Assembly: GCA_017446775.1 (NCBI GenBank)
Contig: JAFSQE010000006.1
Coordinates: 1 to 55,134, forward strand
Source: Bacteroidales bacterium
Lineage (GTDB): Bacteria > Bacteroidota > Bacteroidia > Bacteroidales > UBA932
Length of the DNA stretch: 55,134 nucleotides
Direction: 5' to 3'
Numbering within the stretch: the stretch's first letter is position 1; each line of letters starts with the position of its first letter. Below the pieces are notes generated by a model, which had not been told where the DNA came from, did no database searches, and saw nothing but the letters and a program-made list of their open reading frames with translations. Both the position numbers and the translations under genes were made by a program. This document shows, one piece after another, positions 1 to 55,134 of this stretch.

Positions 1-296
1 CTGCCAAAAGGGAGCCCCGCCCGGCGATGGGTACCCGCAGCGATGCTGCCAAAAGGGAGCCCCGCCCGGCGATGGGTACCCGCAGCGATGCTGCCAAAAG
101 GGAGCCCCGCCCGGCGATGGGTACCGGCACCGACGTGGGTAAGAGGAAACTCCACCCAGTGATGGGTACCGGCAGCGATGCTGCCAAAAGGGAGCCCCGC
201 CCGGCGATGGGTACCCGCAGCGATGCTGCCAAAAGGGAGCCCCGCCCGGCGATGGGTACCCGCAGCGACGTGGGTAAGAGGGAACTCCACCCAGTG
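1..296 (+). repeat. 45-bp in-frame tandem repeat array at the 5' end of cobQ
   Basis: Six complete 45-bp units start at 27, 72, 117, 162, 207 and 252, and a partial unit fills 1-26, so the array runs past the window edge. Each unit is 15 codons starting with ATG. There are two types: A (MGTRSDAAKREPRPA) and B (MGTRSDVGKRELHPV). The order is (A)-A-A-B-A-A-B, which makes two 135-bp higher-order units (27-161 and 162-296). Type B closely resembles the true cobQ start that follows at 297, LHPVMFAGTGSDVGKS, so the array looks like serial duplication of cobQ's own P-loop region. All units keep the cobQ frame and no stop codon interrupts them. Confidence 0.95.
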
Positions 297-1841
297 ATGT
301 TTGCCGGCACCGGCAGCGACGTGGGCAAGAGCGTGCTTGCCACCGCCCTGTGCCGCATCCTTAATCAGGACGGATACTCCCCCGCCCCGTTCAAGGCACA
401 GAACATGGCGCTAAACTCTTTTGCGACCCCGGACGGCCTGGAGATTGGACGGGCGCAGGCGGTGCAGGCCGAGGCGGCAGGACTCGCGCCTCACACCGAT
501 ATGAACCCTCTGCTGCTCAAGCCCCAGAGCGACCACACCTCGCAGGTGGTGCTGGACGGCAAACCCATAGGCAACCGCGACGCTTACGACTATTTCCGCA
601 AACAGGGGCGCGAAGAGCTGCGACAGGCTGTGTTTGCGGCCTTCGACCGGCTGAGCGCCTGCCACAACCCCATAGTGATGGAGGGTGCCGGGAGCCTGGC
701 AGAGATAAATCTGCGCGACAGCGACCTGGTCAACGTCCCGATGGCCCGCTATGCCGATGCCGACATAATCCTTGTGGGCGACATCGACCGCGGCGGCGTA
801 TTTGCAAGTGTGTACGGTTCGCTGATGCTGCTCCCGCCGGAGGACCGCGCCCTTGTAAAGGGCATCATAATCAATAAGTTCCGCGGCGACTTACGGCTGT
901 TCGACGATGGACGCCGTATGCTGGAGGAGCTTTGCGGCATCCCGGTGCTGGGCGTCGTGCCTGTCTTTACCGACATCCACATAGAAGAGGAAGATTCCGT
1001 GGCGCTGGCGGCAAAATCGACCGCTGCGGAGCGGGGTAAGATCAACGTGGCGGTGGTACTGCTGCGCCATATCAGCAATTTTACCGACTTCGATGCCCTG
1101 GAGCGCGACCCCCGCGTGCATCTTTTTTACACCGGCAGCGCAGAAGAAATTGCCAAGGCGGACATCATAATCCTGCCGGGCAGCAAGAGCACCATAGACG
1201 ACCTTTACCACCTTCGCAAGAGCGGTCTGGCGCAGGCGATTCTGCGTGCCCGCCGCGACGGAGCCACGGTGCTTGGTATCTGCGGCGGCTACCAGATGAT
1301 GGGGCGCATGATCTGCGACCCGCACCGCACAGAGGGCGAGATTGAGAGGATGCCGGGGCTGGGGCTGCTGCCCGTGGAGACCGAAATGCTGCCGGAAAAG
1401 GTCACCCGCCAGGTGCGATTCACTATGGCCGGCGGCCCAGGAAATGAATACAAGCGGAGGTACGACGGCGATACCATGACCGGCAACCCAGAAAATGAAT
1501 TCAAGCGGGTAAACGGCAGCGCCACGATGACCGGTTACGAAATCCACATGGGCGAAAGCCGGCCTGCTGATGGAGCGAGCGCTGCGCCGCTTAACATGAT
1601 TGAAGGCGGGCAGGCAGACGGCTGCTACGTGGACGACAAGTGCATGGGGACCTACATCCACGGCATACTGGACAACCCCGCGTTTGTGGAGAGACTGCTG
1701 ACCCCACATTCCGGCAAGGTGAACACCGACGCCCCGACAGAGGGCTACCACACCTTCCGCGAGCGTCAGTACGACCTTCTGGCGGACCACTTCCGCAAAT
1801 ATGTTGATATGGACCTGCTTTACAAGATACTCGGGCGATGA
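27..1841 (+). CDS. cobQ: Cobyric acid synthase CobQ with repeat-derived N-terminal extension
   Basis: Glutamine-dependent amidase that converts adenosylcobyrinic acid a,c-diamide to cobyric acid in the cytoplasm. The conserved protein starts near 252-297. Counting from the Met at 297 (514 residues), the P-loop GTGSDVGKS is at residues 4-12, followed by the ATPase domain and a class I glutamine amidotransferase domain with nucleophile Cys329 in GICGGYQMMG and His455 in GTYIHGIL. The length from 297 is near the family norm apart from a 34-residue repeat insert before the YEIHMG motif. Upstream of 297 are 90 or more residues encoded by the tandem array, and the frame stays open to the window edge, so the real start is unknown: it could be a repeat ATG, 252, 297 or lie outside. 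It overlaps the next gene by ATGA. Confidence 0.93.
   Translation: MGTRSDAAKREPRPAMGTRSDAAKREPRPAMGTGTDVGKRKLHPVMGTGSDAAKREPRPAMGTRSDAAKREPRPAMGTRSDVGKRELHPVMFAGTGSDVGKSVLATALCRILNQDGYSPAPFKAQNMALNSFATPDGLEIGRAQAVQAEAAGLAPHTDMNPLLLKPQSDHTSQVVLDGKPIGNRDAYDYFRKQGREELRQAVFAAFDRLSACHNPIVMEGAGSLAEINLRDSDLVNVPMARYADADIILVGDIDRGGVFASVYGSLMLLPPEDRALVKGIIINKFRGDLRLFDDGRRMLEELCGIPVLGVVPVFTDIHIEEEDSVALAAKSTAAERGKINVAVVLLRHISNFTDFDALERDPRVHLFYTGSAEEIAKADIIILPGSKSTIDDLYHLRKSGLAQAILRARRDGATVLGICGGYQMMGRMICDPHRTEGEIERMPGLGLLPVETEMLPEKVTRQVRFTMAGGPGNEYKRRYDGDTMTGNPENEFKRVNGSATMTGYEIHMGESRPADGASAAPLNMIEGGQADGCYVDDKCMGTYIHGILDNPAFVERLLTPHSGKVNTDAPTEGYHTFRERQYDLLADHFRKYVDMDLLYKILGR
1425..1526 (+). repeat. 51-bp in-frame duplication inside cobQ
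   Basis: Two diverged 17-codon units (1425-1475 and 1476-1526) both begin with Met-Ala/Thr-Gly and share the core GNEYKR / ENEFKR. A third partial start (MTG) leads into the conserved YEIHMG motif at 1527. Most CobQ proteins have a short loop here, so this looks like a local expansion of the loop in the amidotransferase domain. Confidence 0.8.
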
Positions 1842-2968
1842 TAGTTGGGCACGGCGACGATCTTTGGCGGTTCGGGCGGGCGATTGTGGCCAATTTCAGC
1901 TCGAATGTGTATGGCGGCGTGGATCTGACGGCGCTCAAAGAGCACCTGTCCCACCATATGGAAGCTATTTCGCACTATCCGGAGCCGGAACCGTACACTC
2001 TGGAGAAGGCACTGGCCGCACTGCACGGGATTGACCCCGAATGCGTCTGCGCAACCAGCGGCGCCACGGAGGCGATATACCTGATTGCGCTGGCATGGCG
2101 CGGAGCCCGCTCCACTATTCTCCAACCCACTTTCAGCGAATATGCCGACGCCTGCCGCCTGCACGGGCATAGCGTCGCCGGGATAACGGAGCCCCTCTGT
2201 CAAGCCGTGCGCAACGGGACTCTGACCGGGGGCGACGAAACTCTTGCCATAGGTAACGAGAGTCCTGCCGGAGGTGACGAAACTCTTGCCGGAAGTGACA
2301 GACCCGACCTGTTCTGGCTCTGCAACCCCAACAACCCAGACGGCCGTGTGATACCAAAAGGGCAACTGAAGGCGCGGATAGCAAGCAATCCCGACACCAT
2401 ATTTGTAATAGACCAGTCCTACGGATTCTTTACAGAAGATCCTCTGCTCACGCCCACCGAGGCAATTGCCGCCGGGAATGTGCTGCAACTGCACTCCATG
2501 ACCAAGCGCTATGCGATGCCGGGGCTGCGACTGGGATACGTCACCGGCGCAAGGGCACTCATAGAGCGCATTAGAAATGTCCGCATGCCCTGGAGCGTGA
2601 ACGCCCTGGCGATAGAGGCGGGCTTGTATCTGGCAAACAACCCTGACACCGCCCCCATTGACAAACCGGCCCTGCTGAAAGAGGCGCAAAGGCTCCGCAA
2701 CGCCCTTGGCTCGCTGCCCGGCATCAGAGTAGAGCCCACCAGGACACACTTCATGCTCTGCCACCTTGAGCCTGTCACCGACGCCGACCAACAAACCAGG
2801 CAAGGCACCGCCGCCAGTCTCAAGCAATATCTGGCCCGGGAGCACGGCCTGCTGATACGCGACGCCTCCAACTTCGAGGGGCTCACCGCCGGCCATTTCC
2901 GCATCGCCGCACAGACCCCGAAAGAGAACGACCTGCTCATAAACGCAATCCGCGAATACCTCAAATGA
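1838..2968 (+). CDS. cobD: Threonine-phosphate decarboxylase-like aminotransferase (CobD/CobC type)
   Basis: PLP-dependent fold-type I enzyme of 376 residues. By family and context it probably makes (R)-1-aminopropan-2-ol phosphate from threonine phosphate for the nucleotide-loop arm of cobalamin. Visible motifs are the substrate-side CNPNNPDG (Asn163 region) and the PLP lysine Lys223 in SMTKRYAMPGLRLGY. The start is ATG 1838, which overlaps the cobQ stop as ATGA; the stop overlaps cbiB in the same way, so the three genes are probably translationally coupled. Residues 128-155 are a four-fold 7-residue repeat just before the NPNNP strand, absent from typical family members. A histidinol-phosphate aminotransferase is the main alternative, but the neighbours argue for the cobalamin role. 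Confidence 0.85.
   Translation: MIVGHGDDLWRFGRAIVANFSSNVYGGVDLTALKEHLSHHMEAISHYPEPEPYTLEKALAALHGIDPECVCATSGATEAIYLIALAWRGARSTILQPTFSEYADACRLHGHSVAGITEPLCQAVRNGTLTGGDETLAIGNESPAGGDETLAGSDRPDLFWLCNPNNPDGRVIPKGQLKARIASNPDTIFVIDQSYGFFTEDPLLTPTEAIAAGNVLQLHSMTKRYAMPGLRLGYVTGARALIERIRNVRMPWSVNALAIEAGLYLANNPDTAPIDKPALLKEAQRLRNALGSLPGIRVEPTRTHFMLCHLEPVTDADQQTRQGTAASLKQYLAREHGLLIRDASNFEGLTAGHFRIAAQTPKENDLLINAIREYLK
2219..2302 (+). repeat. Four 21-bp in-frame repeats inside cobD
   Basis: Units at 2219, 2240, 2261 and 2282 encode TLTGGDE, TLAIGNE, SPAGGDE and TLAGSDR. They sit in a loop immediately before the DLFWLCNPNNPDG strand, and every unit is a multiple of three bases. Confidence 0.88.
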
Positions 2969-3915
2969 CCCGCATAATCTCAACTCTGGCCGGCTGGCTG
3001 ATGGACGTGCTCTTTGGCGACCCCGCAAGGCTCCCCCATCCCATCGTGGGGTTCGGCAAGCTGATTGCCGCGGGCGAGAAGGCTCTCAACAGAGGCAAAC
3101 ACCGCCGCCTCAAAGGGGCGCTGCTGGCCATCGTCCTTATCGCCGCCACCGCCGCCGCCACCTGGGGCGCTATGTATGGCTTGCAACTGCTGGGCGAAAG
3201 AATCGGAGCAGGAATATGGCTCAGACGCGCCGCAGAGGCCATCCTGATATTCTTCTGCCTGGCCGGCACGACGCTAATCAAAGAGGTGCGCGCGGTATTC
3301 AAAGCGGTAGACCGCAGCCTGGAAGAGGGGCGCAGGCAGGTGGCCCGCATCGTGGGGCGAGACACCGCCAACCTCACCGCCCAGGAGGTGCGTACCGCCG
3401 CCCTGGAAACCCTTGCAGAGAACCTCAACGACGGCGTAATCGCCCCCCTCTTCTGGCTGGCACTGCTTGGTGTGCCTGGGATGATGACATACAAGATGAT
3501 AAACACGCTGGATTCCATGCTGGGCTACCGCAACGAACGGTATATCGATTTCGGGCGCTTTTCTGCCAGGACCGACGATGTCGCGGGCTGGATTCCCTCC
3601 CGCCTGACCGCCTTGCTGATGCTGCTCACATCCGGCAGGCTAAATCTGATAAAAACCGTCCACAGGAATGGCTGCAAGCATCTCAGCCCCAACTCGGGCC
3701 ATCCCGAGGCAGCGCTGGCTGCGATTCTGGACTGCCGCTTTGGCGGGCCGCACGACTACTTTGGGCAGGAGGTGGTAAAACCCTTCATCGGCGACAACGA
3801 CCGCCCGCTGACGACCGCCGACATGGAGGTCGCCACAGCCATAAACCGGTTTTCAGAAATCGTGATGGTGTCGCTGGTATGTCTGACCCAGCTTCTTACT
3901 CCATTATTCTTATAA
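2965..3915 (+). CDS. cbiB: Adenosylcobinamide-phosphate synthase CbiB
   Basis: Integral inner-membrane enzyme that joins aminopropanol (phosphate) to adenosylcobyric acid. The protein has 316 residues, about the usual length. Family hallmarks are visible: the N-terminal DVLFGDP..HPIV, ETLAENLNDGVIAPLFW in the middle, YRNERYIDFGRFSARTDD and NSGHPEAA. Hydrophobic segments lie near residues 45-65, 90-105, 155-170, 205-220 and at the C-terminus. It is the third gene of the cobQ operon, starting inside the previous stop codon. Its 3' end overlaps the convergent lipoprotein gene by 20 bp. Confidence 0.93.
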   Translation: MTRIISTLAGWLMDVLFGDPARLPHPIVGFGKLIAAGEKALNRGKHRRLKGALLAIVLIAATAAATWGAMYGLQLLGERIGAGIWLRRAAEAILIFFCLAGTTLIKEVRAVFKAVDRSLEEGRRQVARIVGRDTANLTAQEVRTAALETLAENLNDGVIAPLFWLALLGVPGMMTYKMINTLDSMLGYRNERYIDFGRFSARTDDVAGWIPSRLTALLMLLTSGRLNLIKTVHRNGCKHLSPNSGHPEAALAAILDCRFGGPHDYFGQEVVKPFIGDNDRPLTTADMEVATAINRFSEIVMVSLVCLTQLLTPLFL

Positions 3916-5170
3916 GGTCGAAGCAGAAGCCGCGGGAGAGTTTTACCCCCGGACTCACAGTGCCGGTAGCCTTGTCGTAGATATACACCTGCGGATATTC
4001 GTCCTCGCCGTCGCCCTCGGTGACACCGATGTAGGCATATTTGGAATCCACCGCGGTACGCTGGGAATAGCGACCGCTGCAATAGCGTAGGGGGGTTCCG
4101 TTACAGCTCACCCGCTCGCGCTGGCAGGTCTTCGTATCTATAAGGGTGTAGAAATGGCTCCGGCTGTCTATCTTGGTGCCCAGAGTCTCGTCGCGGGAAT
4201 AGGCCAGTATTTTGCCGCCGCCTACATACTGGACCGTGAGCAGTCGCCCTTCCGGATCGGGGAATCCGTTCCAGTCGGGGTCAAAGGAGGTCTTGCCAAC
4301 AGTGATGCGACGCAGTACGCCATATTTGGTACCGTCTATTGTAACCATTCCGGCAACGTACATGTTACCTGTTTCGTCGTAAGTAACCAGCGACTGCATC
4401 AGTTCGCCGTAGGCAGCGCTCACCGTCTCTTCCATCACTTTCTCCGGGACTGAGGATTCCATCGCCACTTCCATATTCAGGACATCAATAATAGCCACGC
4501 GGGTTAAGGGTTTGGCATTCTCGTCGGCAGGTTTGAGATGATATATGTAGTACAACGTACCACTGGGGGTTTGTGTGAGGATTCCGGAGGTGGAAAGCGA
4601 ACTGTAGCCACTGGAGATTTTGATATCCATGGTGCCTTCTGATATCACCGCCATGTCAGACTCCCTCAACTTGGACCAGTACACAGTCTTGTGCTCTGCA
4701 TCGGTACCCATTACCAGCAGCGTTTCTCCGTTGTCAAGCCATGCGTGGGTATACTTGCGAGGGTAATATGTGTTTGCTCCGAAAGGTCGCTCGGCATCCA
4801 CCACCACCGACTCGTTTCCAGCCTCGTCGCGCACGATGTGGAACTTTACAAAGCCGCCGGTGGCCTCCTGCGGCACCTGGTAATAATACTTGCCGCGGGT
4901 GATGCTCTCCATGGTATATTTCTGGGTGATATCTATGCCTCGGCCAGTAAACTCCACCTCGGGCTGATCTGCCTCCAGGGAGGTCACCTGCCGCACATAG
5001 GTGCCGTTTTTGTTCTGACCCATGCCGCCGTGCTTGACAGCACATACATAAAGGTCAAACACAGATGCTGCTTCAACCGGGTCCACGGGGGTCGGCTGCG
5101 GTTCGGGGTCACAAGCTGATAACAACATAAGCGCTGTCAATATCAGACAAAAACTGTTAATTCTCTTCAT
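3896..5170 (-). CDS. DUF4374-like lipoprotein
   Basis: A 424-residue lipoprotein. The signal peptide ends in the lipobox LLSAC, followed by an acidic, proline-rich tether. The rest is beta-rich with repeated G-x-LY / YVGGG-type blades, and in my judgement it belongs with the DUF4374 proteins of Bacteroidetes, which often neighbour TonB-dependent receptors. I chose ATG at 5170 because the hydrophobic signal begins there and a TAACTTTG -7 box lies 21 bp upstream; an upstream in-frame extension would run into the promoter and riboswitch. It diverges from btuB, so a surface or periplasmic accessory role in corrinoid capture is possible, but that is inference. Confidence 0.75.
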   Translation of the reverse strand: MKRINSFCLILTALMLLSACDPEPQPTPVDPVEAASVFDLYVCAVKHGGMGQNKNGTYVRQVTSLEADQPEVEFTGRGIDITQKYTMESITRGKYYYQVPQEATGGFVKFHIVRDEAGNESVVVDAERPFGANTYYPRKYTHAWLDNGETLLVMGTDAEHKTVYWSKLRESDMAVISEGTMDIKISSGYSSLSTSGILTQTPSGTLYYIYHLKPADENAKPLTRVAIIDVLNMEVAMESSVPEKVMEETVSAAYGELMQSLVTYDETGNMYVAGMVTIDGTKYGVLRRITVGKTSFDPDWNGFPDPEGRLLTVQYVGGGKILAYSRDETLGTKIDSRSHFYTLIDTKTCQRERVSCNGTPLRYCSGRYSQRTAVDSKYAYIGVTEGDGEDEYPQVYIYDKATGTVSPGVKLSRGFCFDLIRIME

Positions 5171-5191
5171 ATTATCGGGATTATCAGACGT

Positions 5192-5217
5192 CAAAGTTAG
5201 AAAAAATACTATATTTG
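5192..5217. promoter_or_regulatory. Divergent Bacteroidetes promoters for the DUF4374 lipoprotein and btuB
   Basis: TAACTTTG reads leftward (5199 to 5192) toward the lipoprotein, and TATATTTG reads rightward (5210-5217) toward the riboswitch and btuB. Both match the Bacteroidetes -7 consensus TAnnTTTG. The rightward start of transcription should be near 5224, just before the riboswitch. Confidence 0.75.
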
Positions 5218-5226
5218 TGCGCGTTT

Positions 5227-5425
5227 TGGTAATCAGTCGGGGCACACCGCCCCTCTGATGCAAGGGAACCCGGTGAGAGTCCGGGGCTGTACCTGCAGCT
5301 GTAACCCTTTCCAAGGGTCTGACAACCAATGCCACTGGGCGCTGCACCGCCGCCTCTGATGCGGAAAATCGATGCAGAACGCCCGGGAAGGCCGTCAGAC
5401 CGGGGTAGCCAGAAGACCTGCCAAA
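5227..5425 (+). promoter_or_regulatory. Cobalamin (B12) riboswitch
   Basis: This leader has the conserved cobalamin-riboswitch landmarks in order: an AAGGGAACCCGGTGAGAGTC-type core at about 5261-5280, the CTGTACCTGCAGCTGTAA segment at 5287-5304, GCCACTGG at 5331-5338, and the 3' B12 box AGCCAGAAGACCTGCC at 5407-5422. It begins right after the btuB promoter and ends 45 bp before the btuB ATG. It should lower expression of btuB-cbiK when adenosylcobalamin is plentiful. I see no strong intrinsic terminator, so control is probably translational. Confidence 0.95.
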
Positions 5426-5469
5426 ACACATATTTATTACGCGCGTTCAGGAATAAGCGAAAAGCGGAA

Positions 5470-7623
5470 ATGAAGCAAAGATTGCTTTTGAGTTGTATTT
5501 TGCTGCTTGCGGCAAACGCCCTTGCGGCGCAGACCACTCTGCAGGACACAATCCCGGAGACCGTCGTTACGGCCACCGGTACGGAGCATCTGCTCAAGGA
5601 TGCCCCCGTGCAGACCGAGGTTGTGACGCGGCGGATGCTGGACAGCTACGGCGGACGCTCTCTGGAGGATATCCTGAGCGGCCTGACGGCCTCTTTTGCC
5701 TTCAATGAAGACGATATGGGTAGCCAGATGCAGCTGGGCGGCCTTGGCAACAGCTATATCCTGATACTGATAGACGGCAAGCGTATCCACGGCGACGTGG
5801 GCGGCGAGAACGACCTGGCGCTGATCGATCCTCAGACCATAGAGAAGATTGAGATAGTCAAGGGCGCATCCTCTGCTCTGTACGGCAGCGACGCGATTGC
5901 CGGCGTGGTGAACATCATCACCCGCAAACACCGGCAGGAAGGCCTCCTGGTAGAGAACTCCACCCGCTACGGCAGTTACAACGATATCCGCCAGCACAAC
6001 TCCGTCGGCATCAAGAGCGGCCGCTGGACATCGCTCACCAACTTCAATTACCAGCACAGCGACGGCTGGCAGAACACCTCTGTAGAGCATACCTCCAGCA
6101 GCGAGCCGCCGGTGACCGACTCCCGCAACATGACGGTTAACCGCCACACCAACGCCCAGATTGCAGAGCAGCTGACATTCGCGGCTGGCGACAATCTGGA
6201 GCTCTATCTTGGCGGCACCTGGTACGGCAAGCGGATCTATCGCCCCAGCGGCAAATACGCCCACTACGACGTGCACACTTACGATTTGCAGTACCGCAAC
6301 GCATCGGCCTCCGCGGGCGGCAAGTGGAAGGTGAACGCAACCGATGTGGTGACTTTTGACCTTGACTGGAACCGCCACGCCTATATGTACTATTTTACGG
6401 CGACCACTCTGGTAGAGGATTACGAACTTAGCAAGGGAACCCTCTACTACCCGTATTACCCCTATCTGCCCGACCAGACGCAGATGCAGAGTGACCAGCG
6501 GCGCACCATGGCCAGCGTGAAGGGGATCTTCCACCTGCCGGCCGGCAACCTGCTCAGCGCCGGTGCCGAATACCGTTACGACTGGCTTTACTCCCCCACC
6601 CGCGTTGAGGGGAACATTGTGAGCGACTGGACGGCGGCGGTATATGCCCAGGACGAATGGAGCCACGATTTTGATGCGAGCCACAGCATGCATCTGGCGG
6701 CTGGGACGCGCCTGACCTGGAACGGCGCCTTCGGCGTGAAACTCACCCCCAAGGCCTCCGCAATGCTGGCGCTGGGTCTCCCCTGGCGCATCAGGCTTAA
6801 CTGGAGCCAGGGCTTCAAGACCCCGACCCCCAAGGAGCTGCATTACCGTTATATTCGGCAGATGAGCGGCACCTACCTCTATCTGGGCAACCAGAGCCTG
6901 AGGCCTCAGACCAGCAACTACTTCTCGCTGGGCGGCGAATACAACCGCGCCGGGCTTAACATCACATTGACTGGCTATTACAATATGGTGAAGGATATGA
7001 TTACCCTGGTCACCATCCCCAACTATGAGGCGCCGGCAGAGTATATAATCCAATACGACCCCTACCGCGTACGGCAGTATGCCAACATAGACGACGCCCG
7101 CACCATGGGCATCGACCTCAACGCGCGCTACACTACCGGCGAATGGTCGTTTGGCCTGGGTTACAGCTATCTGGACACCGACGCCAACCAGTACGACAGC
7201 GACCACGACAGGATGAAGAAGGTCACAATAGACGGCACCGCACACCACCGCGGCAACTGCTTTACCAGCTGGAACCACCGTTTTTCTCCCGGATACCGCC
7301 TTGGAGCAGGTCTCTACGGCCGCGTGTCCTCTACCCGCTACTACCAGATAGACGGCAACGGAAAAGGATATCAGATATGGCGCATCGCCACCAACCACGA
7401 CTTTGACTTTATTCCCAGCACAGACTGCCGCCTGGAAGCCGGTGTGGACAATATCTTCAACTATGTTGACCGCACCCCCCACGGGCTGCACCTGGGCACC
7501 ACGACCCCCGGCACAACTGTATATGTGGCGCTGACCCTCCGCTTCAAGAGCGGCAAGAAAATAGGCAAATTCTACAATACCATAAACAATAACATCAATT
7601 CAAATCAAAATGAGCAGAATTAG
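5470..7623 (+). CDS. btuB: BtuB-like TonB-dependent outer-membrane corrinoid receptor
   Basis: A 717-residue outer-membrane beta-barrel. It has a signal peptide (hydrophobic stretch ending ANALAAQT), a TonB-box-like PETVVTATG, a plug domain with the conserved VEIVKGASSALYGSDAIAGVVNIIT, then a long barrel ending with an aromatic-rich strand (YVALTLRF). ATG 5470 is chosen because the signal peptide starts there and upstream codons fall in the riboswitch. Control by the B12 riboswitch and the downstream cobaltochelatase identify the cargo as cobalamin or a precursor. The last 14 bases overlap cbiK, indicating coupled translation. Confidence 0.92.
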   Translation: MKQRLLLSCILLLAANALAAQTTLQDTIPETVVTATGTEHLLKDAPVQTEVVTRRMLDSYGGRSLEDILSGLTASFAFNEDDMGSQMQLGGLGNSYILILIDGKRIHGDVGGENDLALIDPQTIEKIEIVKGASSALYGSDAIAGVVNIITRKHRQEGLLVENSTRYGSYNDIRQHNSVGIKSGRWTSLTNFNYQHSDGWQNTSVEHTSSSEPPVTDSRNMTVNRHTNAQIAEQLTFAAGDNLELYLGGTWYGKRIYRPSGKYAHYDVHTYDLQYRNASASAGGKWKVNATDVVTFDLDWNRHAYMYYFTATTLVEDYELSKGTLYYPYYPYLPDQTQMQSDQRRTMASVKGIFHLPAGNLLSAGAEYRYDWLYSPTRVEGNIVSDWTAAVYAQDEWSHDFDASHSMHLAAGTRLTWNGAFGVKLTPKASAMLALGLPWRIRLNWSQGFKTPTPKELHYRYIRQMSGTYLYLGNQSLRPQTSNYFSLGGEYNRAGLNITLTGYYNMVKDMITLVTIPNYEAPAEYIIQYDPYRVRQYANIDDARTMGIDLNARYTTGEWSFGLGYSYLDTDANQYDSDHDRMKKVTIDGTAHHRGNCFTSWNHRFSPGYRLGAGLYGRVSSTRYYQIDGNGKGYQIWRIATNHDFDFIPSTDCRLEAGVDNIFNYVDRTPHGLHLGTTTPGTTVYVALTLRFKSGKKIGKFYNTINNNINSNQNEQN

Positions 7624-8740
7624 GATTATGACTGCCGTGGTACTGGCGGCGCTGACTCTCGGATTCACCTCATGCGATCCGATTGGCAAGAATCAGTACA
7701 ACTACAACACCTATCAGAAGGCAGTCAACCAGACTGTGAACAAGAACAAAAAGAACGACAAGGCTATCCTGCTGGTGGCTTTCGGATCTACCTGGCAGCA
7801 GGCTTTCGATGCTTTTGACAGCACCGTAGAGGCTTACAAGCAGGCTTTCCCCGGCTACGACGTGTTCCTCTCCTTCTCTTCTGCAATCTGCATCAACCGT
7901 GCAGCTGCCGGCGAGAACGTCGAGCCCCGCAACTTTTATGCTCCGCCGTTCTGGCTCACCGCATTCGCACAGAAGGGTGTTCAGTATAAAGAGGTTGTCG
8001 TACAGTCGCTGCAGGTAATCCCCGGCGAGGAGTACACCCGCGTAATCAACTACATCAAGGACTTTGCAAACAACGCCAACGGCGACCTGGACGATGACTA
8101 TCTGGCAAACGTTGAGCTTAAGCTCGGCACCCCGCTGCTTCAGGATCCCGAAGCCGATGTCAAGGCAACCGCAAAAGCCCTCAACGACCTTTACAAGAGC
8201 CAGGCAGCCGGCAACATTGTGGCTTTCATGGGCCACGGTAACCCCGACAGCTACGACACCTATAAGGCAAACATCCGCTACACCCAGCTCGAAGAGGCTC
8301 TCCAGACACTCAGCCCCAACTACTTTGTAGGCACCGTGGATATGATGGAGAACTTCAAGACCCACGTTTACGAGCGCATGGCTGCAGCCGGTCTTAACAC
8401 AAGCAACAAGAAAGTCTACCTGCACCCTCTGATGTCCATCAGCGGTGACCACGGCCACAACGATATGGCTGGTGACGACACTCCCGAGAAGTTCGAGGGC
8501 AAGAGCTTTACCTTTGCCGACCTGCTGGCAGAAGCCAACGAAGAGGGCGAGGTTGAAGATTGCAGCTGGAAGGTATTCTTTGGCGCAAACGGTTCTGGTT
8601 TCGTTTGCAACGACAACACCATCATAGACAAAGGTCTGTTGGAGCTTCCCACCGTACGCCAGATTTGGATGAACCACACCCAGGCCGCTATCGACGGCGA
8701 ACCTCTGGACTACTATCACTCAAAGAATCCTGAAGAATAG
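7610..8740 (+). CDS. cbiK: Lipoprotein sirohydrochlorin cobaltochelatase CbiK
   Basis: Class II chelatase that inserts cobalt into sirohydrochlorin, the entry step of the anaerobic (cobalt-early) B12 route. The 376-residue protein starts with a lipoprotein signal ending GFTSC, so it should sit in the periplasm or on a membrane surface rather than in the cytoplasm. The chelatase core begins at KAILLVAFGSTW. Likely metal-site residues are His209 in MGHGNPDSY and His281 in SGDHGHNDM, matching the family's two conserved histidines. It is co-transcribed with btuB under the B12 riboswitch. Periplasmic CbiK forms are known in Desulfovibrio; a periplasmic or scavenging role here is inference. Confidence 0.9.
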   Translation: MSRIRIMTAVVLAALTLGFTSCDPIGKNQYNYNTYQKAVNQTVNKNKKNDKAILLVAFGSTWQQAFDAFDSTVEAYKQAFPGYDVFLSFSSAICINRAAAGENVEPRNFYAPPFWLTAFAQKGVQYKEVVVQSLQVIPGEEYTRVINYIKDFANNANGDLDDDYLANVELKLGTPLLQDPEADVKATAKALNDLYKSQAAGNIVAFMGHGNPDSYDTYKANIRYTQLEEALQTLSPNYFVGTVDMMENFKTHVYERMAAAGLNTSNKKVYLHPLMSISGDHGHNDMAGDDTPEKFEGKSFTFADLLAEANEEGEVEDCSWKVFFGANGSGFVCNDNTIIDKGLLELPTVRQIWMNHTQAAIDGEPLDYYHSKNPEE

Positions 8741-8751
8741 GACTTAAAGCA

Positions 8752-9750
8752 TTAGAGCCCGGACAGCTCTAGTAATTCGGATATGGTAATTGCAAGGGTG
8801 GCGGTTTCGCTGCCCTTGCTTGTTTTGTAACCGTCTTTACCGGCAGTTATCACCGTATCCGATTCGATATCCTTACCGGCAAGGATGCCGTTGCGCCGCA
8901 GCGCCTTGGCCACCATGGCGCAGGCGGTATCATCGCCCTCCAGACGCACTTTTGCCCTGAATTCGGGCTCGACGCGATAGAGGCCGGTCTGTTGTTCGAA
9001 AGCCACCCCCTTGCGGCGGAAGAACTGCTCAAGGGTGCCGTCCAGCGTCAGGTCCTCCGGGCATCCGGCCACCACAGCGCGTCCCTGCGCCATCAGCCAG
9101 AGACGGTCGGCTATCTGAAGCGCCAGCTCCAGGTCGTGGGTAGAGAGGAATATCGTCTTGGCTGTCTCGCGCGAGAGGCGATGCAGCAGGTGGAGTATCT
9201 CTATCTTGCTGGGATAATCCAGAAATGCGGTGGGTTCGTCCAGGAATATTACCGGAGTCTCCTGCGCCAGCGCCTTGGCAATCATCACCTTTTGCCGTTC
9301 GCCATCGGAAAGGGTCTGCACCAGTCGCTCTTTCAGGGTGGTGATACCCACCAGCTCCAACGCCTGATCCACTATTGCCCTATCCTCTGCGCAGAGCTTC
9401 CCCCAGAACCCGGTATAGGGGCTGCGGCCAAGGCCCACCAGCTCCGCCACGGTCATGTTCTGGAGCACGGTACGCTCTGTAAGGACAACTGCCACCACGG
9501 TGGCCAGCTCCTTCTCGCGATAGGCGCCCAGGGGCTTGTCCATAATGTAGATATCGCCCTTGAGGGCAGGCTGGAATCCAGCCAGGGTGCGCAGCAGGGT
9601 TGATTTACCGGCACCGTTCTCGCCCAGCAGGCAGGTAAGCTCGCCGCTGCGCAGGGTATCAGTAATACCTTCAGAAACGACTTTCACCGAGTGTTTGCCG
9701 GTATAGCCGATGGAGAGATTCTCGATACGTATAGTGTTGCTGCGTGTCAT
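8752..9750 (-). CDS. btuD: BtuD/FecE-like ABC transporter ATPase with C-terminal extension
   Basis: ATP-binding subunit of the corrinoid-type importer encoded with btuC and btuF. In 332 residues it shows Walker A GENGAGKST (43-51), signature LSDGE (147-151), Walker B VIFLDEP (167-173) and the switch His205. Typical BtuD/FecE proteins end near residue 250-260; here about 70 more residues follow (from about 262) with no motif I can identify. It starts within the btuC stop codon (ATGA) and is last in a five-gene operon. Its 3' end lies 11 bp from the convergent cbiK stop. Confidence 0.9.
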   Translation of the reverse strand: MTRSNTIRIENLSIGYTGKHSVKVVSEGITDTLRSGELTCLLGENGAGKSTLLRTLAGFQPALKGDIYIMDKPLGAYREKELATVVAVVLTERTVLQNMTVAELVGLGRSPYTGFWGKLCAEDRAIVDQALELVGITTLKERLVQTLSDGERQKVMIAKALAQETPVIFLDEPTAFLDYPSKIEILHLLHRLSRETAKTIFLSTHDLELALQIADRLWLMAQGRAVVAGCPEDLTLDGTLEQFFRRKGVAFEQQTGLYRVEPEFRAKVRLEGDDTACAMVAKALRRNGILAGKDIESDTVITAGKDGYKTSKGSETATLAITISELLELSGL

Positions 9751-10784
9751 TCTGCCGATTCCTCCTTTCTCCGTTTAAAAAGCACTACCGCCACCACGGG
9801 GGCGCCGATAAGGGCTGTTACCGAGTTGACAGGGAGCGCCCCTTCAAAGCCAGGCATGCGGGCTATCAGGTTGCACAGCAGCGCCAGCGATGCCCCAGCC
9901 AGCATCGATGCCGGCATCAGGGTACGATGGTCGCTGGTGCGGAAGATGCCCCGGCAAAGGTGCGGTACCGCCAGGCCCAGGAAGGTGATAGGGCCGCAAT
10001 ATGCCGTTACGATAGCCACCAGCACGCCAGCCGATGCTATCACTGCCATCCGCGCCCGGCGGACGTTGAGGCCCAGATTGCGGGCATACCCGTCGCCAAG
10101 CAGCAGCAGGTTCAGGGTCTTTACCAGCAGCAGCGCCAGCGGCAGCAACACCGCCATTATTATCACAAAGGTGGTCACCTGACCGCCAGAAACCCTTGCA
10201 AAACTACCCAGGCCCCAGACCACATAAGCCCGCACATCCTCTTCTGCACTGAAGAATTTGAGCACGCCGATGATTGCGGTGGCCACGTAACCTATCATCA
10301 CACCTATAATCAGAAGCGTGACATTGCCTTTAACTTTCTGTGAGACGTACACAATCAGCAGCATCACCGCCAGGGAGCCGATTATGGCAGCCACGGTCAT
10401 CGCCACCTCCCCCATATATCCGATGCTGCTAAGCGCGACACCAGCCAGACGGCCGGAGAGCAGCACCACAAAGGCCACGCCCAGGCTCGCGCCGGAGCTC
10501 ACGCCCAGCACAGAAGGTCCTGCCAGAGGGTTGCGGAACACCGTCTGCATCTGCAAGCCCGCTACCGACAGACCGGCTCCCGCCATAAGGGCGGTGAATG
10601 CCTGCGGCAGGCGCGATTTGAGGATGATATTCTGCCAGATGGGGTCTACGCCGGTGGCGCCGGTAAGTATCTTCCAGGTACTTGCGGCGGGGATTGCAAC
10701 AGAACCCACCAGCAGGTTGAGGAAGAACAGCAGCAATACCGATACCGCCGTAAGAATCATTCCAATAGCTACTTTGCGTTTCAT
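9747..10784 (-). CDS. btuC: BtuC/FecCD-like ABC transporter permease
   Basis: Inner-membrane permease of the BtuCD/FecCD family, 345 residues with about nine or ten hydrophobic helices. Family motifs are visible: LPQAFTALMAGAGLSVAGLQMQ and NPLAGPSVLGVSSGASLG near the N-terminal third, and GPITFLGLAVPHLCR in the C-terminal third. It is coupled by ATGA overlaps to btuF upstream and btuD downstream. Family members also import haem and siderophores, but cbiA in the same operon supports corrinoid as the cargo. Confidence 0.92.
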   Translation of the reverse strand: MKRKVAIGMILTAVSVLLLFFLNLLVGSVAIPAASTWKILTGATGVDPIWQNIILKSRLPQAFTALMAGAGLSVAGLQMQTVFRNPLAGPSVLGVSSGASLGVAFVVLLSGRLAGVALSSIGYMGEVAMTVAAIIGSLAVMLLIVYVSQKVKGNVTLLIIGVMIGYVATAIIGVLKFFSAEEDVRAYVVWGLGSFARVSGGQVTTFVIIMAVLLPLALLLVKTLNLLLLGDGYARNLGLNVRRARMAVIASAGVLVAIVTAYCGPITFLGLAVPHLCRGIFRTSDHRTLMPASMLAGASLALLCNLIARMPGFEGALPVNSVTALIGAPVVAVVLFKRRKEESAE

Positions 10785-11914
10785 TTAAGCAGTGAGTAAA
10801 ATACCGGCTGGTAATCTTCCGGCAGCAGTTCTGGGTGAAGTATATGTATCAGGTCGGAGAGCACCACATCGGGCTGCACCGGCATATTCTCATAGAAAGG
10901 GCGCTCGCGCATGTTGCAGTATATCACCCCTTTCTCTTTGAAGGCGGTTAGGTCGGCATAACGGGCATCGGTGGCACGCAGGGCATCATAGCTGTAGGTG
11001 CCGTCGTAGCTGTTAACTATGCGCCAGTAGCGGGCGGCGGCGGTCTTGCTGTAGACCGTCTCAAAGTCCAGATTCATGCCACCGGAGTGTTCGTCGTCGG
11101 GCAGGAAATACTCGCCGCCGGCATCGCGGAATATCTGCGCCAGAAAGCTGCGGCCGCCTCCAACATACCAGTTGCCGCCGTGCAATTCTCCGCTTAGCAC
11201 CACGGGGCGGTTTTCAACGTTGGCGGTGAGTTCCCTGAGGGCGTTATAGCGGGCCTCGATGGCCGCGAAGGTTGTGTTGGCCTTCTCCTCCCCGCCTATC
11301 AGCATGCCGATAAACTTGATCCACTCTGCCTGCCCCAGCGGGGTCGTCTCTTTATAACCCAGGTGGGGTACCAGCGGCACGTCCACACCACGCAGCGCCT
11401 CATATCCGCCGCGTTTGAAGGGGGATATAAGTATCAGGCCGGGGTCCAGCGCCAGCACGGTCTCGTTGTCAAAATTCCCCTCTATGCCAATTTTATTGAC
11501 CTTACCCTCTTTGATGCGCTCCTTTACATCTTCGTTAAAAAGATGGCGGGTGCTGGTTATGCCGCTCACCTTCTCCAGCGCGTCCAGGCAGATAAAGTTG
11601 GAGAGCTGCAGGTTGGTCATGCAAACGATGCGGTCTACGGGCACCTCAATCTTCCGGTAGCCCTCCGGCACCGCAGGGTTTGTGCCGCGCTCCACCAGCA
11701 TAAAGCGAAAGATATCCCTGCTTTCGCCCTGCGGGTCGGTGATATCCACCAGGCAGCCGCCATCGATATAGCGCAGCGCAAATCCCTTGGCATATTTCGC
11801 CTCCACGGCACCATCCTTAGCCTCGGGTAGCGGTGCAGCGGTGCGGTTGCGGCCGGCATTTTTGCACGCGGCCAGCGAGAGCAGCATCAGCAGTATGACT
11901 ATATATCTTTTCAT
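10781..11914 (-). CDS. btuF: BtuF-like periplasmic binding lipoprotein
   Basis: Substrate-binding subunit of the importer. The signal peptide ends in LLSLAAC, a lipobox, so it is anchored to a membrane. The mature part has the class III binding-protein pattern: a RIVCMTNLQLSNFICLDAL..VSGIT opening strand, DPGLILISPF, and a second lobe starting around RPVVLSGELHGGNWYVGGG. I chose ATG 11914, which overlaps the cbiA stop as ATGA like every other junction in the operon, over a TTG two codons earlier. Length from there is 377 residues. Confidence 0.88.
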   Translation of the reverse strand: MKRYIVILLMLLSLAACKNAGRNRTAAPLPEAKDGAVEAKYAKGFALRYIDGGCLVDITDPQGESRDIFRFMLVERGTNPAVPEGYRKIEVPVDRIVCMTNLQLSNFICLDALEKVSGITSTRHLFNEDVKERIKEGKVNKIGIEGNFDNETVLALDPGLILISPFKRGGYEALRGVDVPLVPHLGYKETTPLGQAEWIKFIGMLIGGEEKANTTFAAIEARYNALRELTANVENRPVVLSGELHGGNWYVGGGRSFLAQIFRDAGGEYFLPDDEHSGGMNLDFETVYSKTAAARYWRIVNSYDGTYSYDALRATDARYADLTAFKEKGVIYCNMRERPFYENMPVQPDVVLSDLIHILHPELLPEDYQPVFYSLLK

Positions 11915-13224
11915 TTCCAAAGGTCCATTATATCTGTTTCGCCCCAGTATAGGTGGGTGTAGCCGGCTATTGTATTCCTATAGCGATAGAGGGGCGTTGC
12001 CACCTGTTCGCCGTGGGCATCGTATTGCTGTGCCACAGAGGGCATTGCTGCAGGATTGATAACAGAAGAGTAGTGGAATTCGTGACCACGGAACTCTTTG
12101 CCGTTTTGAAGCCGGACGCTCCGGTAGCCCAAGTGCAGCCGCGCCCCCTCCATAGTGGTTTCCAACGGCAGCACGCCGCACATACTGTACGGGCCGCCGG
12201 GGATGGCGTTTATCGCTCCGGTAAGGTATATCATTCCGCCACATTCAGCCAGGATCCGGCCACCGGCATCGGCATAAGCTTTTATTTGCCCTTTCAGCTT
12301 GCTGCGCTCTGCCAGCTGCCCTGCGAAGAGTTCCGGATAGCCGCCGGGAAGATATAACAGGTCTGTTTGGGGCAGCTCGTCGCCAGAGAGCGGACTGAAG
12401 AAGGTCACGCTGCCCAGCTGCTCCAGCCGGGCGATATTCTCCCGGTATATGAAGTTGAAGGCGGAGTCACGGGCCACGGCGATTCGCATCGCGCCCTTCG
12501 CTGCCATATTGTGCTGCAGCCCGGACGGTTCGTGCCTGGGACTTTTGAATTCACCGCTGCAAGCCGCCAGCAGAGCATCGATATCGACATTATGTTCCAC
12601 GATTTGCGCGGCTCGCTCTATCCACGCCTCCATCTGCTGTTCTGCCGCCAGGGTCAGCCCAAGATGGCGCGAAGGGACCTCCAGACCATCTTCGCGGGGC
12701 ATAAATCCGAAGCATCTGACTCCGGCATCCTCCGCCGCCTGGCTCAGCAGCAGCTTGTGTCTTTCAGATGCCACCTGGTTGAATACCACGCCGGCAATCT
12801 TGATGGCTGGGTTGAAGCTCTTTGTCCCGTGCAGCAGCGCCGCCACGCTATAGGCGGTGGATTTTGCACCGACCACCAGAACAATGGGGATATCCAGTAT
12901 CTCAGCAATCCCGGCAGCACTTCCGCGGCTGCGGTCGTAGCCGTCAAAAAGCCCCATCGCCCCCTCCACTATGCAGGCGTCGGCATCTGCACCGTAACGG
13001 GCATAGAGATCGCGGATATGCGTCTTGGAAGAGAACCAGCTGTCAAGATTCACCGATTCCCGGCCCGATGCGTGGGCGTGGAATTTTGTATCGATATAGT
13101 CTGGTCCGCACTTATATGGCTGCACCTTTTTCCCGCGACGGCTCAGCGCCCGCAGCAGACCCATCGTGAAGGTGGTCTTGCCGCTGCCGGATGCCGGCGC
13201 ACCTATAAGCAACTGCGGTTTCAT
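11911..13224 (-). CDS. cbiA: Cobyrinic acid a,c-diamide synthase CbiA
   Basis: Amidates the a and c acetate side chains of cobyrinic acid using glutamine and ATP. In 437 residues there is a P-loop GAPASGSGKTT near residues 8-18, the dethiobiotin-synthetase-like domain with KVQPYKCGPDYIDT, and a C-terminal glutamine amidotransferase domain with nucleophile Cys328 in ILAECGGMIYL. It lies between a TonB receptor and btuF in a single overlapping operon rather than with cobQ, which is unusual and ties amidation to corrinoid uptake. Both borders are ATGA overlaps. Confidence 0.93.
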   Translation of the reverse strand: MKPQLLIGAPASGSGKTTFTMGLLRALSRRGKKVQPYKCGPDYIDTKFHAHASGRESVNLDSWFSSKTHIRDLYARYGADADACIVEGAMGLFDGYDRSRGSAAGIAEILDIPIVLVVGAKSTAYSVAALLHGTKSFNPAIKIAGVVFNQVASERHKLLLSQAAEDAGVRCFGFMPREDGLEVPSRHLGLTLAAEQQMEAWIERAAQIVEHNVDIDALLAACSGEFKSPRHEPSGLQHNMAAKGAMRIAVARDSAFNFIYRENIARLEQLGSVTFFSPLSGDELPQTDLLYLPGGYPELFAGQLAERSKLKGQIKAYADAGGRILAECGGMIYLTGAINAIPGGPYSMCGVLPLETTMEGARLHLGYRSVRLQNGKEFRGHEFHYSSVINPAAMPSVAQQYDAHGEQVATPLYRYRNTIAGYTHLYWGETDIMDLWK

Positions 13225-15374
13225 CGTTTACAAAGATAGTAATTGAACTTGACAAAGAAGGCCCTGCCGGGCTTCTGGAGCATATAATTGTCGTAGGCGA
13301 GGCGATTGGCCAGGTTGGTGCATTCCAGCGAGACATTATATCTGCCGCCCATCCAGCTGTATAGCAGGGATGCGTTTATTATGTGCTGTTCCGGCACCGT
13401 CGGTTTGCCGGCCGCCGAGCCGTAAGCGGCCCATGTCACATAGAACCAGTGCACCCAGTGATAGTCACATCCCAGGCGCAGCCGGCTATCCTTCAGGCCG
13501 ACGTTGTGGAAGGTGTAACCCGCCGCCGCATTGCACCACGCCCAGGGGCGGTTAGGGGTGCGGTTGCGGTAGGTGATGGATGGCGTGCCGGCCTGTGTGT
13601 ACTGGCGCATGTCACGGCAATCGTCGTAGCTGGCGTTGGCCATCAGCTGCAGCTTGCCTGCCCAGTTGTATTGTATCTCGCCTTCGATTCCTTTTATATG
13701 CACCGCAGCCACGTTTACATATTGCATCATCCCCTCCGTCTCCATCACCGTGGCCTGTATGTAGTTATCCACAAGCCTCAAAAAGCCGTTGGCGCTGTAA
13801 GAGAGCAGATGCCCGCCGCCAAGGTCAAAGGTACCGAATGCACCCAGATTGACATTGTCGCCAATCTCAGGCAGCAGCGTCAGGTTGGGATATACTGTGG
13901 TGCCGTTGCCCAGCATCTCTCGCGACACTGGCAGCCTCACGCTGTGCTCGTATGAGGCCTTGAGCGAGAGGGACTCGGCAATCTTGTAGCGGCTCCCCAG
14001 GCCATAGCCCAGAAAGTTTCGTACGCTGCGTTCGTCCACCTTGTCGGCACCAGTCTGCGATGCCATTTCGCTCTGGCCCACCCGCAGCGCATTCACATAA
14101 TCCTTGATAAAGAACACGTTCTCCAGACGGCCGTCCAGCAGGCTCTGCCCGTAATTGAGCCCTGCAATATGCTTTGTCATTGCATCCTGCGTGGGGATGT
14201 AGCTCTTGTCGTAATCGTCCCACTGGCGGTTCCCCACCCTGTTGAACATATAGTTCAGCGTCAGCGTGTGGCCCGCCGCCAGCGTGTAGTCCAGCGTGGC
14301 TCGCCCTATGGTGAGCGGCCGCAGATAGTTGCGCAGCGTCTTTGCCCGGCCCCGGATTTCGCTGTAGGCGCCATCGATATAACTGCCATCCCAGTAATAC
14401 CGGCGGAATGTGGTGTCTATGGTTTGCGAATGGTCGCGGGTATGAGAGAGCGATGCCTTCAGGTTCAACCCTTCTGTCAGGAAATCGCTCTTGGAATATC
14501 GGGCAGAGAGGTTAAGCGCCTGTGCCCTGCGCTCTGCCATACCTACCACATGGCTCTGGGTGGCGCCGGTCTGTATCTCCTTTTCTGTTCGGGAATACGA
14601 TGCCGATACAAAGAAGTCATCGGCCCAGCTGCGGTCGGTCACTCCGGCTTCCAGCTGCGCGAAAAGCGAGAGGTAGCCGTCGTGGAAGCGCGGCAGATCC
14701 CTGTAGACAAAGGCGGTGTGGTCTTCGTTGCGCACCTTCACCCCACGCATCGTATAGTCGTTTTTGGAATAATAGGCGTTAACGACAGGCTTGACGATGA
14801 TGCCGGAGTGCGGCAGGCGGTACTGTGCGCTAAAGTCGACGCTGTGCGTATGGAAAGATCCTATGCCGTACGACAAATCCAGATAGTTGCGGCTGCGCCG
14901 GTTGGTCACGATATTGATTGCGCCGCCCAGCGCATCGGTGCCCAGTGTGGCCGGCACTACACCTTTGTATATCTCCACCCGGTCTATTATGCTCACCGGC
15001 AGGTTGGTCAATGTAACGCCGCTTCCCTTGGAGTCCAGCGCCACTCCGTCTATGAAGTAGCGTACCGATCCGCCGGAAAGACCGTTCAGGGTAAGGTCAA
15101 ATTCGCTGCCCAGACCACCCTGGCTGCGGATGCGCAGCCCCGGGGTATATTCTATCGCCTGCGAAACCGTCTGCAACGATGCCACCCGCTGCCGGATGTT
15201 CACTGCACTGGCGGCGTAGGCCCCGCCCTCTATCTTGCTGGCCTGCGTCTGGCCGGTAACGGTGGCGCTGCTGATTGTGAGGGTATCGGCCAGAGTGCCT
15301 GTTACGGCCAGATTATCCTGTCCGTAAAGCTGCAAACCCAGGCATAACGCCGCCACTGTCATCAACTTTCGCAT
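13221..15374 (-). CDS. TonB-dependent receptor, probably for corrinoid
   Basis: First gene of the cbiA-btuFCD operon, 717 residues. It shows a signal peptide (ALCLGLQLYGQ), a TonB-box region (ISSATVTGQ), a plug with VEIYKGVVPATLGTDALGGAINIVTNRR, and a barrel ending in an aromatic strand (FFVKFNYYL). It is a different type from btuB upstream, with low visible similarity outside the plug. No riboswitch precedes it: only 41 bp separate it from the divergent msrA, and a TACCTTTG box ends 6 bp before its ATG. Cargo is inferred from operon partners; cobyrinic acid, cobinamide or a metal chelate are all possible. Confidence 0.85.
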   Translation of the reverse strand: MRKLMTVAALCLGLQLYGQDNLAVTGTLADTLTISSATVTGQTQASKIEGGAYAASAVNIRQRVASLQTVSQAIEYTPGLRIRSQGGLGSEFDLTLNGLSGGSVRYFIDGVALDSKGSGVTLTNLPVSIIDRVEIYKGVVPATLGTDALGGAINIVTNRRSRNYLDLSYGIGSFHTHSVDFSAQYRLPHSGIIVKPVVNAYYSKNDYTMRGVKVRNEDHTAFVYRDLPRFHDGYLSLFAQLEAGVTDRSWADDFFVSASYSRTEKEIQTGATQSHVVGMAERRAQALNLSARYSKSDFLTEGLNLKASLSHTRDHSQTIDTTFRRYYWDGSYIDGAYSEIRGRAKTLRNYLRPLTIGRATLDYTLAAGHTLTLNYMFNRVGNRQWDDYDKSYIPTQDAMTKHIAGLNYGQSLLDGRLENVFFIKDYVNALRVGQSEMASQTGADKVDERSVRNFLGYGLGSRYKIAESLSLKASYEHSVRLPVSREMLGNGTTVYPNLTLLPEIGDNVNLGAFGTFDLGGGHLLSYSANGFLRLVDNYIQATVMETEGMMQYVNVAAVHIKGIEGEIQYNWAGKLQLMANASYDDCRDMRQYTQAGTPSITYRNRTPNRPWAWCNAAAGYTFHNVGLKDSRLRLGCDYHWVHWFYVTWAAYGSAAGKPTVPEQHIINASLLYSWMGGRYNVSLECTNLANRLAYDNYMLQKPGRAFFVKFNYYLCKR

Positions 15375-15380
15375 ATCTTA

Positions 15381-15410
15381 CAAAGGTAATCATTTTATTC
15401 GCTACATTTG
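15381..15410. promoter_or_regulatory. Compact divergent promoters of the TonB-receptor operon and msrA
   Basis: TACCTTTG on the minus strand (15388 to 15381) lies 6 bp before the receptor ATG at 15374. TACATTTG on the plus strand (15403-15410) lies 5 bp before the msrA ATG at 15416. With transcription starting about 6-7 bases after this box, both mRNAs would begin at or next to the start codon. Confidence 0.7.
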
Positions 15411-15415
15411 CGCTT

Positions 15416-16456
15416 ATGGAGTGTAAAGAGATATATTTCGCAGGCGGGTGCTTCTGGGGCGTGGAGCACTTTTTCAAAGGAGTCACAGGCGTGACTTCCA
15501 CCACGCCCGGCTATGCCAACGGGCGCTTTGCCAATCCCACTTATGAGCAGGTTTATAAGGACGATACCGGCTTTGCGGAGACAGTGCGCTTGGAGTATAA
15601 TCCTGCTGCCGTTTCTCTGGCGACCCTTTGCCGTCTGTTCTTTATGATTATCGACCCGCTGTCGCTGAACCGTCAGGGCGAGGATTGCGGCACGCGCTAT
15701 CGCACCGGGGTGTACTATTCTTCCGAGGCCGACCTGCCTGTGCTGGAGGCTGCCTTTGCCGCCGAGGCCAGCCGTATTGGCGCCGACCCCGTCACTGAGC
15801 TGCTGCCGCTGCAGAACTTCTACGGCGCAGAAGATTATCATCAGGACTATCTGGACAAGAACCCGGGCGGATATTGCCACCTGTCGCTGAAGACTTTCGC
15901 CTATCTGCGCGTGTTCGAGAAGGTGCGGATGTATCTGGGAAGCAGCGAGCCTAACGGCAGTGACGTTCTCCCGGGCGAGTCTGGAGAACCCGATACCATA
16001 GCCCGGATGGCAGAGATAGCAGCCATAGTTCACGAGGGGATGAAGTTCTTCTGGACTGGGTTTTACCGTGTGACAGAAGTACCTGAAGATGCCAAGCCAC
16101 ACTTAGGATCTAGTTTGCCTAAGGGCGAGGACATAGACAGAAAATCAGCCTCAGATGCATCCGCGTGCCGGCCGCAGCTGGTTCTGGGCCCGTTCCAGGG
16201 GCCGCCGGCCTGCCTTCGCATAGGCTACGGCCGCGGCGTTTGCGGCACCGCCTGGAAAGAGGCCCGCACCATAGTCGTCCCCGACGTGGAGCAGTTCCCC
16301 GGCCACATCGCCTGCAGCAGCGCCTCCAAGAGTGAAATAGTGGTGCCGGTATTCGGCCCCGACGGCCGCGTCACCGCCGTCCTGGACATCGACAGCGACC
16401 GCCTCGCCACCTTCGACCCCGAAGACGCCAAATGGCTTGAATTAATCGTTAGTTAA
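15416..16456 (+). CDS. msrA: MsrA-fRMsr fusion: methionine sulfoxide reductase A plus GAF free-Met-R-sulfoxide reductase
   Basis: A 346-residue fusion covering both sulfoxide stereoisomers. Residues 1 to about 165 are MsrA with catalytic Cys12 in GGCFWG and the GTRYRTGVYY and YHQDYLDKNPGGYC segments. Residues about 185-346 are a GAF-type free Met-R-sulfoxide reductase with all three family cysteines: Cys266 (PACLRI), Cys276 (GVCGTA) and Cys300 (GHIAC), at the same 10 and 24 spacings as in E. coli fRMsr. A 35-residue insert (220-254) splits the short loop between GFYRV and LVLGPFQG and carries an extra Cys251. Its LGSSLPKGEDI echoes LGSSEPNGSDV in the linker between domains. It is probably expressed from its own leaderless promoter. 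Confidence 0.92.
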   Translation: MECKEIYFAGGCFWGVEHFFKGVTGVTSTTPGYANGRFANPTYEQVYKDDTGFAETVRLEYNPAAVSLATLCRLFFMIIDPLSLNRQGEDCGTRYRTGVYYSSEADLPVLEAAFAAEASRIGADPVTELLPLQNFYGAEDYHQDYLDKNPGGYCHLSLKTFAYLRVFEKVRMYLGSSEPNGSDVLPGESGEPDTIARMAEIAAIVHEGMKFFWTGFYRVTEVPEDAKPHLGSSLPKGEDIDRKSASDASACRPQLVLGPFQGPPACLRIGYGRGVCGTAWKEARTIVVPDVEQFPGHIACSSASKSEIVVPVFGPDGRVTAVLDIDSDRLATFDPEDAKWLELIVS

Positions 16457-16457
16457 T

Positions 16458-16807
16458 AAAAAACCGAGGGGATAGAGGGAAGCGCACCTTTCGGTACATC
16501 AATCGAGCCTAACCTACCTTAAGCACCTCGAATGCTTACGATAGTGACTCCGAACTTTCTCGGGTTTGCCAAAGCGAGTGCGAACATACGCCCTAACCTT
16601 AACAAATCTCACAACCTCCACTCCAATGGAGATGATAATAATCTTCGTATAAGATCTCATATTAATAAATGTTATTGACTACTTGAGAGATCTATCGAGG
16701 ATTCATTACAATACCTCCCCTCGGTTAAGGGCATATTTCAAAGAAAACAGACACCCACTTCGAGGATAGATGTCTGTTCTTTGTGTCAATAACATTGTGA
16801 TAGTATC
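16458..16807 (-). ncRNA. Unidentified structured RNA of about 350 nt
   Basis: This 406-bp gap between msrA and yggS has no convincing ORF. A strong minus-strand promoter (see 16814-16844) should start RNA near 16807, and a U-run (A's at 16458-16463) ends it. Two perfect 10-bp complements are present: 16785-16794 with 16670-16679, and 16717-16726 with 16462-16471. In RNA order they interleave, implying a long-range pseudoknot or two exclusive folds. Local hairpins include one near 16744-16780 and small hairpins near the 3' end such as GTACC-GAAA-GGTGC. I do not find the universal RNase P core, a tmRNA tag or tRNA-like end, or an SRP Alu/GGAA signature. A 6S-like or Bacteroidales-specific RNA is possible. 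Confidence 0.65.
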
Positions 16808-16813
16808 ACGATG

Positions 16814-16844
16814 CAAATATAATACACTAAATCCCGTTTGTCAA
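16814..16844 (-). promoter_or_regulatory. Promoter of the 16.5-16.8 kb ncRNA
   Basis: On the minus strand, TATATTTG (16821 to 16814) is a perfect -7 box, and a TTG -33 element lies at 16844-16842, 20 bp upstream, which is the expected spacing. It lies in the short gap after yggS and points away from it. Confidence 0.75.
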
Positions 16845-16862
16845 GAGATTCCGAGAAATAAT

Positions 16863-17492
16863 TTATCTAGCGCCGAAGATGGCGCTGCCGATGCGGATGA
16901 TGGTGGCACCTTCTTCAACTGCGACGGGCCAGTCACTGCTCATGCCCATTGAGAGTTCGGGAAGGCTGGTGGCAAGCTGAACCTCGCGGGCACGGCGGAA
17001 GTCGGCGCGGATGCGCTCCAAATCATCGGTATTGGTGGCCATGGCCATAATGCCGCGCAGCCGCACGCCGGGATAATCTGCTGCAGAAGCTGCCACAGAA
17101 AGCGCCTCTTCTGGCGTAAAGCCTCCCTTTGATTCTTCTGCAGCGACGTGGACCTCCAGCAGACAGTCCACCCGCCTGCCCTGCGCCACCGCCGCGGCAG
17201 AAATGGCCAGCAGCAGGTGCATCGAATCCACCGATTCTATCAGCGAGGCGTATGGGAGCACAAACTTGATCTTGTTGGTTTGCAGATGGCCGATAAAGTG
17301 CCACTCGATGTCGGTGGGCAGCACCGCTGCCTTTGCCGCCAGCTCCTGCGGACGGCTCTCGCCAAAACGACGCTGACCGGCCGCGTACGCCGCCATAATA
17401 TCCTCGGCAGGCTTGAACTTGGAAACAGCCACCAGTTTTACCCCAGACGGTATCTCGTCCAGCAAGCGGAGCAAATTGTTGGCAACGGCCAT
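16863..17492 (-). CDS. yggS: YggS/PROSC-family PLP-binding protein
   Basis: PLP homeostasis protein of the alanine-racemase-fold YggS/PLPBP family, 209 residues. The PLP lysine is Lys25 in LVAVSKFKP. Other family motifs are RFGESRPQEL, WHFIGHLQTNK, LLEVHVAAEESKGGF and LSMGMSSDWPVAVEEGATIIRIGSAIFG. It lies 3 bp after yidC on the same strand, so the two are probably co-transcribed. Confidence 0.93.
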   Translation of the reverse strand: MAVANNLLRLLDEIPSGVKLVAVSKFKPAEDIMAAYAAGQRRFGESRPQELAAKAAVLPTDIEWHFIGHLQTNKIKFVLPYASLIESVDSMHLLLAISAAAVAQGRRVDCLLEVHVAAEESKGGFTPEEALSVAASAADYPGVRLRGIMAMATNTDDLERIRADFRRAREVQLATSLPELSMGMSSDWPVAVEEGATIIRIGSAIFGAR

Positions 17493-17495
17493 CGT

Positions 17496-19355
17496 TTAGC
17501 GCTTCTTTTGCTGCTGTTGCTGCATCTTGTATGCCTCCTCCAGCCGCTGTGCGAACTTGGACTTTTTGGGGGTCTTGGCCTCTGCAGTCTTGCGGGCAAT
17601 CTGCGCCTTGAGCTTCTCTTCGCTCACAACCCACTTGCGGATTACAAAATTCTGACCGATGGTAATCAGGTTGGAGAGGAAGTAATAATAGTTAAGGCCG
17701 GCGGAGAAGTTGTTACAAAGCAGCACCATGAATATCGGCATCAGCCAGACCGTCATGAACTGCATGCCGGGCATCTGCTGATTCTGGGCTGCGGTCGCAC
17801 CCGCCGTCATCTTGCCGTACACGAACATCGATACGCCCATGAGCAGCGCGAACAGCGATATATGGTTGCCGTACATCGGAATCCTGAAGCCGAAGTCCAG
17901 GATGGAATCGTATGTACTAAGGTCCTGCGCCCACAGGAAGCTTTGCTGACGCAGCTCAAAGCTGGCCGGGAAGAAGCGGAACATGGCGTACAGTATCGGG
18001 AACTGCAACAGCACGGGCAGGCAGCCGCCAAACATACTTACGCCACTTTTCTTATAGAGATCCATGGTGGCCTGCTGCTTTTTCATGGCATCGGCCTCCT
18101 TGGAATACTTTTCGTTTATCTTTTGAATCTCCGGCTGCAGCACCTTCATCTTGGCGGTGGACTCGTAGCTCTTGATGGTGAACGGCGAGATGACCAGTTT
18201 GATAAGGAGGGTAAGCAGCAGGATGATAAGTCCGTAGCTATTGAAATACTTGTTGAGCCAGTTGAACACCGGGATAATCACGTATTTACAAATCGAGCCC
18301 ACAAGCCAGCCGCCAAGGGGCAGGAGCTTGTCGTATGCTCGGTCGTACCCCTTGAGCACCGGATAGTGGTTAGGGGTAAAGTTGAACTCGAAGCTGCGGG
18401 TAAAATCGGCCCCCTTTGCGCCATAGTCGGCAGCGAGCGATGCGCCGGCAGCGAAAAGACGCTGCTGGGAATCATCCTCCGGATAGGTTTTCACAGCCAC
18501 ATCCCCGCCTGAAAAACCGTCGGCAGCATACAGGATTGCAGAGAAGAACTGCTGCTTGAAAGCTACCCAGCTCGCATTGCCGGCAAGGGATTCACGACCG
18601 GAATCCTTGCGCAGCTGTATCTGCTTGATCTTATCGGAACCGGAATAGCGGAACGCCACGGCAGAGTAATTCTTCTCGTTGGTATAGCCCTTCTCCAGAC
18701 GCGGCATATCCAGCGTCCAGGTAATCTTGCACTGCGACGACGAGCGGGGCAAGATGCCGTCCATCGCCACAAAATGCATGTCAAAGCCCACGTCGTAGCT
18801 GCCAGGCATAAGGGTATAGGTATTCTCGATGTAAGAATCTTCGTCGACATACAGACGCAGGGTAACGCTCTGGTCGCTGGCCGCAACTATTGCATAGCTG
18901 AAATCGGTGGTATTGATATACTGCCCAGCGTCCAGTTCTACGTCAAACTTGCTGTAACCTTTGGGAATCAGGTAGAGGGCGGTGCTGTCGTATTTGAAAT
19001 ACTTCTTGACAAGCACTTCGTCTATCTGGCCTCCGTGAGTGGTGATGCCCACCCTGAGGTTCTCATTCTCGAGATAAACGACCTGCTCTTCTCCGTTAAA
19101 GGCCATGTCGTTGAGCGACTGGGTGCGATATACCTGTGCAACAGCCGGCTGCGCCTCGCCCAGAGTATCGGCATCGGCACGCATTATATCTGCCTCTGCA
19201 AGTGATTCTGCATACTGCGCCGCCTCTATCCTTGCAAGGGAATCGGCCACGAACTGTGCCCTTTTCTGTTTCTCGAATTGTTTTGTATTGTACCAGCTGA
19301 ACAGCAACAAAACTACGCCGATCAGCGCAAACCCGATTAATGTCTGTTTGTTCAT
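17496..19355 (-). CDS. yidC: Membrane protein insertase YidC
   Basis: Inserts and folds proteins in the inner membrane. The 619-residue protein has an N-terminal anchor (IGFALIGVVLLLFSWY), a large periplasmic domain (about 30-350), then the conserved insertase core starting around YVIIPVFNWLNKYFNSYGLIILLLTLLIKL and including SGVSMFGGCLPVLLQFPILYAMFRFF. The C-terminus is basic and glutamine-rich, as expected for ribosome contact. It lies 11 bp after the DUF349 gene and 3 bp before yggS. Confidence 0.96.
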   Translation of the reverse strand: MNKQTLIGFALIGVVLLLFSWYNTKQFEKQKRAQFVADSLARIEAAQYAESLAEADIMRADADTLGEAQPAVAQVYRTQSLNDMAFNGEEQVVYLENENLRVGITTHGGQIDEVLVKKYFKYDSTALYLIPKGYSKFDVELDAGQYINTTDFSYAIVAASDQSVTLRLYVDEDSYIENTYTLMPGSYDVGFDMHFVAMDGILPRSSSQCKITWTLDMPRLEKGYTNEKNYSAVAFRYSGSDKIKQIQLRKDSGRESLAGNASWVAFKQQFFSAILYAADGFSGGDVAVKTYPEDDSQQRLFAAGASLAADYGAKGADFTRSFEFNFTPNHYPVLKGYDRAYDKLLPLGGWLVGSICKYVIIPVFNWLNKYFNSYGLIILLLTLLIKLVISPFTIKSYESTAKMKVLQPEIQKINEKYSKEADAMKKQQATMDLYKKSGVSMFGGCLPVLLQFPILYAMFRFFPASFELRQQSFLWAQDLSTYDSILDFGFRIPMYGNHISLFALLMGVSMFVYGKMTAGATAAQNQQMPGMQFMTVWLMPIFMVLLCNNFSAGLNYYYFLSNLITIGQNFVIRKWVVSEEKLKAQIARKTAEAKTPKKSKFAQRLEEAYKMQQQQQKKR

Positions 19356-19366
19356 TAAAAACTCCC

Positions 19367-21346
19367 TTATGCTTCGTTCTCCGATTCCTCTGCCTTGTTC
19401 ATCGCCTTGATTTTGGCCTCAAGAGCGGCCAGATCTGCCTTTGCCTGGTCTATCTTGGCGCGGAAATCGCCAATAAGCGACTCTGCATTCTTTGACCTTT
19501 CAAAGAAGCCAATGTTGTTCTCCCAGGTTGCGATGTCGGCCTCAAGCTTCACAAACTCCTGAACCAGACGGTCTTTCTCTGTGAACTGGCGCTCTGCAAA
19601 ACCACGACGTTCCTGGTCGCGGCCGCGCCGCATCGGACGCTCTTCTGCAGCCAGTTCCCCAAACTTGGTCTTTATTGCATCGCGATATGCGTTCTGTATC
19701 CTGTCCTTGTCTTTGAAGGGGATGAACCCAATCTCGCGCCATTTTGCCTGGAAGTCGCGCATAGCGGCCAGGTCGGCCTCACGGTCGCCGGAAAGCTCGT
19801 ATGCCCCGATGGCAACTATCAAATCTTTCTTGGCTGCCAGGTTCTCGTTAAAGTTGGCTCCCTTGCCGCCGGAGTGCTTGTCTTTGTTGTCGAAGAAGGT
19901 ATCGCAGGCTGCGCGGAAACGTGCCCAAACCTGGTCGGACTTCTTTTTGGGAACCGGACCTATCTCTTTCCACTGCTTCTGGAGATTGATAAGGATATCG
20001 GTGGTCTTCTTCCAGTCTTCGCTGTCTTTTACAGCCTCTGCCCTGGCGCAAAGCTCTTCTTTCTTTGCAAGGTTGGCTGCCAGCTGGTCTTTGAAATCGG
20101 AATGGAACTGCTTCTTTGCGGTGAAGAACTTGTCGCATGCGGCGCGGAAGCGCTCGTAGATGCGGTCGTTCTCTTTTCTTACGGCATAGCCGATCGTGCG
20201 CCACTGCTTCTGCAGATCCTGCATGGCAGCGCTCATCTGTGCCCAGTTGCTGCCTGCGCCAAACTCCTGGTTTGCAATAGCTTCTGCCTTCTCGCACAGC
20301 TCTGTCTTGGCCTTGAGGTTTGCGACCTGCTGCTCTTTGGCGGTTTCAAAGAAAGCCTGATATTTCTTATTGACAGTTGCGGTGGCTGCTTTAAAGCGGT
20401 CCCATATCTCTTCACGCATCTCCTTTGCCACCGGACCGAGCTCCTTCCACTCTTCGTGAAGCTTCTGCAGGGTGCGGAAAGCCTGCACGCTGTTTTCGCT
20501 TGTGGCCAGCTCCTCTGCCTTGCGGCACAACTCCTCCTTCGCTTCCAGATTCTTCTTGAAATCCATATCGCGAAGCTCATTGTTGATTTTTACAAAGTCG
20601 TAGAAAAGTTCGACATTGTGATAATATGAGTCGTACAGGTCTTTGGCCTTTGCCGGAGGCACGGCACCGATGGTGCGCCAGGTATTCTGCAGCTCGCGGA
20701 AGCGGGGGTAAGCGGCGCTCAGATCGCCGGGCTCCTCTACCAGGACCTTCAGTTGCGCAAGGATCTTGCTCTTTGCCTCAAAATTCTCTTCCCGCTTACT
20801 GTTCTGTTCGTTCATATACTCAGCGCGCATGGTACGGTACTGGGCATAGAGCGATTTGAACCCACGCTCGATCTCGGCAAACGGATTGGTAGAAGCGGTG
20901 TTGCCGACTTCTGTTTGTTCCGCAGCCTCTGCCGGGGTTGCTGCTGCCGCAGGTGTATCGTTCTCAAGCACCACATCCTTAGCCGCAGCCTCGTCAAAAC
21001 CCATCGCGATTTTCTCTTTCTTGAGGGTCTTGTAGAAGCATGCCTTAATGACCTCGGCATATTTGTTTAGCGAGCGGATATCGGCGCTGTCGACATACTC
21101 CTTGAGGGAGTCTACCAGCTCCTTGATGCTTTTTGTAGAGAAATCTGTCTCCTGCTCGCCCTGTGCCGGCTCGGCAGCTGGTGCGGGGGCTGTCTGCCCT
21201 TCAACTGGTTCCGGACGGTCAGCAACCTCCTCTTTTACAGGTTCTACAACTTTCTCTTCGGTAACAGGCTCAGAGCCAACAGCAGCCGACTGCTCCAGTT
21301 CTGGGGTCACCTCTTCGGGAACAATCTTGTTAAGGTCATCACTCAT
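19367..21346 (-). CDS. DUF349-repeat protein
   Basis: A 659-residue soluble protein. Residues 1-65 are acidic and low-complexity; about 85-160 includes a second acidic stretch; then come several roughly 75-residue alpha-helical repeats, each with the DUF349 pattern WK-x-IG-x-(V/I)PxxxxxxxWxRFxxAxxxFF. Examples are LQKQWRTIGYAVRKENDRIYERFRAACDKFF-type and LQKQWKEIGPVPKKKSDQVWARF-type segments. The C-terminus is a predicted coiled coil. The molecular role of this family is not established. It heads the yidC-yggS cluster and diverges from trmD. Confidence 0.88.
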   Translation of the reverse strand: MSDDLNKIVPEEVTPELEQSAAVGSEPVTEEKVVEPVKEEVADRPEPVEGQTAPAPAAEPAQGEQETDFSTKSIKELVDSLKEYVDSADIRSLNKYAEVIKACFYKTLKKEKIAMGFDEAAAKDVVLENDTPAAAATPAEAAEQTEVGNTASTNPFAEIERGFKSLYAQYRTMRAEYMNEQNSKREENFEAKSKILAQLKVLVEEPGDLSAAYPRFRELQNTWRTIGAVPPAKAKDLYDSYYHNVELFYDFVKINNELRDMDFKKNLEAKEELCRKAEELATSENSVQAFRTLQKLHEEWKELGPVAKEMREEIWDRFKAATATVNKKYQAFFETAKEQQVANLKAKTELCEKAEAIANQEFGAGSNWAQMSAAMQDLQKQWRTIGYAVRKENDRIYERFRAACDKFFTAKKQFHSDFKDQLAANLAKKEELCARAEAVKDSEDWKKTTDILINLQKQWKEIGPVPKKKSDQVWARFRAACDTFFDNKDKHSGGKGANFNENLAAKKDLIVAIGAYELSGDREADLAAMRDFQAKWREIGFIPFKDKDRIQNAYRDAIKTKFGELAAEERPMRRGRDQERRGFAERQFTEKDRLVQEFVKLEADIATWENNIGFFERSKNAESLIGDFRAKIDQAKADLAALEAKIKAMNKAEESENEA

Positions 21347-21415
21347 GGTTTGTAGTTTTAAGTGTACACTAAAAGGCGAAGTTAGAAAAAAATCTTGAAA
21401 CCAAAGTTTTATTCC

Positions 21416-21423
21416 TATTTTTG
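21416..21423 (+). promoter_or_regulatory. trmD promoter, probably leaderless
   Basis: TATTTTTG is a perfect -7 box ending 6 bp before the trmD ATG at 21430, so transcription should start at or next to the start codon. Confidence 0.7.
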
Positions 21424-21429
21424 TGCGTT

Positions 21430-22110
21430 ATGAGATTCGATATTATCACCGCCGTACCGGAGCTGCTGGACAGCCCGCTGAACTACTCCATAGTTAAAAG
21501 AGCCCGCGACAAAGGCCTGGTAGAGATATTTGTGCACAACCTGCACGACTGGGGCAGCGGCAACTACAAGCAGATAGACGACTACGCCTTTGGCGGCGAT
21601 GCCGGTATGGTGATGAAGATCGAGCCGGTCTTTAACCTGATAAACCACTTGAAGGGCGAACGGGATTACGACGAGATTATCTACACCTCGCCCGACGGCA
21701 AGATCCTGGACCAGGGCGACGCCAACGAGATATCCTGCATGCAGAACGTGATTATCCTCTGCGGACACTACAAGGGGATCGACCACCGCATACGCGAGCA
21801 CTTGATTACTCGCGAGATTTCGGTGGGTGACTACGTTCTGAGCGGTGGCGAGATTCCCGCTGCCATTATTGTGGATGCCGCCGTAAGGCTGATTCCCGGC
21901 GCCATCGGCGATGAAACCAGCGCCCTTTCCGACTCTTTCCAGGACGGCCTCCTCTCCCCTCCCGTCTATACCCGCCCCGCCGACTTCAACGGCTGGAAAG
22001 TGCCCGACGTGCTGCTTAGCGGCAACCCGAAACTTATCAAAGCCTGGCAGGACGAACAGTCGCTGGAGCGCACCAAGCGGCTAAGGCCGAATCTGCTGAA
22101 GGGGGAATAA
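21430..22110 (+). CDS. trmD: tRNA (guanine-N1)-methyltransferase TrmD
   Basis: Methylates G37 of tRNAs to prevent frameshifting. The 226-residue SPOUT methyltransferase shows the knotted SAM-binding loop motifs [17 protein letters not shown] and [12 protein letters not shown], and the C-terminal [21 protein letters not shown]. Translation starts at MRFDIITA (21430); three upstream in-frame codons would lie inside the promoter. Family length is about 230, so it is complete. Confidence 0.95.
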
Positions 22111-22114
22111 TTTT

Positions 22115-22122
22115 TATCTTTG
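22115..22122 (+). promoter_or_regulatory. asnA promoter
   Basis: TATCTTTG -7 box lies 19 bp before the asnA ATG, right after the trmD stop, giving asnA its own start site with a leader of about 12 bases. Confidence 0.65.
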
Positions 22123-22141
22123 CCGCAAACTCACTCACAAT

Positions 22142-23179
22142 ATGAGCAAACTCTACCTTCCAAAAGATTATAAGGCGCTGCTTACGCTGCAACAGACAGA
22201 GCAGGGCATCAAGAGCATAAAGGACTTTTTCCAGCAGTGCCTGGCTTCGCAGCTCAGGCTGAGGCGCGTCACGGCGCCGCTGTTCGTAAAGAGCGGCCTG
22301 GGCATCAACGACGACCTGAACGGCATCGAGCGGCCGGTCACTTTTGCAATCGGCGATATGGGCGATGCCCGCGCCGAGATAGTCCACTCGCTGGCCAAGT
22401 GGAAAAGGATGACGCTGGCGGAGTATCAGATTCCCCGCGGATACGGCATTTACACCGATATGAACGCCATCCGTCCGGATGAAGAACTGGACAACCTCCA
22501 TTCTTTATATGTGGACCAGTGGGACTGGGAGGCGGTAATGGCCCCCGAAGAGCGCAACCTCTCCTACCTCAAGAGCAAGGTGGACGGTATCTACAACGTG
22601 CTGCTGCAGACAGAGTATATGGTGTATGAGAAATATCACGCCATCACCCCCATCCTGCCGGAGAAGATTACCTACATCCATGCGCAAGAGCTGCTGGAGC
22701 GATATCCCGGCCTCAACCCCAAAGAGCGCGAGAACGAGATAGCCCGCAAATACGGCGCTGTGTTCGTAATCGGCATCGGCGGTGCCCTCTCCGACGGCAA
22801 GCCGCACGACGGCCGTGCCCCGGACTACGACGACTGGAGCTCCGTGGCAGAGAACGGCCTGGCCGGCCTCAACGGCGACATCCTGCTCTGGAACCCGGTC
22901 CTGGAGAGCGCCTTCGAAATATCTTCCATGGGTATCCGTGTCGATGCCGAAGCCCTCAAGCGCCAGCTGGCCATCAGCAACCAGCAGCACCGCGCCGGGC
23001 TCTATTTCCACCGCAGGCTACTTGCCGGCGAACTCCCGCAAAGCATCGGCGGCGGTATCGGGCAGAGCCGGCTGTGCATGTTCCTGCTTCGCAAAGGCCA
23101 TATCGGCGAGATTCAGGCGAGCATCTGGCCAGATGACATGCGCGCCGCTTGCAAGGCCCACGGGATGCAGCTGATTTAA
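22142..23179 (+). CDS. asnA: Aspartate-ammonia ligase AsnA
   Basis: Ammonia-dependent asparagine synthetase, 345 residues, related to class II aminoacyl-tRNA synthetases. It has TAPLFVKSGLGINDDLNG-like N-terminal signature (here VTAPLFVKSGLGINDDLNG), the YTDMNAIRPDE loop, VDQWDWE and the C-terminal LPQSIGGGIGQSRLCM motif with the active-site arginine. Length agrees with the family. Confidence 0.96.
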   Translation: MSKLYLPKDYKALLTLQQTEQGIKSIKDFFQQCLASQLRLRRVTAPLFVKSGLGINDDLNGIERPVTFAIGDMGDARAEIVHSLAKWKRMTLAEYQIPRGYGIYTDMNAIRPDEELDNLHSLYVDQWDWEAVMAPEERNLSYLKSKVDGIYNVLLQTEYMVYEKYHAITPILPEKITYIHAQELLERYPGLNPKERENEIARKYGAVFVIGIGGALSDGKPHDGRAPDYDDWSSVAENGLAGLNGDILLWNPVLESAFEISSMGIRVDAEALKRQLAISNQQHRAGLYFHRRLLAGELPQSIGGGIGQSRLCMFLLRKGHIGEIQASIWPDDMRAACKAHGMQLI

Positions 23180-23185
23180 AAAAAA

Positions 23186-23217
23186 TTTGCATTTATAATT
23201 TTTTCTACAAACCTTTG
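23186..23217 (+). promoter_or_regulatory. Promoter of the trp leader-trpB operon
   Basis: TTTG at 23186-23189 is a -33 element, and AACCTTTG at 23210-23217 is a near-consensus -7 box 20 bp downstream. RNA should begin near 23224, 13 bases before the leader-peptide ATG. Confidence 0.6.
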
Positions 23218-23236
23218 TGACGGAAAAACGAACAGG

Positions 23237-23329
23237 ATGAACGCACAGGTTAACAACTTTTTCTTTTGGCGCGCTTGGTTTTGGCAATCAAGTGTTTCTG
23301 TGTGTGCATCACCTTCCGTGCAATACTAA
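23237..23329 (+). CDS. Tryptophan leader peptide (attenuator)
   Basis: A 30-codon ORF preceding trpB with three Trp codons in six positions (WRAWFW, codons 11-16), just after a Phe run. It is followed by an intrinsic terminator at 23358-23386 and then trpB. This matches ribosome-mediated attenuation: with charged tRNA-Trp scarce, the ribosome stalls on the Trp codons and the terminator should not form. It fits the Bacteroid-trp RNA motif described upstream of trp genes in Bacteroidetes. Confidence 0.88.
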   Translation: MNAQVNNFFFWRAWFWQSSVSVCASPSVQY

Positions 23330-23357
23330 TTAAGGGAAACATAAAAATTACATATAA

Positions 23358-23386
23358 GGCTGGTCCTTTTGGATCGGCCTTTTTTT
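23358..23386 (+). terminator. trp attenuator terminator
   Basis: Nine-base-pair stem GGCTGGTCC / GGATCGGCC with a TTTT loop, followed by a run of eight T's. It stands 28 bp after the leader-peptide stop and 48 bp before the trpB ATG. Confidence 0.88.
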
Positions 23387-23434
23387 ATTGAAACAACAAA
23401 GACAAATATTTATAAACGTTTAAAAACGACTATT

Positions 23435-24805
23435 ATGGCAACCAAACGATTTATCCTTCAGGAAGAAGAGATCCCAAGACAATGGTATAACATCCAGGCT
23501 GATATGCCCAACAAGCCGCTGCCGATGCTGCACCCCGCCACAAAGCAGCCGGTAACGGTAGAAGACCTGTCACACATCTTCACAAGAGAGGCATCTGAGC
23601 AGGAACTCAACCAGACAGACCGCTGGATCGACATTCCGGAGGAAGTTCGTGACCTCTATAAATCATACCGCTCCACACCGCTGGTTCGCGCCTACGGCCT
23701 GGAGGAGGCTATCGGCACCAAATGCCACATCTATTTCAAGAACGAGAGCGTGAGCCCGGTGGGCAGCCACAAGCTCAACAGCGCCCTGCCGCAGGCATAC
23801 TACTGCAAGAAAGAGGGCATAACCAATGTCACCACCGAGACCGGCGCCGGCCAGTGGGGCACTGCGCTCAGCTACGCCGCAAAGGTATTCGGCCTGGAGG
23901 CAGCGGTCTATATGGTTAAGATCTCCTACGAGCAGAAGCCCTACCGCCGCAGCATAATGCAGACCTACGGCGCCCAGGTCATCGCTTCTCCATCTATGAG
24001 TACCCGCGCCGGCAAGGACATCCTCACCAAGGATCCAAATCACCAGGGTTCGCTTGGCACCGCCATCAGCGAAGCGGTAGAGCTGGCCATGAACACGCCC
24101 AACTGCCGTTATTCCCTCGGTTCCGTGCTGAACCACGTGACCCTGCACCAGAGCATCATCGGCCTTGAGGCAGAGAAGCAGATGAAGATGGCGGGCGAAT
24201 ATCCCGACATCGTTATTGGATGCTTTGGCGGCGGCAGCAACTTTGGCGGCATCGCCTTCCCGTTCATGCGCCACACCTTCTCTGGTGAGCACAAGAACAC
24301 CCGCTTCATCGCGGCCGAGCCCCTCTCCTGCCCCAAATTCACCAAGGGCGTTTTCCACTACGACTTTGGCGACGAGGCCGGCTTCACTCCGCTGATTCCG
24401 ATGTTCACCCTGGGGCACAACTTCCGCCCCGCAAACATCCACGCCGGCGGTTTGCGCTACCACGGCGCCGGCATGATCGTGACACAACTGGTAAAGGACG
24501 GCTTTGTCGAGGCGGTGGATATCCCTCAGCTGGAGACATTTGAAAAAGGTCTGATCTTCGCCAAGGCAGAGGGCATCATCCCCGCGCCGGAGAGCTGCCA
24601 CGCAATCGCTGCCGCCATACGCGAGGCCAAGGCGTGCGACGCCAAGGGCGAGCAGAAGGTCATCCTCTTCAACCTGAGCGGACACGGCCTGATAGACATA
24701 ACCGCATACGACAAGTACCTGGCCGGCGACCTGGTGAACGGAGAGGTGAGCGACGAATATATCCACGCGAATATAGAAGAGCTGAAGCAGCAGATAAATC
24801 TCTAA
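23435..24805 (+). CDS. trpB: Tryptophan synthase beta chain, TrpB2 type
   Basis: PLP enzyme that condenses indole and serine to tryptophan. The 456-residue length and the divergent N-terminus (MATKRFILQEEEIPRQWYN) mark the TrpB2 class, which usually acts without a linked TrpA. Lys113 in PVGSHKLNSAL binds PLP, and FGGGSNFGG binds the phosphate. The ATG at 23435 is the right start; an in-frame TTG at 23369 falls inside the attenuator terminator. It is followed by a phenylacetate-CoA-ligase-like gene and an ACT gene on the same strand. Confidence 0.94.
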   Translation: MATKRFILQEEEIPRQWYNIQADMPNKPLPMLHPATKQPVTVEDLSHIFTREASEQELNQTDRWIDIPEEVRDLYKSYRSTPLVRAYGLEEAIGTKCHIYFKNESVSPVGSHKLNSALPQAYYCKKEGITNVTTETGAGQWGTALSYAAKVFGLEAAVYMVKISYEQKPYRRSIMQTYGAQVIASPSMSTRAGKDILTKDPNHQGSLGTAISEAVELAMNTPNCRYSLGSVLNHVTLHQSIIGLEAEKQMKMAGEYPDIVIGCFGGGSNFGGIAFPFMRHTFSGEHKNTRFIAAEPLSCPKFTKGVFHYDFGDEAGFTPLIPMFTLGHNFRPANIHAGGLRYHGAGMIVTQLVKDGFVEAVDIPQLETFEKGLIFAKAEGIIPAPESCHAIAAAIREAKACDAKGEQKVILFNLSGHGLIDITAYDKYLAGDLVNGEVSDEYIHANIEELKQQINL

Positions 24806-24865
24806 TAACTAGCACCTTGCGAAAAAGATGTTTCGCAAAAAGCACAAAAGGTCAATTTAACAAAT

Positions 24866-26182
24866 ATGTTTGATAAAGGTATGATGTGGAATGAGCGGAT
24901 GGAGAGTATGCCGCGTGAAGAACTGACGCGGCTGCAGAGCGAGAGACTGGTCAGGATAGTGAAATACACCTACGACAATGTGAAATACTACCACGACCGT
25001 ATGGACGCGGCGGGCGTAAAGCCCTCCGATATAAAAGGAATCGAAGATATCGGCAAGCTCCCGTTTATGACCAAGCAGGACTTGCGCGATTACTACCCCA
25101 CCGGCACTTTTGCCGCACCGATGAGCGATATCGTCAGATTCCACGCATCCAGCGGCACCACCGGCAAGCCGATTGTGGCGGGCTACACCCAGCACGACCT
25201 GGAGTGCTGGAGCGAGGGCGTGGCCCGCTGCCTTACGGCTTACGGACTTACTAAAAAGGATATCGTGCAGGTTGCTTACGGCTACGGATTGTTCACCGGC
25301 GGTCTGGGTGCACACGACGGCGCCACCAGGGTCGGCTGCTCTGTGCTGCCCGCCTCCAGCGGCAACACCGCCAAGCAACTGCTGCTGATGAAGGACCTGG
25401 GTGTTACGGCGCTTTGCTGCACCCCCTCCTATGCACTGTTCCTGGCAGAGAGCCTGCACCAGAGCGAGGACTTCAACCTCTCTGACATGAGGCTGCGGGT
25501 TGGTGTCTTTGGCGCCGAGCCCTGGAGCGAGAACATGCGCGCAGAACTGGAAGAGAAGCTGGGCATCAAGGCCTATGACATCTACGGCCTCACCGAGGTC
25601 AGCGGTCCCGGCGTTGGCGGCGAGTGCGAATATCAGGATGGTACCCATATCTGGGAAGATATGTTCTATCCCGAGATTATCGACCCGGTAACTTTGCAGC
25701 CCAAGCCGCACGGAGAGCAGGGGGAACTGGTATTCACCACCCTTACCAAAGAGGGAATGCCGGTAATCCGCTACCGTACCCGCGATTTGACCTCGCTGAA
25801 CTACGAGAGGTGCAAATGCGGCCGCACCGCAGTGCGCATGAACAAGATCATGGGCCGCACAGATGACATGCTCATCATCCGCGGCGTGAACGTGTTCCCG
25901 ACCCAGATAGAGGCGGTAATAATGGAGTTTGCAGAGTGCAACGGGCAGTATATGATTACTGTAGACCGGGTCAACAACACCGACACCTTCCGTCTGGATA
26001 TCGAGCTGCGGCCAGAATGCTACAGCGACAGCGTGGGTGCGATCAACGCCCTTACAAAGGCCATCATGGGTCGCATCGCCAGCGTCATCGGCATCAAGTG
26101 CGATGTGAAGGTTGCAGAACCCGGCAGCATCCAGCGCAGCGCCGGCAAGGCGAAACATGTTGTCGATTTGAGAAAAATATAA
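24866..26182 (+). CDS. paaK: Phenylacetate-CoA ligase-like enzyme
   Basis: AMP-forming ligase of the PaaK family, 438 residues. Motifs are the P-loop HASSGTTGKP (about residues 92-101), the AYDIYGLTEVSGPGVGGEC segment, YRTRDLT and a C-terminal lid domain with GRTDDMLIIRGVNVFP. By family it activates an aryl acid such as phenylacetate or indoleacetate to its CoA ester. In Bacteroidetes this gene often stands near indolepyruvate oxidoreductase genes; here it is next to trpB and an ACT protein, consistent with aromatic amino-acid metabolism. The substrate is inferred. Confidence 0.9.
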   Translation: MFDKGMMWNERMESMPREELTRLQSERLVRIVKYTYDNVKYYHDRMDAAGVKPSDIKGIEDIGKLPFMTKQDLRDYYPTGTFAAPMSDIVRFHASSGTTGKPIVAGYTQHDLECWSEGVARCLTAYGLTKKDIVQVAYGYGLFTGGLGAHDGATRVGCSVLPASSGNTAKQLLLMKDLGVTALCCTPSYALFLAESLHQSEDFNLSDMRLRVGVFGAEPWSENMRAELEEKLGIKAYDIYGLTEVSGPGVGGECEYQDGTHIWEDMFYPEIIDPVTLQPKPHGEQGELVFTTLTKEGMPVIRYRTRDLTSLNYERCKCGRTAVRMNKIMGRTDDMLIIRGVNVFPTQIEAVIMEFAECNGQYMITVDRVNNTDTFRLDIELRPECYSDSVGAINALTKAIMGRIASVIGIKCDVKVAEPGSIQRSAGKAKHVVDLRKI

Positions 26183-26194
26183 TAACTTGGCACT

Positions 26195-26578
26195 ATGATT
26201 ATAAAACAGTTATCCATCTTTTTACAGAACAAGATCGGCCGGTTTACAGAGGTCACCAATATCCTCGGGCAGGCGGGCGTGGACATGCAGGCCTTCACCG
26301 TAAGCGAGAATTCTGACTTCGGCATCCTCCGCCTGATTGTAGACGACACCGACCATGCCGTCGATGCCCTGCGCACAGCCGGTTTTGCAGTTAACACCAC
26401 CGATGTGGTGTGCCTCGTGTGCCCCGACCGCCCAGGCGCGATCGCTCCGTACATGAACAAACTCTCTCAAGGCGGCATCTCCATAGAGTATATGTACGCC
26501 TTCAGTCAGGGTGGCACCGCCAAGGTCATCATACGTCCCGACGATCTGGCGCTCTGCGAAAAACTGATATCCGAATAG
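26195..26578 (+). CDS. ACT-domain protein, tandem ACT
   Basis: A 127-residue protein consisting of two ACT-like beta-alpha-beta units: IIKQLSIFLQNKIGRFTEVTNIL..., then TDVVCLVCPDRPGAIAPYMNKLSQGGISIEYMYAF. ACT domains bind amino acids and regulate enzymes. It lies 12 bp after the PaaK-like gene, the usual arrangement for this ACT family, so it probably senses an aromatic amino acid for that pathway. Confidence 0.88.
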   Translation: MIIKQLSIFLQNKIGRFTEVTNILGQAGVDMQAFTVSENSDFGILRLIVDDTDHAVDALRTAGFAVNTTDVVCLVCPDRPGAIAPYMNKLSQGGISIEYMYAFSQGGTAKVIIRPDDLALCEKLISE

Positions 26579-26667
26579 GCAATCAGGTGCTACTTTTTTT
26601 GCTTGAAAACTCAGAATAGAGTAAATTAGGCGCTTTATTCGGGTTAGCAAAAAAAGTAGCAAAGCCT

Positions 26668-28491
26668 ATGGAAGATAAAAGGCACGCCTTGATGGAGGTT
26701 AAGGACCTGCAGAAGTCTTTAGGAATCAAGGGATTTGTCGGCACGGGGATTGCCCGCCTTGGGTACCGCATCCTGGAATTGAAAGAGGTGAACCGCATCT
26801 TCGACAAGGTGCGTTCTTATTCCGGCTCCGAGTTTTCTGCCCACGCACTTGAAGAGTGTAAAATCAGCTTTGATGTCCCTGCCCACCAGTTGGAATACAT
26901 CCCCGGCGAGGGTGGTTTCATAACAGTATCCAACCACCACTTTGGCGGTGCCGACGGCATGTTTCTCAACAGTGTGGTCGGCGGCAGAAGGCCCGACTAC
27001 AAGATTCTCACGACATTCCTCCTCTCCCTTATCCCCAACCTCAGGGAGAGCTTCCTTGCCGTTGACAACTTCTCTACCGGTGGCGCCAAAAGCCTGAGCG
27101 GCATTCGCGCTGCTCTGGGGCATATCGCCAAGGGTCAGCCGCTGGGTCTTTTCCCCGCAGGCGAGGTCGCTACCTGGCAAAGGGCAAAGCGGCGCACCGC
27201 GCTGGGCAAAAAAAGGGTTGTTGAAGATATCCCGTGGGCAGACAACATCATCAAACTTATAAAGCGCTCTTCCCTGCCCGTCATTCCGATTTATTTCGAT
27301 GGTGAGAATTCCCTCTCTTTCCACATCCTGGGCAGGATCCACCCCAGGCTCCGCACGATACGGCTTGTCCATGAGCTTTTCAAAAAGCGGGGTCAAACCA
27401 TCAAGGTCCGCATCGGGCAGCCAATCCAACCCTCTGAGTTCGAATCCCTGGACATCGAGCATCTGGGCAGGTATCTGCGCAGCAGGTGCTACGCGCTCCA
27501 GGCACAATGTCTTCAGGCGCCCGCCGCAACCACGCACGAATGGCCGGTGGATGTCGCCCCCGATGTACCAAAAGAACAGATTATCGCCGAGATAGATCGT
27601 CTCTCAGACCGCATGCTCTTCTCTACCGGCGAATACCAGGTCTACCTGCTGCGTTGCAGTGAGGCCCCGGCAATAACCAAAGAGCTGTGGCGGCTCCGCG
27701 AAGAGACATTCCGTGCAATTGGCGAAGGCACCGGCCTGGCAGAGGATACCGACGCCTACGACTCTTATTACAGGCAGATGATAATATGGCACTCCGCGAA
27801 CAAAGATATCGTGGGTGCATATCGTCTGGGATTCGGTCCCGAGATTATGGAGAAGCATGGGGGCATCGACGGTTTCTATACCGCCAGCCTGTTCAGATAC
27901 GGTCCGAAAGCCAGCGAGCTGCTCTCCAAATCGATGGAGCTTGGGCGTTCGTTCATAGCTGCGAAATATCAGCGGGAGGTGTTACCGCTCCGGTTGCTGT
28001 TCACAGGACTCGCAGTATCCACGCTGGAGTGTCCCCAGCTGCAGTATTTTTCCGGACCGGTGAGCATCAGCAACGACATTCCCCACTTCTATAAGAGTCT
28101 TATCTACTATTATATCACCAAGCATTATCCCATAGAGAATGCACGTATGGTGGCCCGTCCCACCCATCCGTTCGTCCCCGATTACCTGTGTGTGAATCCG
28201 GACGATTTGATGCAGCTGGCCGATGGCAATATCGACTCTCTGGACAGATTGCTCAGCGCCCTGTCGGACGGCAAGGTGCGGATGCCGGTGCTGGTCCGCA
28301 AATATTTCAGCTGCGGTGCCAAGTTGCCGTGCTTTAATGTAGACCCCGATTTCTCTTTCAGTCTGGACGGACTTATATTTCTCCGTTATGCTGATTTCCC
28401 CCAGAACACTACCCGGTCGTTCATACGCGCCCTGCCAGAACAGCTGCAGAAGCGTGTCTGGGAACAGTTCTACGGTACAAACCCCCAGTAG
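26668..28491 (+). CDS. Bifunctional acyltransferase: PlsC-type O-acyltransferase fused to OlsB-type N-acyltransferase
   Basis: A 607-residue fusion. Residues about 70-285 are a PlsC-like acyltransferase with the HX4D motif NHHFGGAD (His91, Asp96), FPAGEVATW and PVIPIYFDG. Residues about 310-600 are a GNAT-like N-acyltransferase of the OlsB/GlsB kind, with YQVYLLRCSEAPAITKELWRLREETF and GAYRLGFG, LGRSFI and LFTGLAVS segments. In Bacteroides thetaiotaomicron the two glycine-lipid steps are encoded by separate genes (GlsA, GlsB); in OlsF-type proteins they are fused. It therefore probably makes an N-acyl-amino-acid lipid, with glycine or ornithine as head group. The next gene is also a lipid-related membrane protein. 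Confidence 0.87.
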   Translation: MEDKRHALMEVKDLQKSLGIKGFVGTGIARLGYRILELKEVNRIFDKVRSYSGSEFSAHALEECKISFDVPAHQLEYIPGEGGFITVSNHHFGGADGMFLNSVVGGRRPDYKILTTFLLSLIPNLRESFLAVDNFSTGGAKSLSGIRAALGHIAKGQPLGLFPAGEVATWQRAKRRTALGKKRVVEDIPWADNIIKLIKRSSLPVIPIYFDGENSLSFHILGRIHPRLRTIRLVHELFKKRGQTIKVRIGQPIQPSEFESLDIEHLGRYLRSRCYALQAQCLQAPAATTHEWPVDVAPDVPKEQIIAEIDRLSDRMLFSTGEYQVYLLRCSEAPAITKELWRLREETFRAIGEGTGLAEDTDAYDSYYRQMIIWHSANKDIVGAYRLGFGPEIMEKHGGIDGFYTASLFRYGPKASELLSKSMELGRSFIAAKYQREVLPLRLLFTGLAVSTLECPQLQYFSGPVSISNDIPHFYKSLIYYYITKHYPIENARMVARPTHPFVPDYLCVNPDDLMQLADGNIDSLDRLLSALSDGKVRMPVLVRKYFSCGAKLPCFNVDPDFSFSLDGLIFLRYADFPQNTTRSFIRALPEQLQKRVWEQFYGTNPQ

Positions 28492-28497
28492 CGCATA

Positions 28498-29190
28498 ATG
28501 GACAGTCCGTTGTGGGTATATCTTCTTGGCCTTGCCGGTATGGGGATCTACGGTACCCGTATCGTAGTGCAATGGTATATCTCGGAGAAGTCCCGGAGGG
28601 TAGAATCGCCCGGTATTTATTGGGTGATGAGCAGCATCGGCGCCGTGGTGCTGTATATTTACGGCTGGCTTAGAAAAGATTTCTCCATCATCTTTGGGGA
28701 GAGCCTGAGCTATTATATCTATATGTGGAACATATCGGCTCTGGGCATGTATAAGAAGGTGCCTAAAGCCGTCATCATTTTGCAGGCATTGTTCCCGGTG
28801 GTGATAATTGCCCTGATTGCACAGGACTGGGGGGCATTCATAGATACCTTCCTCAAAAACAAAGATGTGCCTCTGCGCCTGCTGGCGTTTGGCATGCTGG
28901 GACAGTTCACCTTTGAAATCCGTTCTGTATATCAGCTTGTATACAGTATGCGGCGCAAGACATCCATATTACCGCTGGGGCACTGGCTGTTGGCCGTGGC
29001 TGGCGGATTGATGATTATAATCTACGGCTTTATCCGCCACGACTGGGTGCTGGTGCTGGGGCAGTTCTCAATTTTCTTCTCCATCCGCAACATCATGCTC
29101 TGGTTTATCGCCCGCCGCAACGACCGCCTCAAAAAGGCAGCGCCAGAAGCCGGCGCCAGTCCCAACCAGGATTCAGATACAATGGAATAA
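28498..29190 (+). CDS. Lipid-A-biosynthesis N-terminal-domain membrane protein
   Basis: A 230-residue inner-membrane protein with about six helices arranged as two LABN-type repeats: first GIYGTRIVVQWYISEKSRRVESP...YWVMSSIGAVVLYIYG, then LGQFTFEIRSVYQLVYSMRRK...LPLGHWLLAVAGGLMIIIYG. The domain is found in proteins linked to lipid A and sugar-lipid handling, but its activity is not known. It begins 6 bp after the acyltransferase stop, so they form an operon. Confidence 0.82.
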   Translation: MDSPLWVYLLGLAGMGIYGTRIVVQWYISEKSRRVESPGIYWVMSSIGAVVLYIYGWLRKDFSIIFGESLSYYIYMWNISALGMYKKVPKAVIILQALFPVVIIALIAQDWGAFIDTFLKNKDVPLRLLAFGMLGQFTFEIRSVYQLVYSMRRKTSILPLGHWLLAVAGGLMIIIYGFIRHDWVLVLGQFSIFFSIRNIMLWFIARRNDRLKKAAPEAGASPNQDSDTME

Positions 29191-29195
29191 CCTCC

Positions 29196-29350
29196 CCAAG
29201 CGGGTACAAAAAAAGCCTCTGCCGGGACCCGCAACCAAGCGGGTACAAAAAAAGCCTCTGATGAGGCTTGAGGCCCCCTTCCTGGGAAGGGGGTTGGGGG
29301 TTGGGTGATTATGGGGACCCGCAACCAAGCGGGTACAAAAAAAGCCTCTG
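29196..29350 (+). repeat. Three copies of a tRNA-Lys 3'-end/terminator repeat
   Basis: A 26-bp sequence beginning CCAAGCGGGTACAAAAAAAG and ending GCCTCTG occurs at 29196-29221, 29235-29260 and 29325-29350. Copies two and three are preceded by the same GGGACCCGCAA. Read on the minus strand, each copy is a terminator half-stem followed by CCCGCTTGG, the complement of the tRNA-Lys acceptor/T-arm end at 29366-29378. They lie downstream of tRNA-Lys in its direction of transcription. Confidence 0.9.
29267..29311. repeat. REP-like palindromic element, copy 1
   Basis: A GC-rich palindrome CCCCCTTCCTGGGAAGGGGG flanked by CTTGAG on the left and GGGTGATTA on the right. A near-identical element occurs in inverted orientation at 33497-33535. 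It has an extra GGGGGTT copy compared with that one. Confidence 0.7.
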
Positions 29351-29365
29351 ATGAGGCTTTTTTTG
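29339..29365 (-). terminator. Intrinsic terminator of tRNA-Lys
   Basis: On the minus strand, immediately after the tRNA, AAAAAAAGCCTC-ATCA-GAGGCTTTTTTT forms a hairpin with a U-run. Further pairing of the tRNA 3' end (AAGCGGGT) with the downstream ACCCGCTT is possible. Confidence 0.8.
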
Positions 29366-29438
29366 TGACCCGCTTGGGGCTCGAACCCAAGACCCCAACA
29401 TTAAAAGTGTTGTGCTCTACCTACTGAGCTAGCGAGTC
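29366..29438 (-). tRNA. tRNA-Lys (anticodon UUU)
   Basis: A 73-nt cloverleaf on the minus strand. Acceptor GACTCGC pairs with GCGGGTC (one G-T), D-arm GCTCAGTAGGTAGAGC, anticodon stem CAACA/TGTTG with loop CTTTTAA (anticodon TTT), and T-arm TTGGG-TTCGAGC-CCCAA. The discriminator is A and no CCA is encoded. Confidence 0.96.
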
Positions 29439-29477
29439 TGACTCCCTAAAAAGCCCGAAGGCCGCTTTTGGGGAGTG

Positions 29478-29509
29478 CAAAGGTATTGTTTTCTTGATAA
29501 TAAACAAAA
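29478..29509 (-). promoter_or_regulatory. tRNA-Lys promoter
   Basis: Minus-strand TACCTTTG (29485 to 29478) with a TTTTG -33 element at 29509-29505, 20 bp upstream. The RNA leader before the tRNA contains an ACTCCC...GGGAGT stem with an inner GGCC-TTCG-GGC(C) hairpin (about 29440-29476). Confidence 0.72.
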
Positions 29510-29513
29510 TTTT

Positions 29514-30605
29514 TTACTCCAGGGCGAACGCCTTGATGCTCTTTAGCCCGGGCATTCCAAAATATGACTCTTTTACAGTGCCCTGGATATAGACCTTGCG
29601 GCCGAGCATTTCTGGATGGTCTACCAGATTGATTGTTTCGCGGATATCGCTGCCACTTGCCAGCTCTACCGACATACATTCCGACCTGGTGCGGCAAGCT
29701 GCCGATGCCGCGATTGCCAGATTGCTGTTCTTGGTAAACGGCGCCTCGTAGTTGATGGCACTGCTGGTAAGATCGCCCCCTACGATATACCCCCAGACCC
29801 AGACACTCTCTTCCGGGTGAGCGGCCGCCTCTACTATGCTGAAAGCCGACTCCTGTCCCTGTCCGTCGCTCTGGGTGTTTCTGTACTGGTCTACCATTAT
29901 CGTCTGGCTGAGATATTCGGCTGTGGTATCCAGCTGTACGCTTATGCTTGACTGCGAGTCAAGGCTGCCGGCATCCAGGGTAAGGGTGAGCATCTGTCCC
30001 GATGAAAGCATCTTGCTGAACAGTTGTTGTGAAGAGCCATCGGTGGCTATGGCGCTGAACGTCGCATTCCCGGCGTCGAAAAAGCCGAAACGGGTTTCAG
30101 AAGATGTGTATCTCAGGCTGCCGGCCTCCTGTGCCACCGTCAATTCCCCTGGATACCGGGCCAGATACCGCTCTGTCATACGCACCCGTACGCCGCTGTT
30201 TACCATCTTGCACAAGAAGTTTATGCTTACCGTTTCTCCGCTGGATGCGACAATATCCACCGCATCGCCATACACCGGACTTTCCCAGTCGGGCCCGTCC
30301 ATCTCCATGCTCACCAGGGTGAGCGAATAACTGCCTGCAGGCACGCTGATTCTGGCTGGTTTGGCTCCGTACGACCCATAGTAGACATGCTCCCCGGCAG
30401 CATTTTCAATCTTCAGGAAAAACTGGTTTGTGTCGGGCATCTGCTCTCCGGCGGCCTTTGTCGCAAAGGTGTTCTCCTGCCTGACGCTCAACAAAAGTGT
30501 CGCCTTTGCATTGCGGTCGGCCAGGCCGCAAGCGGACACTGCCGCTGCGGCTACAATTGTTGCGAAGGCGATAGTTAACCCCTTCGCTGCTTTTCTGTTT
30601 CTCAT
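29514..30605 (-). CDS. Lipoprotein with DUF4493-like N-terminal and OB-fold-like C-terminal domains
   Basis: A 363-residue lipoprotein with signal ending AAVSAC. The mature N-terminal half (about 30-230) is beta-rich with VPAGSYSLTLVSMEMDGPDWESPVYGD, resembling DUF4493 domains of Bacteroidetes surface proteins. The C-terminal part (about 260-363), with SVWVWGYIVGGDL and LGRKVYIQGTVKESYFGMPGLKS, resembles the DUF6359 OB-fold. A GGAGG ribosome-binding site lies just before ATG 30605, unusual for this phylum. No function is known; cell-surface binding is a guess. Confidence 0.65.
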   Translation of the reverse strand: MRNRKAAKGLTIAFATIVAAAAVSACGLADRNAKATLLLSVRQENTFATKAAGEQMPDTNQFFLKIENAAGEHVYYGSYGAKPARISVPAGSYSLTLVSMEMDGPDWESPVYGDAVDIVASSGETVSINFLCKMVNSGVRVRMTERYLARYPGELTVAQEAGSLRYTSSETRFGFFDAGNATFSAIATDGSSQQLFSKMLSSGQMLTLTLDAGSLDSQSSISVQLDTTAEYLSQTIMVDQYRNTQSDGQGQESAFSIVEAAAHPEESVWVWGYIVGGDLTSSAINYEAPFTKNSNLAIAASAACRTRSECMSVELASGSDIRETINLVDHPEMLGRKVYIQGTVKESYFGMPGLKSIKAFALE

Positions 30606-30717
30606 TTTTACCTCCGTTTTTAATTGTTAATAATGCAGTCGTGAAGTTAGCGCGCTGCAATATTCGCGGAGGAAAAGTTTGGAGAAGTTGCTGAAAAATA
30701 TCCGTTTTTAAAAAGCG

Positions 30718-30749
30718 GTAAACGTTTTTAAACGTCTAAAAACGTTTAC
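30718..30749. terminator. Inverted repeat at the end of the S9 peptidase gene
   Basis: A perfect 13-bp inverted repeat (GTAAACGTTTTTA / TAAAAACGTTTAC) with a 6-bp loop overlaps the peptidase stop codon. On the minus strand it is followed by CGCTTTTTAAAAA, so it may terminate the peptidase transcript; it could also be an operator for the lipoprotein gene beyond it. Confidence 0.5.
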
Positions 30750-33280
30750 AGATCCTTCTCCGGATAGAGTTCGTTCCACCAGGTGGGATCTTCTTTAAGG
30801 TATTTTGCAAACCATGCCGATATTGTGCGCATCCACTGGCGTCGTTTTGCATATTCACGGATGCCGTGGTTCTCGCCATCTACAACCACAAACGCAGTGT
30901 CGCACCCGAGCAGCTTGAGGGCGGTGAACATCTGTATGCTCTCTCCAATGGGGACGTTGGTATCGGCACTGCCGTGCAGGAACAGCAGTGGCGTGTGAAT
31001 CTTGTCTGCCATATACAGCGGACTGTTGTCCACATAGAGATCTTTGTGGCTCCAGGGATAGCTGCCTGCCATGCTGACCTCGCTGTACGAGTATCCCCAA
31101 TAGCCTTCGCCCCAGTAGCTGGTATGGTCGCTGATACCGGCATGGGATATGCCGGCGGCAAAGATATCGCTTTTAGCCAGAAGCAGTTGGGTCATGAATC
31201 CGCCGTACGATGCACTGAAGCAGCCGATGTGCTTGCGGTCTATGTAAGGATGATCTGCGCAGAAATGCTCTACCCCTTCCAGGATATCCTCTGCCACACC
31301 CTGACCGGCCGTGTTGACGTGGCGGGATGCGAATTCCTGTCCGAAACCGGCAGCTCCGGAGGGATTAACCACATAGAATACATACCCCTGGGCGGCATAA
31401 TACTGCGGCGAATAGCTGCCGATAGCGTAGCGGGCCGACGGGGAGCACCCACCGTAGTAGTGTACCAGCAGCGGATACTTCTTTGAAGGGTCGAAGTCGG
31501 GCGGAAGGAGATAGAAGCCGTTGATTGTATCGCCACGGCTGCTGGTGAATTCGTACTCACCGCCCTCTCCCATCTGCACACCTTTGAGCCTCTCCGCTCC
31601 GAAATCGGCAATCAGGGTGTTTTTTCCTTTTTTAGTGTTCATCATCCACACCTTATCGCCGCTGCACAGACTCTGTCCGACATAGATAAGTTGCGGAGTC
31701 TTTTTGGAAACAGCAAAAGCGTAAAGATAATCTTCCTGATTATCAAGGCGTTCTGCTTTTGCTGTTTCTGGATCGATCCTGAAGAGATTGACGCAGTCCT
31801 TGTCTTCTGCAGTAAGATAGATTTTGCCGTCGGCAGCACTCCAATCCACAGCACTTACACTTGGAGCAAAGTCGCGGGTCAGCGGATGCACCGCCTTGGT
31901 GGCAACATCTATCACATAGAGTTGGAGGTCGTACATATTGGGCGTGCGGCCCTGGGGAACATCCATCCCGATACGGTTGAACGCCTCGGGACTGCCCACC
32001 ACGGCCACACGGCTGCCATCCGAACTGTAATTTGCGGCACGGATAAAGCCGTCGTTAAGGGCTAGAGTATCCACCGTCATGGTCTCCAGGTCCATCTGCA
32101 GCAGGGACATCGTGCTGGTGGGGCGTTTGCCAAGATCGTACGCATCGGTAGCGAAGAGGATGCTGCGGCCATTGCTGCTGATATCATTGAGCCATGCATT
32201 CCGATGTCCAAAGGTAAGTCGCTTCAAGGCACCTGTGGCAAAATCCAGTTTTGCAAGATGGGTGCGGTTGCGCCATCCCGGCTGCCGGTCGTCGGGAGTC
32301 AGGATCTGATGCACATCGCCCTCCTTCGGACCGTCGGTCTCTATCATAAATATCGCAAAGTCTTCTGTAGGTGAGATATAAAAAGGGGCCTGAGGGACGT
32401 TCTCGGCAAGGGTTACCTTAGCATTGGTGGCGGCATCCACGCACACAATCCGTTCTCCGGCGGCGCCGGGTTCGGTGAAATAGTAACGGTCGCTGGAGGG
32501 CATCCACTCAATGTTCTTTTCGATGCGGGTTAAGAGTTTGCCGCTGGCAGTTTCGTAAATCCCGGTATATGAATCGCGCTTGCCGTCGTTACGGATAAAG
32601 TAGCAGCCAAGCGAGTAATATTTCCCGGAAGGGGAAAGCGCCACGGCGTTGCAGCCGATACCCTGAGTGTTATAATCCAGCGAGAAAATGTCTTTGACAG
32701 CAGTGCCTGTTTTAATATCGGCCTTTGTGACGATTGATACTTTCAGCGGAGCGGAGGTGGTGGTATCGGTAAGATATTTGATGGCGAAAGAGTGTGTACC
32801 GGGGTCCAGACTGGCAACCGGGGCATCGTGCGCTGCTCCGTCCAGGTACAGCTTGTGGCCGGCAGGCCCTTCGTACAATATGTCAATCTTGGCAAAGCTG
32901 CTGGTCTGAAGATCGAATCCGGCAAGGTGCAGCTGCCGCCGGTCGCTCTGTACGGTTGGTTGCGCCAGCGCAGGGGCGTCTTTTAAGATTTTTAAGGATA
33001 ATGCCGTAGCAAGGGCATCCTCTGCCGCATCATACTCTTTTCCGGCGGCATCTTTAGTGTCGGTTATATACGGCACCGGTATCTCATACCCTCCGGCGTA
33101 GGTGAACTCACGCACCACTATCGTATCGGGTTTGACTTCAGCTTCTGGCTTGGGAACCAACTCCATCGGGGAGGGTTTTACAATGCCGGCAGTGCCGTGG
33201 ACCTTTGCCTGTGCAAATGCATCATTAACCGTAACAGTTGCAGCCGCTATAAGCGCAACAAGAAGAATCGACCGTTTCAT
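30746..33280 (-). CDS. S9-family prolyl oligopeptidase (DPP IV-like)
   Basis: Secreted or periplasmic serine peptidase of 844 residues. The signal peptide ends NDAFAQA. Residues about 190-560 form a beta-propeller with DPPIV-style repeats, and the C-terminal alpha/beta hydrolase carries nucleophile Ser in CFSASYGGF, Asp in HGSADTNVP and His in GENHGI. The nucleophile motif is S-x-S-Y-G-G rather than the usual G-x-S-Y-G-G. By family it removes dipeptides or cleaves after proline in imported peptides. It is a single gene flanked by tRNA-Leu and a lipoprotein. Confidence 0.9.
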   Translation of the reverse strand: MKRSILLVALIAAATVTVNDAFAQAKVHGTAGIVKPSPMELVPKPEAEVKPDTIVVREFTYAGGYEIPVPYITDTKDAAGKEYDAAEDALATALSLKILKDAPALAQPTVQSDRRQLHLAGFDLQTSSFAKIDILYEGPAGHKLYLDGAAHDAPVASLDPGTHSFAIKYLTDTTTSAPLKVSIVTKADIKTGTAVKDIFSLDYNTQGIGCNAVALSPSGKYYSLGCYFIRNDGKRDSYTGIYETASGKLLTRIEKNIEWMPSSDRYYFTEPGAAGERIVCVDAATNAKVTLAENVPQAPFYISPTEDFAIFMIETDGPKEGDVHQILTPDDRQPGWRNRTHLAKLDFATGALKRLTFGHRNAWLNDISSNGRSILFATDAYDLGKRPTSTMSLLQMDLETMTVDTLALNDGFIRAANYSSDGSRVAVVGSPEAFNRIGMDVPQGRTPNMYDLQLYVIDVATKAVHPLTRDFAPSVSAVDWSAADGKIYLTAEDKDCVNLFRIDPETAKAERLDNQEDYLYAFAVSKKTPQLIYVGQSLCSGDKVWMMNTKKGKNTLIADFGAERLKGVQMGEGGEYEFTSSRGDTINGFYLLPPDFDPSKKYPLLVHYYGGCSPSARYAIGSYSPQYYAAQGYVFYVVNPSGAAGFGQEFASRHVNTAGQGVAEDILEGVEHFCADHPYIDRKHIGCFSASYGGFMTQLLLAKSDIFAAGISHAGISDHTSYWGEGYWGYSYSEVSMAGSYPWSHKDLYVDNSPLYMADKIHTPLLFLHGSADTNVPIGESIQMFTALKLLGCDTAFVVVDGENHGIREYAKRRQWMRTISAWFAKYLKEDPTWWNELYPEKDL

Positions 33281-33317
33281 TGTAGAGAACTTTTATTGCC
33301 GCAAGGTACAAAATAAT

Positions 33318-33347
33318 TGGCAGTCATATCAAAATTAGATACCTTTG
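33318..33347 (+). promoter_or_regulatory. tRNA-Leu promoter
   Basis: TACCTTTG at 33340-33347 with TTGG at 33317-33320 as -33 element; the tRNA begins 13 bp after the -7 box. Confidence 0.68.
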
Positions 33348-33359
33348 CACGCGGCTTAT

Positions 33360-33441
33360 GCGGGCGTGTTGTAATTGGTAGCCAAGCTGGACTTAGGATC
33401 CAGTGCCGCAAGGCGTAAGGGTTCGAGTCCCTTCGCCCGCA
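33360..33441 (+). tRNA. tRNA-Leu (anticodon UAG)
   Basis: An 82-nt class II cloverleaf with acceptor GCGGGCG/CGCCCGC, anticodon stem CTGGA/TCCAG with loop CTTAGGA (anticodon TAG), a variable arm TGCCGCAAGGCG, and T-arm AGGG-TTCGAGT-CCCT. The discriminator is A and no CCA is encoded. Confidence 0.96.
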
Positions 33442-33443
33442 CG

Positions 33444-33473
33444 AAAAAGGAGCGCTGGAAAGCGCTCCTTTTT
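33444..33473 (+). terminator. Terminator of tRNA-Leu
   Basis: AAAAAGGAGCGCT-GGAA-AGCGCTCCTTTTT hairpin starts two bases after the tRNA; nearly symmetrical, so it may work on both strands. Confidence 0.9.
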
Positions 33474-33496
33474 CGTGCGGGCTGATGCCCGCCCTT

Positions 33497-33535
33497 ATAA
33501 TTACCCAACCCCCTTCCCGGGAAGGGGGCTTGAGG
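33497..33535. repeat. REP-like palindromic element, copy 2
   Basis: Inverted copy of the element at 29267-29311: TAATTACCCAA, then the palindrome CCCCCTTCCCGGGAAGGGGG, then CTTGAGG. Both copies lie next to a tRNA gene and its terminator. Confidence 0.7.
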
Positions 33536-33571
33536 TGTCGCCCAGTTCGTTTCGGGGCTCGGGCCTCAGCC

Positions 33572-33736
33572 TATAATACTGGGGCGCTGCCCCAAACCCT
33601 CGTTCGCTGCAAAGCTCCACCGGAGCTTTTCTATTCCACTCACGAGCTCCAGGCTTGCTATCGCTCCTTCTTCCCTGCCCGCCTTCCGCTAGCGCCTGAT
33701 GGCGCACACTATACTGGGGCGCAGCCCCAAACCCCG
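33572..33736 (+). repeat. Pair of GGGGCGC(T/A)GCCCC intergenic palindromes
   Basis: Two copies of ATACTGGGGCGC(T/A)GCCCCAAACCC occur at about 33576-33599 and 33711-33735. The core GGGGC-GC-GCCCC is palindromic. A terminator-like hairpin AAAGCTCC-ACC-GGAGCTTTT (33611-33630) lies between. This 484-bp gene-free stretch (33442-33925) holds these repeats, the copy-2 REP element, the operator-like repeats at 33773 and the promoter at 33896; I see no convincing ORF. Confidence 0.65.
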
Positions 33737-33772
33737 CCGCCATATTACCTCTTTTTTCGCCACAATGATGCC

Positions 33773-33829
33773 TGTGACAAACTGCGATTTGGGGCATTTT
33801 CGTCACAAATAGCGCCATTTTGTCACAAA
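33773..33829 (+). promoter_or_regulatory. Three operator-like GT(G/C)ACAAA repeats
   Basis: TGTGACAAA (33773), CGTCACAAA (33801) and TGTCACAAA (33821) line up upstream of the promoter at 33896. The last is the centre of a perfect palindrome TTTTGT-C-ACAAAA. The spacings are 28 and 20 bp. They look like binding sites for a regulator of the acyltransferase operon, but no regulator is identifiable. Confidence 0.4.
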
Positions 33830-33895
33830 ACGGGGCCTTTAATAACAAATTCCGTCCCTACGCGGCAAAGTTTTTACCATGATACACACGCGGGA

Positions 33896-33903
33896 TATTT
33901 TTG
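33896..33903 (+). promoter_or_regulatory. Promoter of the acyltransferase/acyl-CoA synthetase operon
   Basis: TATTTTTG -7 box, 22 bp before ATG 33926. Confidence 0.6.
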
Positions 33904-33925
33904 CGTCGTTAAAAAAAACGAAGCA

Positions 33926-35278
33926 ATGATAGCACCGCAATGGACGCGGCTCGATAACGCCGCAATAATATACCCCTCCTGTCGTACCCGCCGCTACGCG
34001 ACACAGTTCCGCGTAAGCGTAGACCTGGACCATGAGGTTTGCGAGCAGACCCTCGACAGAGCTCTCAAAAATATAATCTCCCGTTTCCCGAGCTTTACAT
34101 ATACTCTTGGTAAAGGGTTCTTCTGGTGGTACCTGCACCGCCTGGACAATATGCCGGTTGCCGGCCGTGACAACACTATGAACATATTTTCACTCAAGGA
34201 CAATGGCGGATATATGTTCAAGGCCGGCTGCCGCGGGCACCAGATCACACTTGACGTATTCCACGCCCTTACCGACGGCACCGGCTCGATGACTTTTCTG
34301 CTGAGTCTCACCGCAGAGTATCTCCGCCTGCAGAAAGGTATCAGACCCGAATACGGCAAATGGATTCTGAACCCCGCACAGGAGGCCACCCCGGCAGAGA
34401 TGGAAGACAGCTTTGACTACTTCTCCGGCGGCAAGGGGCATCTGGACAACGAAAAAGCCGCATGGCACATCCCAGGCCGCAAAGAGAACTACGACGTGCT
34501 TCACAATACCCGCATCTCGATGTCGCTGGAACAGCTCAAGGGTAAAGCCCGCGAATATGGCTGCACCATCACCGAGCTGCTCTCCGCACTGATGGTGGCC
34601 GCCCTGCAGAAGACCCGCCGCCAGACGGGTTCCCGCCATGCAAACACCAACATCAAGGTAGAGGTACCGGTGAACCTGCGCCCGATATTCAACCGCAGCA
34701 CGCTGCGCAACTTCTCTTCTTACGTACATCTTGGGGTAGATGTAAAGCATGGCGACTACCCTCTGGACGAGATAATCAGCATCGTCCGCAGCCAGAAGAA
34801 AGAACTTGTGAGCAAGGAGAACCTTACCACCAAGGTCAACGCAAACGTGGCGCTGGAAGACAACCTGGCAATACGCTGCCTGCCCCGCTTTATCAAGCGC
34901 CCGTGCATCAATCTGGTAAACCGGATAAAGGGCGACCGCTACTGCTCTTACACCCTCTCCAACATCGGCAACATAGAGTTGCCGGAGAGCGTTGCGGCAC
35001 ACGTACGCGACATAGACTTTGTGCTGGGGCGTGCCCTTGGCAAATCGGGTGCCGGTGCCTGCGTAAGCTTTGGCGGACGGGTCAACCTCAACATGAGCCG
35101 CCGCATCGCCGAAAGTCTCTTTGAGCGCAACTTCCTTAAGGAACTGGACGCGGCCGGCATCGACGTCAACGTACTGTTCGACACCGTGGCAGAGCGCAAT
35201 GCGCTCAAATGGCCTGCGGTACGTCAACCTATGCGCCTGGCCCGTATAGGCTGGGTCGGAACACCATTAGTAATTTAA
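33926..35278 (+). CDS. Condensation-like acyltransferase (alcohol acetyltransferase/WES-like)
   Basis: A 450-residue protein of the CoA-dependent acyltransferase superfamily. The HALTDGTG sequence (HxxxDG motif) near residue 113 is the expected catalytic site, with a C-terminal half containing YTLSNIGNIELPESV and GKSGAGACVSFGGRVNLNMSRR, as in the DFGWG-type region of relatives. I chose ATG 33926 (MIAPQWTRLD) since it follows the promoter; the frame is open further upstream but that part reads through intergenic repeats. It is 12 bp upstream of an acyl-CoA synthetase gene, suggesting that the second enzyme activates the acid this one transfers. Substrates are unknown. Confidence 0.75.
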   Translation: MIAPQWTRLDNAAIIYPSCRTRRYATQFRVSVDLDHEVCEQTLDRALKNIISRFPSFTYTLGKGFFWWYLHRLDNMPVAGRDNTMNIFSLKDNGGYMFKAGCRGHQITLDVFHALTDGTGSMTFLLSLTAEYLRLQKGIRPEYGKWILNPAQEATPAEMEDSFDYFSGGKGHLDNEKAAWHIPGRKENYDVLHNTRISMSLEQLKGKAREYGCTITELLSALMVAALQKTRRQTGSRHANTNIKVEVPVNLRPIFNRSTLRNFSSYVHLGVDVKHGDYPLDEIISIVRSQKKELVSKENLTTKVNANVALEDNLAIRCLPRFIKRPCINLVNRIKGDRYCSYTLSNIGNIELPESVAAHVRDIDFVLGRALGKSGAGACVSFGGRVNLNMSRRIAESLFERNFLKELDAAGIDVNVLFDTVAERNALKWPAVRQPMRLARIGWVGTPLVI

Positions 35279-35290
35279 AATGCAACGGAT

Positions 35291-36937
35291 ATGATTAACT
35301 ACATCAACCAACTTACACAGACTACACGCAATTATTGGAACGATAAGGCGCTGTGCGACTGGCATGGCGAGGAATTCACATTCGGCGAAGTTGCTGCCAA
35401 CATAGCACGCCTGCACCTGCTGCTGGAGAAGACCGGCATCGGCAAAGGCGAGAAGATTACGATATACGCCCCCAACTCTGCCCGCTGGGCTACCACTTTT
35501 CTGGCAATCAACACCTCAGGAGCAGTTGTGGTGCCGCTGCTGGCAGATTTTACCGCAGAGGCGGTATGCAACCTTGTAGACCACTCCGGCAGCGTGGTGA
35601 TATTCACCGACAAGGATTCCTGGAAAAGACTGAATATTGAAAAGATGCCGAAGCTGCGCTATGTGATTAACATAACTGACTGGACATTGCTCTGGAGCGC
35701 AGACGGCGAAAAAGTTGCCGGTATTATAGATAACCTTGAGGCCGATTTTGCAGCCAGGTATCCGGATGGATTCACCAAAGAAGATGTAATATACAAGATA
35801 GAGGACATGAAGGAGCTGGCGGTTATCAATTACACCTCCGGCACCACCAGCGCCCCCAAGGGGGTGATGCTCCGCTACGAGTGCTTCTCCGCATCCATCG
35901 ATTTCGCTATCCGCCACATCTACGCCTGCAATAAAGACAGCATCGTATCGATGCTGCCCATGGGACACATCTACGGCATGGTGTTCGAGTTCCTGTATCC
36001 GCTCTGCTTTGGCGTCACCGTATATTATCTTGGCAAGACTCCGGCAGCTTCCACTCTGCTCAAGGCGGTCGCAGAGGTCAAGCCTTACCTTATCATCACC
36101 GTGCCGCTGGTTATGGAGAAGGTCTACAAATCTTCTATCCAACCTGTTCTGGGCAAATGGTATATGAAGATTCTCACCGCCATTCCCGGCATCAACAAGG
36201 TCATCTACAAGACAATAACAAAGAAGCTTATCGCAGCCTTTGGCGGCAAGGTCCAGCAGTTTATCATGGGCGGCGCAGCGCTTAACCCCGATGTCGAGCG
36301 CGCATTCCGCAAGATGGGTCTCCCCTACACCGTGGGCTACGGCATGACAGAAGCCGCACCCCTGCTGGCATATGCACAGCCTCAGGAATTCGTACCGGGC
36401 AGCTGCGGAATGAAGGTCGACAGCGCCCAGGTCCGCATCGACTCGGAAGATCCGGAGCACATCCCCGGCGAAATCCAGGCCAAAGGGACGAACATCTGCA
36501 GCGGGTATTTCAACAACCCCGAGGCGTCCGAGAACGCTTTCACCGAAGATGGTTTCCTGCGCACCGGCGACCTGGGCGTGATGGATGCCAAGGGCAACAT
36601 CTTTATCAAAGGACGCAGCAAGACCATGATTCTCTCTGCAAACGGACAGAACATCTACCCTGAAGAGATAGAGGCATCCATCAACTCCATGGAATTCGTA
36701 TCGGAATCGCTGGTTGTGGACCGCGCTTCCAAGCTGACGGCAATCGTGCGCTTTGACCAGGAGCAGATAAAGGCCAAGGGTCTTTCGGCATTGGATGTAC
36801 ACGACTTACCGGAGAAAATCAGGGTCATGATTAACCGCATAATGCCTTCGTACAGCCAGATAAGCAAGGTAGAAGAGAAGCGCGACACCTTTGACAAAAC
36901 GCCCAAGGGGAGCATAAAACGTTTCTTATATTGCTAA
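35291..36937 (+). CDS. AMP-binding acyl-CoA synthetase (long-chain type)
   Basis: A 548-residue ANL-family ligase. The P-loop YTSGTTSAPKGVM lies near residue 179, followed by MLPMGHIYGMVFEFL, GGAALNPDVERAFRKMGLPYTVGYGMTEAAPLL and the hinge region DGFLRTGDLGVMDAKGNIFIKGRSK. The C-terminal lysine is in DKTPKGSIKRF. By family it forms acyl-CoA from a fatty or carboxylic acid through an acyl-AMP. It is paired with the condensation-like acyltransferase just upstream and ends before a strong terminator. Confidence 0.87.
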   Translation: MINYINQLTQTTRNYWNDKALCDWHGEEFTFGEVAANIARLHLLLEKTGIGKGEKITIYAPNSARWATTFLAINTSGAVVVPLLADFTAEAVCNLVDHSGSVVIFTDKDSWKRLNIEKMPKLRYVINITDWTLLWSADGEKVAGIIDNLEADFAARYPDGFTKEDVIYKIEDMKELAVINYTSGTTSAPKGVMLRYECFSASIDFAIRHIYACNKDSIVSMLPMGHIYGMVFEFLYPLCFGVTVYYLGKTPAASTLLKAVAEVKPYLIITVPLVMEKVYKSSIQPVLGKWYMKILTAIPGINKVIYKTITKKLIAAFGGKVQQFIMGGAALNPDVERAFRKMGLPYTVGYGMTEAAPLLAYAQPQEFVPGSCGMKVDSAQVRIDSEDPEHIPGEIQAKGTNICSGYFNNPEASENAFTEDGFLRTGDLGVMDAKGNIFIKGRSKTMILSANGQNIYPEEIEASINSMEFVSESLVVDRASKLTAIVRFDQEQIKAKGLSALDVHDLPEKIRVMINRIMPSYSQISKVEEKRDTFDKTPKGSIKRFLYC

Positions 36938-36964
36938 CTCGTTTTAGTTATTTGCGTTATTCTG

Positions 36965-37000
36965 CCACCCCCGGAATTGTCTTGCACCGGGGGTGGTTTT
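36965..37000 (+). terminator. Terminator after the acyl-CoA synthetase
   Basis: Perfect 10-bp stem CCACCCCCGG / CCGGGGGTGG with a 12-base loop and a TTTT tail. Confidence 0.9.
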
Positions 37001-37012
37001 CTTTTCTTTTGC

Positions 37013-37020
37013 TATATTTG
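37013..37020 (+). promoter_or_regulatory. Promoter of the PaaI-like gene
   Basis: TATATTTG -7 box, 20 bp before ATG 37041. Confidence 0.65.
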
Positions 37021-37040
37021 TTATTGAAAAACTACTGACA

Positions 37041-37502
37041 ATGCAGAAAATCAACAATCCGTGGGCGGGAATAGAGGGCTACAATTGCTTTGGCTGCAGC
37101 CCCGACAATCCGCTTGGCCTGAGGATGTCGTTTGCCGAGGACGGTGATTACATCGTGAGCTCATGGCAGCCGGGCGGTGATTTCCAGGGCTGGGTCAACA
37201 CCCTGCACGGCGGCATCCAGGCCACCCTGATAGATGAAACGGCCGGCTGGGTAGTGTTCCGCAAGCTGCACACCAGCGGCTATACCAGCAAGATGGACAT
37301 CCGCTATCTCAAGCCTGTAAGCACCGCCGACGGGCCGGTGACCATAAAGGCCCGCCTGATAAACCAGAAACTGAGCATGGCCTTTATAGAGGTCAGGCTC
37401 TACGACAGTCACGATGAACTGTGCGCCGATGCCACCTGTGTCTACAGGGTCTATCCAAGAGATGTGGCAGAACGCGACTTCCATTTCCGGGACAGTAAAT
37501 AG
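37041..37502 (+). CDS. PaaI-family hotdog thioesterase
   Basis: A 153-residue acyl-CoA thioesterase of the hotdog fold. The family-type GWVNTLHGGIQATLIDETAGWVVF segment carries the active-site region, followed by TSKMDIRYLKPVS and a C-terminal strand. The N-terminal YNCFGCSPDNPLGL, with its two cysteines, is typical of a thioesterase subgroup. ATG 37041 is used because the upstream frame lies in the promoter. It could release acyl groups made by the neighbouring synthetase, but it has its own promoter and a terminator separates them. Confidence 0.85.
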   Translation: MQKINNPWAGIEGYNCFGCSPDNPLGLRMSFAEDGDYIVSSWQPGGDFQGWVNTLHGGIQATLIDETAGWVVFRKLHTSGYTSKMDIRYLKPVSTADGPVTIKARLINQKLSMAFIEVRLYDSHDELCADATCVYRVYPRDVAERDFHFRDSK

Positions 37503-37512
37503 CAGTTTTTAT

Positions 37513-37520
37513 TATTTTTG
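37513..37520 (+). promoter_or_regulatory. deoD promoter
   Basis: TATTTTTG -7 box, 18 bp before ATG 37539. Confidence 0.6.
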
Positions 37521-37538
37521 TAAAAAAGATTTCAGAAT

Positions 37539-38252
37539 ATGACACCTACTCCGCACAACGAAGCCGCCAAAGGCCAGATTGCAAAAACCGTGATAATGCC
37601 GGGCGACCCCCTGCGCAGCAAGATGATTGCCGAGACATTTCTTGAGAACCCAGTGCTGGTTAACAACGTCCGCGGCATACAAGGCTATACCGGCACATAC
37701 AAGGGCCAGCTATTCACAGTTATGGCCAGCGGCATGGGCCAGCCGTCGATAGGTCTTTACACATACGAACTATATAACTTCTACGATGTGGAGAGCATAA
37801 TCCGGGTGGGGAGTATAGGCGGCATAAGCGATCGTACCCCGCTGCGGAGCATCATTATAGGGCGCCGTTCTTATTCCGAAACCAACTACCTGATGTTCTA
37901 CCGCAACAACGGCAACAAATGCGGATTTGTGAATGCCGACGAAACCCTCTGCGCAAAGGCTGCCGCGACTGCCGAGCGGCTGGGGCTGGTGTATAACATC
38001 GGCGATATAATGAGCAGCGACACCTATTATACGGAGAACGACGATATTGCCGACTGCATTGCCAACAACCTGCTGGGTGTGGAGATGGAGAGCGTGGCGC
38101 TCTACCTGAATGCACAGCGCGCAGGGAAGAAGGCGCTTACCATCTGCACCGTATCAAATAACATCCCCACCGGGGTGGAACTCCCCAGTGAGGATCGTCA
38201 GAACGGCTTCAAGGATATGGCCCGCCTCGCCCTGGAGATGAGCCTGGAATAA
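37539..38252 (+). CDS. deoD: Purine-nucleoside phosphorylase DeoD
   Basis: Splits purine nucleosides to base and (deoxy)ribose 1-phosphate. The 237 residues align with hexameric DeoD: VIMPGDPLRSKMIAETFL, NNVRGIQGYTGTYKG, ASGMGQPSIGLYTYEL, RVGSIGGI and GVEMESVALYLNAQ. Length matches the family. It ends 3 bp from the convergent upp stop, making a nucleoside/base-salvage pair. Confidence 0.93.
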   Translation: MTPTPHNEAAKGQIAKTVIMPGDPLRSKMIAETFLENPVLVNNVRGIQGYTGTYKGQLFTVMASGMGQPSIGLYTYELYNFYDVESIIRVGSIGGISDRTPLRSIIIGRRSYSETNYLMFYRNNGNKCGFVNADETLCAKAAATAERLGLVYNIGDIMSSDTYYTENDDIADCIANNLLGVEMESVALYLNAQRAGKKALTICTVSNNIPTGVELPSEDRQNGFKDMARLALEMSLE

Positions 38253-38255
38253 CCT

Positions 38256-38888
38256 CTACTTAGTGCCGAATATGCGGTCTCCCGCGTCTCCAAGACCCGG
38301 GACGATATATCCGTTTTCGTTCAGGTGGGAATCCATCCCTGCGCAGAAGATATCCACGTCGGGGTGGGCTTTCTTAAGCGCCTCCAAGCCTTCGGGGGCG
38401 CAGATAATGCACAAGAACTTGATGGAGCGGGGTTTGCGTTTCTTGATAAGGTCTATCGCCGCTATTGCGCTGCCACCGGTGGCCAGCATCGGATCCAGTA
38501 CAAATACATCGCGGTTACCGATATCGTGCGGAAGTTTGCAATAGTACTCTACCGGTTCCAGCGTCTGTTCGTTACGATAAAGACCGATATGGCCTATCTT
38601 GGCTGCAGGTACCATGGTGAGCGCCCCCTCTACCATACCCAGGCCGGCGCGCAGCACCGGCACAAATGCCAGTCGCTTGCCGGAGATACATTTGCAGTGC
38701 GCAGTTGCGATGGGGGTTTCGACATCGATATCCTCCAGCGGCAGGTTGCGGGTTGCTTCGTACATCATCAGCATGGCGATTTCGCTCACCAATTCACGGA
38801 AGCCTTTGGTACCGGTCTGTTTGTCACGAAGGATAGAAAGTTTGTGTTGAATAAGCGGGTGGTCAAAGATGATTACTCTTCTGTCCAT
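38256..38888 (-). CDS. upp: Uracil phosphoribosyltransferase Upp
   Basis: Converts uracil and PRPP to UMP. The 210-residue protein shows the [14 protein letters not shown] region, the PRPP-binding [19 protein letters not shown] and the C-terminal [18 protein letters not shown] that binds uracil. A TACTTTCG-like -7 box at 38917-38910 precedes it. Confidence 0.95.
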
Positions 38889-38942
38889 TGTATTTTTTGA
38901 TTGATTAGACGAAAGTAATCATTTTTTTACGATTTTAAAATA

Positions 38943-41900
38943 TTATTTGTCGTTAACGTTGCGCCGCAGTTCACCCGGGGTCATCCCAAACCGTTTCTGG
39001 AACTCGCGATAGAAGTAGGTCTTTGTGACAAATCCGCAGGCGTACATTATCTCCTGGACAGACATATCGCTGGTTCTTAACAGGTGCTCGGCATGGTTGA
39101 GACGGATGTAGCGGATATACTCCGTAGGGGTCATATCCACCAGCGCCTTGAGCTTTCTGTAGAGCTGTATCTTGCTCTGCGATACCGCGTCGGCAATCAT
39201 CTCCACAGACAGGTTTTCGTTACCCATGTCCTTTACAATAACCTCTGTTATTGAGGTCAGCAGGCTACGGTCGCTCTTTTTCATCTCCTTCCCCGCGAAC
39301 TGTTCTACCGCCGATTTGGCAGACCTGCTATACTCTATTATCTCGGTGTCGCGATTCAGCAACCTGTCTATGCGGGCTATAAGGTGACGCGGGTGGAACG
39401 GCTTGGCCACGTATGCATCTACACCGCTTTCAAGCGCCTCTATCTGGGTTTCAACGCCATCCTTGCCGGTCAGAAGGATAAACGGGATATGTCCCAGACG
39501 CTTATCCTGACGCATCTGCTGCCGCAACTTCACCCCATCCATAACCGGCATCGTCAAATCGGACACAACAACCTTTGGTTCCCGGTTGGCCATCAATTTA
39601 AGGGCTTGTTCGCCGTTGGAAGCTTCCATCACCTTGAATCTGGGAGAGAGGACACTCTTCAAGAAAGAGCGTATCTGCTCGTCGTCGTCAACAACCAGGA
39701 TGCACTCCCTGCCCGCAGCCGCATCTGCATCGGATTCTCCATCCGCCGCTACTGCATCTGGCTCATCTGCCTGAGTCAGGGATGCAGAGCCGCTGAACAC
39801 GGGCGGCGAACCGTCCACATCCAGCAGCGGGATATCCACGTGGAATGTGGTGTACGTTATCCCGTCGCTGCGAATCTCGATATGGCCTTTGTGCAACTCC
39901 ACCAGACTCTTGCACAGTGCCAGACCGATCCCATTGCTGGTCTGTCCCCTGGCGATCGCCCGTTCAAAGCGGTCCAGCACATCGTACCGATTAAACAGGC
40001 TGGCCTGCTTCTCTTTTGGAATACCGATGCCATAGTTGGTAAAATCCATCTCCAGCGTGGTCTGCGAGGGGGCAAGGCGCACCGCCACCGATTGTCCGGA
40101 CGGGGTATATTTAACAGCGTTGGAGAGCAGGTTAAAGATAACCTTTTCCAGCGAATCGCCGTCGGCCGTCCACACAACCCCCTGCGGCGGCGCGTCCATC
40201 CTGAATGTGATGTTGTCCCGGCGCATCCTGTCCCGGAAATGATCGTATACATTCACCACCAGTGCAACCACGTCCACCCTCCCGATGCTGATCTGAAGAT
40301 GGCCGGTTTCTGCCTTGCGGAAGTTTATCAGCTGCTGTATCATGCTCCGCATCCTGTCTGAATTGGACTCGATAGCGTGCAGATACTGCATTTCCGCTCC
40401 CGACATACCGGCCGAGTGCTTGAGCTCCTGACACGGTCCGTAGATGAGTGAGAGCGAGTTGGAGAATTCGTGGGCTATGTTGGTAAAAAAGTCCAGTTTG
40501 GCCTCGTGGCTTGTGCGAACCTTTTTGCTGGCCTGCCACTGTAAAAGCAGAGCATAGATGATGCCGAACAAGAGCAGGATGAAGAGAGTCTTTGCCAGTG
40601 GGGTCTGCCACCATAGCTGCCGCATACGCAGCGGGAGCGACCACTCCCCTTCACATATTCCCCGGTTGGCATCTGTCCATATAACCCTTAGCTTATACCG
40701 CCCCGGAGCGAGGTTAGAGAACGCCACGGTGCGGGAATTACCTATCAGAATCCAGTCCTTGTCTATCCCCTCCAGCCGATAGGCAATCATGCACCGCTCT
40801 GCCGACAGATAATCTATCGGAGTAAAGGTAAAGCTCACCGATTTGACTTTCGGATCCAGATCCAGCCTGTCTGCAGAGAACTGCACCGCCTCGTTATCTA
40901 TTCTTAACTCTTTCATAATCAGTAACGGCTGATATCCGGAGGCGTGGATGGATATGGGGTCGAATCTGTTAAATCCTTTGATTCCGCCAAAATAGAACAT
41001 GTCGCCGGCAGCAAAGAATGCTCCGTCTGAAAACTCGTTGTCCTGCAGGCCGTCAGATCCGCGGTATGTGATTATATATCCTGTCTCTGGGTCCAGGCAG
41101 GCCAGACCGCTGTTGGTGCTGGCCCATATCCGGCCAGAAGCATCCTGCAGGATACCGTGCACAGTCTGGCTTGGCATCCCCTCCTGCAGCGAATAGCGCT
41201 TTATCTTGCCCGAGCCGTCCCAGAATATTATACCCATGCTGGTACCGGCCCAGATCTGACCCTTGGAATCGATGTGGACACACAGCACATCCTCGTTTTC
41301 GCACCCGAACAGCGGTTCAACACTCAGGGTGCGGGTATCCACGACAGAGATGCCGCCGCCCCTGGTTCCCACCAGCAGCTGGTTCTCTTTCCAGGGGACA
41401 ATGCTGTAAACGATATCGCTGCCCAGTACACTTTCCGTAACGGCGTCGGCACCCACCACGGTTATCGCACATTGTGTCCGGGCAAGCCGCAGCCGGAACA
41501 GGCCATTCCCGCTGGTACCGACCCATAGCGTCTCCTTCCCTTCTGGCAGTATTGCATACACAGATTGTATGGCAAGAGTATCCGGAATAGGCAACGAGCG
41601 AATCCGGTTGGGTTTCTTCTCCAGATAGCTGATGCCACGCCCGTCGCCGCCAATCCAAACCAGTCCGCCTTCTCCGGCAAGGGAGAACACCGCGTCGTGA
41701 CTCAGGCCGTCCCTTACGGTAAAGTGACCTTGCTGCTGGAGATTCTTATCGAACAGATACATTCCGGAGCCCTTGGTCCCCACCAGTATATCTTTTCCGC
41801 AACGGGCAAAGCACCTGACGGCGTTATCCGCAGAAAAGCCGGTTACGGCGCCAAAGTCGAACAGTTTGTCAGAGAGCATCCATACTCCCTGCATATCGGA

Positions 41901-42764
41901 ACCAACCCACAGGATCTGCTGCGTTCCGCAGTGCAAAGAGAGAACCGGCACGCGCTCCAGCATCGGGATTACGATGCCTGATGTCTGGTCCAGCCGGAAA
42001 ACACCTTCTGAAGATCCGATGTAATAATAGCTGCCATCGGTGTCGCAGGCTGTAATAGTACCATTGTCGAACTTAAAACTCACCGGGCTGTCCACATCGC
42101 GGAAGCCCTCATCGTCCTGAATCCAGACCCTGTCTTTTCTCTTGTCGTAAAAGACGAATCGTACGCCGGAAACCCGCAAGCGGGAATTGCAATACAACTC
42201 GCCCGAATCGGTGTGAGTCCAAAGATTGGAGGAGGCATCAAAAAAGGCCCGCACCACACCCCGGCCCTTCAGCGAAGCATGGATATTGAACGTACCGGCT
42301 TCATACTTGAAGATGCCGTGGCCGTTAACCAGCACGAAGGTCTCCCCGGCAGGATTGACTGCAATATGAAAGCTGTTTTCTGATATGGACGACCGTCGCA
42401 TTGTCTCCGAGAAAAACCGCTCGAAAGAATCCGTGCGCGGATCATACAGGTCCACCCCCCTGTCGGTGGCAACCCACAGGCAGGAATCGGGTCCAGCCAC
42501 GATATCCCTTATAACATTGTTGCCGATGGAGCTGGAATTCCCCGCCGACGGCAAATAAACCCTGAAGCTCTCACTGTCGTAAAGGTCCAACCCGTCCCAT
42601 GTGCCGAACCACATGCGCGTGGAATTGTCCTGGAAGATGACGTTCACAGAGCTGTTGGAGAGTCCGGCGGCATTGCCCAGATGCTTGATATCGTATTTTG
42701 TGTTGGCAGAAAATGCAAAAATAGTGTACAGTGTTGCCAACACGCTTATTATCAGTCTTTTCAT
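38943..42764 (-). CDS. Hybrid two-component system sensor/regulator (HTCS)
   Basis: One-protein sensor and regulator of 1273 residues. It has a signal peptide, an N-terminal sensor (about 25-640) of two-component propeller repeats (IGNNVIRDIVAGPDSCLWVATDRG style), a Y_Y_Y domain (about 650-710), a transmembrane helix (about 715-740) and a histidine kinase with His765 in IAHEFSNSLSLIYGP. The ATPase domain has N-, G1- and G2-box regions, the receiver has phospho-acceptor Asp1069 in VVSDLTMPVMDG, and an AraC-type helix-turn-helix ends the protein. The HTCS diverges from the GH130 operon and should activate it when its periplasmic sensor binds an oligosaccharide. Confidence 0.92.
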   Translation of the reverse strand: MKRLIISVLATLYTIFAFSANTKYDIKHLGNAAGLSNSSVNVIFQDNSTRMWFGTWDGLDLYDSESFRVYLPSAGNSSSIGNNVIRDIVAGPDSCLWVATDRGVDLYDPRTDSFERFFSETMRRSSISENSFHIAVNPAGETFVLVNGHGIFKYEAGTFNIHASLKGRGVVRAFFDASSNLWTHTDSGELYCNSRLRVSGVRFVFYDKRKDRVWIQDDEGFRDVDSPVSFKFDNGTITACDTDGSYYYIGSSEGVFRLDQTSGIVIPMLERVPVLSLHCGTQQILWVGSDMQGVWMLSDKLFDFGAVTGFSADNAVRCFARCGKDILVGTKGSGMYLFDKNLQQQGHFTVRDGLSHDAVFSLAGEGGLVWIGGDGRGISYLEKKPNRIRSLPIPDTLAIQSVYAILPEGKETLWVGTSGNGLFRLRLARTQCAITVVGADAVTESVLGSDIVYSIVPWKENQLLVGTRGGGISVVDTRTLSVEPLFGCENEDVLCVHIDSKGQIWAGTSMGIIFWDGSGKIKRYSLQEGMPSQTVHGILQDASGRIWASTNSGLACLDPETGYIITYRGSDGLQDNEFSDGAFFAAGDMFYFGGIKGFNRFDPISIHASGYQPLLIMKELRIDNEAVQFSADRLDLDPKVKSVSFTFTPIDYLSAERCMIAYRLEGIDKDWILIGNSRTVAFSNLAPGRYKLRVIWTDANRGICEGEWSLPLRMRQLWWQTPLAKTLFILLLFGIIYALLLQWQASKKVRTSHEAKLDFFTNIAHEFSNSLSLIYGPCQELKHSAGMSGAEMQYLHAIESNSDRMRSMIQQLINFRKAETGHLQISIGRVDVVALVVNVYDHFRDRMRRDNITFRMDAPPQGVVWTADGDSLEKVIFNLLSNAVKYTPSGQSVAVRLAPSQTTLEMDFTNYGIGIPKEKQASLFNRYDVLDRFERAIARGQTSNGIGLALCKSLVELHKGHIEIRSDGITYTTFHVDIPLLDVDGSPPVFSGSASLTQADEPDAVAADGESDADAAAGRECILVVDDDEQIRSFLKSVLSPRFKVMEASNGEQALKLMANREPKVVVSDLTMPVMDGVKLRQQMRQDKRLGHIPFILLTGKDGVETQIEALESGVDAYVAKPFHPRHLIARIDRLLNRDTEIIEYSRSAKSAVEQFAGKEMKKSDRSLLTSITEVIVKDMGNENLSVEMIADAVSQSKIQLYRKLKALVDMTPTEYIRYIRLNHAEHLLRTSDMSVQEIMYACGFVTKTYFYREFQKRFGMTPGELRRNVNDK

Positions 42765-42841
42765 CCGTTGTGCACTTTTAACAAATTTAACACTTTTTAT
42801 TCAAAAGTCAAAAAAGAGCACCATATTGTTAAAATTGTACA

Positions 42842-42872
42842 CCCCAAAGGGGCGTTTGTGAGTATACTTTTG
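42842..42872 (+). promoter_or_regulatory. Promoter and palindrome before the GH130 operon
   Basis: TACTTTTG -7 box at 42865-42872, 26 bp before ATG 42899, preceded by the palindrome CCCCAAAGGGG at 42842-42852. The palindrome may be part of the regulator's binding site, but no experimental motif supports this. Confidence 0.5.
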
Positions 42873-42898
42873 TGTAAAACTAAACCAAAGAAATCACA

Positions 42899-43945
42899 AT
42901 GGATATCGCAAAACGCAACCCCAACAATCCGCTGCTAAAGCCCGGCGACCTTAAGCCCTGCATAGACGGGATGGAAATAACCTGCCTTCTCAACCCCGGC
43001 GTATTCCGTTTGAACGGCAAGACATGGCTTCTGCTTCGCGTAGCGGAGAGACCTGTACAGAAAGAGGGCGTCATCAGCTTCCCCATATACAATAAGGAGG
43101 GCAAGATCGAGGTGATGAGGTTCTCCAAAGACGATCCCGATCTGGATGCAAGCGACCCCAGGGTAATCGGATACAAAGGGCAGAATTATCTCACCACCCT
43201 ATCTTATCTCCGCCCCGTATGCAGCGACGATGATATCCATTTTTATGAGGATCCGGCTATGCGGCCAATCTTTGGAGAGGGTTTCCAGGAGTCATTCGGT
43301 ATCGAAGACTGCAGGGTTGCCACTATGCAAGACGGATTCTGGCTCACCTTTACCGAGGTCTCTCCGGTGGCCGTCGGCGTAGGCCTTATCCACACCAAAG
43401 ACTTCTCCAAGCTTGATCGCGAAGGGATGATTTTCCCGCCCCACAATAAAGACTGCGCTCTGTTTGAAGAGAAGATCGGCGACAAGTGGTTTGCCTTCCA
43501 CCGTCCCAGCAGCCCCGAACTTGGCGGCAATTACATCTGGATCGCAGAATCTCCCGACCGTATCCACTGGGGCAGGCATATCTGCATAGCAACCACACGT
43601 GCCGGCAAATGGGACAGCGTACGTGTAGGCGCCGGTGCCGCTCCCATCCGTACAGAAGAGGGATGGCTCGAGATCTACCACGGAGCCAACGAGCAGAACC
43701 GCTATTGCCTGGGGGCACTCCTGCTGGATCTGAATGACCCTACACGGGTGATTGCCAGAAGCGAGGAGCCCATCATGGAACCCCTTGCCCCCTACGAGCA
43801 GACAGGTTTCTTTGGAAATGTGGTATTTACCAACGGCTTCTACCGCATTGGCGAAGACACGATACGCATATTCTACGGCGCTTCCGACGAGGTTATCTGC
43901 AGTGCCGAGTTCTCCATCAGACAAATCCTTGACACCCTCCGATAA
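42899..43945 (+). CDS. GH130-family mannoside phosphorylase/hydrolase
   Basis: A 348-residue five-bladed propeller enzyme of family GH130, which cleaves beta-mannosides by phosphorolysis or, in a subgroup, hydrolysis. Motifs include NPNNPLL, LLNPGVFRLNGKTWLLLRV, GIEDCRVATMQDGFWLTFTEVS with the likely acid Asp, FPPHNKDCALFEEKIGDKWFAFHRP and GWLEIYHGA. No signal peptide, so it acts in the cytoplasm, after import. The linkage (beta-1,2 or beta-1,4) and phosphorylase versus hydrolase cannot be decided by eye. First gene of the PUL. Confidence 0.88.
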   Translation: MDIAKRNPNNPLLKPGDLKPCIDGMEITCLLNPGVFRLNGKTWLLLRVAERPVQKEGVISFPIYNKEGKIEVMRFSKDDPDLDASDPRVIGYKGQNYLTTLSYLRPVCSDDDIHFYEDPAMRPIFGEGFQESFGIEDCRVATMQDGFWLTFTEVSPVAVGVGLIHTKDFSKLDREGMIFPPHNKDCALFEEKIGDKWFAFHRPSSPELGGNYIWIAESPDRIHWGRHICIATTRAGKWDSVRVGAGAAPIRTEEGWLEIYHGANEQNRYCLGALLLDLNDPTRVIARSEEPIMEPLAPYEQTGFFGNVVFTNGFYRIGEDTIRIFYGASDEVICSAEFSIRQILDTLR

Positions 43946-43947
43946 CC

Positions 43948-45195
43948 ATGAAAGGCCTCAACGAACTCGCATTTTTCAAATCTCAGTCCAAAGAGATCCG
44001 CACCCTGCTGGTGACAAACCTGCTGTTTGCGATGGTGCTGCCGCTGATTGAGATTTTTGCCGGAGCTTATATCATGCGCAACACCGGCAGCCCCTCCTGG
44101 GTTATTGTATATCAGCTCTGCATGTATATCGGCGTGGTGATGTCCGCTCTGGTGAACGGCCTGCTGCTCAGGTGGTTCAAATCATCCCACCTGTATACCT
44201 TCGGTATCATTATCTCTGCAGTCGCACTTATGGTGATGATGTTTATCCGCACCGTAACCCTGCCGATGCTCTGCGCCACCGGTTTTCTGATTGGCCTGTC
44301 CACCGGCTTTTTCTGGACAAACCGCTATCTGCTCACCCTCTACGCCACAAACGACGATAACCGCAACTACTTCTTCGGGTTCGAATCGTTCTTCTTTTCT
44401 CTCTGGAACATTATTATCCCTCTGGTAGTGGGCGCATTCCTCGCATATATAGACGGCAAGTCGATGTTCGGCATCACCATGAGCGTGAATTCGGGCTACA
44501 GGTTCATCACAATCATGGCCTTTGTAATAGCCATGTGCGCCTGCATCGTCCTTTCCCGCGGACACTTCCGCTCTCCCGAGAGCAAGAATTTCTTCTATCT
44601 CAGATTCCATAGACTCTGGAACAAGCTCCTCTCGCTCGCAGGGCTCAAGGGGATGGTCCAGGGCTTTCTGGTAACAGCTCCCGCCATCCTCATCATGAAA
44701 TTTATCGGCGGCGAAGGGGCATTGGGACTGATCCAGGGCATTGGGGGCGCCCTTACCGCCATCCTGGTCTACATACTTGGCCGCATCGCGAAGCCGAAGG
44801 ATCGCATGAAGATTTTTGGATTCGGCCTGCTGGTTTTCTTTATCGGCACCCTGTTCAACTGCGCAATGTTCTCTGCCAGCGGCGTTATCATATTCATACT
44901 CTGCAAGGTACTCTTCCAGCCCCTGCACGATCTGGCATACCTGCCCACGATGATGAAGACCATCGACGCCGTGTCCAGGATAGAGGGGCGGGACGAATAT
45001 ACATATATAATGAGCCACGAGTTTGGCCTGTTCATGGGGCGTGCGTTCGGCATGGTGCTGTTCATCCTTATGGCCAAGTTGTTCTCTGAGGATATTGCAC
45101 TGCGCTATGCGCTGCTTATTGTGGGCGCGCTGCAGCTGCTCAGCCTCCCTCTTGCACAGAATATCATCAAAGAGATTGACAGCAAAAAAGAATGA
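43948..45195 (+). CDS. MFS sugar transporter
   Basis: A 415-residue inner-membrane protein with about 12 hydrophobic helices, beginning at LLVTNLLFAMVLPLIEIFAGAYIM. It shows an MFS-type loop RWFKSSHLYT between helices 2 and 3. It lies 2 bp after GH130 and overlaps the next gene by 4 bp, so it probably brings the oligosaccharide into the cytoplasm for GH130. The exact substrate is unknown. Confidence 0.83.
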   Translation: MKGLNELAFFKSQSKEIRTLLVTNLLFAMVLPLIEIFAGAYIMRNTGSPSWVIVYQLCMYIGVVMSALVNGLLLRWFKSSHLYTFGIIISAVALMVMMFIRTVTLPMLCATGFLIGLSTGFFWTNRYLLTLYATNDDNRNYFFGFESFFFSLWNIIIPLVVGAFLAYIDGKSMFGITMSVNSGYRFITIMAFVIAMCACIVLSRGHFRSPESKNFFYLRFHRLWNKLLSLAGLKGMVQGFLVTAPAILIMKFIGGEGALGLIQGIGGALTAILVYILGRIAKPKDRMKIFGFGLLVFFIGTLFNCAMFSASGVIIFILCKVLFQPLHDLAYLPTMMKTIDAVSRIEGRDEYTYIMSHEFGLFMGRAFGMVLFILMAKLFSEDIALRYALLIVGALQLLSLPLAQNIIKEIDSKKE

Positions 45196-46934
45196 GAAAG
45201 TATCTGACCATATTATCTTTTGCTTGCCTTCTGCTTTGCGCCTGCACTGCGGATGCCGGATACGGCGATGCGGTAGAGCAGGTCAGCATACCCAAGGTAG
45301 AGACGATGGCGGCCATACCACAGCCCTACAAGATGCTGGACTGGCACCAGAAAGCTCTCGATTTTGACGCATACGCGTTTGATTTTGACAGCAAGCTTCC
45401 TGCAGGCCCCGTTATATGGCTGGACAGCGCCGGCCGCAACATCCCGCAGGTGACCTTTGGCCTGTATACCGCAATGAAGGATGCCCGCCAGGGTCTGGAA
45501 AACAACAACGGCGAATTTCACGAGAGCCTCAACATACTGCATGCCCTGATCGGTGCCGGTCTGAACGGCATAGACAAGCGCAGCCAGAACGGCTTCAACT
45601 TTGTGAAGATGAGCCAGAACTATTTCAATACAGATAACGGCTGGAATATCGTGATGAACAACACCTGCCCGGAAGTTGCACTTCTTGGCGGCGGCTACGG
45701 TCGCGACTGGTGGTACGATGTTTATCCCAACATCCTGTTCTATGCCATGAGCGAGATATTCCCCGGAGTTGACGGTGCCGACGATATCATGCGCACCGTG
45801 GCAGAGCAGTTTGCCCGTGCCGACGAGGTGCTGGACGGCAACTACGACTTCACATATTTCGACTATGCCCGGATGAAGGGTTGCAACAACTGGATTCCCA
45901 AGCAGCAGGACGCAGCCGGCGGCCATGCGTGGGTGCTTTACAGTGCATACTGCAAGTTTGGCGACGAGCGCTACCTGCAGCGCGCCAAAAGCGCCATGGC
46001 TGCCCTGGATTCCCAGACAGAGAGCCGGTTTTATGAAATCCTGCTCCCTATGGGGATCTACACCGCAGCCCGTCTCAATGCAGAGCAAGGGTGCTGCTAC
46101 GATACCGCCAGGATGCTCGACTGGGTATTCGAAGGGTGCAAGGCGGCCGATGGACGTACAGGTTGGGGCATCACCGCAGGGCAGTGGGGCGATTATGAGA
46201 TCAGCGGCCTGCAGGGGAGCCTGACCGACAACGGCGGCTTCGCCTTCCTGATGAATTCGATAGACGTGACCTGGCCATTTGTGCCGATGGTAAAATACGA
46301 GCCCAAATATGCCCGTTCGATTGGGCGCTGGGCGCTGAACGTGGCCAACAACTGCCGCCTGTTCTTCCCCGACCAGCTGCCCGACTCCCTCCAGTGCCTG
46401 CCCGGGATGCAGGACTACACCAAGTCCATTGTCGCGTATGAAGGGCTGCGGTACGAAGACAAGATATTCGATGCTGAACTCCATGCCGGCAAACACCCCA
46501 TCGCCCTTGGCGACGGCCCCCTGTGGAACGAGAAAAATCCTCGCGAGAGCATGTTCAGCCTCTACAGTACATCGGCCGTGGGCATTCTTGGTGCGATTGT
46601 CAAGACCACCGATGTCGAAGGGATTCTCCGCCTGGACTGCAACGCCACCGACTTTTATGCAAGCAAGCCCTTCCCCGTTTACCTTATGTACAACCCCTAC
46701 GATACTGCAAAGAAGGTGACATATACGGTAAGTGGACAAAAGGCCGACCTGTTTGACATAGTTTCCCGCAGGTATCTTGCTCGCGGTGTAAAAAACTCCG
46801 CAAAGATAACCCTCCCGGCAGACGCTTCTGTGATAATAGTCGAACTGCCCGCAGGTGCAGCCATCGAGACCGCTTCAGACGGCACTTTATCAGTCAATAA
46901 TAATATCATAGCATATCATGAAAAGGTTTGTTAG
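45192..46934 (+). CDS. Uncharacterised PUL lipoprotein, six-hairpin-like, paralog 1
   Basis: A 580-residue protein. The signal peptide ends in LLCAC, so it is a lipoprotein. I do not recognise the family. The body looks like an alpha-helical toroid: repeated tryptophan- and histidine-rich helices such as GGHAWVLYSAYCKFGDERYLQRAKSAM, SRFYEILLPMGIYTAARLNA and GWGITAGQWGDYEISGLQGSL, and then a small beta domain (about 490-560). That resembles (alpha/alpha)6 glycosidases. It is about 40 percent similar by eye to the gene at 52579, sharing KMLDWxQKALDxDAY, DWWY and NPxESMFSLYST. It may be the surface or periplasmic glycosidase or binding protein of this PUL. It overlaps susC by 17 bp. Confidence 0.62.
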   Translation: MRKYLTILSFACLLLCACTADAGYGDAVEQVSIPKVETMAAIPQPYKMLDWHQKALDFDAYAFDFDSKLPAGPVIWLDSAGRNIPQVTFGLYTAMKDARQGLENNNGEFHESLNILHALIGAGLNGIDKRSQNGFNFVKMSQNYFNTDNGWNIVMNNTCPEVALLGGGYGRDWWYDVYPNILFYAMSEIFPGVDGADDIMRTVAEQFARADEVLDGNYDFTYFDYARMKGCNNWIPKQQDAAGGHAWVLYSAYCKFGDERYLQRAKSAMAALDSQTESRFYEILLPMGIYTAARLNAEQGCCYDTARMLDWVFEGCKAADGRTGWGITAGQWGDYEISGLQGSLTDNGGFAFLMNSIDVTWPFVPMVKYEPKYARSIGRWALNVANNCRLFFPDQLPDSLQCLPGMQDYTKSIVAYEGLRYEDKIFDAELHAGKHPIALGDGPLWNEKNPRESMFSLYSTSAVGILGAIVKTTDVEGILRLDCNATDFYASKPFPVYLMYNPYDTAKKVTYTVSGQKADLFDIVSRRYLARGVKNSAKITLPADASVIIVELPAGAAIETASDGTLSVNNNIIAYHEKVC

Positions 46935-49900
46935 TTTAATGGTCCTCTGTATGATGCCGCTGGCATTGCTGGCGCAGCATACAGTGAGCGGAACCGTGAC
47001 CGAAGAGGGTAACGGCGCTCCGCTGGTTGGCGTTGGGGTTCTGGTGGCCGGCACCAATACCGGTACCACCACCGACCTCGACGGCAATTACTCTGTCAAT
47101 GTGCCCGCTAACGGCACGTTGAGCTTCGAGTACATCGGCTTCACAACGGTTACCGTTGCCGTAGACGGCCAGAGCACCATAAACGTCCAGATGAAGGAGG
47201 ACACCTTCTTCCTGGACGAGGTCGTAGTGGTCGGATACTCCGTAATGAAACGCCGCGATGTGCTGGGTGCAGTGAGCAAGGTAGACGGCAAGGAACTCGC
47301 CAAGCTCCCCACCTCCTCCGTACAGCAATCCATGCAGGGACGCATCGCCGGTGTCAACGTCACTTCAGAAACCGGTGCTCCGGGTGCAGGTATCTCGGTC
47401 CGCGTCCGCGGTACGGGTTCCATCTCTTCCAGCAACGAACCGCTCTATATTGTAGACGGTATTCCGGTAGAAGGTGCGCTTAACACACTGGCAGCCAGCG
47501 ATATTGAAGAGATATCGGTGCTTAAGGATGCTTCCTCTGCCGCCATCTACGGCTCCCGTGCCACCAACGGCGTGGTGCTCATCACCACCAAGAGTGGCAA
47601 GGAGGGCGACGCCAAGGTATCCTACAACATGCAGGCGGGCATACAGATGCACGGCTACCTGCCACAGATGACAAATACAGAGCAGTACATCAGCCTTTAC
47701 AACGAGGCGACCGTCGCCGACAATGCTGCATCGGCAATCCAGCGCCGCCTGATCGAGGGGGACCTGCTTAAGGATTTCCCCAACGTAAACCATCTGGAGG
47801 AGATTTTCCGCGTGGCTCCCATCCATCAGCACGAACTCTCCGTGAGCGGCGGGAACAACAAGACTCAGTACCTTGTATCGGCATCTTACTTTGACCAGGA
47901 GGGTATCATCCGCCACTCCAACTACAACCGCGCCAACATCCGTTCCAGCGTCACCTCGCAGGTAAAAGATTGGCTCAAGGTGAGCATGAACGTAAACGGC
48001 TCGCTCTCCAACAACCGCCTTCTGGCAAGTTCTGGCGACGGCTACAACAACGACCAGGGCGGTTCTGTGGTGCGCTACGCACTGTTCCGCAACCCCGCCA
48101 TCCCCGTTTATGACGACAACGGCAATTATGTCGATTCCCCCGGAGAATATTACGGCGACGCCCTCTACAACTCGTTCTTTGGCAACGGCTACAGCCCCGA
48201 AGGGTTGGCAGAGTACACCGACCGCACCAACAAGACCAAGACCCTGCTTGTCAGCGGCAACATTCTGGTGAACTTTACCAAGGACATTTTCTGGAAGACC
48301 ACTATGGGTCTGGACTACCGCGTGAACGATTTCAGGCTCTTCAACCGCACCTGGGGTACGGACAACCGCATCAACGCCACCAACGGCCTGACCTATCGCA
48401 CCAACGAGAATCTCAACTGGACCGTCAACACCACATTTAACCATAACATAGAGGCCGGCAGCCACCATATCAACTATCTGGTGGGTGCAGAGGCCATCAA
48501 GAACCACGAATACGTCATCGCTTCCAGCAACGAGAAGTTCTCCAGCAACGATCCCGCCCTGCTTTACATCGGCCTGGGAGAGGGGGCGCTGAACTCCAGC
48601 AACGGAGAGAGCGGCTCTGCCCTCCTCTCTTTCTTTGCCAACGTCAACTATAACTACGAGGGCCGGTTCTACGCCTCAGCAATCATCCGCCGCGACGGTT
48701 CTTCCCGTTTCAGCAAGGGCAACCGCTGGGGCACTTTCTACTCTGGCTCCGCAGGTTGGAATCTTGACCAGGAAGCATTCCTGAAAGATGTCAACTGGTT
48801 GGAGAAACTTAAGCTGCGTGTCGGCTACGGTGCCATCGGCAACCAGAACATCGGCCTTTATGCATATTCCGACCGCTATTCCGGAAAATACTATTACGCC
48901 ATCGGCGGAGGTGCTTCAGACGGCTATGCACAGACCAGCCTGGGCAACGACAATCTGCGCTGGGAGACCTCCCACCAGATCAATGCCGGTATTGACTGGG
49001 AGATACTGAAGGGCAGCCTGGGCGGCTCCGTTGACTGGTACTACAAGGTCACCGACGGAATGCTGGTGCAGGAGTCGCTCCCTACCTCTGTAGGTTACAG
49101 CGCAGCTCCCTGGATCAACAACGGCAGCGTGCTCAATACCGGTGTCGACGTTGAAGTCTACTACCGCAAGCAGTACAAGGATTGGGGCTTTGACGTCACC
49201 CTGAACGGCGGCTATCTCCACAACGAGGTGCTGAGCCTGGAGAGTCCGATGTACGGTGGTCTTGTGAACGACGGCGTATATGCCACCCGTACAGAGGTCG
49301 GCCAGCCTATCGGATCGTTCTACATGTACCAGATGGACGGCATCTTCCAGAACGAAACTGAGATCCTGCTGAGTGCATACCAGGGCAGCGGTGTCAAGCC
49401 CGGTGACGTGCGATATGCCGATATCAGCGGTCCGGAAGGCGAACCTGACGGCGTGATTGACAGCTACGACCGCACCTTCGTGGGCAGTGCAATCCCCAAA
49501 TTCACCACCGGATTGAACATCGGTGCCAACTGGAAAAACCTGGACTTCTCCATGTTCTTCCAGGGCGCTTTCGGACAGAAGATATATGTCCAGTATCTCA
49601 ATGACTCAGAGGGCTTCTACCGTGGATTCCCCACTACCCTGCGCTACTACAACGAGCACTGGACAGAACAGAACCCCTCCAACACCCAGCCCCGCGCCAT
49701 CTGGAACGGAAGCAACAACCGCAAGGTATCCACCCGTTTCCTTGAAGACGGCTCTTATCTCCGCCTTAAGAACATCCAGCTTGGATACACCATTCCGAAT
49801 GCAGAGAAGCTGCACATCTCTTCGCTTAGATTCTACCTGGCAGCTACCAACCTGCTGACCTTTACCAAATACACCGGTCTCGATCCCGAAATGACCGTGA

Positions 49901-50001
49901 ATGCCAACTCCACCGGAGAGGGCGACCGCGCCAACGGTATCGACTGGGGCAACTATCCCGTTGCAAAGAGCATTACATTAGGACTGAACCTCACATTCTA
50001 A
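46918..50001 (+). CDS. SusC-like TonB-dependent outer-membrane transporter
   Basis: Imports oligosaccharide across the outer membrane with its SusD partner. In 1027 residues: signal peptide (MKRFVSLMVLCMMPLALLAQ), a carboxypeptidase D-like regulatory domain (about 22-100, SGTVTEEGNGAPLVGVGVLVAGTNTGTTTD pattern), plug (about 105-220, SVQQSMQGRIAGVNV and VRVRGTGSISSSNEPLYIVDG, then EEISVLKDASSAAIYGSRATNGVVLITTK), then a 22-strand barrel ending in LGLNLTF. The SusC signature and adjacent SusD are diagnostic. Its own start overlaps the previous stop. Confidence 0.96.
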   Translation: MKRFVSLMVLCMMPLALLAQHTVSGTVTEEGNGAPLVGVGVLVAGTNTGTTTDLDGNYSVNVPANGTLSFEYIGFTTVTVAVDGQSTINVQMKEDTFFLDEVVVVGYSVMKRRDVLGAVSKVDGKELAKLPTSSVQQSMQGRIAGVNVTSETGAPGAGISVRVRGTGSISSSNEPLYIVDGIPVEGALNTLAASDIEEISVLKDASSAAIYGSRATNGVVLITTKSGKEGDAKVSYNMQAGIQMHGYLPQMTNTEQYISLYNEATVADNAASAIQRRLIEGDLLKDFPNVNHLEEIFRVAPIHQHELSVSGGNNKTQYLVSASYFDQEGIIRHSNYNRANIRSSVTSQVKDWLKVSMNVNGSLSNNRLLASSGDGYNNDQGGSVVRYALFRNPAIPVYDDNGNYVDSPGEYYGDALYNSFFGNGYSPEGLAEYTDRTNKTKTLLVSGNILVNFTKDIFWKTTMGLDYRVNDFRLFNRTWGTDNRINATNGLTYRTNENLNWTVNTTFNHNIEAGSHHINYLVGAEAIKNHEYVIASSNEKFSSNDPALLYIGLGEGALNSSNGESGSALLSFFANVNYNYEGRFYASAIIRRDGSSRFSKGNRWGTFYSGSAGWNLDQEAFLKDVNWLEKLKLRVGYGAIGNQNIGLYAYSDRYSGKYYYAIGGGASDGYAQTSLGNDNLRWETSHQINAGIDWEILKGSLGGSVDWYYKVTDGMLVQESLPTSVGYSAAPWINNGSVLNTGVDVEVYYRKQYKDWGFDVTLNGGYLHNEVLSLESPMYGGLVNDGVYATRTEVGQPIGSFYMYQMDGIFQNETEILLSAYQGSGVKPGDVRYADISGPEGEPDGVIDSYDRTFVGSAIPKFTTGLNIGANWKNLDFSMFFQGAFGQKIYVQYLNDSEGFYRGFPTTLRYYNEHWTEQNPSNTQPRAIWNGSNNRKVSTRFLEDGSYLRLKNIQLGYTIPNAEKLHISSLRFYLAATNLLTFTKYTGLDPEMTVNANSTGEGDRANGIDWGNYPVAKSITLGLNLTF

Positions 50002-50005
50002 GACA

Positions 50006-51418
50006 ATGAAGACCATTAAGATAATACTCATTGCAGCCGCTGCCTTCGCGGCAGTATCCTGCGAATCGTTCCTGGACGAGGAACTCAAGGGGAGCTACTC
50101 CTCCGAGAATTACTACACCTCCGCCAGCAAGGCAGAGATGGCCGTGAATGCGGTATACAACTCGCTCTACAACAATCAGCTCTGGGTCTTCGGCGACGTG
50201 GCGTCCGACGATTCTGTAAAGGGAGGCGACGACGGCGACCAGCCCCAGCTGCTGGAAATTGACGATTTCACCGCCACCGACGACAACGGTACCGTTGCCA
50301 CTTTCTGGCAGGACACCTACGAGACAATCAACCGCGCCAACAACGCGATTGCCGGCATTGCCAACATGGATATCGACGATGCCCTAAAGGCTCGCCTGAT
50401 TGGTGAGGCAAAGTTCCTGCGCGCATACTCCTACTTCAATCTGGTGAACATATTCGGCGAGGTCCCCCTGAAGCTCAAGCCCCAGAACACCTCCGACGCC
50501 ATCCATGTGGGGCCGTCGACTATCGATGCAATCTACACACAGATCGACACTGACCTGACTGAGGCAGCAGAAGGGCTGACCAATGTCAAGAACGGACGCG
50601 CAAACAAGGCTGCCGCATTTGCGCTGCTGGCCAAGAGCAAGCTTTTCCAGCAGAAGTGGGGCGAAGCCCTTACCGCCATCGAAGAGTTCGAGAAGGTCGG
50701 TGCTGGCTATTCCCTCGAGCCCGTCTATTCTGACCTGTTCAAGACAGGCGGCGAGAACAGCAGCGAATCGATCTTTGCAATCCGCTACGTTAACAATACC
50801 ACCGCCTCCAGGGGGAACAACCTTAACGTATGGTTCTCTCCCTTTGTAGAGGAGATGGGATACCACTTTAACCAGCCCACCCAGTCTTTTGTGGACTGCT
50901 TTGACGAACAGACCACCGATGGCAAGGTTGACCCCCGTCTGGACGCATCCATAGGCCGCGACGGCCAGCCCTGGTTCAACGGCACCACCTTTGAGCAGGC
51001 ATGGGGCAATGTGACCGGCTATCTGGTGAAGAAGTACGACGAAGATAAGATAGAAGGCGTCGCTAAGAGCCAGTGCGTCATCCCCCAGCACAGGATCCGC
51101 TATGCAGAGGTGCTGCTGATAAAGGCCGAGGCCATGAATGAAAGCAACACACCTGGCGCTGCCAACCCTCTGGACCAGGTACGGGACCGTGCAAATCTGG
51201 CACCCACCTCAGCTTCAGGCAAGAGCGACCTGCGTGAAGCAATCCGCAAGGAACGCCGCCGCGAACTGGGCTTTGAGTTCCACCGTTTCTTTGACGTGAT
51301 GCGCTATGGCAGGGAATATGCCGTAGACGCTCTCGGAAGCAACGCATGGGGCGATGGCCGCTACTACTTCCCCATCCCGCAGGGAGAAAAGGACGCCAAC
51401 GGAGCATACAAAAACTAA
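50006..51418 (+). CDS. SusD-like glycan-binding lipoprotein
   Basis: Surface lipoprotein (470 residues) that caps SusC. Signal peptide ends AAVSC, followed by the characteristic FLDEELKGSYSSENYYTSASKAEMAVNAVYNSLY, then TPR-like helices and EAKFLRAYSYFNLVNIFGEVPL. The C-terminal region holds YAEVLLIKAEAMNES, the RERRRELGFEFHRFFDVMR box and a FPIPQGEKD tail typical of the SusD/RagB family. Four base pairs after susC. Confidence 0.96.
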   Translation: MKTIKIILIAAAAFAAVSCESFLDEELKGSYSSENYYTSASKAEMAVNAVYNSLYNNQLWVFGDVASDDSVKGGDDGDQPQLLEIDDFTATDDNGTVATFWQDTYETINRANNAIAGIANMDIDDALKARLIGEAKFLRAYSYFNLVNIFGEVPLKLKPQNTSDAIHVGPSTIDAIYTQIDTDLTEAAEGLTNVKNGRANKAAAFALLAKSKLFQQKWGEALTAIEEFEKVGAGYSLEPVYSDLFKTGGENSSESIFAIRYVNNTTASRGNNLNVWFSPFVEEMGYHFNQPTQSFVDCFDEQTTDGKVDPRLDASIGRDGQPWFNGTTFEQAWGNVTGYLVKKYDEDKIEGVAKSQCVIPQHRIRYAEVLLIKAEAMNESNTPGAANPLDQVRDRANLAPTSASGKSDLREAIRKERRRELGFEFHRFFDVMRYGREYAVDALGSNAWGDGRYYFPIPQGEKDANGAYKN

Positions 51419-51467
51419 TATACATCATATCATCTATTATCAACCTATTTATTAATCAATCAACAAA

Positions 51468-52514
51468 ATGAAAAAAGTATTATTACTTGCTCTTGCAGTT
51501 ATCTCGCTCACATTTGCGAGCTGCGACCCCGAGAACGACAAGACAGACCTCGATCTGACCGAGATCAACGCCCTCATCGCAGAGTGCCAGACCCTGGCAT
51601 CGGCTGCTACCACCGCAACCTATCCCCAGGATGCAATCGACGCTTTCAACAAGGCTATCACTGACATCAATGCAGCCGTTAAGGAAGCTACTGCGCAGAC
51701 CGCAATCACCAGCCTCGTTACCCGCCTCCAGGATGCACTGAACACCTTCAAGGCATCTGCAGTTGACGCAATCAAGGCCGATGACGTTATCTTTGCACTG
51801 AGCTTTGACGAAGGCACCGGCACCGAGCTCAAAACCACCGGTAAGTACACCTGGACCGCTAAACTCCAGAAGGGTGCAGAAGAGCTGTTCCCCGGCACCA
51901 AGCTCCCCGAATTCGTAGACGGTAAGGTTGGCAAGGCTATGCACTTTGCAGATGCTTCCCACCTCTCTATCGCTGACTATGTTCCCGCTGCAGTTACCGG
52001 CATCGGTGCTTTCTCCATCTCCTGCTGGGTTAAGCCCGACGAGCTTCGCGCTTCCAACTACATCGTTTCCCTGAACAGCTGGCACGTTTGGAAATTCCAG
52101 ACCCAGGACGGTGGCAAGCCTTTCCTGACACTGGCAACCGACAAGGGTATCACCGATATGGACAATGAGACCGACGGCAGCGTAGAGGTTGGCAAATGGT
52201 CACACCTGGTAGTTGCATGGAGCAACGAGACCGGCGACATCAACATGTACGTAAACGGCCAGCTCACCAAGACCTGGGAAGGTACCGCTCACGGTGGCAA
52301 CCACGGCCCTGGCGCCAAGATCGCCGCTGTAGAGGGTGAGAACGTTGAGATCGCCATCGGTTCCGACGAAACCATCAACATGAAACGTGGCGCCGACAAT
52401 GCAGAGATCGCTGCATGGGATGCATATTTCCACGGCACCATCGACGAGCTTGCAGTTTACAGCGTAGCCCTCAGCCAGGGCCAGGTAAGCAAGCTGTACA
52501 ACGACCAGAAATAA
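51468..52514 (+). CDS. SusE-position lipoprotein with LamG/concanavalin-like domain
   Basis: A 348-residue lipoprotein with signal ending TFASC. Residues about 28-100 are an alanine-rich helical FIVAR-like stalk, and residues about 105-345 are a LamG/concanavalin-like beta-sandwich (VGKAMHFADASHLSIADYV, GAFSISCWVKPDE, WSHLVVAWSNETGDINMYVNGQL, FHGTIDELAVYSVALS). Such proteins downstream of SusD usually bind glycan at the cell surface. It is followed by a strong terminator. Confidence 0.87.
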   Translation: MKKVLLLALAVISLTFASCDPENDKTDLDLTEINALIAECQTLASAATTATYPQDAIDAFNKAITDINAAVKEATAQTAITSLVTRLQDALNTFKASAVDAIKADDVIFALSFDEGTGTELKTTGKYTWTAKLQKGAEELFPGTKLPEFVDGKVGKAMHFADASHLSIADYVPAAVTGIGAFSISCWVKPDELRASNYIVSLNSWHVWKFQTQDGGKPFLTLATDKGITDMDNETDGSVEVGKWSHLVVAWSNETGDINMYVNGQLTKTWEGTAHGGNHGPGAKIAAVEGENVEIAIGSDETINMKRGADNAEIAAWDAYFHGTIDELAVYSVALSQGQVSKLYNDQK

Positions 52515-52527
52515 TCTTACCATTTTC

Positions 52528-52565
52528 AAGCAGGTGGCGGGAAGCAATCCGCCGCCTGCTTTTTA
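52528..52565 (+). terminator. Terminator after the LamG gene
   Basis: AAGCAGGTGGCGG / CCGCCGCCTGCTT, a 13-bp stem with one G-T pair and an 8-base loop, followed by TTTT. It lies inside the PUL, so the last lipoprotein gene may be expressed at a lower level or by read-through. Confidence 0.88.
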
Positions 52566-52578
52566 ATCTTTTTTCGTT

Positions 52579-54291
52579 ATGAAAAGATCGGTTATAGCCC
52601 TTTTTATCCTGACAGCCCTGACATCCTGCTGCAAGCCCAACGAACATCAGGACGATGGCGGCAGTTGGAACGAACCCATCCTTGGCATCCCCTTCATCCA
52701 AAAGAGTATCAACCGCATAACTGCGATGCCGTCTATGCCGGACGACTACAAGATGCTGGACTGGAAGCAGAAAGCGCTTGATTATGACGCCTATGTGTTC
52801 GACTGGAATGCGCAGGACGACGTAAGGCCGCTGATCTGGCTTGACGAAACAAAGAAGAACATCAACCAGAACACCTTCGGGCTTAAAACCACTGTGGGAG
52901 ATGCCCGTCAGGGCGCCCACAACCAGCCTGGTCACGAAGGTATCAACACCATCGCCGCGGTGATGAGCGGCGGACTCGTGGGCATCGACAAGACATTCCA
53001 GGATGGCTACAACTATCCCAAAATGGTACAGAACTATTTTGGCAAGGATGCCCGCTGGAACATCATGCTCAACAACACCACCGGCACAGCTACCGACTGG
53101 TGGTACAACATGCTCCCCAACCTGCTCTATTACGCAGTCTGCGACATCTTCCCCAACGTAGAAGGGGCAGAGGAGATTCAACGTTCCATCGCAAACCAGT
53201 TTGCGACTGCCGACGAAACCCTGGGGGAGAACTACTCCTTCTCTTTCTTCAATTATTATTCGATGCACGGCTTTTCAACAGGTATCCCCAAGCAGGAGGA
53301 TGCCGCAGCCGGGCACGCCTATGTACTGCTCAACGCCTACAACAAGTTTGGCGACGAGCGATATCTGGAGCGGGCAAAGAATGCCATGAACGTGCTCAAC
53401 AATCTTACGGAGAGCCGTTTTTATGAGATTATACTCCCCTTTGGCGTCTACTGCGCCGCATATCTCAATGCAACACAGGGGACAGAATATGACACCGTAA
53501 AAATCCTGGACTGGACTTTTGAGGGCAACCGTTCCAACGGCCGCCGCGGCTGGGGAGTGATTGTGGACACCTGGGGACCTTACAATGTCTGTGGCCTGCA
53601 GGGGAGCCTGTTCGACGGCGGCGGATACGCATTCCAGATGAATTGCTACGAGATGGCCTGGCCGCTGGTTCCCATGGTCAAGTATGAACCACGCCTTGCA
53701 AGGGCTATCGGCAAGTGGATGCTAAACAACGCCAGTGCCAGCCGACTCTTCTTCCCCAATGAGATAGACGATGAGTATCAGGCCTGCGCCGATATAAAGA
53801 ATATCACAAACGGCATCATCGGCTACGAAGGGCTGCGCAAGCGGGACAAATACGGAGTTCTGGGCACATCTCCCGTAGCGGAGGGCGACGGTCCCTCCTG
53901 GACCTCCGAGAACCCGCCAAGTACAATGTTCAGCCTTTACAGTACCTCACCCATAGGTATCTTTGGTGCAATCGTCTCCACAACCGATGTAGAAGGCATC
54001 CTCTCGCTGGATTGCAATGCGACCGATTTCTATGCAGACCGGCCCTATCCCGTTCACCTGATGTACAATCCATATAAGGAGACCAAGACCGTGTCATACT
54101 ACCCGGCAAAAACATCGGACCTGTTCGATATCGTTTCCTGTAACTATATCAGCAAGAAGGTCTCCGGAATTGTCTCCGTCGATATACCCGCCGACAGCGC
54201 CATCATCCTGGTAGAACTCCCTGCCGGAGCCCCTCTCCACGAGCATAACGGCCACATCTACGCCGACAAACAACACGTCATTGTCTGGTAA
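52579..54291 (+). CDS. Uncharacterised PUL lipoprotein, six-hairpin-like, paralog 2
   Basis: A 570-residue lipoprotein, signal ending LTSCC, and clear paralog of the gene at 45192. Both share the N-terminal PDDYKMLDWKQKALDYDAYVFD, the DWWYNMLPNLLYYAV section, DAAAGHAYVLLNAYNKFGDERY, SRFYEIILPFGVY, the WGPYNVCGLQGSLFDGGGYAFQMN block, NPPSTMFSLYST and TDVEGILSLDCNATDFYADRPYPVHLMYNPY, plus a C-terminal beta domain. The two copies flank SusC/SusD/LamG. I do not recognise the family; the enzyme-like conserved His/Trp/Asp residues make a carbohydrate-active role likely. It ends 14 bp inside the convergent HAD gene. Confidence 0.62.
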   Translation: MKRSVIALFILTALTSCCKPNEHQDDGGSWNEPILGIPFIQKSINRITAMPSMPDDYKMLDWKQKALDYDAYVFDWNAQDDVRPLIWLDETKKNINQNTFGLKTTVGDARQGAHNQPGHEGINTIAAVMSGGLVGIDKTFQDGYNYPKMVQNYFGKDARWNIMLNNTTGTATDWWYNMLPNLLYYAVCDIFPNVEGAEEIQRSIANQFATADETLGENYSFSFFNYYSMHGFSTGIPKQEDAAAGHAYVLLNAYNKFGDERYLERAKNAMNVLNNLTESRFYEIILPFGVYCAAYLNATQGTEYDTVKILDWTFEGNRSNGRRGWGVIVDTWGPYNVCGLQGSLFDGGGYAFQMNCYEMAWPLVPMVKYEPRLARAIGKWMLNNASASRLFFPNEIDDEYQACADIKNITNGIIGYEGLRKRDKYGVLGTSPVAEGDGPSWTSENPPSTMFSLYSTSPIGIFGAIVSTTDVEGILSLDCNATDFYADRPYPVHLMYNPYKETKTVSYYPAKTSDLFDIVSCNYISKKVSGIVSVDIPADSAIILVELPAGAPLHEHNGHIYADKQHVIVW

Positions 54292-54943
54292 GGCCGATAG
54301 AGGCAAACTTATTTTTAAAATCGTCCACACCCCGGAAGTGGAAGGTGTGTATACCAAGTCGGGCAGCTCCGGCCAGGTTTGGCAGACTGTCGTCTACAAA
54401 TACAGACTCTTCCGGCCGTAAGTTGTAGCGATCCAACAAGATCCGGTATATCTTTTCGTCGGGTTTGATACAGTTCTCATGACCGGAAACCACCATGCCG
54501 TCCAAAAGGCGGAACACGGGGAAATTGGGGCCGACATACCTGTCGAATGTAGCGGCCGCCCAGTTGGATAAGCCATACAGGGCATAGCCCTGCTCCTTCA
54601 GGGCCACCACCTGCTCATACATCCCGGCTATGGCTCCGTGAAACATTCTGATCCATTCACCGAAGAACATGGCAATTGGCGTCTCCCATTCCGGATAAAT
54701 TGCAATCAGTTCGGCAGTACCGACATCCAGCGGCTTGCCGCCATCCATCTGTGCATTCCATTCAAGCGTGCAGATATTATCCAGGAACCACTGCGACATT
54801 TCCAGCACGGTTAAACCTTTCATGCCTGTATTGCGTTCAAACAGCTGTCTCGCCTCCTCTGTCTTGAAATACTCATCATAGAGATAGTGCCGGTCCCAGT
54901 CCACCAGCACCGCCCCAAAATCAAAAATCACATTCTTTATCAT
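54278..54943 (-). CDS. HAD-family sugar phosphatase (YihX-like)
   Basis: A 221-residue hydrolase of the HAD superfamily. Motif I is IFDFGAVLVDWD, the YihX-like form where glycine replaces the usual second aspartate; motif II is LYGLSNWA and motif III/IV includes KPDEKIYRILLDRYNLRPEESVFVDDSLPNLAGA. Sugar-phosphate hydrolysis is likely. I chose ATG 54943 rather than the longer open frame because a TATCTTTG promoter lies between them. The -7 box ends 5 bp before the ATG, another leaderless candidate. Confidence 0.83.
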   Translation of the reverse strand: MIKNVIFDFGAVLVDWDRHYLYDEYFKTEEARQLFERNTGMKGLTVLEMSQWFLDNICTLEWNAQMDGGKPLDVGTAELIAIYPEWETPIAMFFGEWIRMFHGAIAGMYEQVVALKEQGYALYGLSNWAAATFDRYVGPNFPVFRLLDGMVVSGHENCIKPDEKIYRILLDRYNLRPEESVFVDDSLPNLAGAARLGIHTFHFRGVDDFKNKFASIGLTRQ

Positions 54944-54948
54944 GGGCA

Positions 54949-54956
54949 CAAAGATA
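54949..54956 (-). promoter_or_regulatory. HAD gene promoter, probably leaderless
   Basis: Minus-strand TATCTTTG (54956 to 54949) ends 5 bp before the ATG at 54943. Confidence 0.68.
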
Positions 54957-54957
54957 G

Positions 54958-54993
54958 TAAAAAAAGGCCTCGGGCTTTTTTTGCCCAAGGCCT
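54958..54993 (-). terminator. rRNA operon terminator
   Basis: On the minus strand AAGGCCTTGGGC / GCCCGAGGCCTT stem with an A-rich loop and a following U-run, directly after 5S rRNA; a second reading in the other strand is weaker. Confidence 0.85.
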
Positions 54994-54997
54994 TGAA

Positions 54998-55108
54998 GTC
55001 GGCGGCTTCCTACTCTCCCACATGGTGTCGCAGTACCATCGGCGCTGGTGAGCTTAACTTCTCTGTTCGGGATGGGAAGAGGTGGATCCTCACCGCTATA
55101 ACCGCCTA
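54998..55108 (-). rRNA. rrf: 5S ribosomal RNA
   Basis: The minus strand carries the 5S core: AGGCGGTTATAGCGGTGAGG at the 5' end, the CACCTCTTCCCATCCCGAAC segment, AGAAGTTAAGCTCACCAGCG and GATGGTACTGCG. The 5' GGCGG pairs with CCGCC at the 3' end. It is transcribed leftward, so 23S rRNA should lie just beyond the right edge. End positions are approximate to a few bases. Confidence 0.95.
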
Positions 55109-55134
55109 ATTTTTGTACGGTGGATTGGTTTCAC

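Follow-up and report, generated by a model that had tools for sequence, protein, structure and literature searches.

The window, by which we mean the whole 55,134-nucleotide stretch analysed here, is the complete contig C14 of a Bacteroidales assembly of 2,002,829 bases in 35 contigs, and its first base is a contig end that falls within cobQ, the gene for cobyric acid synthase (Table 1). The cobQ product scores well above its family cutoffs (TIGR00313, 491.8 against 309.9 bits; NF001989, 613.6 against 273), and in an alignment of 38 sequences the invariant columns include C419 and H545 as well as those of the P-loop, with the P-loop and the glutamine amidotransferase Cys intact; which of the invariant residues are catalytic is our assumption. 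Compared with the sister genome G006, which of the congeners with cobQ is the closest (CobQ core 91.7% identical in amino acids), core cobQ has a dN/dS of 0.067 over 374 codons, while five other intact genes or gene parts of the cob locus, a RAYT-like gene included, lie at 0.073-0.119 and cobC at 0.16. The AlphaFold model has a mean pLDDT of 81.5, with a well-formed, high-pLDDT core and an intact first strand at residues 90-94; residues 1-82, encoded by a tandem array, and residues 476-496, encoded by a second insertion, fall below 50. Further along the window a cobalamin riboswitch (RF00174, 91.2 bits) lies at 5210-5439, the only Rfam match in positions 1-12000, and the gene downstream of it at 5329-7623 is presumably TonB-receptor-like, as named from its sequence.

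Table 1. Features at the cobQ end of the window
Feature	Position	Strand	Details
45-bp tandem array	1..268	+	45 bp x 6.0, TRF score 431; at least 6 units, A-type (AAKREPRPAMGTRSD) and B-type (VGKRxLHPVMGTGSD); truncated by contig edge, base 1
cobQ (cobyric acid synthase) ORF	3..1841	+	TIGR00313, NF001989; 612 aa; open to contig edge, true start probably outside contig
135-bp higher-order repeat (A-A-B)	26..299	+	TRF; 135 bp x 2.0, two copies, 97% match, score 520
Last B unit running into gene	255..299	+	255-280 duplicates P-loop codons; 285-299 is the gene's own LHPVM
Functional P-loop of CobQ, GTGSDVGKS	306..332	+	invariant columns G94 T95 S97 G100 K101 S102, 38-sequence alignment
Second in-frame array in cobQ	1421..1534	+	51-bp unit x 2.2; 26-27 residue insertion missing from six congeners; predicted disordered
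In-frame array in cobC-like gene	2219..2299	+	21 bp x 3.9; gene (threonine-phosphate decarboxylase-like) at 1838-2968

The array at the start of cobQ is confirmed as a genuine feature of the assembly, and the tandem 45-bp units that an earlier note on this DNA had described ahead of the gene are indeed there. That note read the units as A-A-B-A-A-B; the order and the nesting hold, but the phase does not, and slicing every 45 bp from base 1 gives one further A unit, A A A B A A B, with the final B entering the gene. Its count of six units plus a partial one stands only as a minimum, because base 1 is the contig end; for the same reason the full length of the array and the true start of cobQ are out of view. 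Every unit is a multiple of three with an in-frame ATG, as had been claimed, and the frame is kept into cobQ, although the three reverse frames run open through the array as well, which makes the in-frame ATGs and the open frame weak evidence. What we find are near-identical tandem units within an ORF, with a unit length that is a multiple of three.

Where did the unit come from? The B unit contains cobQ's own LHPVM and SDVGK codons. Counting on the letters, the last B copy (255-280) has the same base as the gene's own loop (306-331) at 23 of 26 positions, and the LHPVM codons at 285-299 recur in the B copy at 150-164 with all 15 bases identical. Two AAGAG words occur in this part of the window, one just before LHPVM and the other within the P-loop codons, and doubling the 51 bp between them yields ...GKRELHPVMFAGTGSDVGKRELHPVMFAGTGSDVGKSV, which is the observed B junction. 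A duplication between these words creates GKRELHPVM, and this explains why the unit has Arg where the working loop has Ser; the earlier reading of the array as built from the gene's own P-loop start is supported. The B unit is without 6 bp that encode Phe-Ala in the gene. At up to three mismatches the array unit has six matches, all within the array and none elsewhere in the assembly, which led us to reject a dispersed mobile repeat of the REP/BIME kind. Comparison of the letters shows in this way that the unit derives from the gene's own P-loop start.

The order of events would be as follows. A 51-bp tandem duplication between the AAGAG words would have set a second copy of the gene start ahead of itself, producing GK-R in place of GK-S at the junction; loss of 6 bp (Phe-Ala) would leave 45 bp; one copy would then have diverged into A, after which slippage or unequal recombination would have multiplied the A-A-B blocks. 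Of the 45 bases, 12 distinguish A from B units, and there are differences between the two B copies as well. The synonymous difference between A and B is 0.56 (uncorrected) and the non-synonymous 0.17, for a pN/pS of 0.31 in the cobQ frame, the lowest of the six frames on very few sites (Fisher p 0.044 on rounded counts). The 12 substitutions, few as they are, comprise by our count 1 at the first, 5 at the second and 6 at the third codon position, which is not a clean coding pattern. Since 0.56 is of the order of the dS of 0.75 for the whole comparison of the source genome with G006, the array is not simply fresh slippage: it would be either old and lost in G006 or fast-changing, and either a period of time separates the first copy from the last homogenisation or change has been rapid.

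Among 26 genomes of the genus, cobQ is found at E <= 1e-50 in seven, the source genome included. The other six have no array before or in the gene at TRF score 50, and the unit is missing from all 25 other genomes. In G006, MEATQSTQAVSPQYSPKEKA stands before LHPVM in place of the array (the start codon is presumed). Wider afield, we inspected the residues before FKAQN and the TRF consensus (first 40 letters) at the loci of 80 relatives, from a scan of at least 591, and saw no P-loop-derived array before cobQ; 14 of the 80 loci have other small tandem repeats in the stretch that runs from 300 bp ahead of the ORF to the end of the ORF. Literature searches for cobyric acid synthase with tandem repeat returned no paper titled on such a leader. 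The statement in the earlier note that no such CobQ leader is known, and the search of close relatives that it proposed, thus come to the same result, and the array appears lineage-specific, seen in none of the relatives examined. Separately, heptamer (7/21-bp) repeats stand inside or at the start of other Bacteroidales cobQ ORFs (L060 3305-3356, L030 4350-4390, L033 2958-2990). A plasmid relative was also considered and rejected: tblastn of the array against 72,556 records gave a single one, from Euzebya pacifica (38.3% identity, E 2e-14), which we take as compositional because an annotated hypothetical gene occupies the opposite strand there.

The in-frame ATG in every unit could suggest that the array is a series of translation starts whose number tunes the amount of CobQ, one of three options that the earlier note had raised. 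In 72 of the 80 relatives the nearest Met lying at least 7 residues before the P-loop GT (a lower limit of our choosing) is 7-18 residues before it, with a median of 11, and LHPVM-like residues precede the P-loop in most of the 80. The region where relatives usually start is here occupied by the array, and the nearest upstream in-frame ATG, at 252, is 18 residues before GT, at the far end of the relatives' range, which speaks for start sites within the units. Against it, the 50-nt folding energies at the six array ATGs run from -13.8 to -20.2 kcal/mol, far below the means of -4.2 at 33 presumed gene starts in the window and -4.4 kcal/mol at the cobQ starts of relatives (72 of 80); they resemble the 326 internal Met codons of the window (mean -10.9), unlike gene starts. 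None of the 33 gene starts is as low as the three ATGs at -20.2, none as low as that at 297, and two of the 33 are as low as the other two. Moreover, base -3 is G at all six ATGs, while published work describes Bacteroidetes as doing without Shine-Dalgarno use and as favouring start regions that are unstructured and rich in A, have A at -3 and contain few additional AUGs close by (PMC6847099; PMC3155529). The unit ATGs do not resemble start sites of the host organism, and we regard a start array as disfavoured and very improbable; putative tuning of CobQ by copy number finds no support in this analysis. The start at 297 that had been proposed as the conserved one was likewise rejected: its Met is residue 91, within the first predicted strand, which begins at residue 90, and closer to GT than the 7-18 residues of the relatives, and in terms of the model a start there is unlikely. 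We infer that the cobQ start codon lies upstream of base 1.

Since the contig starts within the array, and since tandem repeats are described as causing assembly errors (PMC6868369), the assembler might have made the units, or set their number, at the contig end. Sequence is missing there: the gene order in G006 is cobJ, RAYT-like gene, cobO, cobQ, cobC, cbiB, and cobO, just upstream of cobQ in that genome, has no close match in our assembly (best 34%). Contig C15 carries a RAYT-like gene, cobJ, cobL and cbiG/cobM, and together with the G006 order and the want of a close cobO this implies that cobO and the missing part of the array should lie in the gap between C15 and C14; the other half of the array was sought at the other contig ends of the assembly and none was found. 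However, the 12 differences between A and B and those between the two B copies show that the units do not repeat a single read, the frame is maintained into the gene, and further in-frame arrays are situated well within contigs (1421-1534 and 2219-2299 in the window; cobO and cobC in G006). An assembly artefact is accordingly unlikely, though of the alternatives considered here it is not the least plausible.

Those other arrays raise a further question, namely whether the cob locus is a local hotspot whose arrays are made or fed by a neighbouring transposase of the single-strand-processing (RAYT/Y1-like) type. All further TRF arrays of the window likewise fall in cob genes, and 51 kb of it have none. 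In G006, cobO (adenosyltransferase) has 24-bp in-frame repeats (L115 9918-9996), and the cobC-like genes of the source genome and of G006 (L115 12452-12881) carry in-frame arrays at one and the same position, with different units and lengths; the G006 insertion makes its product 496 aa against 328-337 in four congeners, while that of G008 is 408 aa from the first Met owing to an upstream in-frame Met. The arrays of cobQ, of the next gene and of the sister genome are built from unrelated units. In 712 kb sampled from the source genome there are 28 merged arrays, 16 of them at score >=80, and four of the 16, one intergenic, fall within 10.3 kb of cob DNA (p 7e-5, or 0.0012 after dropping the array that drew attention); in G006 three of six strong arrays fall in the 10.5 kb of cob DNA out of 353 kb (p 5e-4). 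Both genomes with arrays at the cob locus also have a RAYT-like gene in it, whereas G002, G007, G008, G012 and G019 have no arrays at their cob loci and no RAYT match beside cobQ, on contigs three of which are shorter than 8 kb. Within 1 kb of three of the four RAYT-like genes of the source genome there is an array (random mean 0.21-0.36, p 0.0002-0.0018), within 500 bp of two of the four (p 0.009-0.025), and across the genus arrays occur at 7 of 30 RAYT loci against 4.3% of random windows.

These associations have to be set against several points. The thresholds were picked after seeing the data, the source genome and G006 are sisters and count as one evolutionary event, and without L172, L173 and L200 an array is found at only 4 of 27 loci (p 0.027). 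Moreover, the nearest RAYT orthologues (L174-L178) are without arrays, the cobQ unit is home-made rather than a dispersed REP, and the RAYT-like proteins beside cob (C15 and G006) have no Pfam match; the Y1_Tnp model PF01797 is matched, at 4.5e-05, by a C22 relative with 27% identity. The link between RAYT-like genes and arrays is thus suggestive and post hoc. That the B12 locus is a place where conserved enzymes gain in-frame arrays at termini and loops, fed by a RAYT-like single-strand nuclease, to give length-variable Cob enzymes, strikes us as a long shot, slightly less probable than the assembly artefact. Individual loci show arrays beside RAYT-like genes. At L141 a 13/52-bp array starts 15 bp after the RAYT-like gene (217-1417), between it and cobJ; at L143 a RAYT-like gene with a stop adjoins a tyrosine recombinase gene (1381-2829) whose arm-binding and SAM-like domains are separated by an in-frame 36/72-bp array; and at the RAYT-like locus L201 (G007:C107) TRF arrays with periods from 8 to 128 lie on both sides of the gene.

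How does the array compare with known systems? It is like bacterial intragenic (coding) minisatellites, or VNTRs, in its head-to-tail, homogenised units that are multiples of three within an ORF and in its predicted disordered product; it is unlike them in that the catalytic loop of the host gene itself supplied the unit and in that the host is a housekeeping biosynthetic enzyme, not a surface protein. REP/BIME elements with their RAYT (TnpAREP), including the in-frame REP insertions described in tnpAREP genes (PMC6006769), share the frame-keeping repeats and the RAYT-like gene in the same locus, but the cobQ unit is confined to one array and cobQ-derived, not a dispersed palindrome. The in-frame tandem duplications described in KPC beta-lactamases (PMC12593533) resemble it as slippage-type duplications in an enzyme gene, although the cobQ array stands at the N-terminus, consists of multiple diverged copies and is under no known selection. 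The minisatellite is unusual in its source and place and ordinary in kind.

We consider it likely that the array is a lineage-specific coding minisatellite that stands in frame at the N-terminal end of a conserved cobQ, best read as a tolerated disordered tail. In-frame arrays of a similar kind but with other units, in cobQ itself, in the next gene and in cobO and cobC of G006, speak for this reading. Of the three options in the earlier note, whose interpretation is overall partly supported, a protein extension born by slippage or recombination fits best. With a start codon upstream of base 1, translation would add the array to the enzyme as a basic, disordered and tolerated tail, and since the units preserve the frame, the length of the tail could drift; both its translation and its neutrality are presumed. 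Speaking against this explanation, arrays are over-represented in the cob genes of two genomes, which slippage alone does not explain. More generally, the array offers a view of the stepwise birth of a repetitive N-terminal extension from an enzyme's own catalytic loop, in which the point of duplication explains the junction residue. The cob hotspot, if real, would make it possible to test where conserved bacterial enzymes acquire in-frame minisatellites, and would warn that gene-start annotation and MAG assembly fail at these places.
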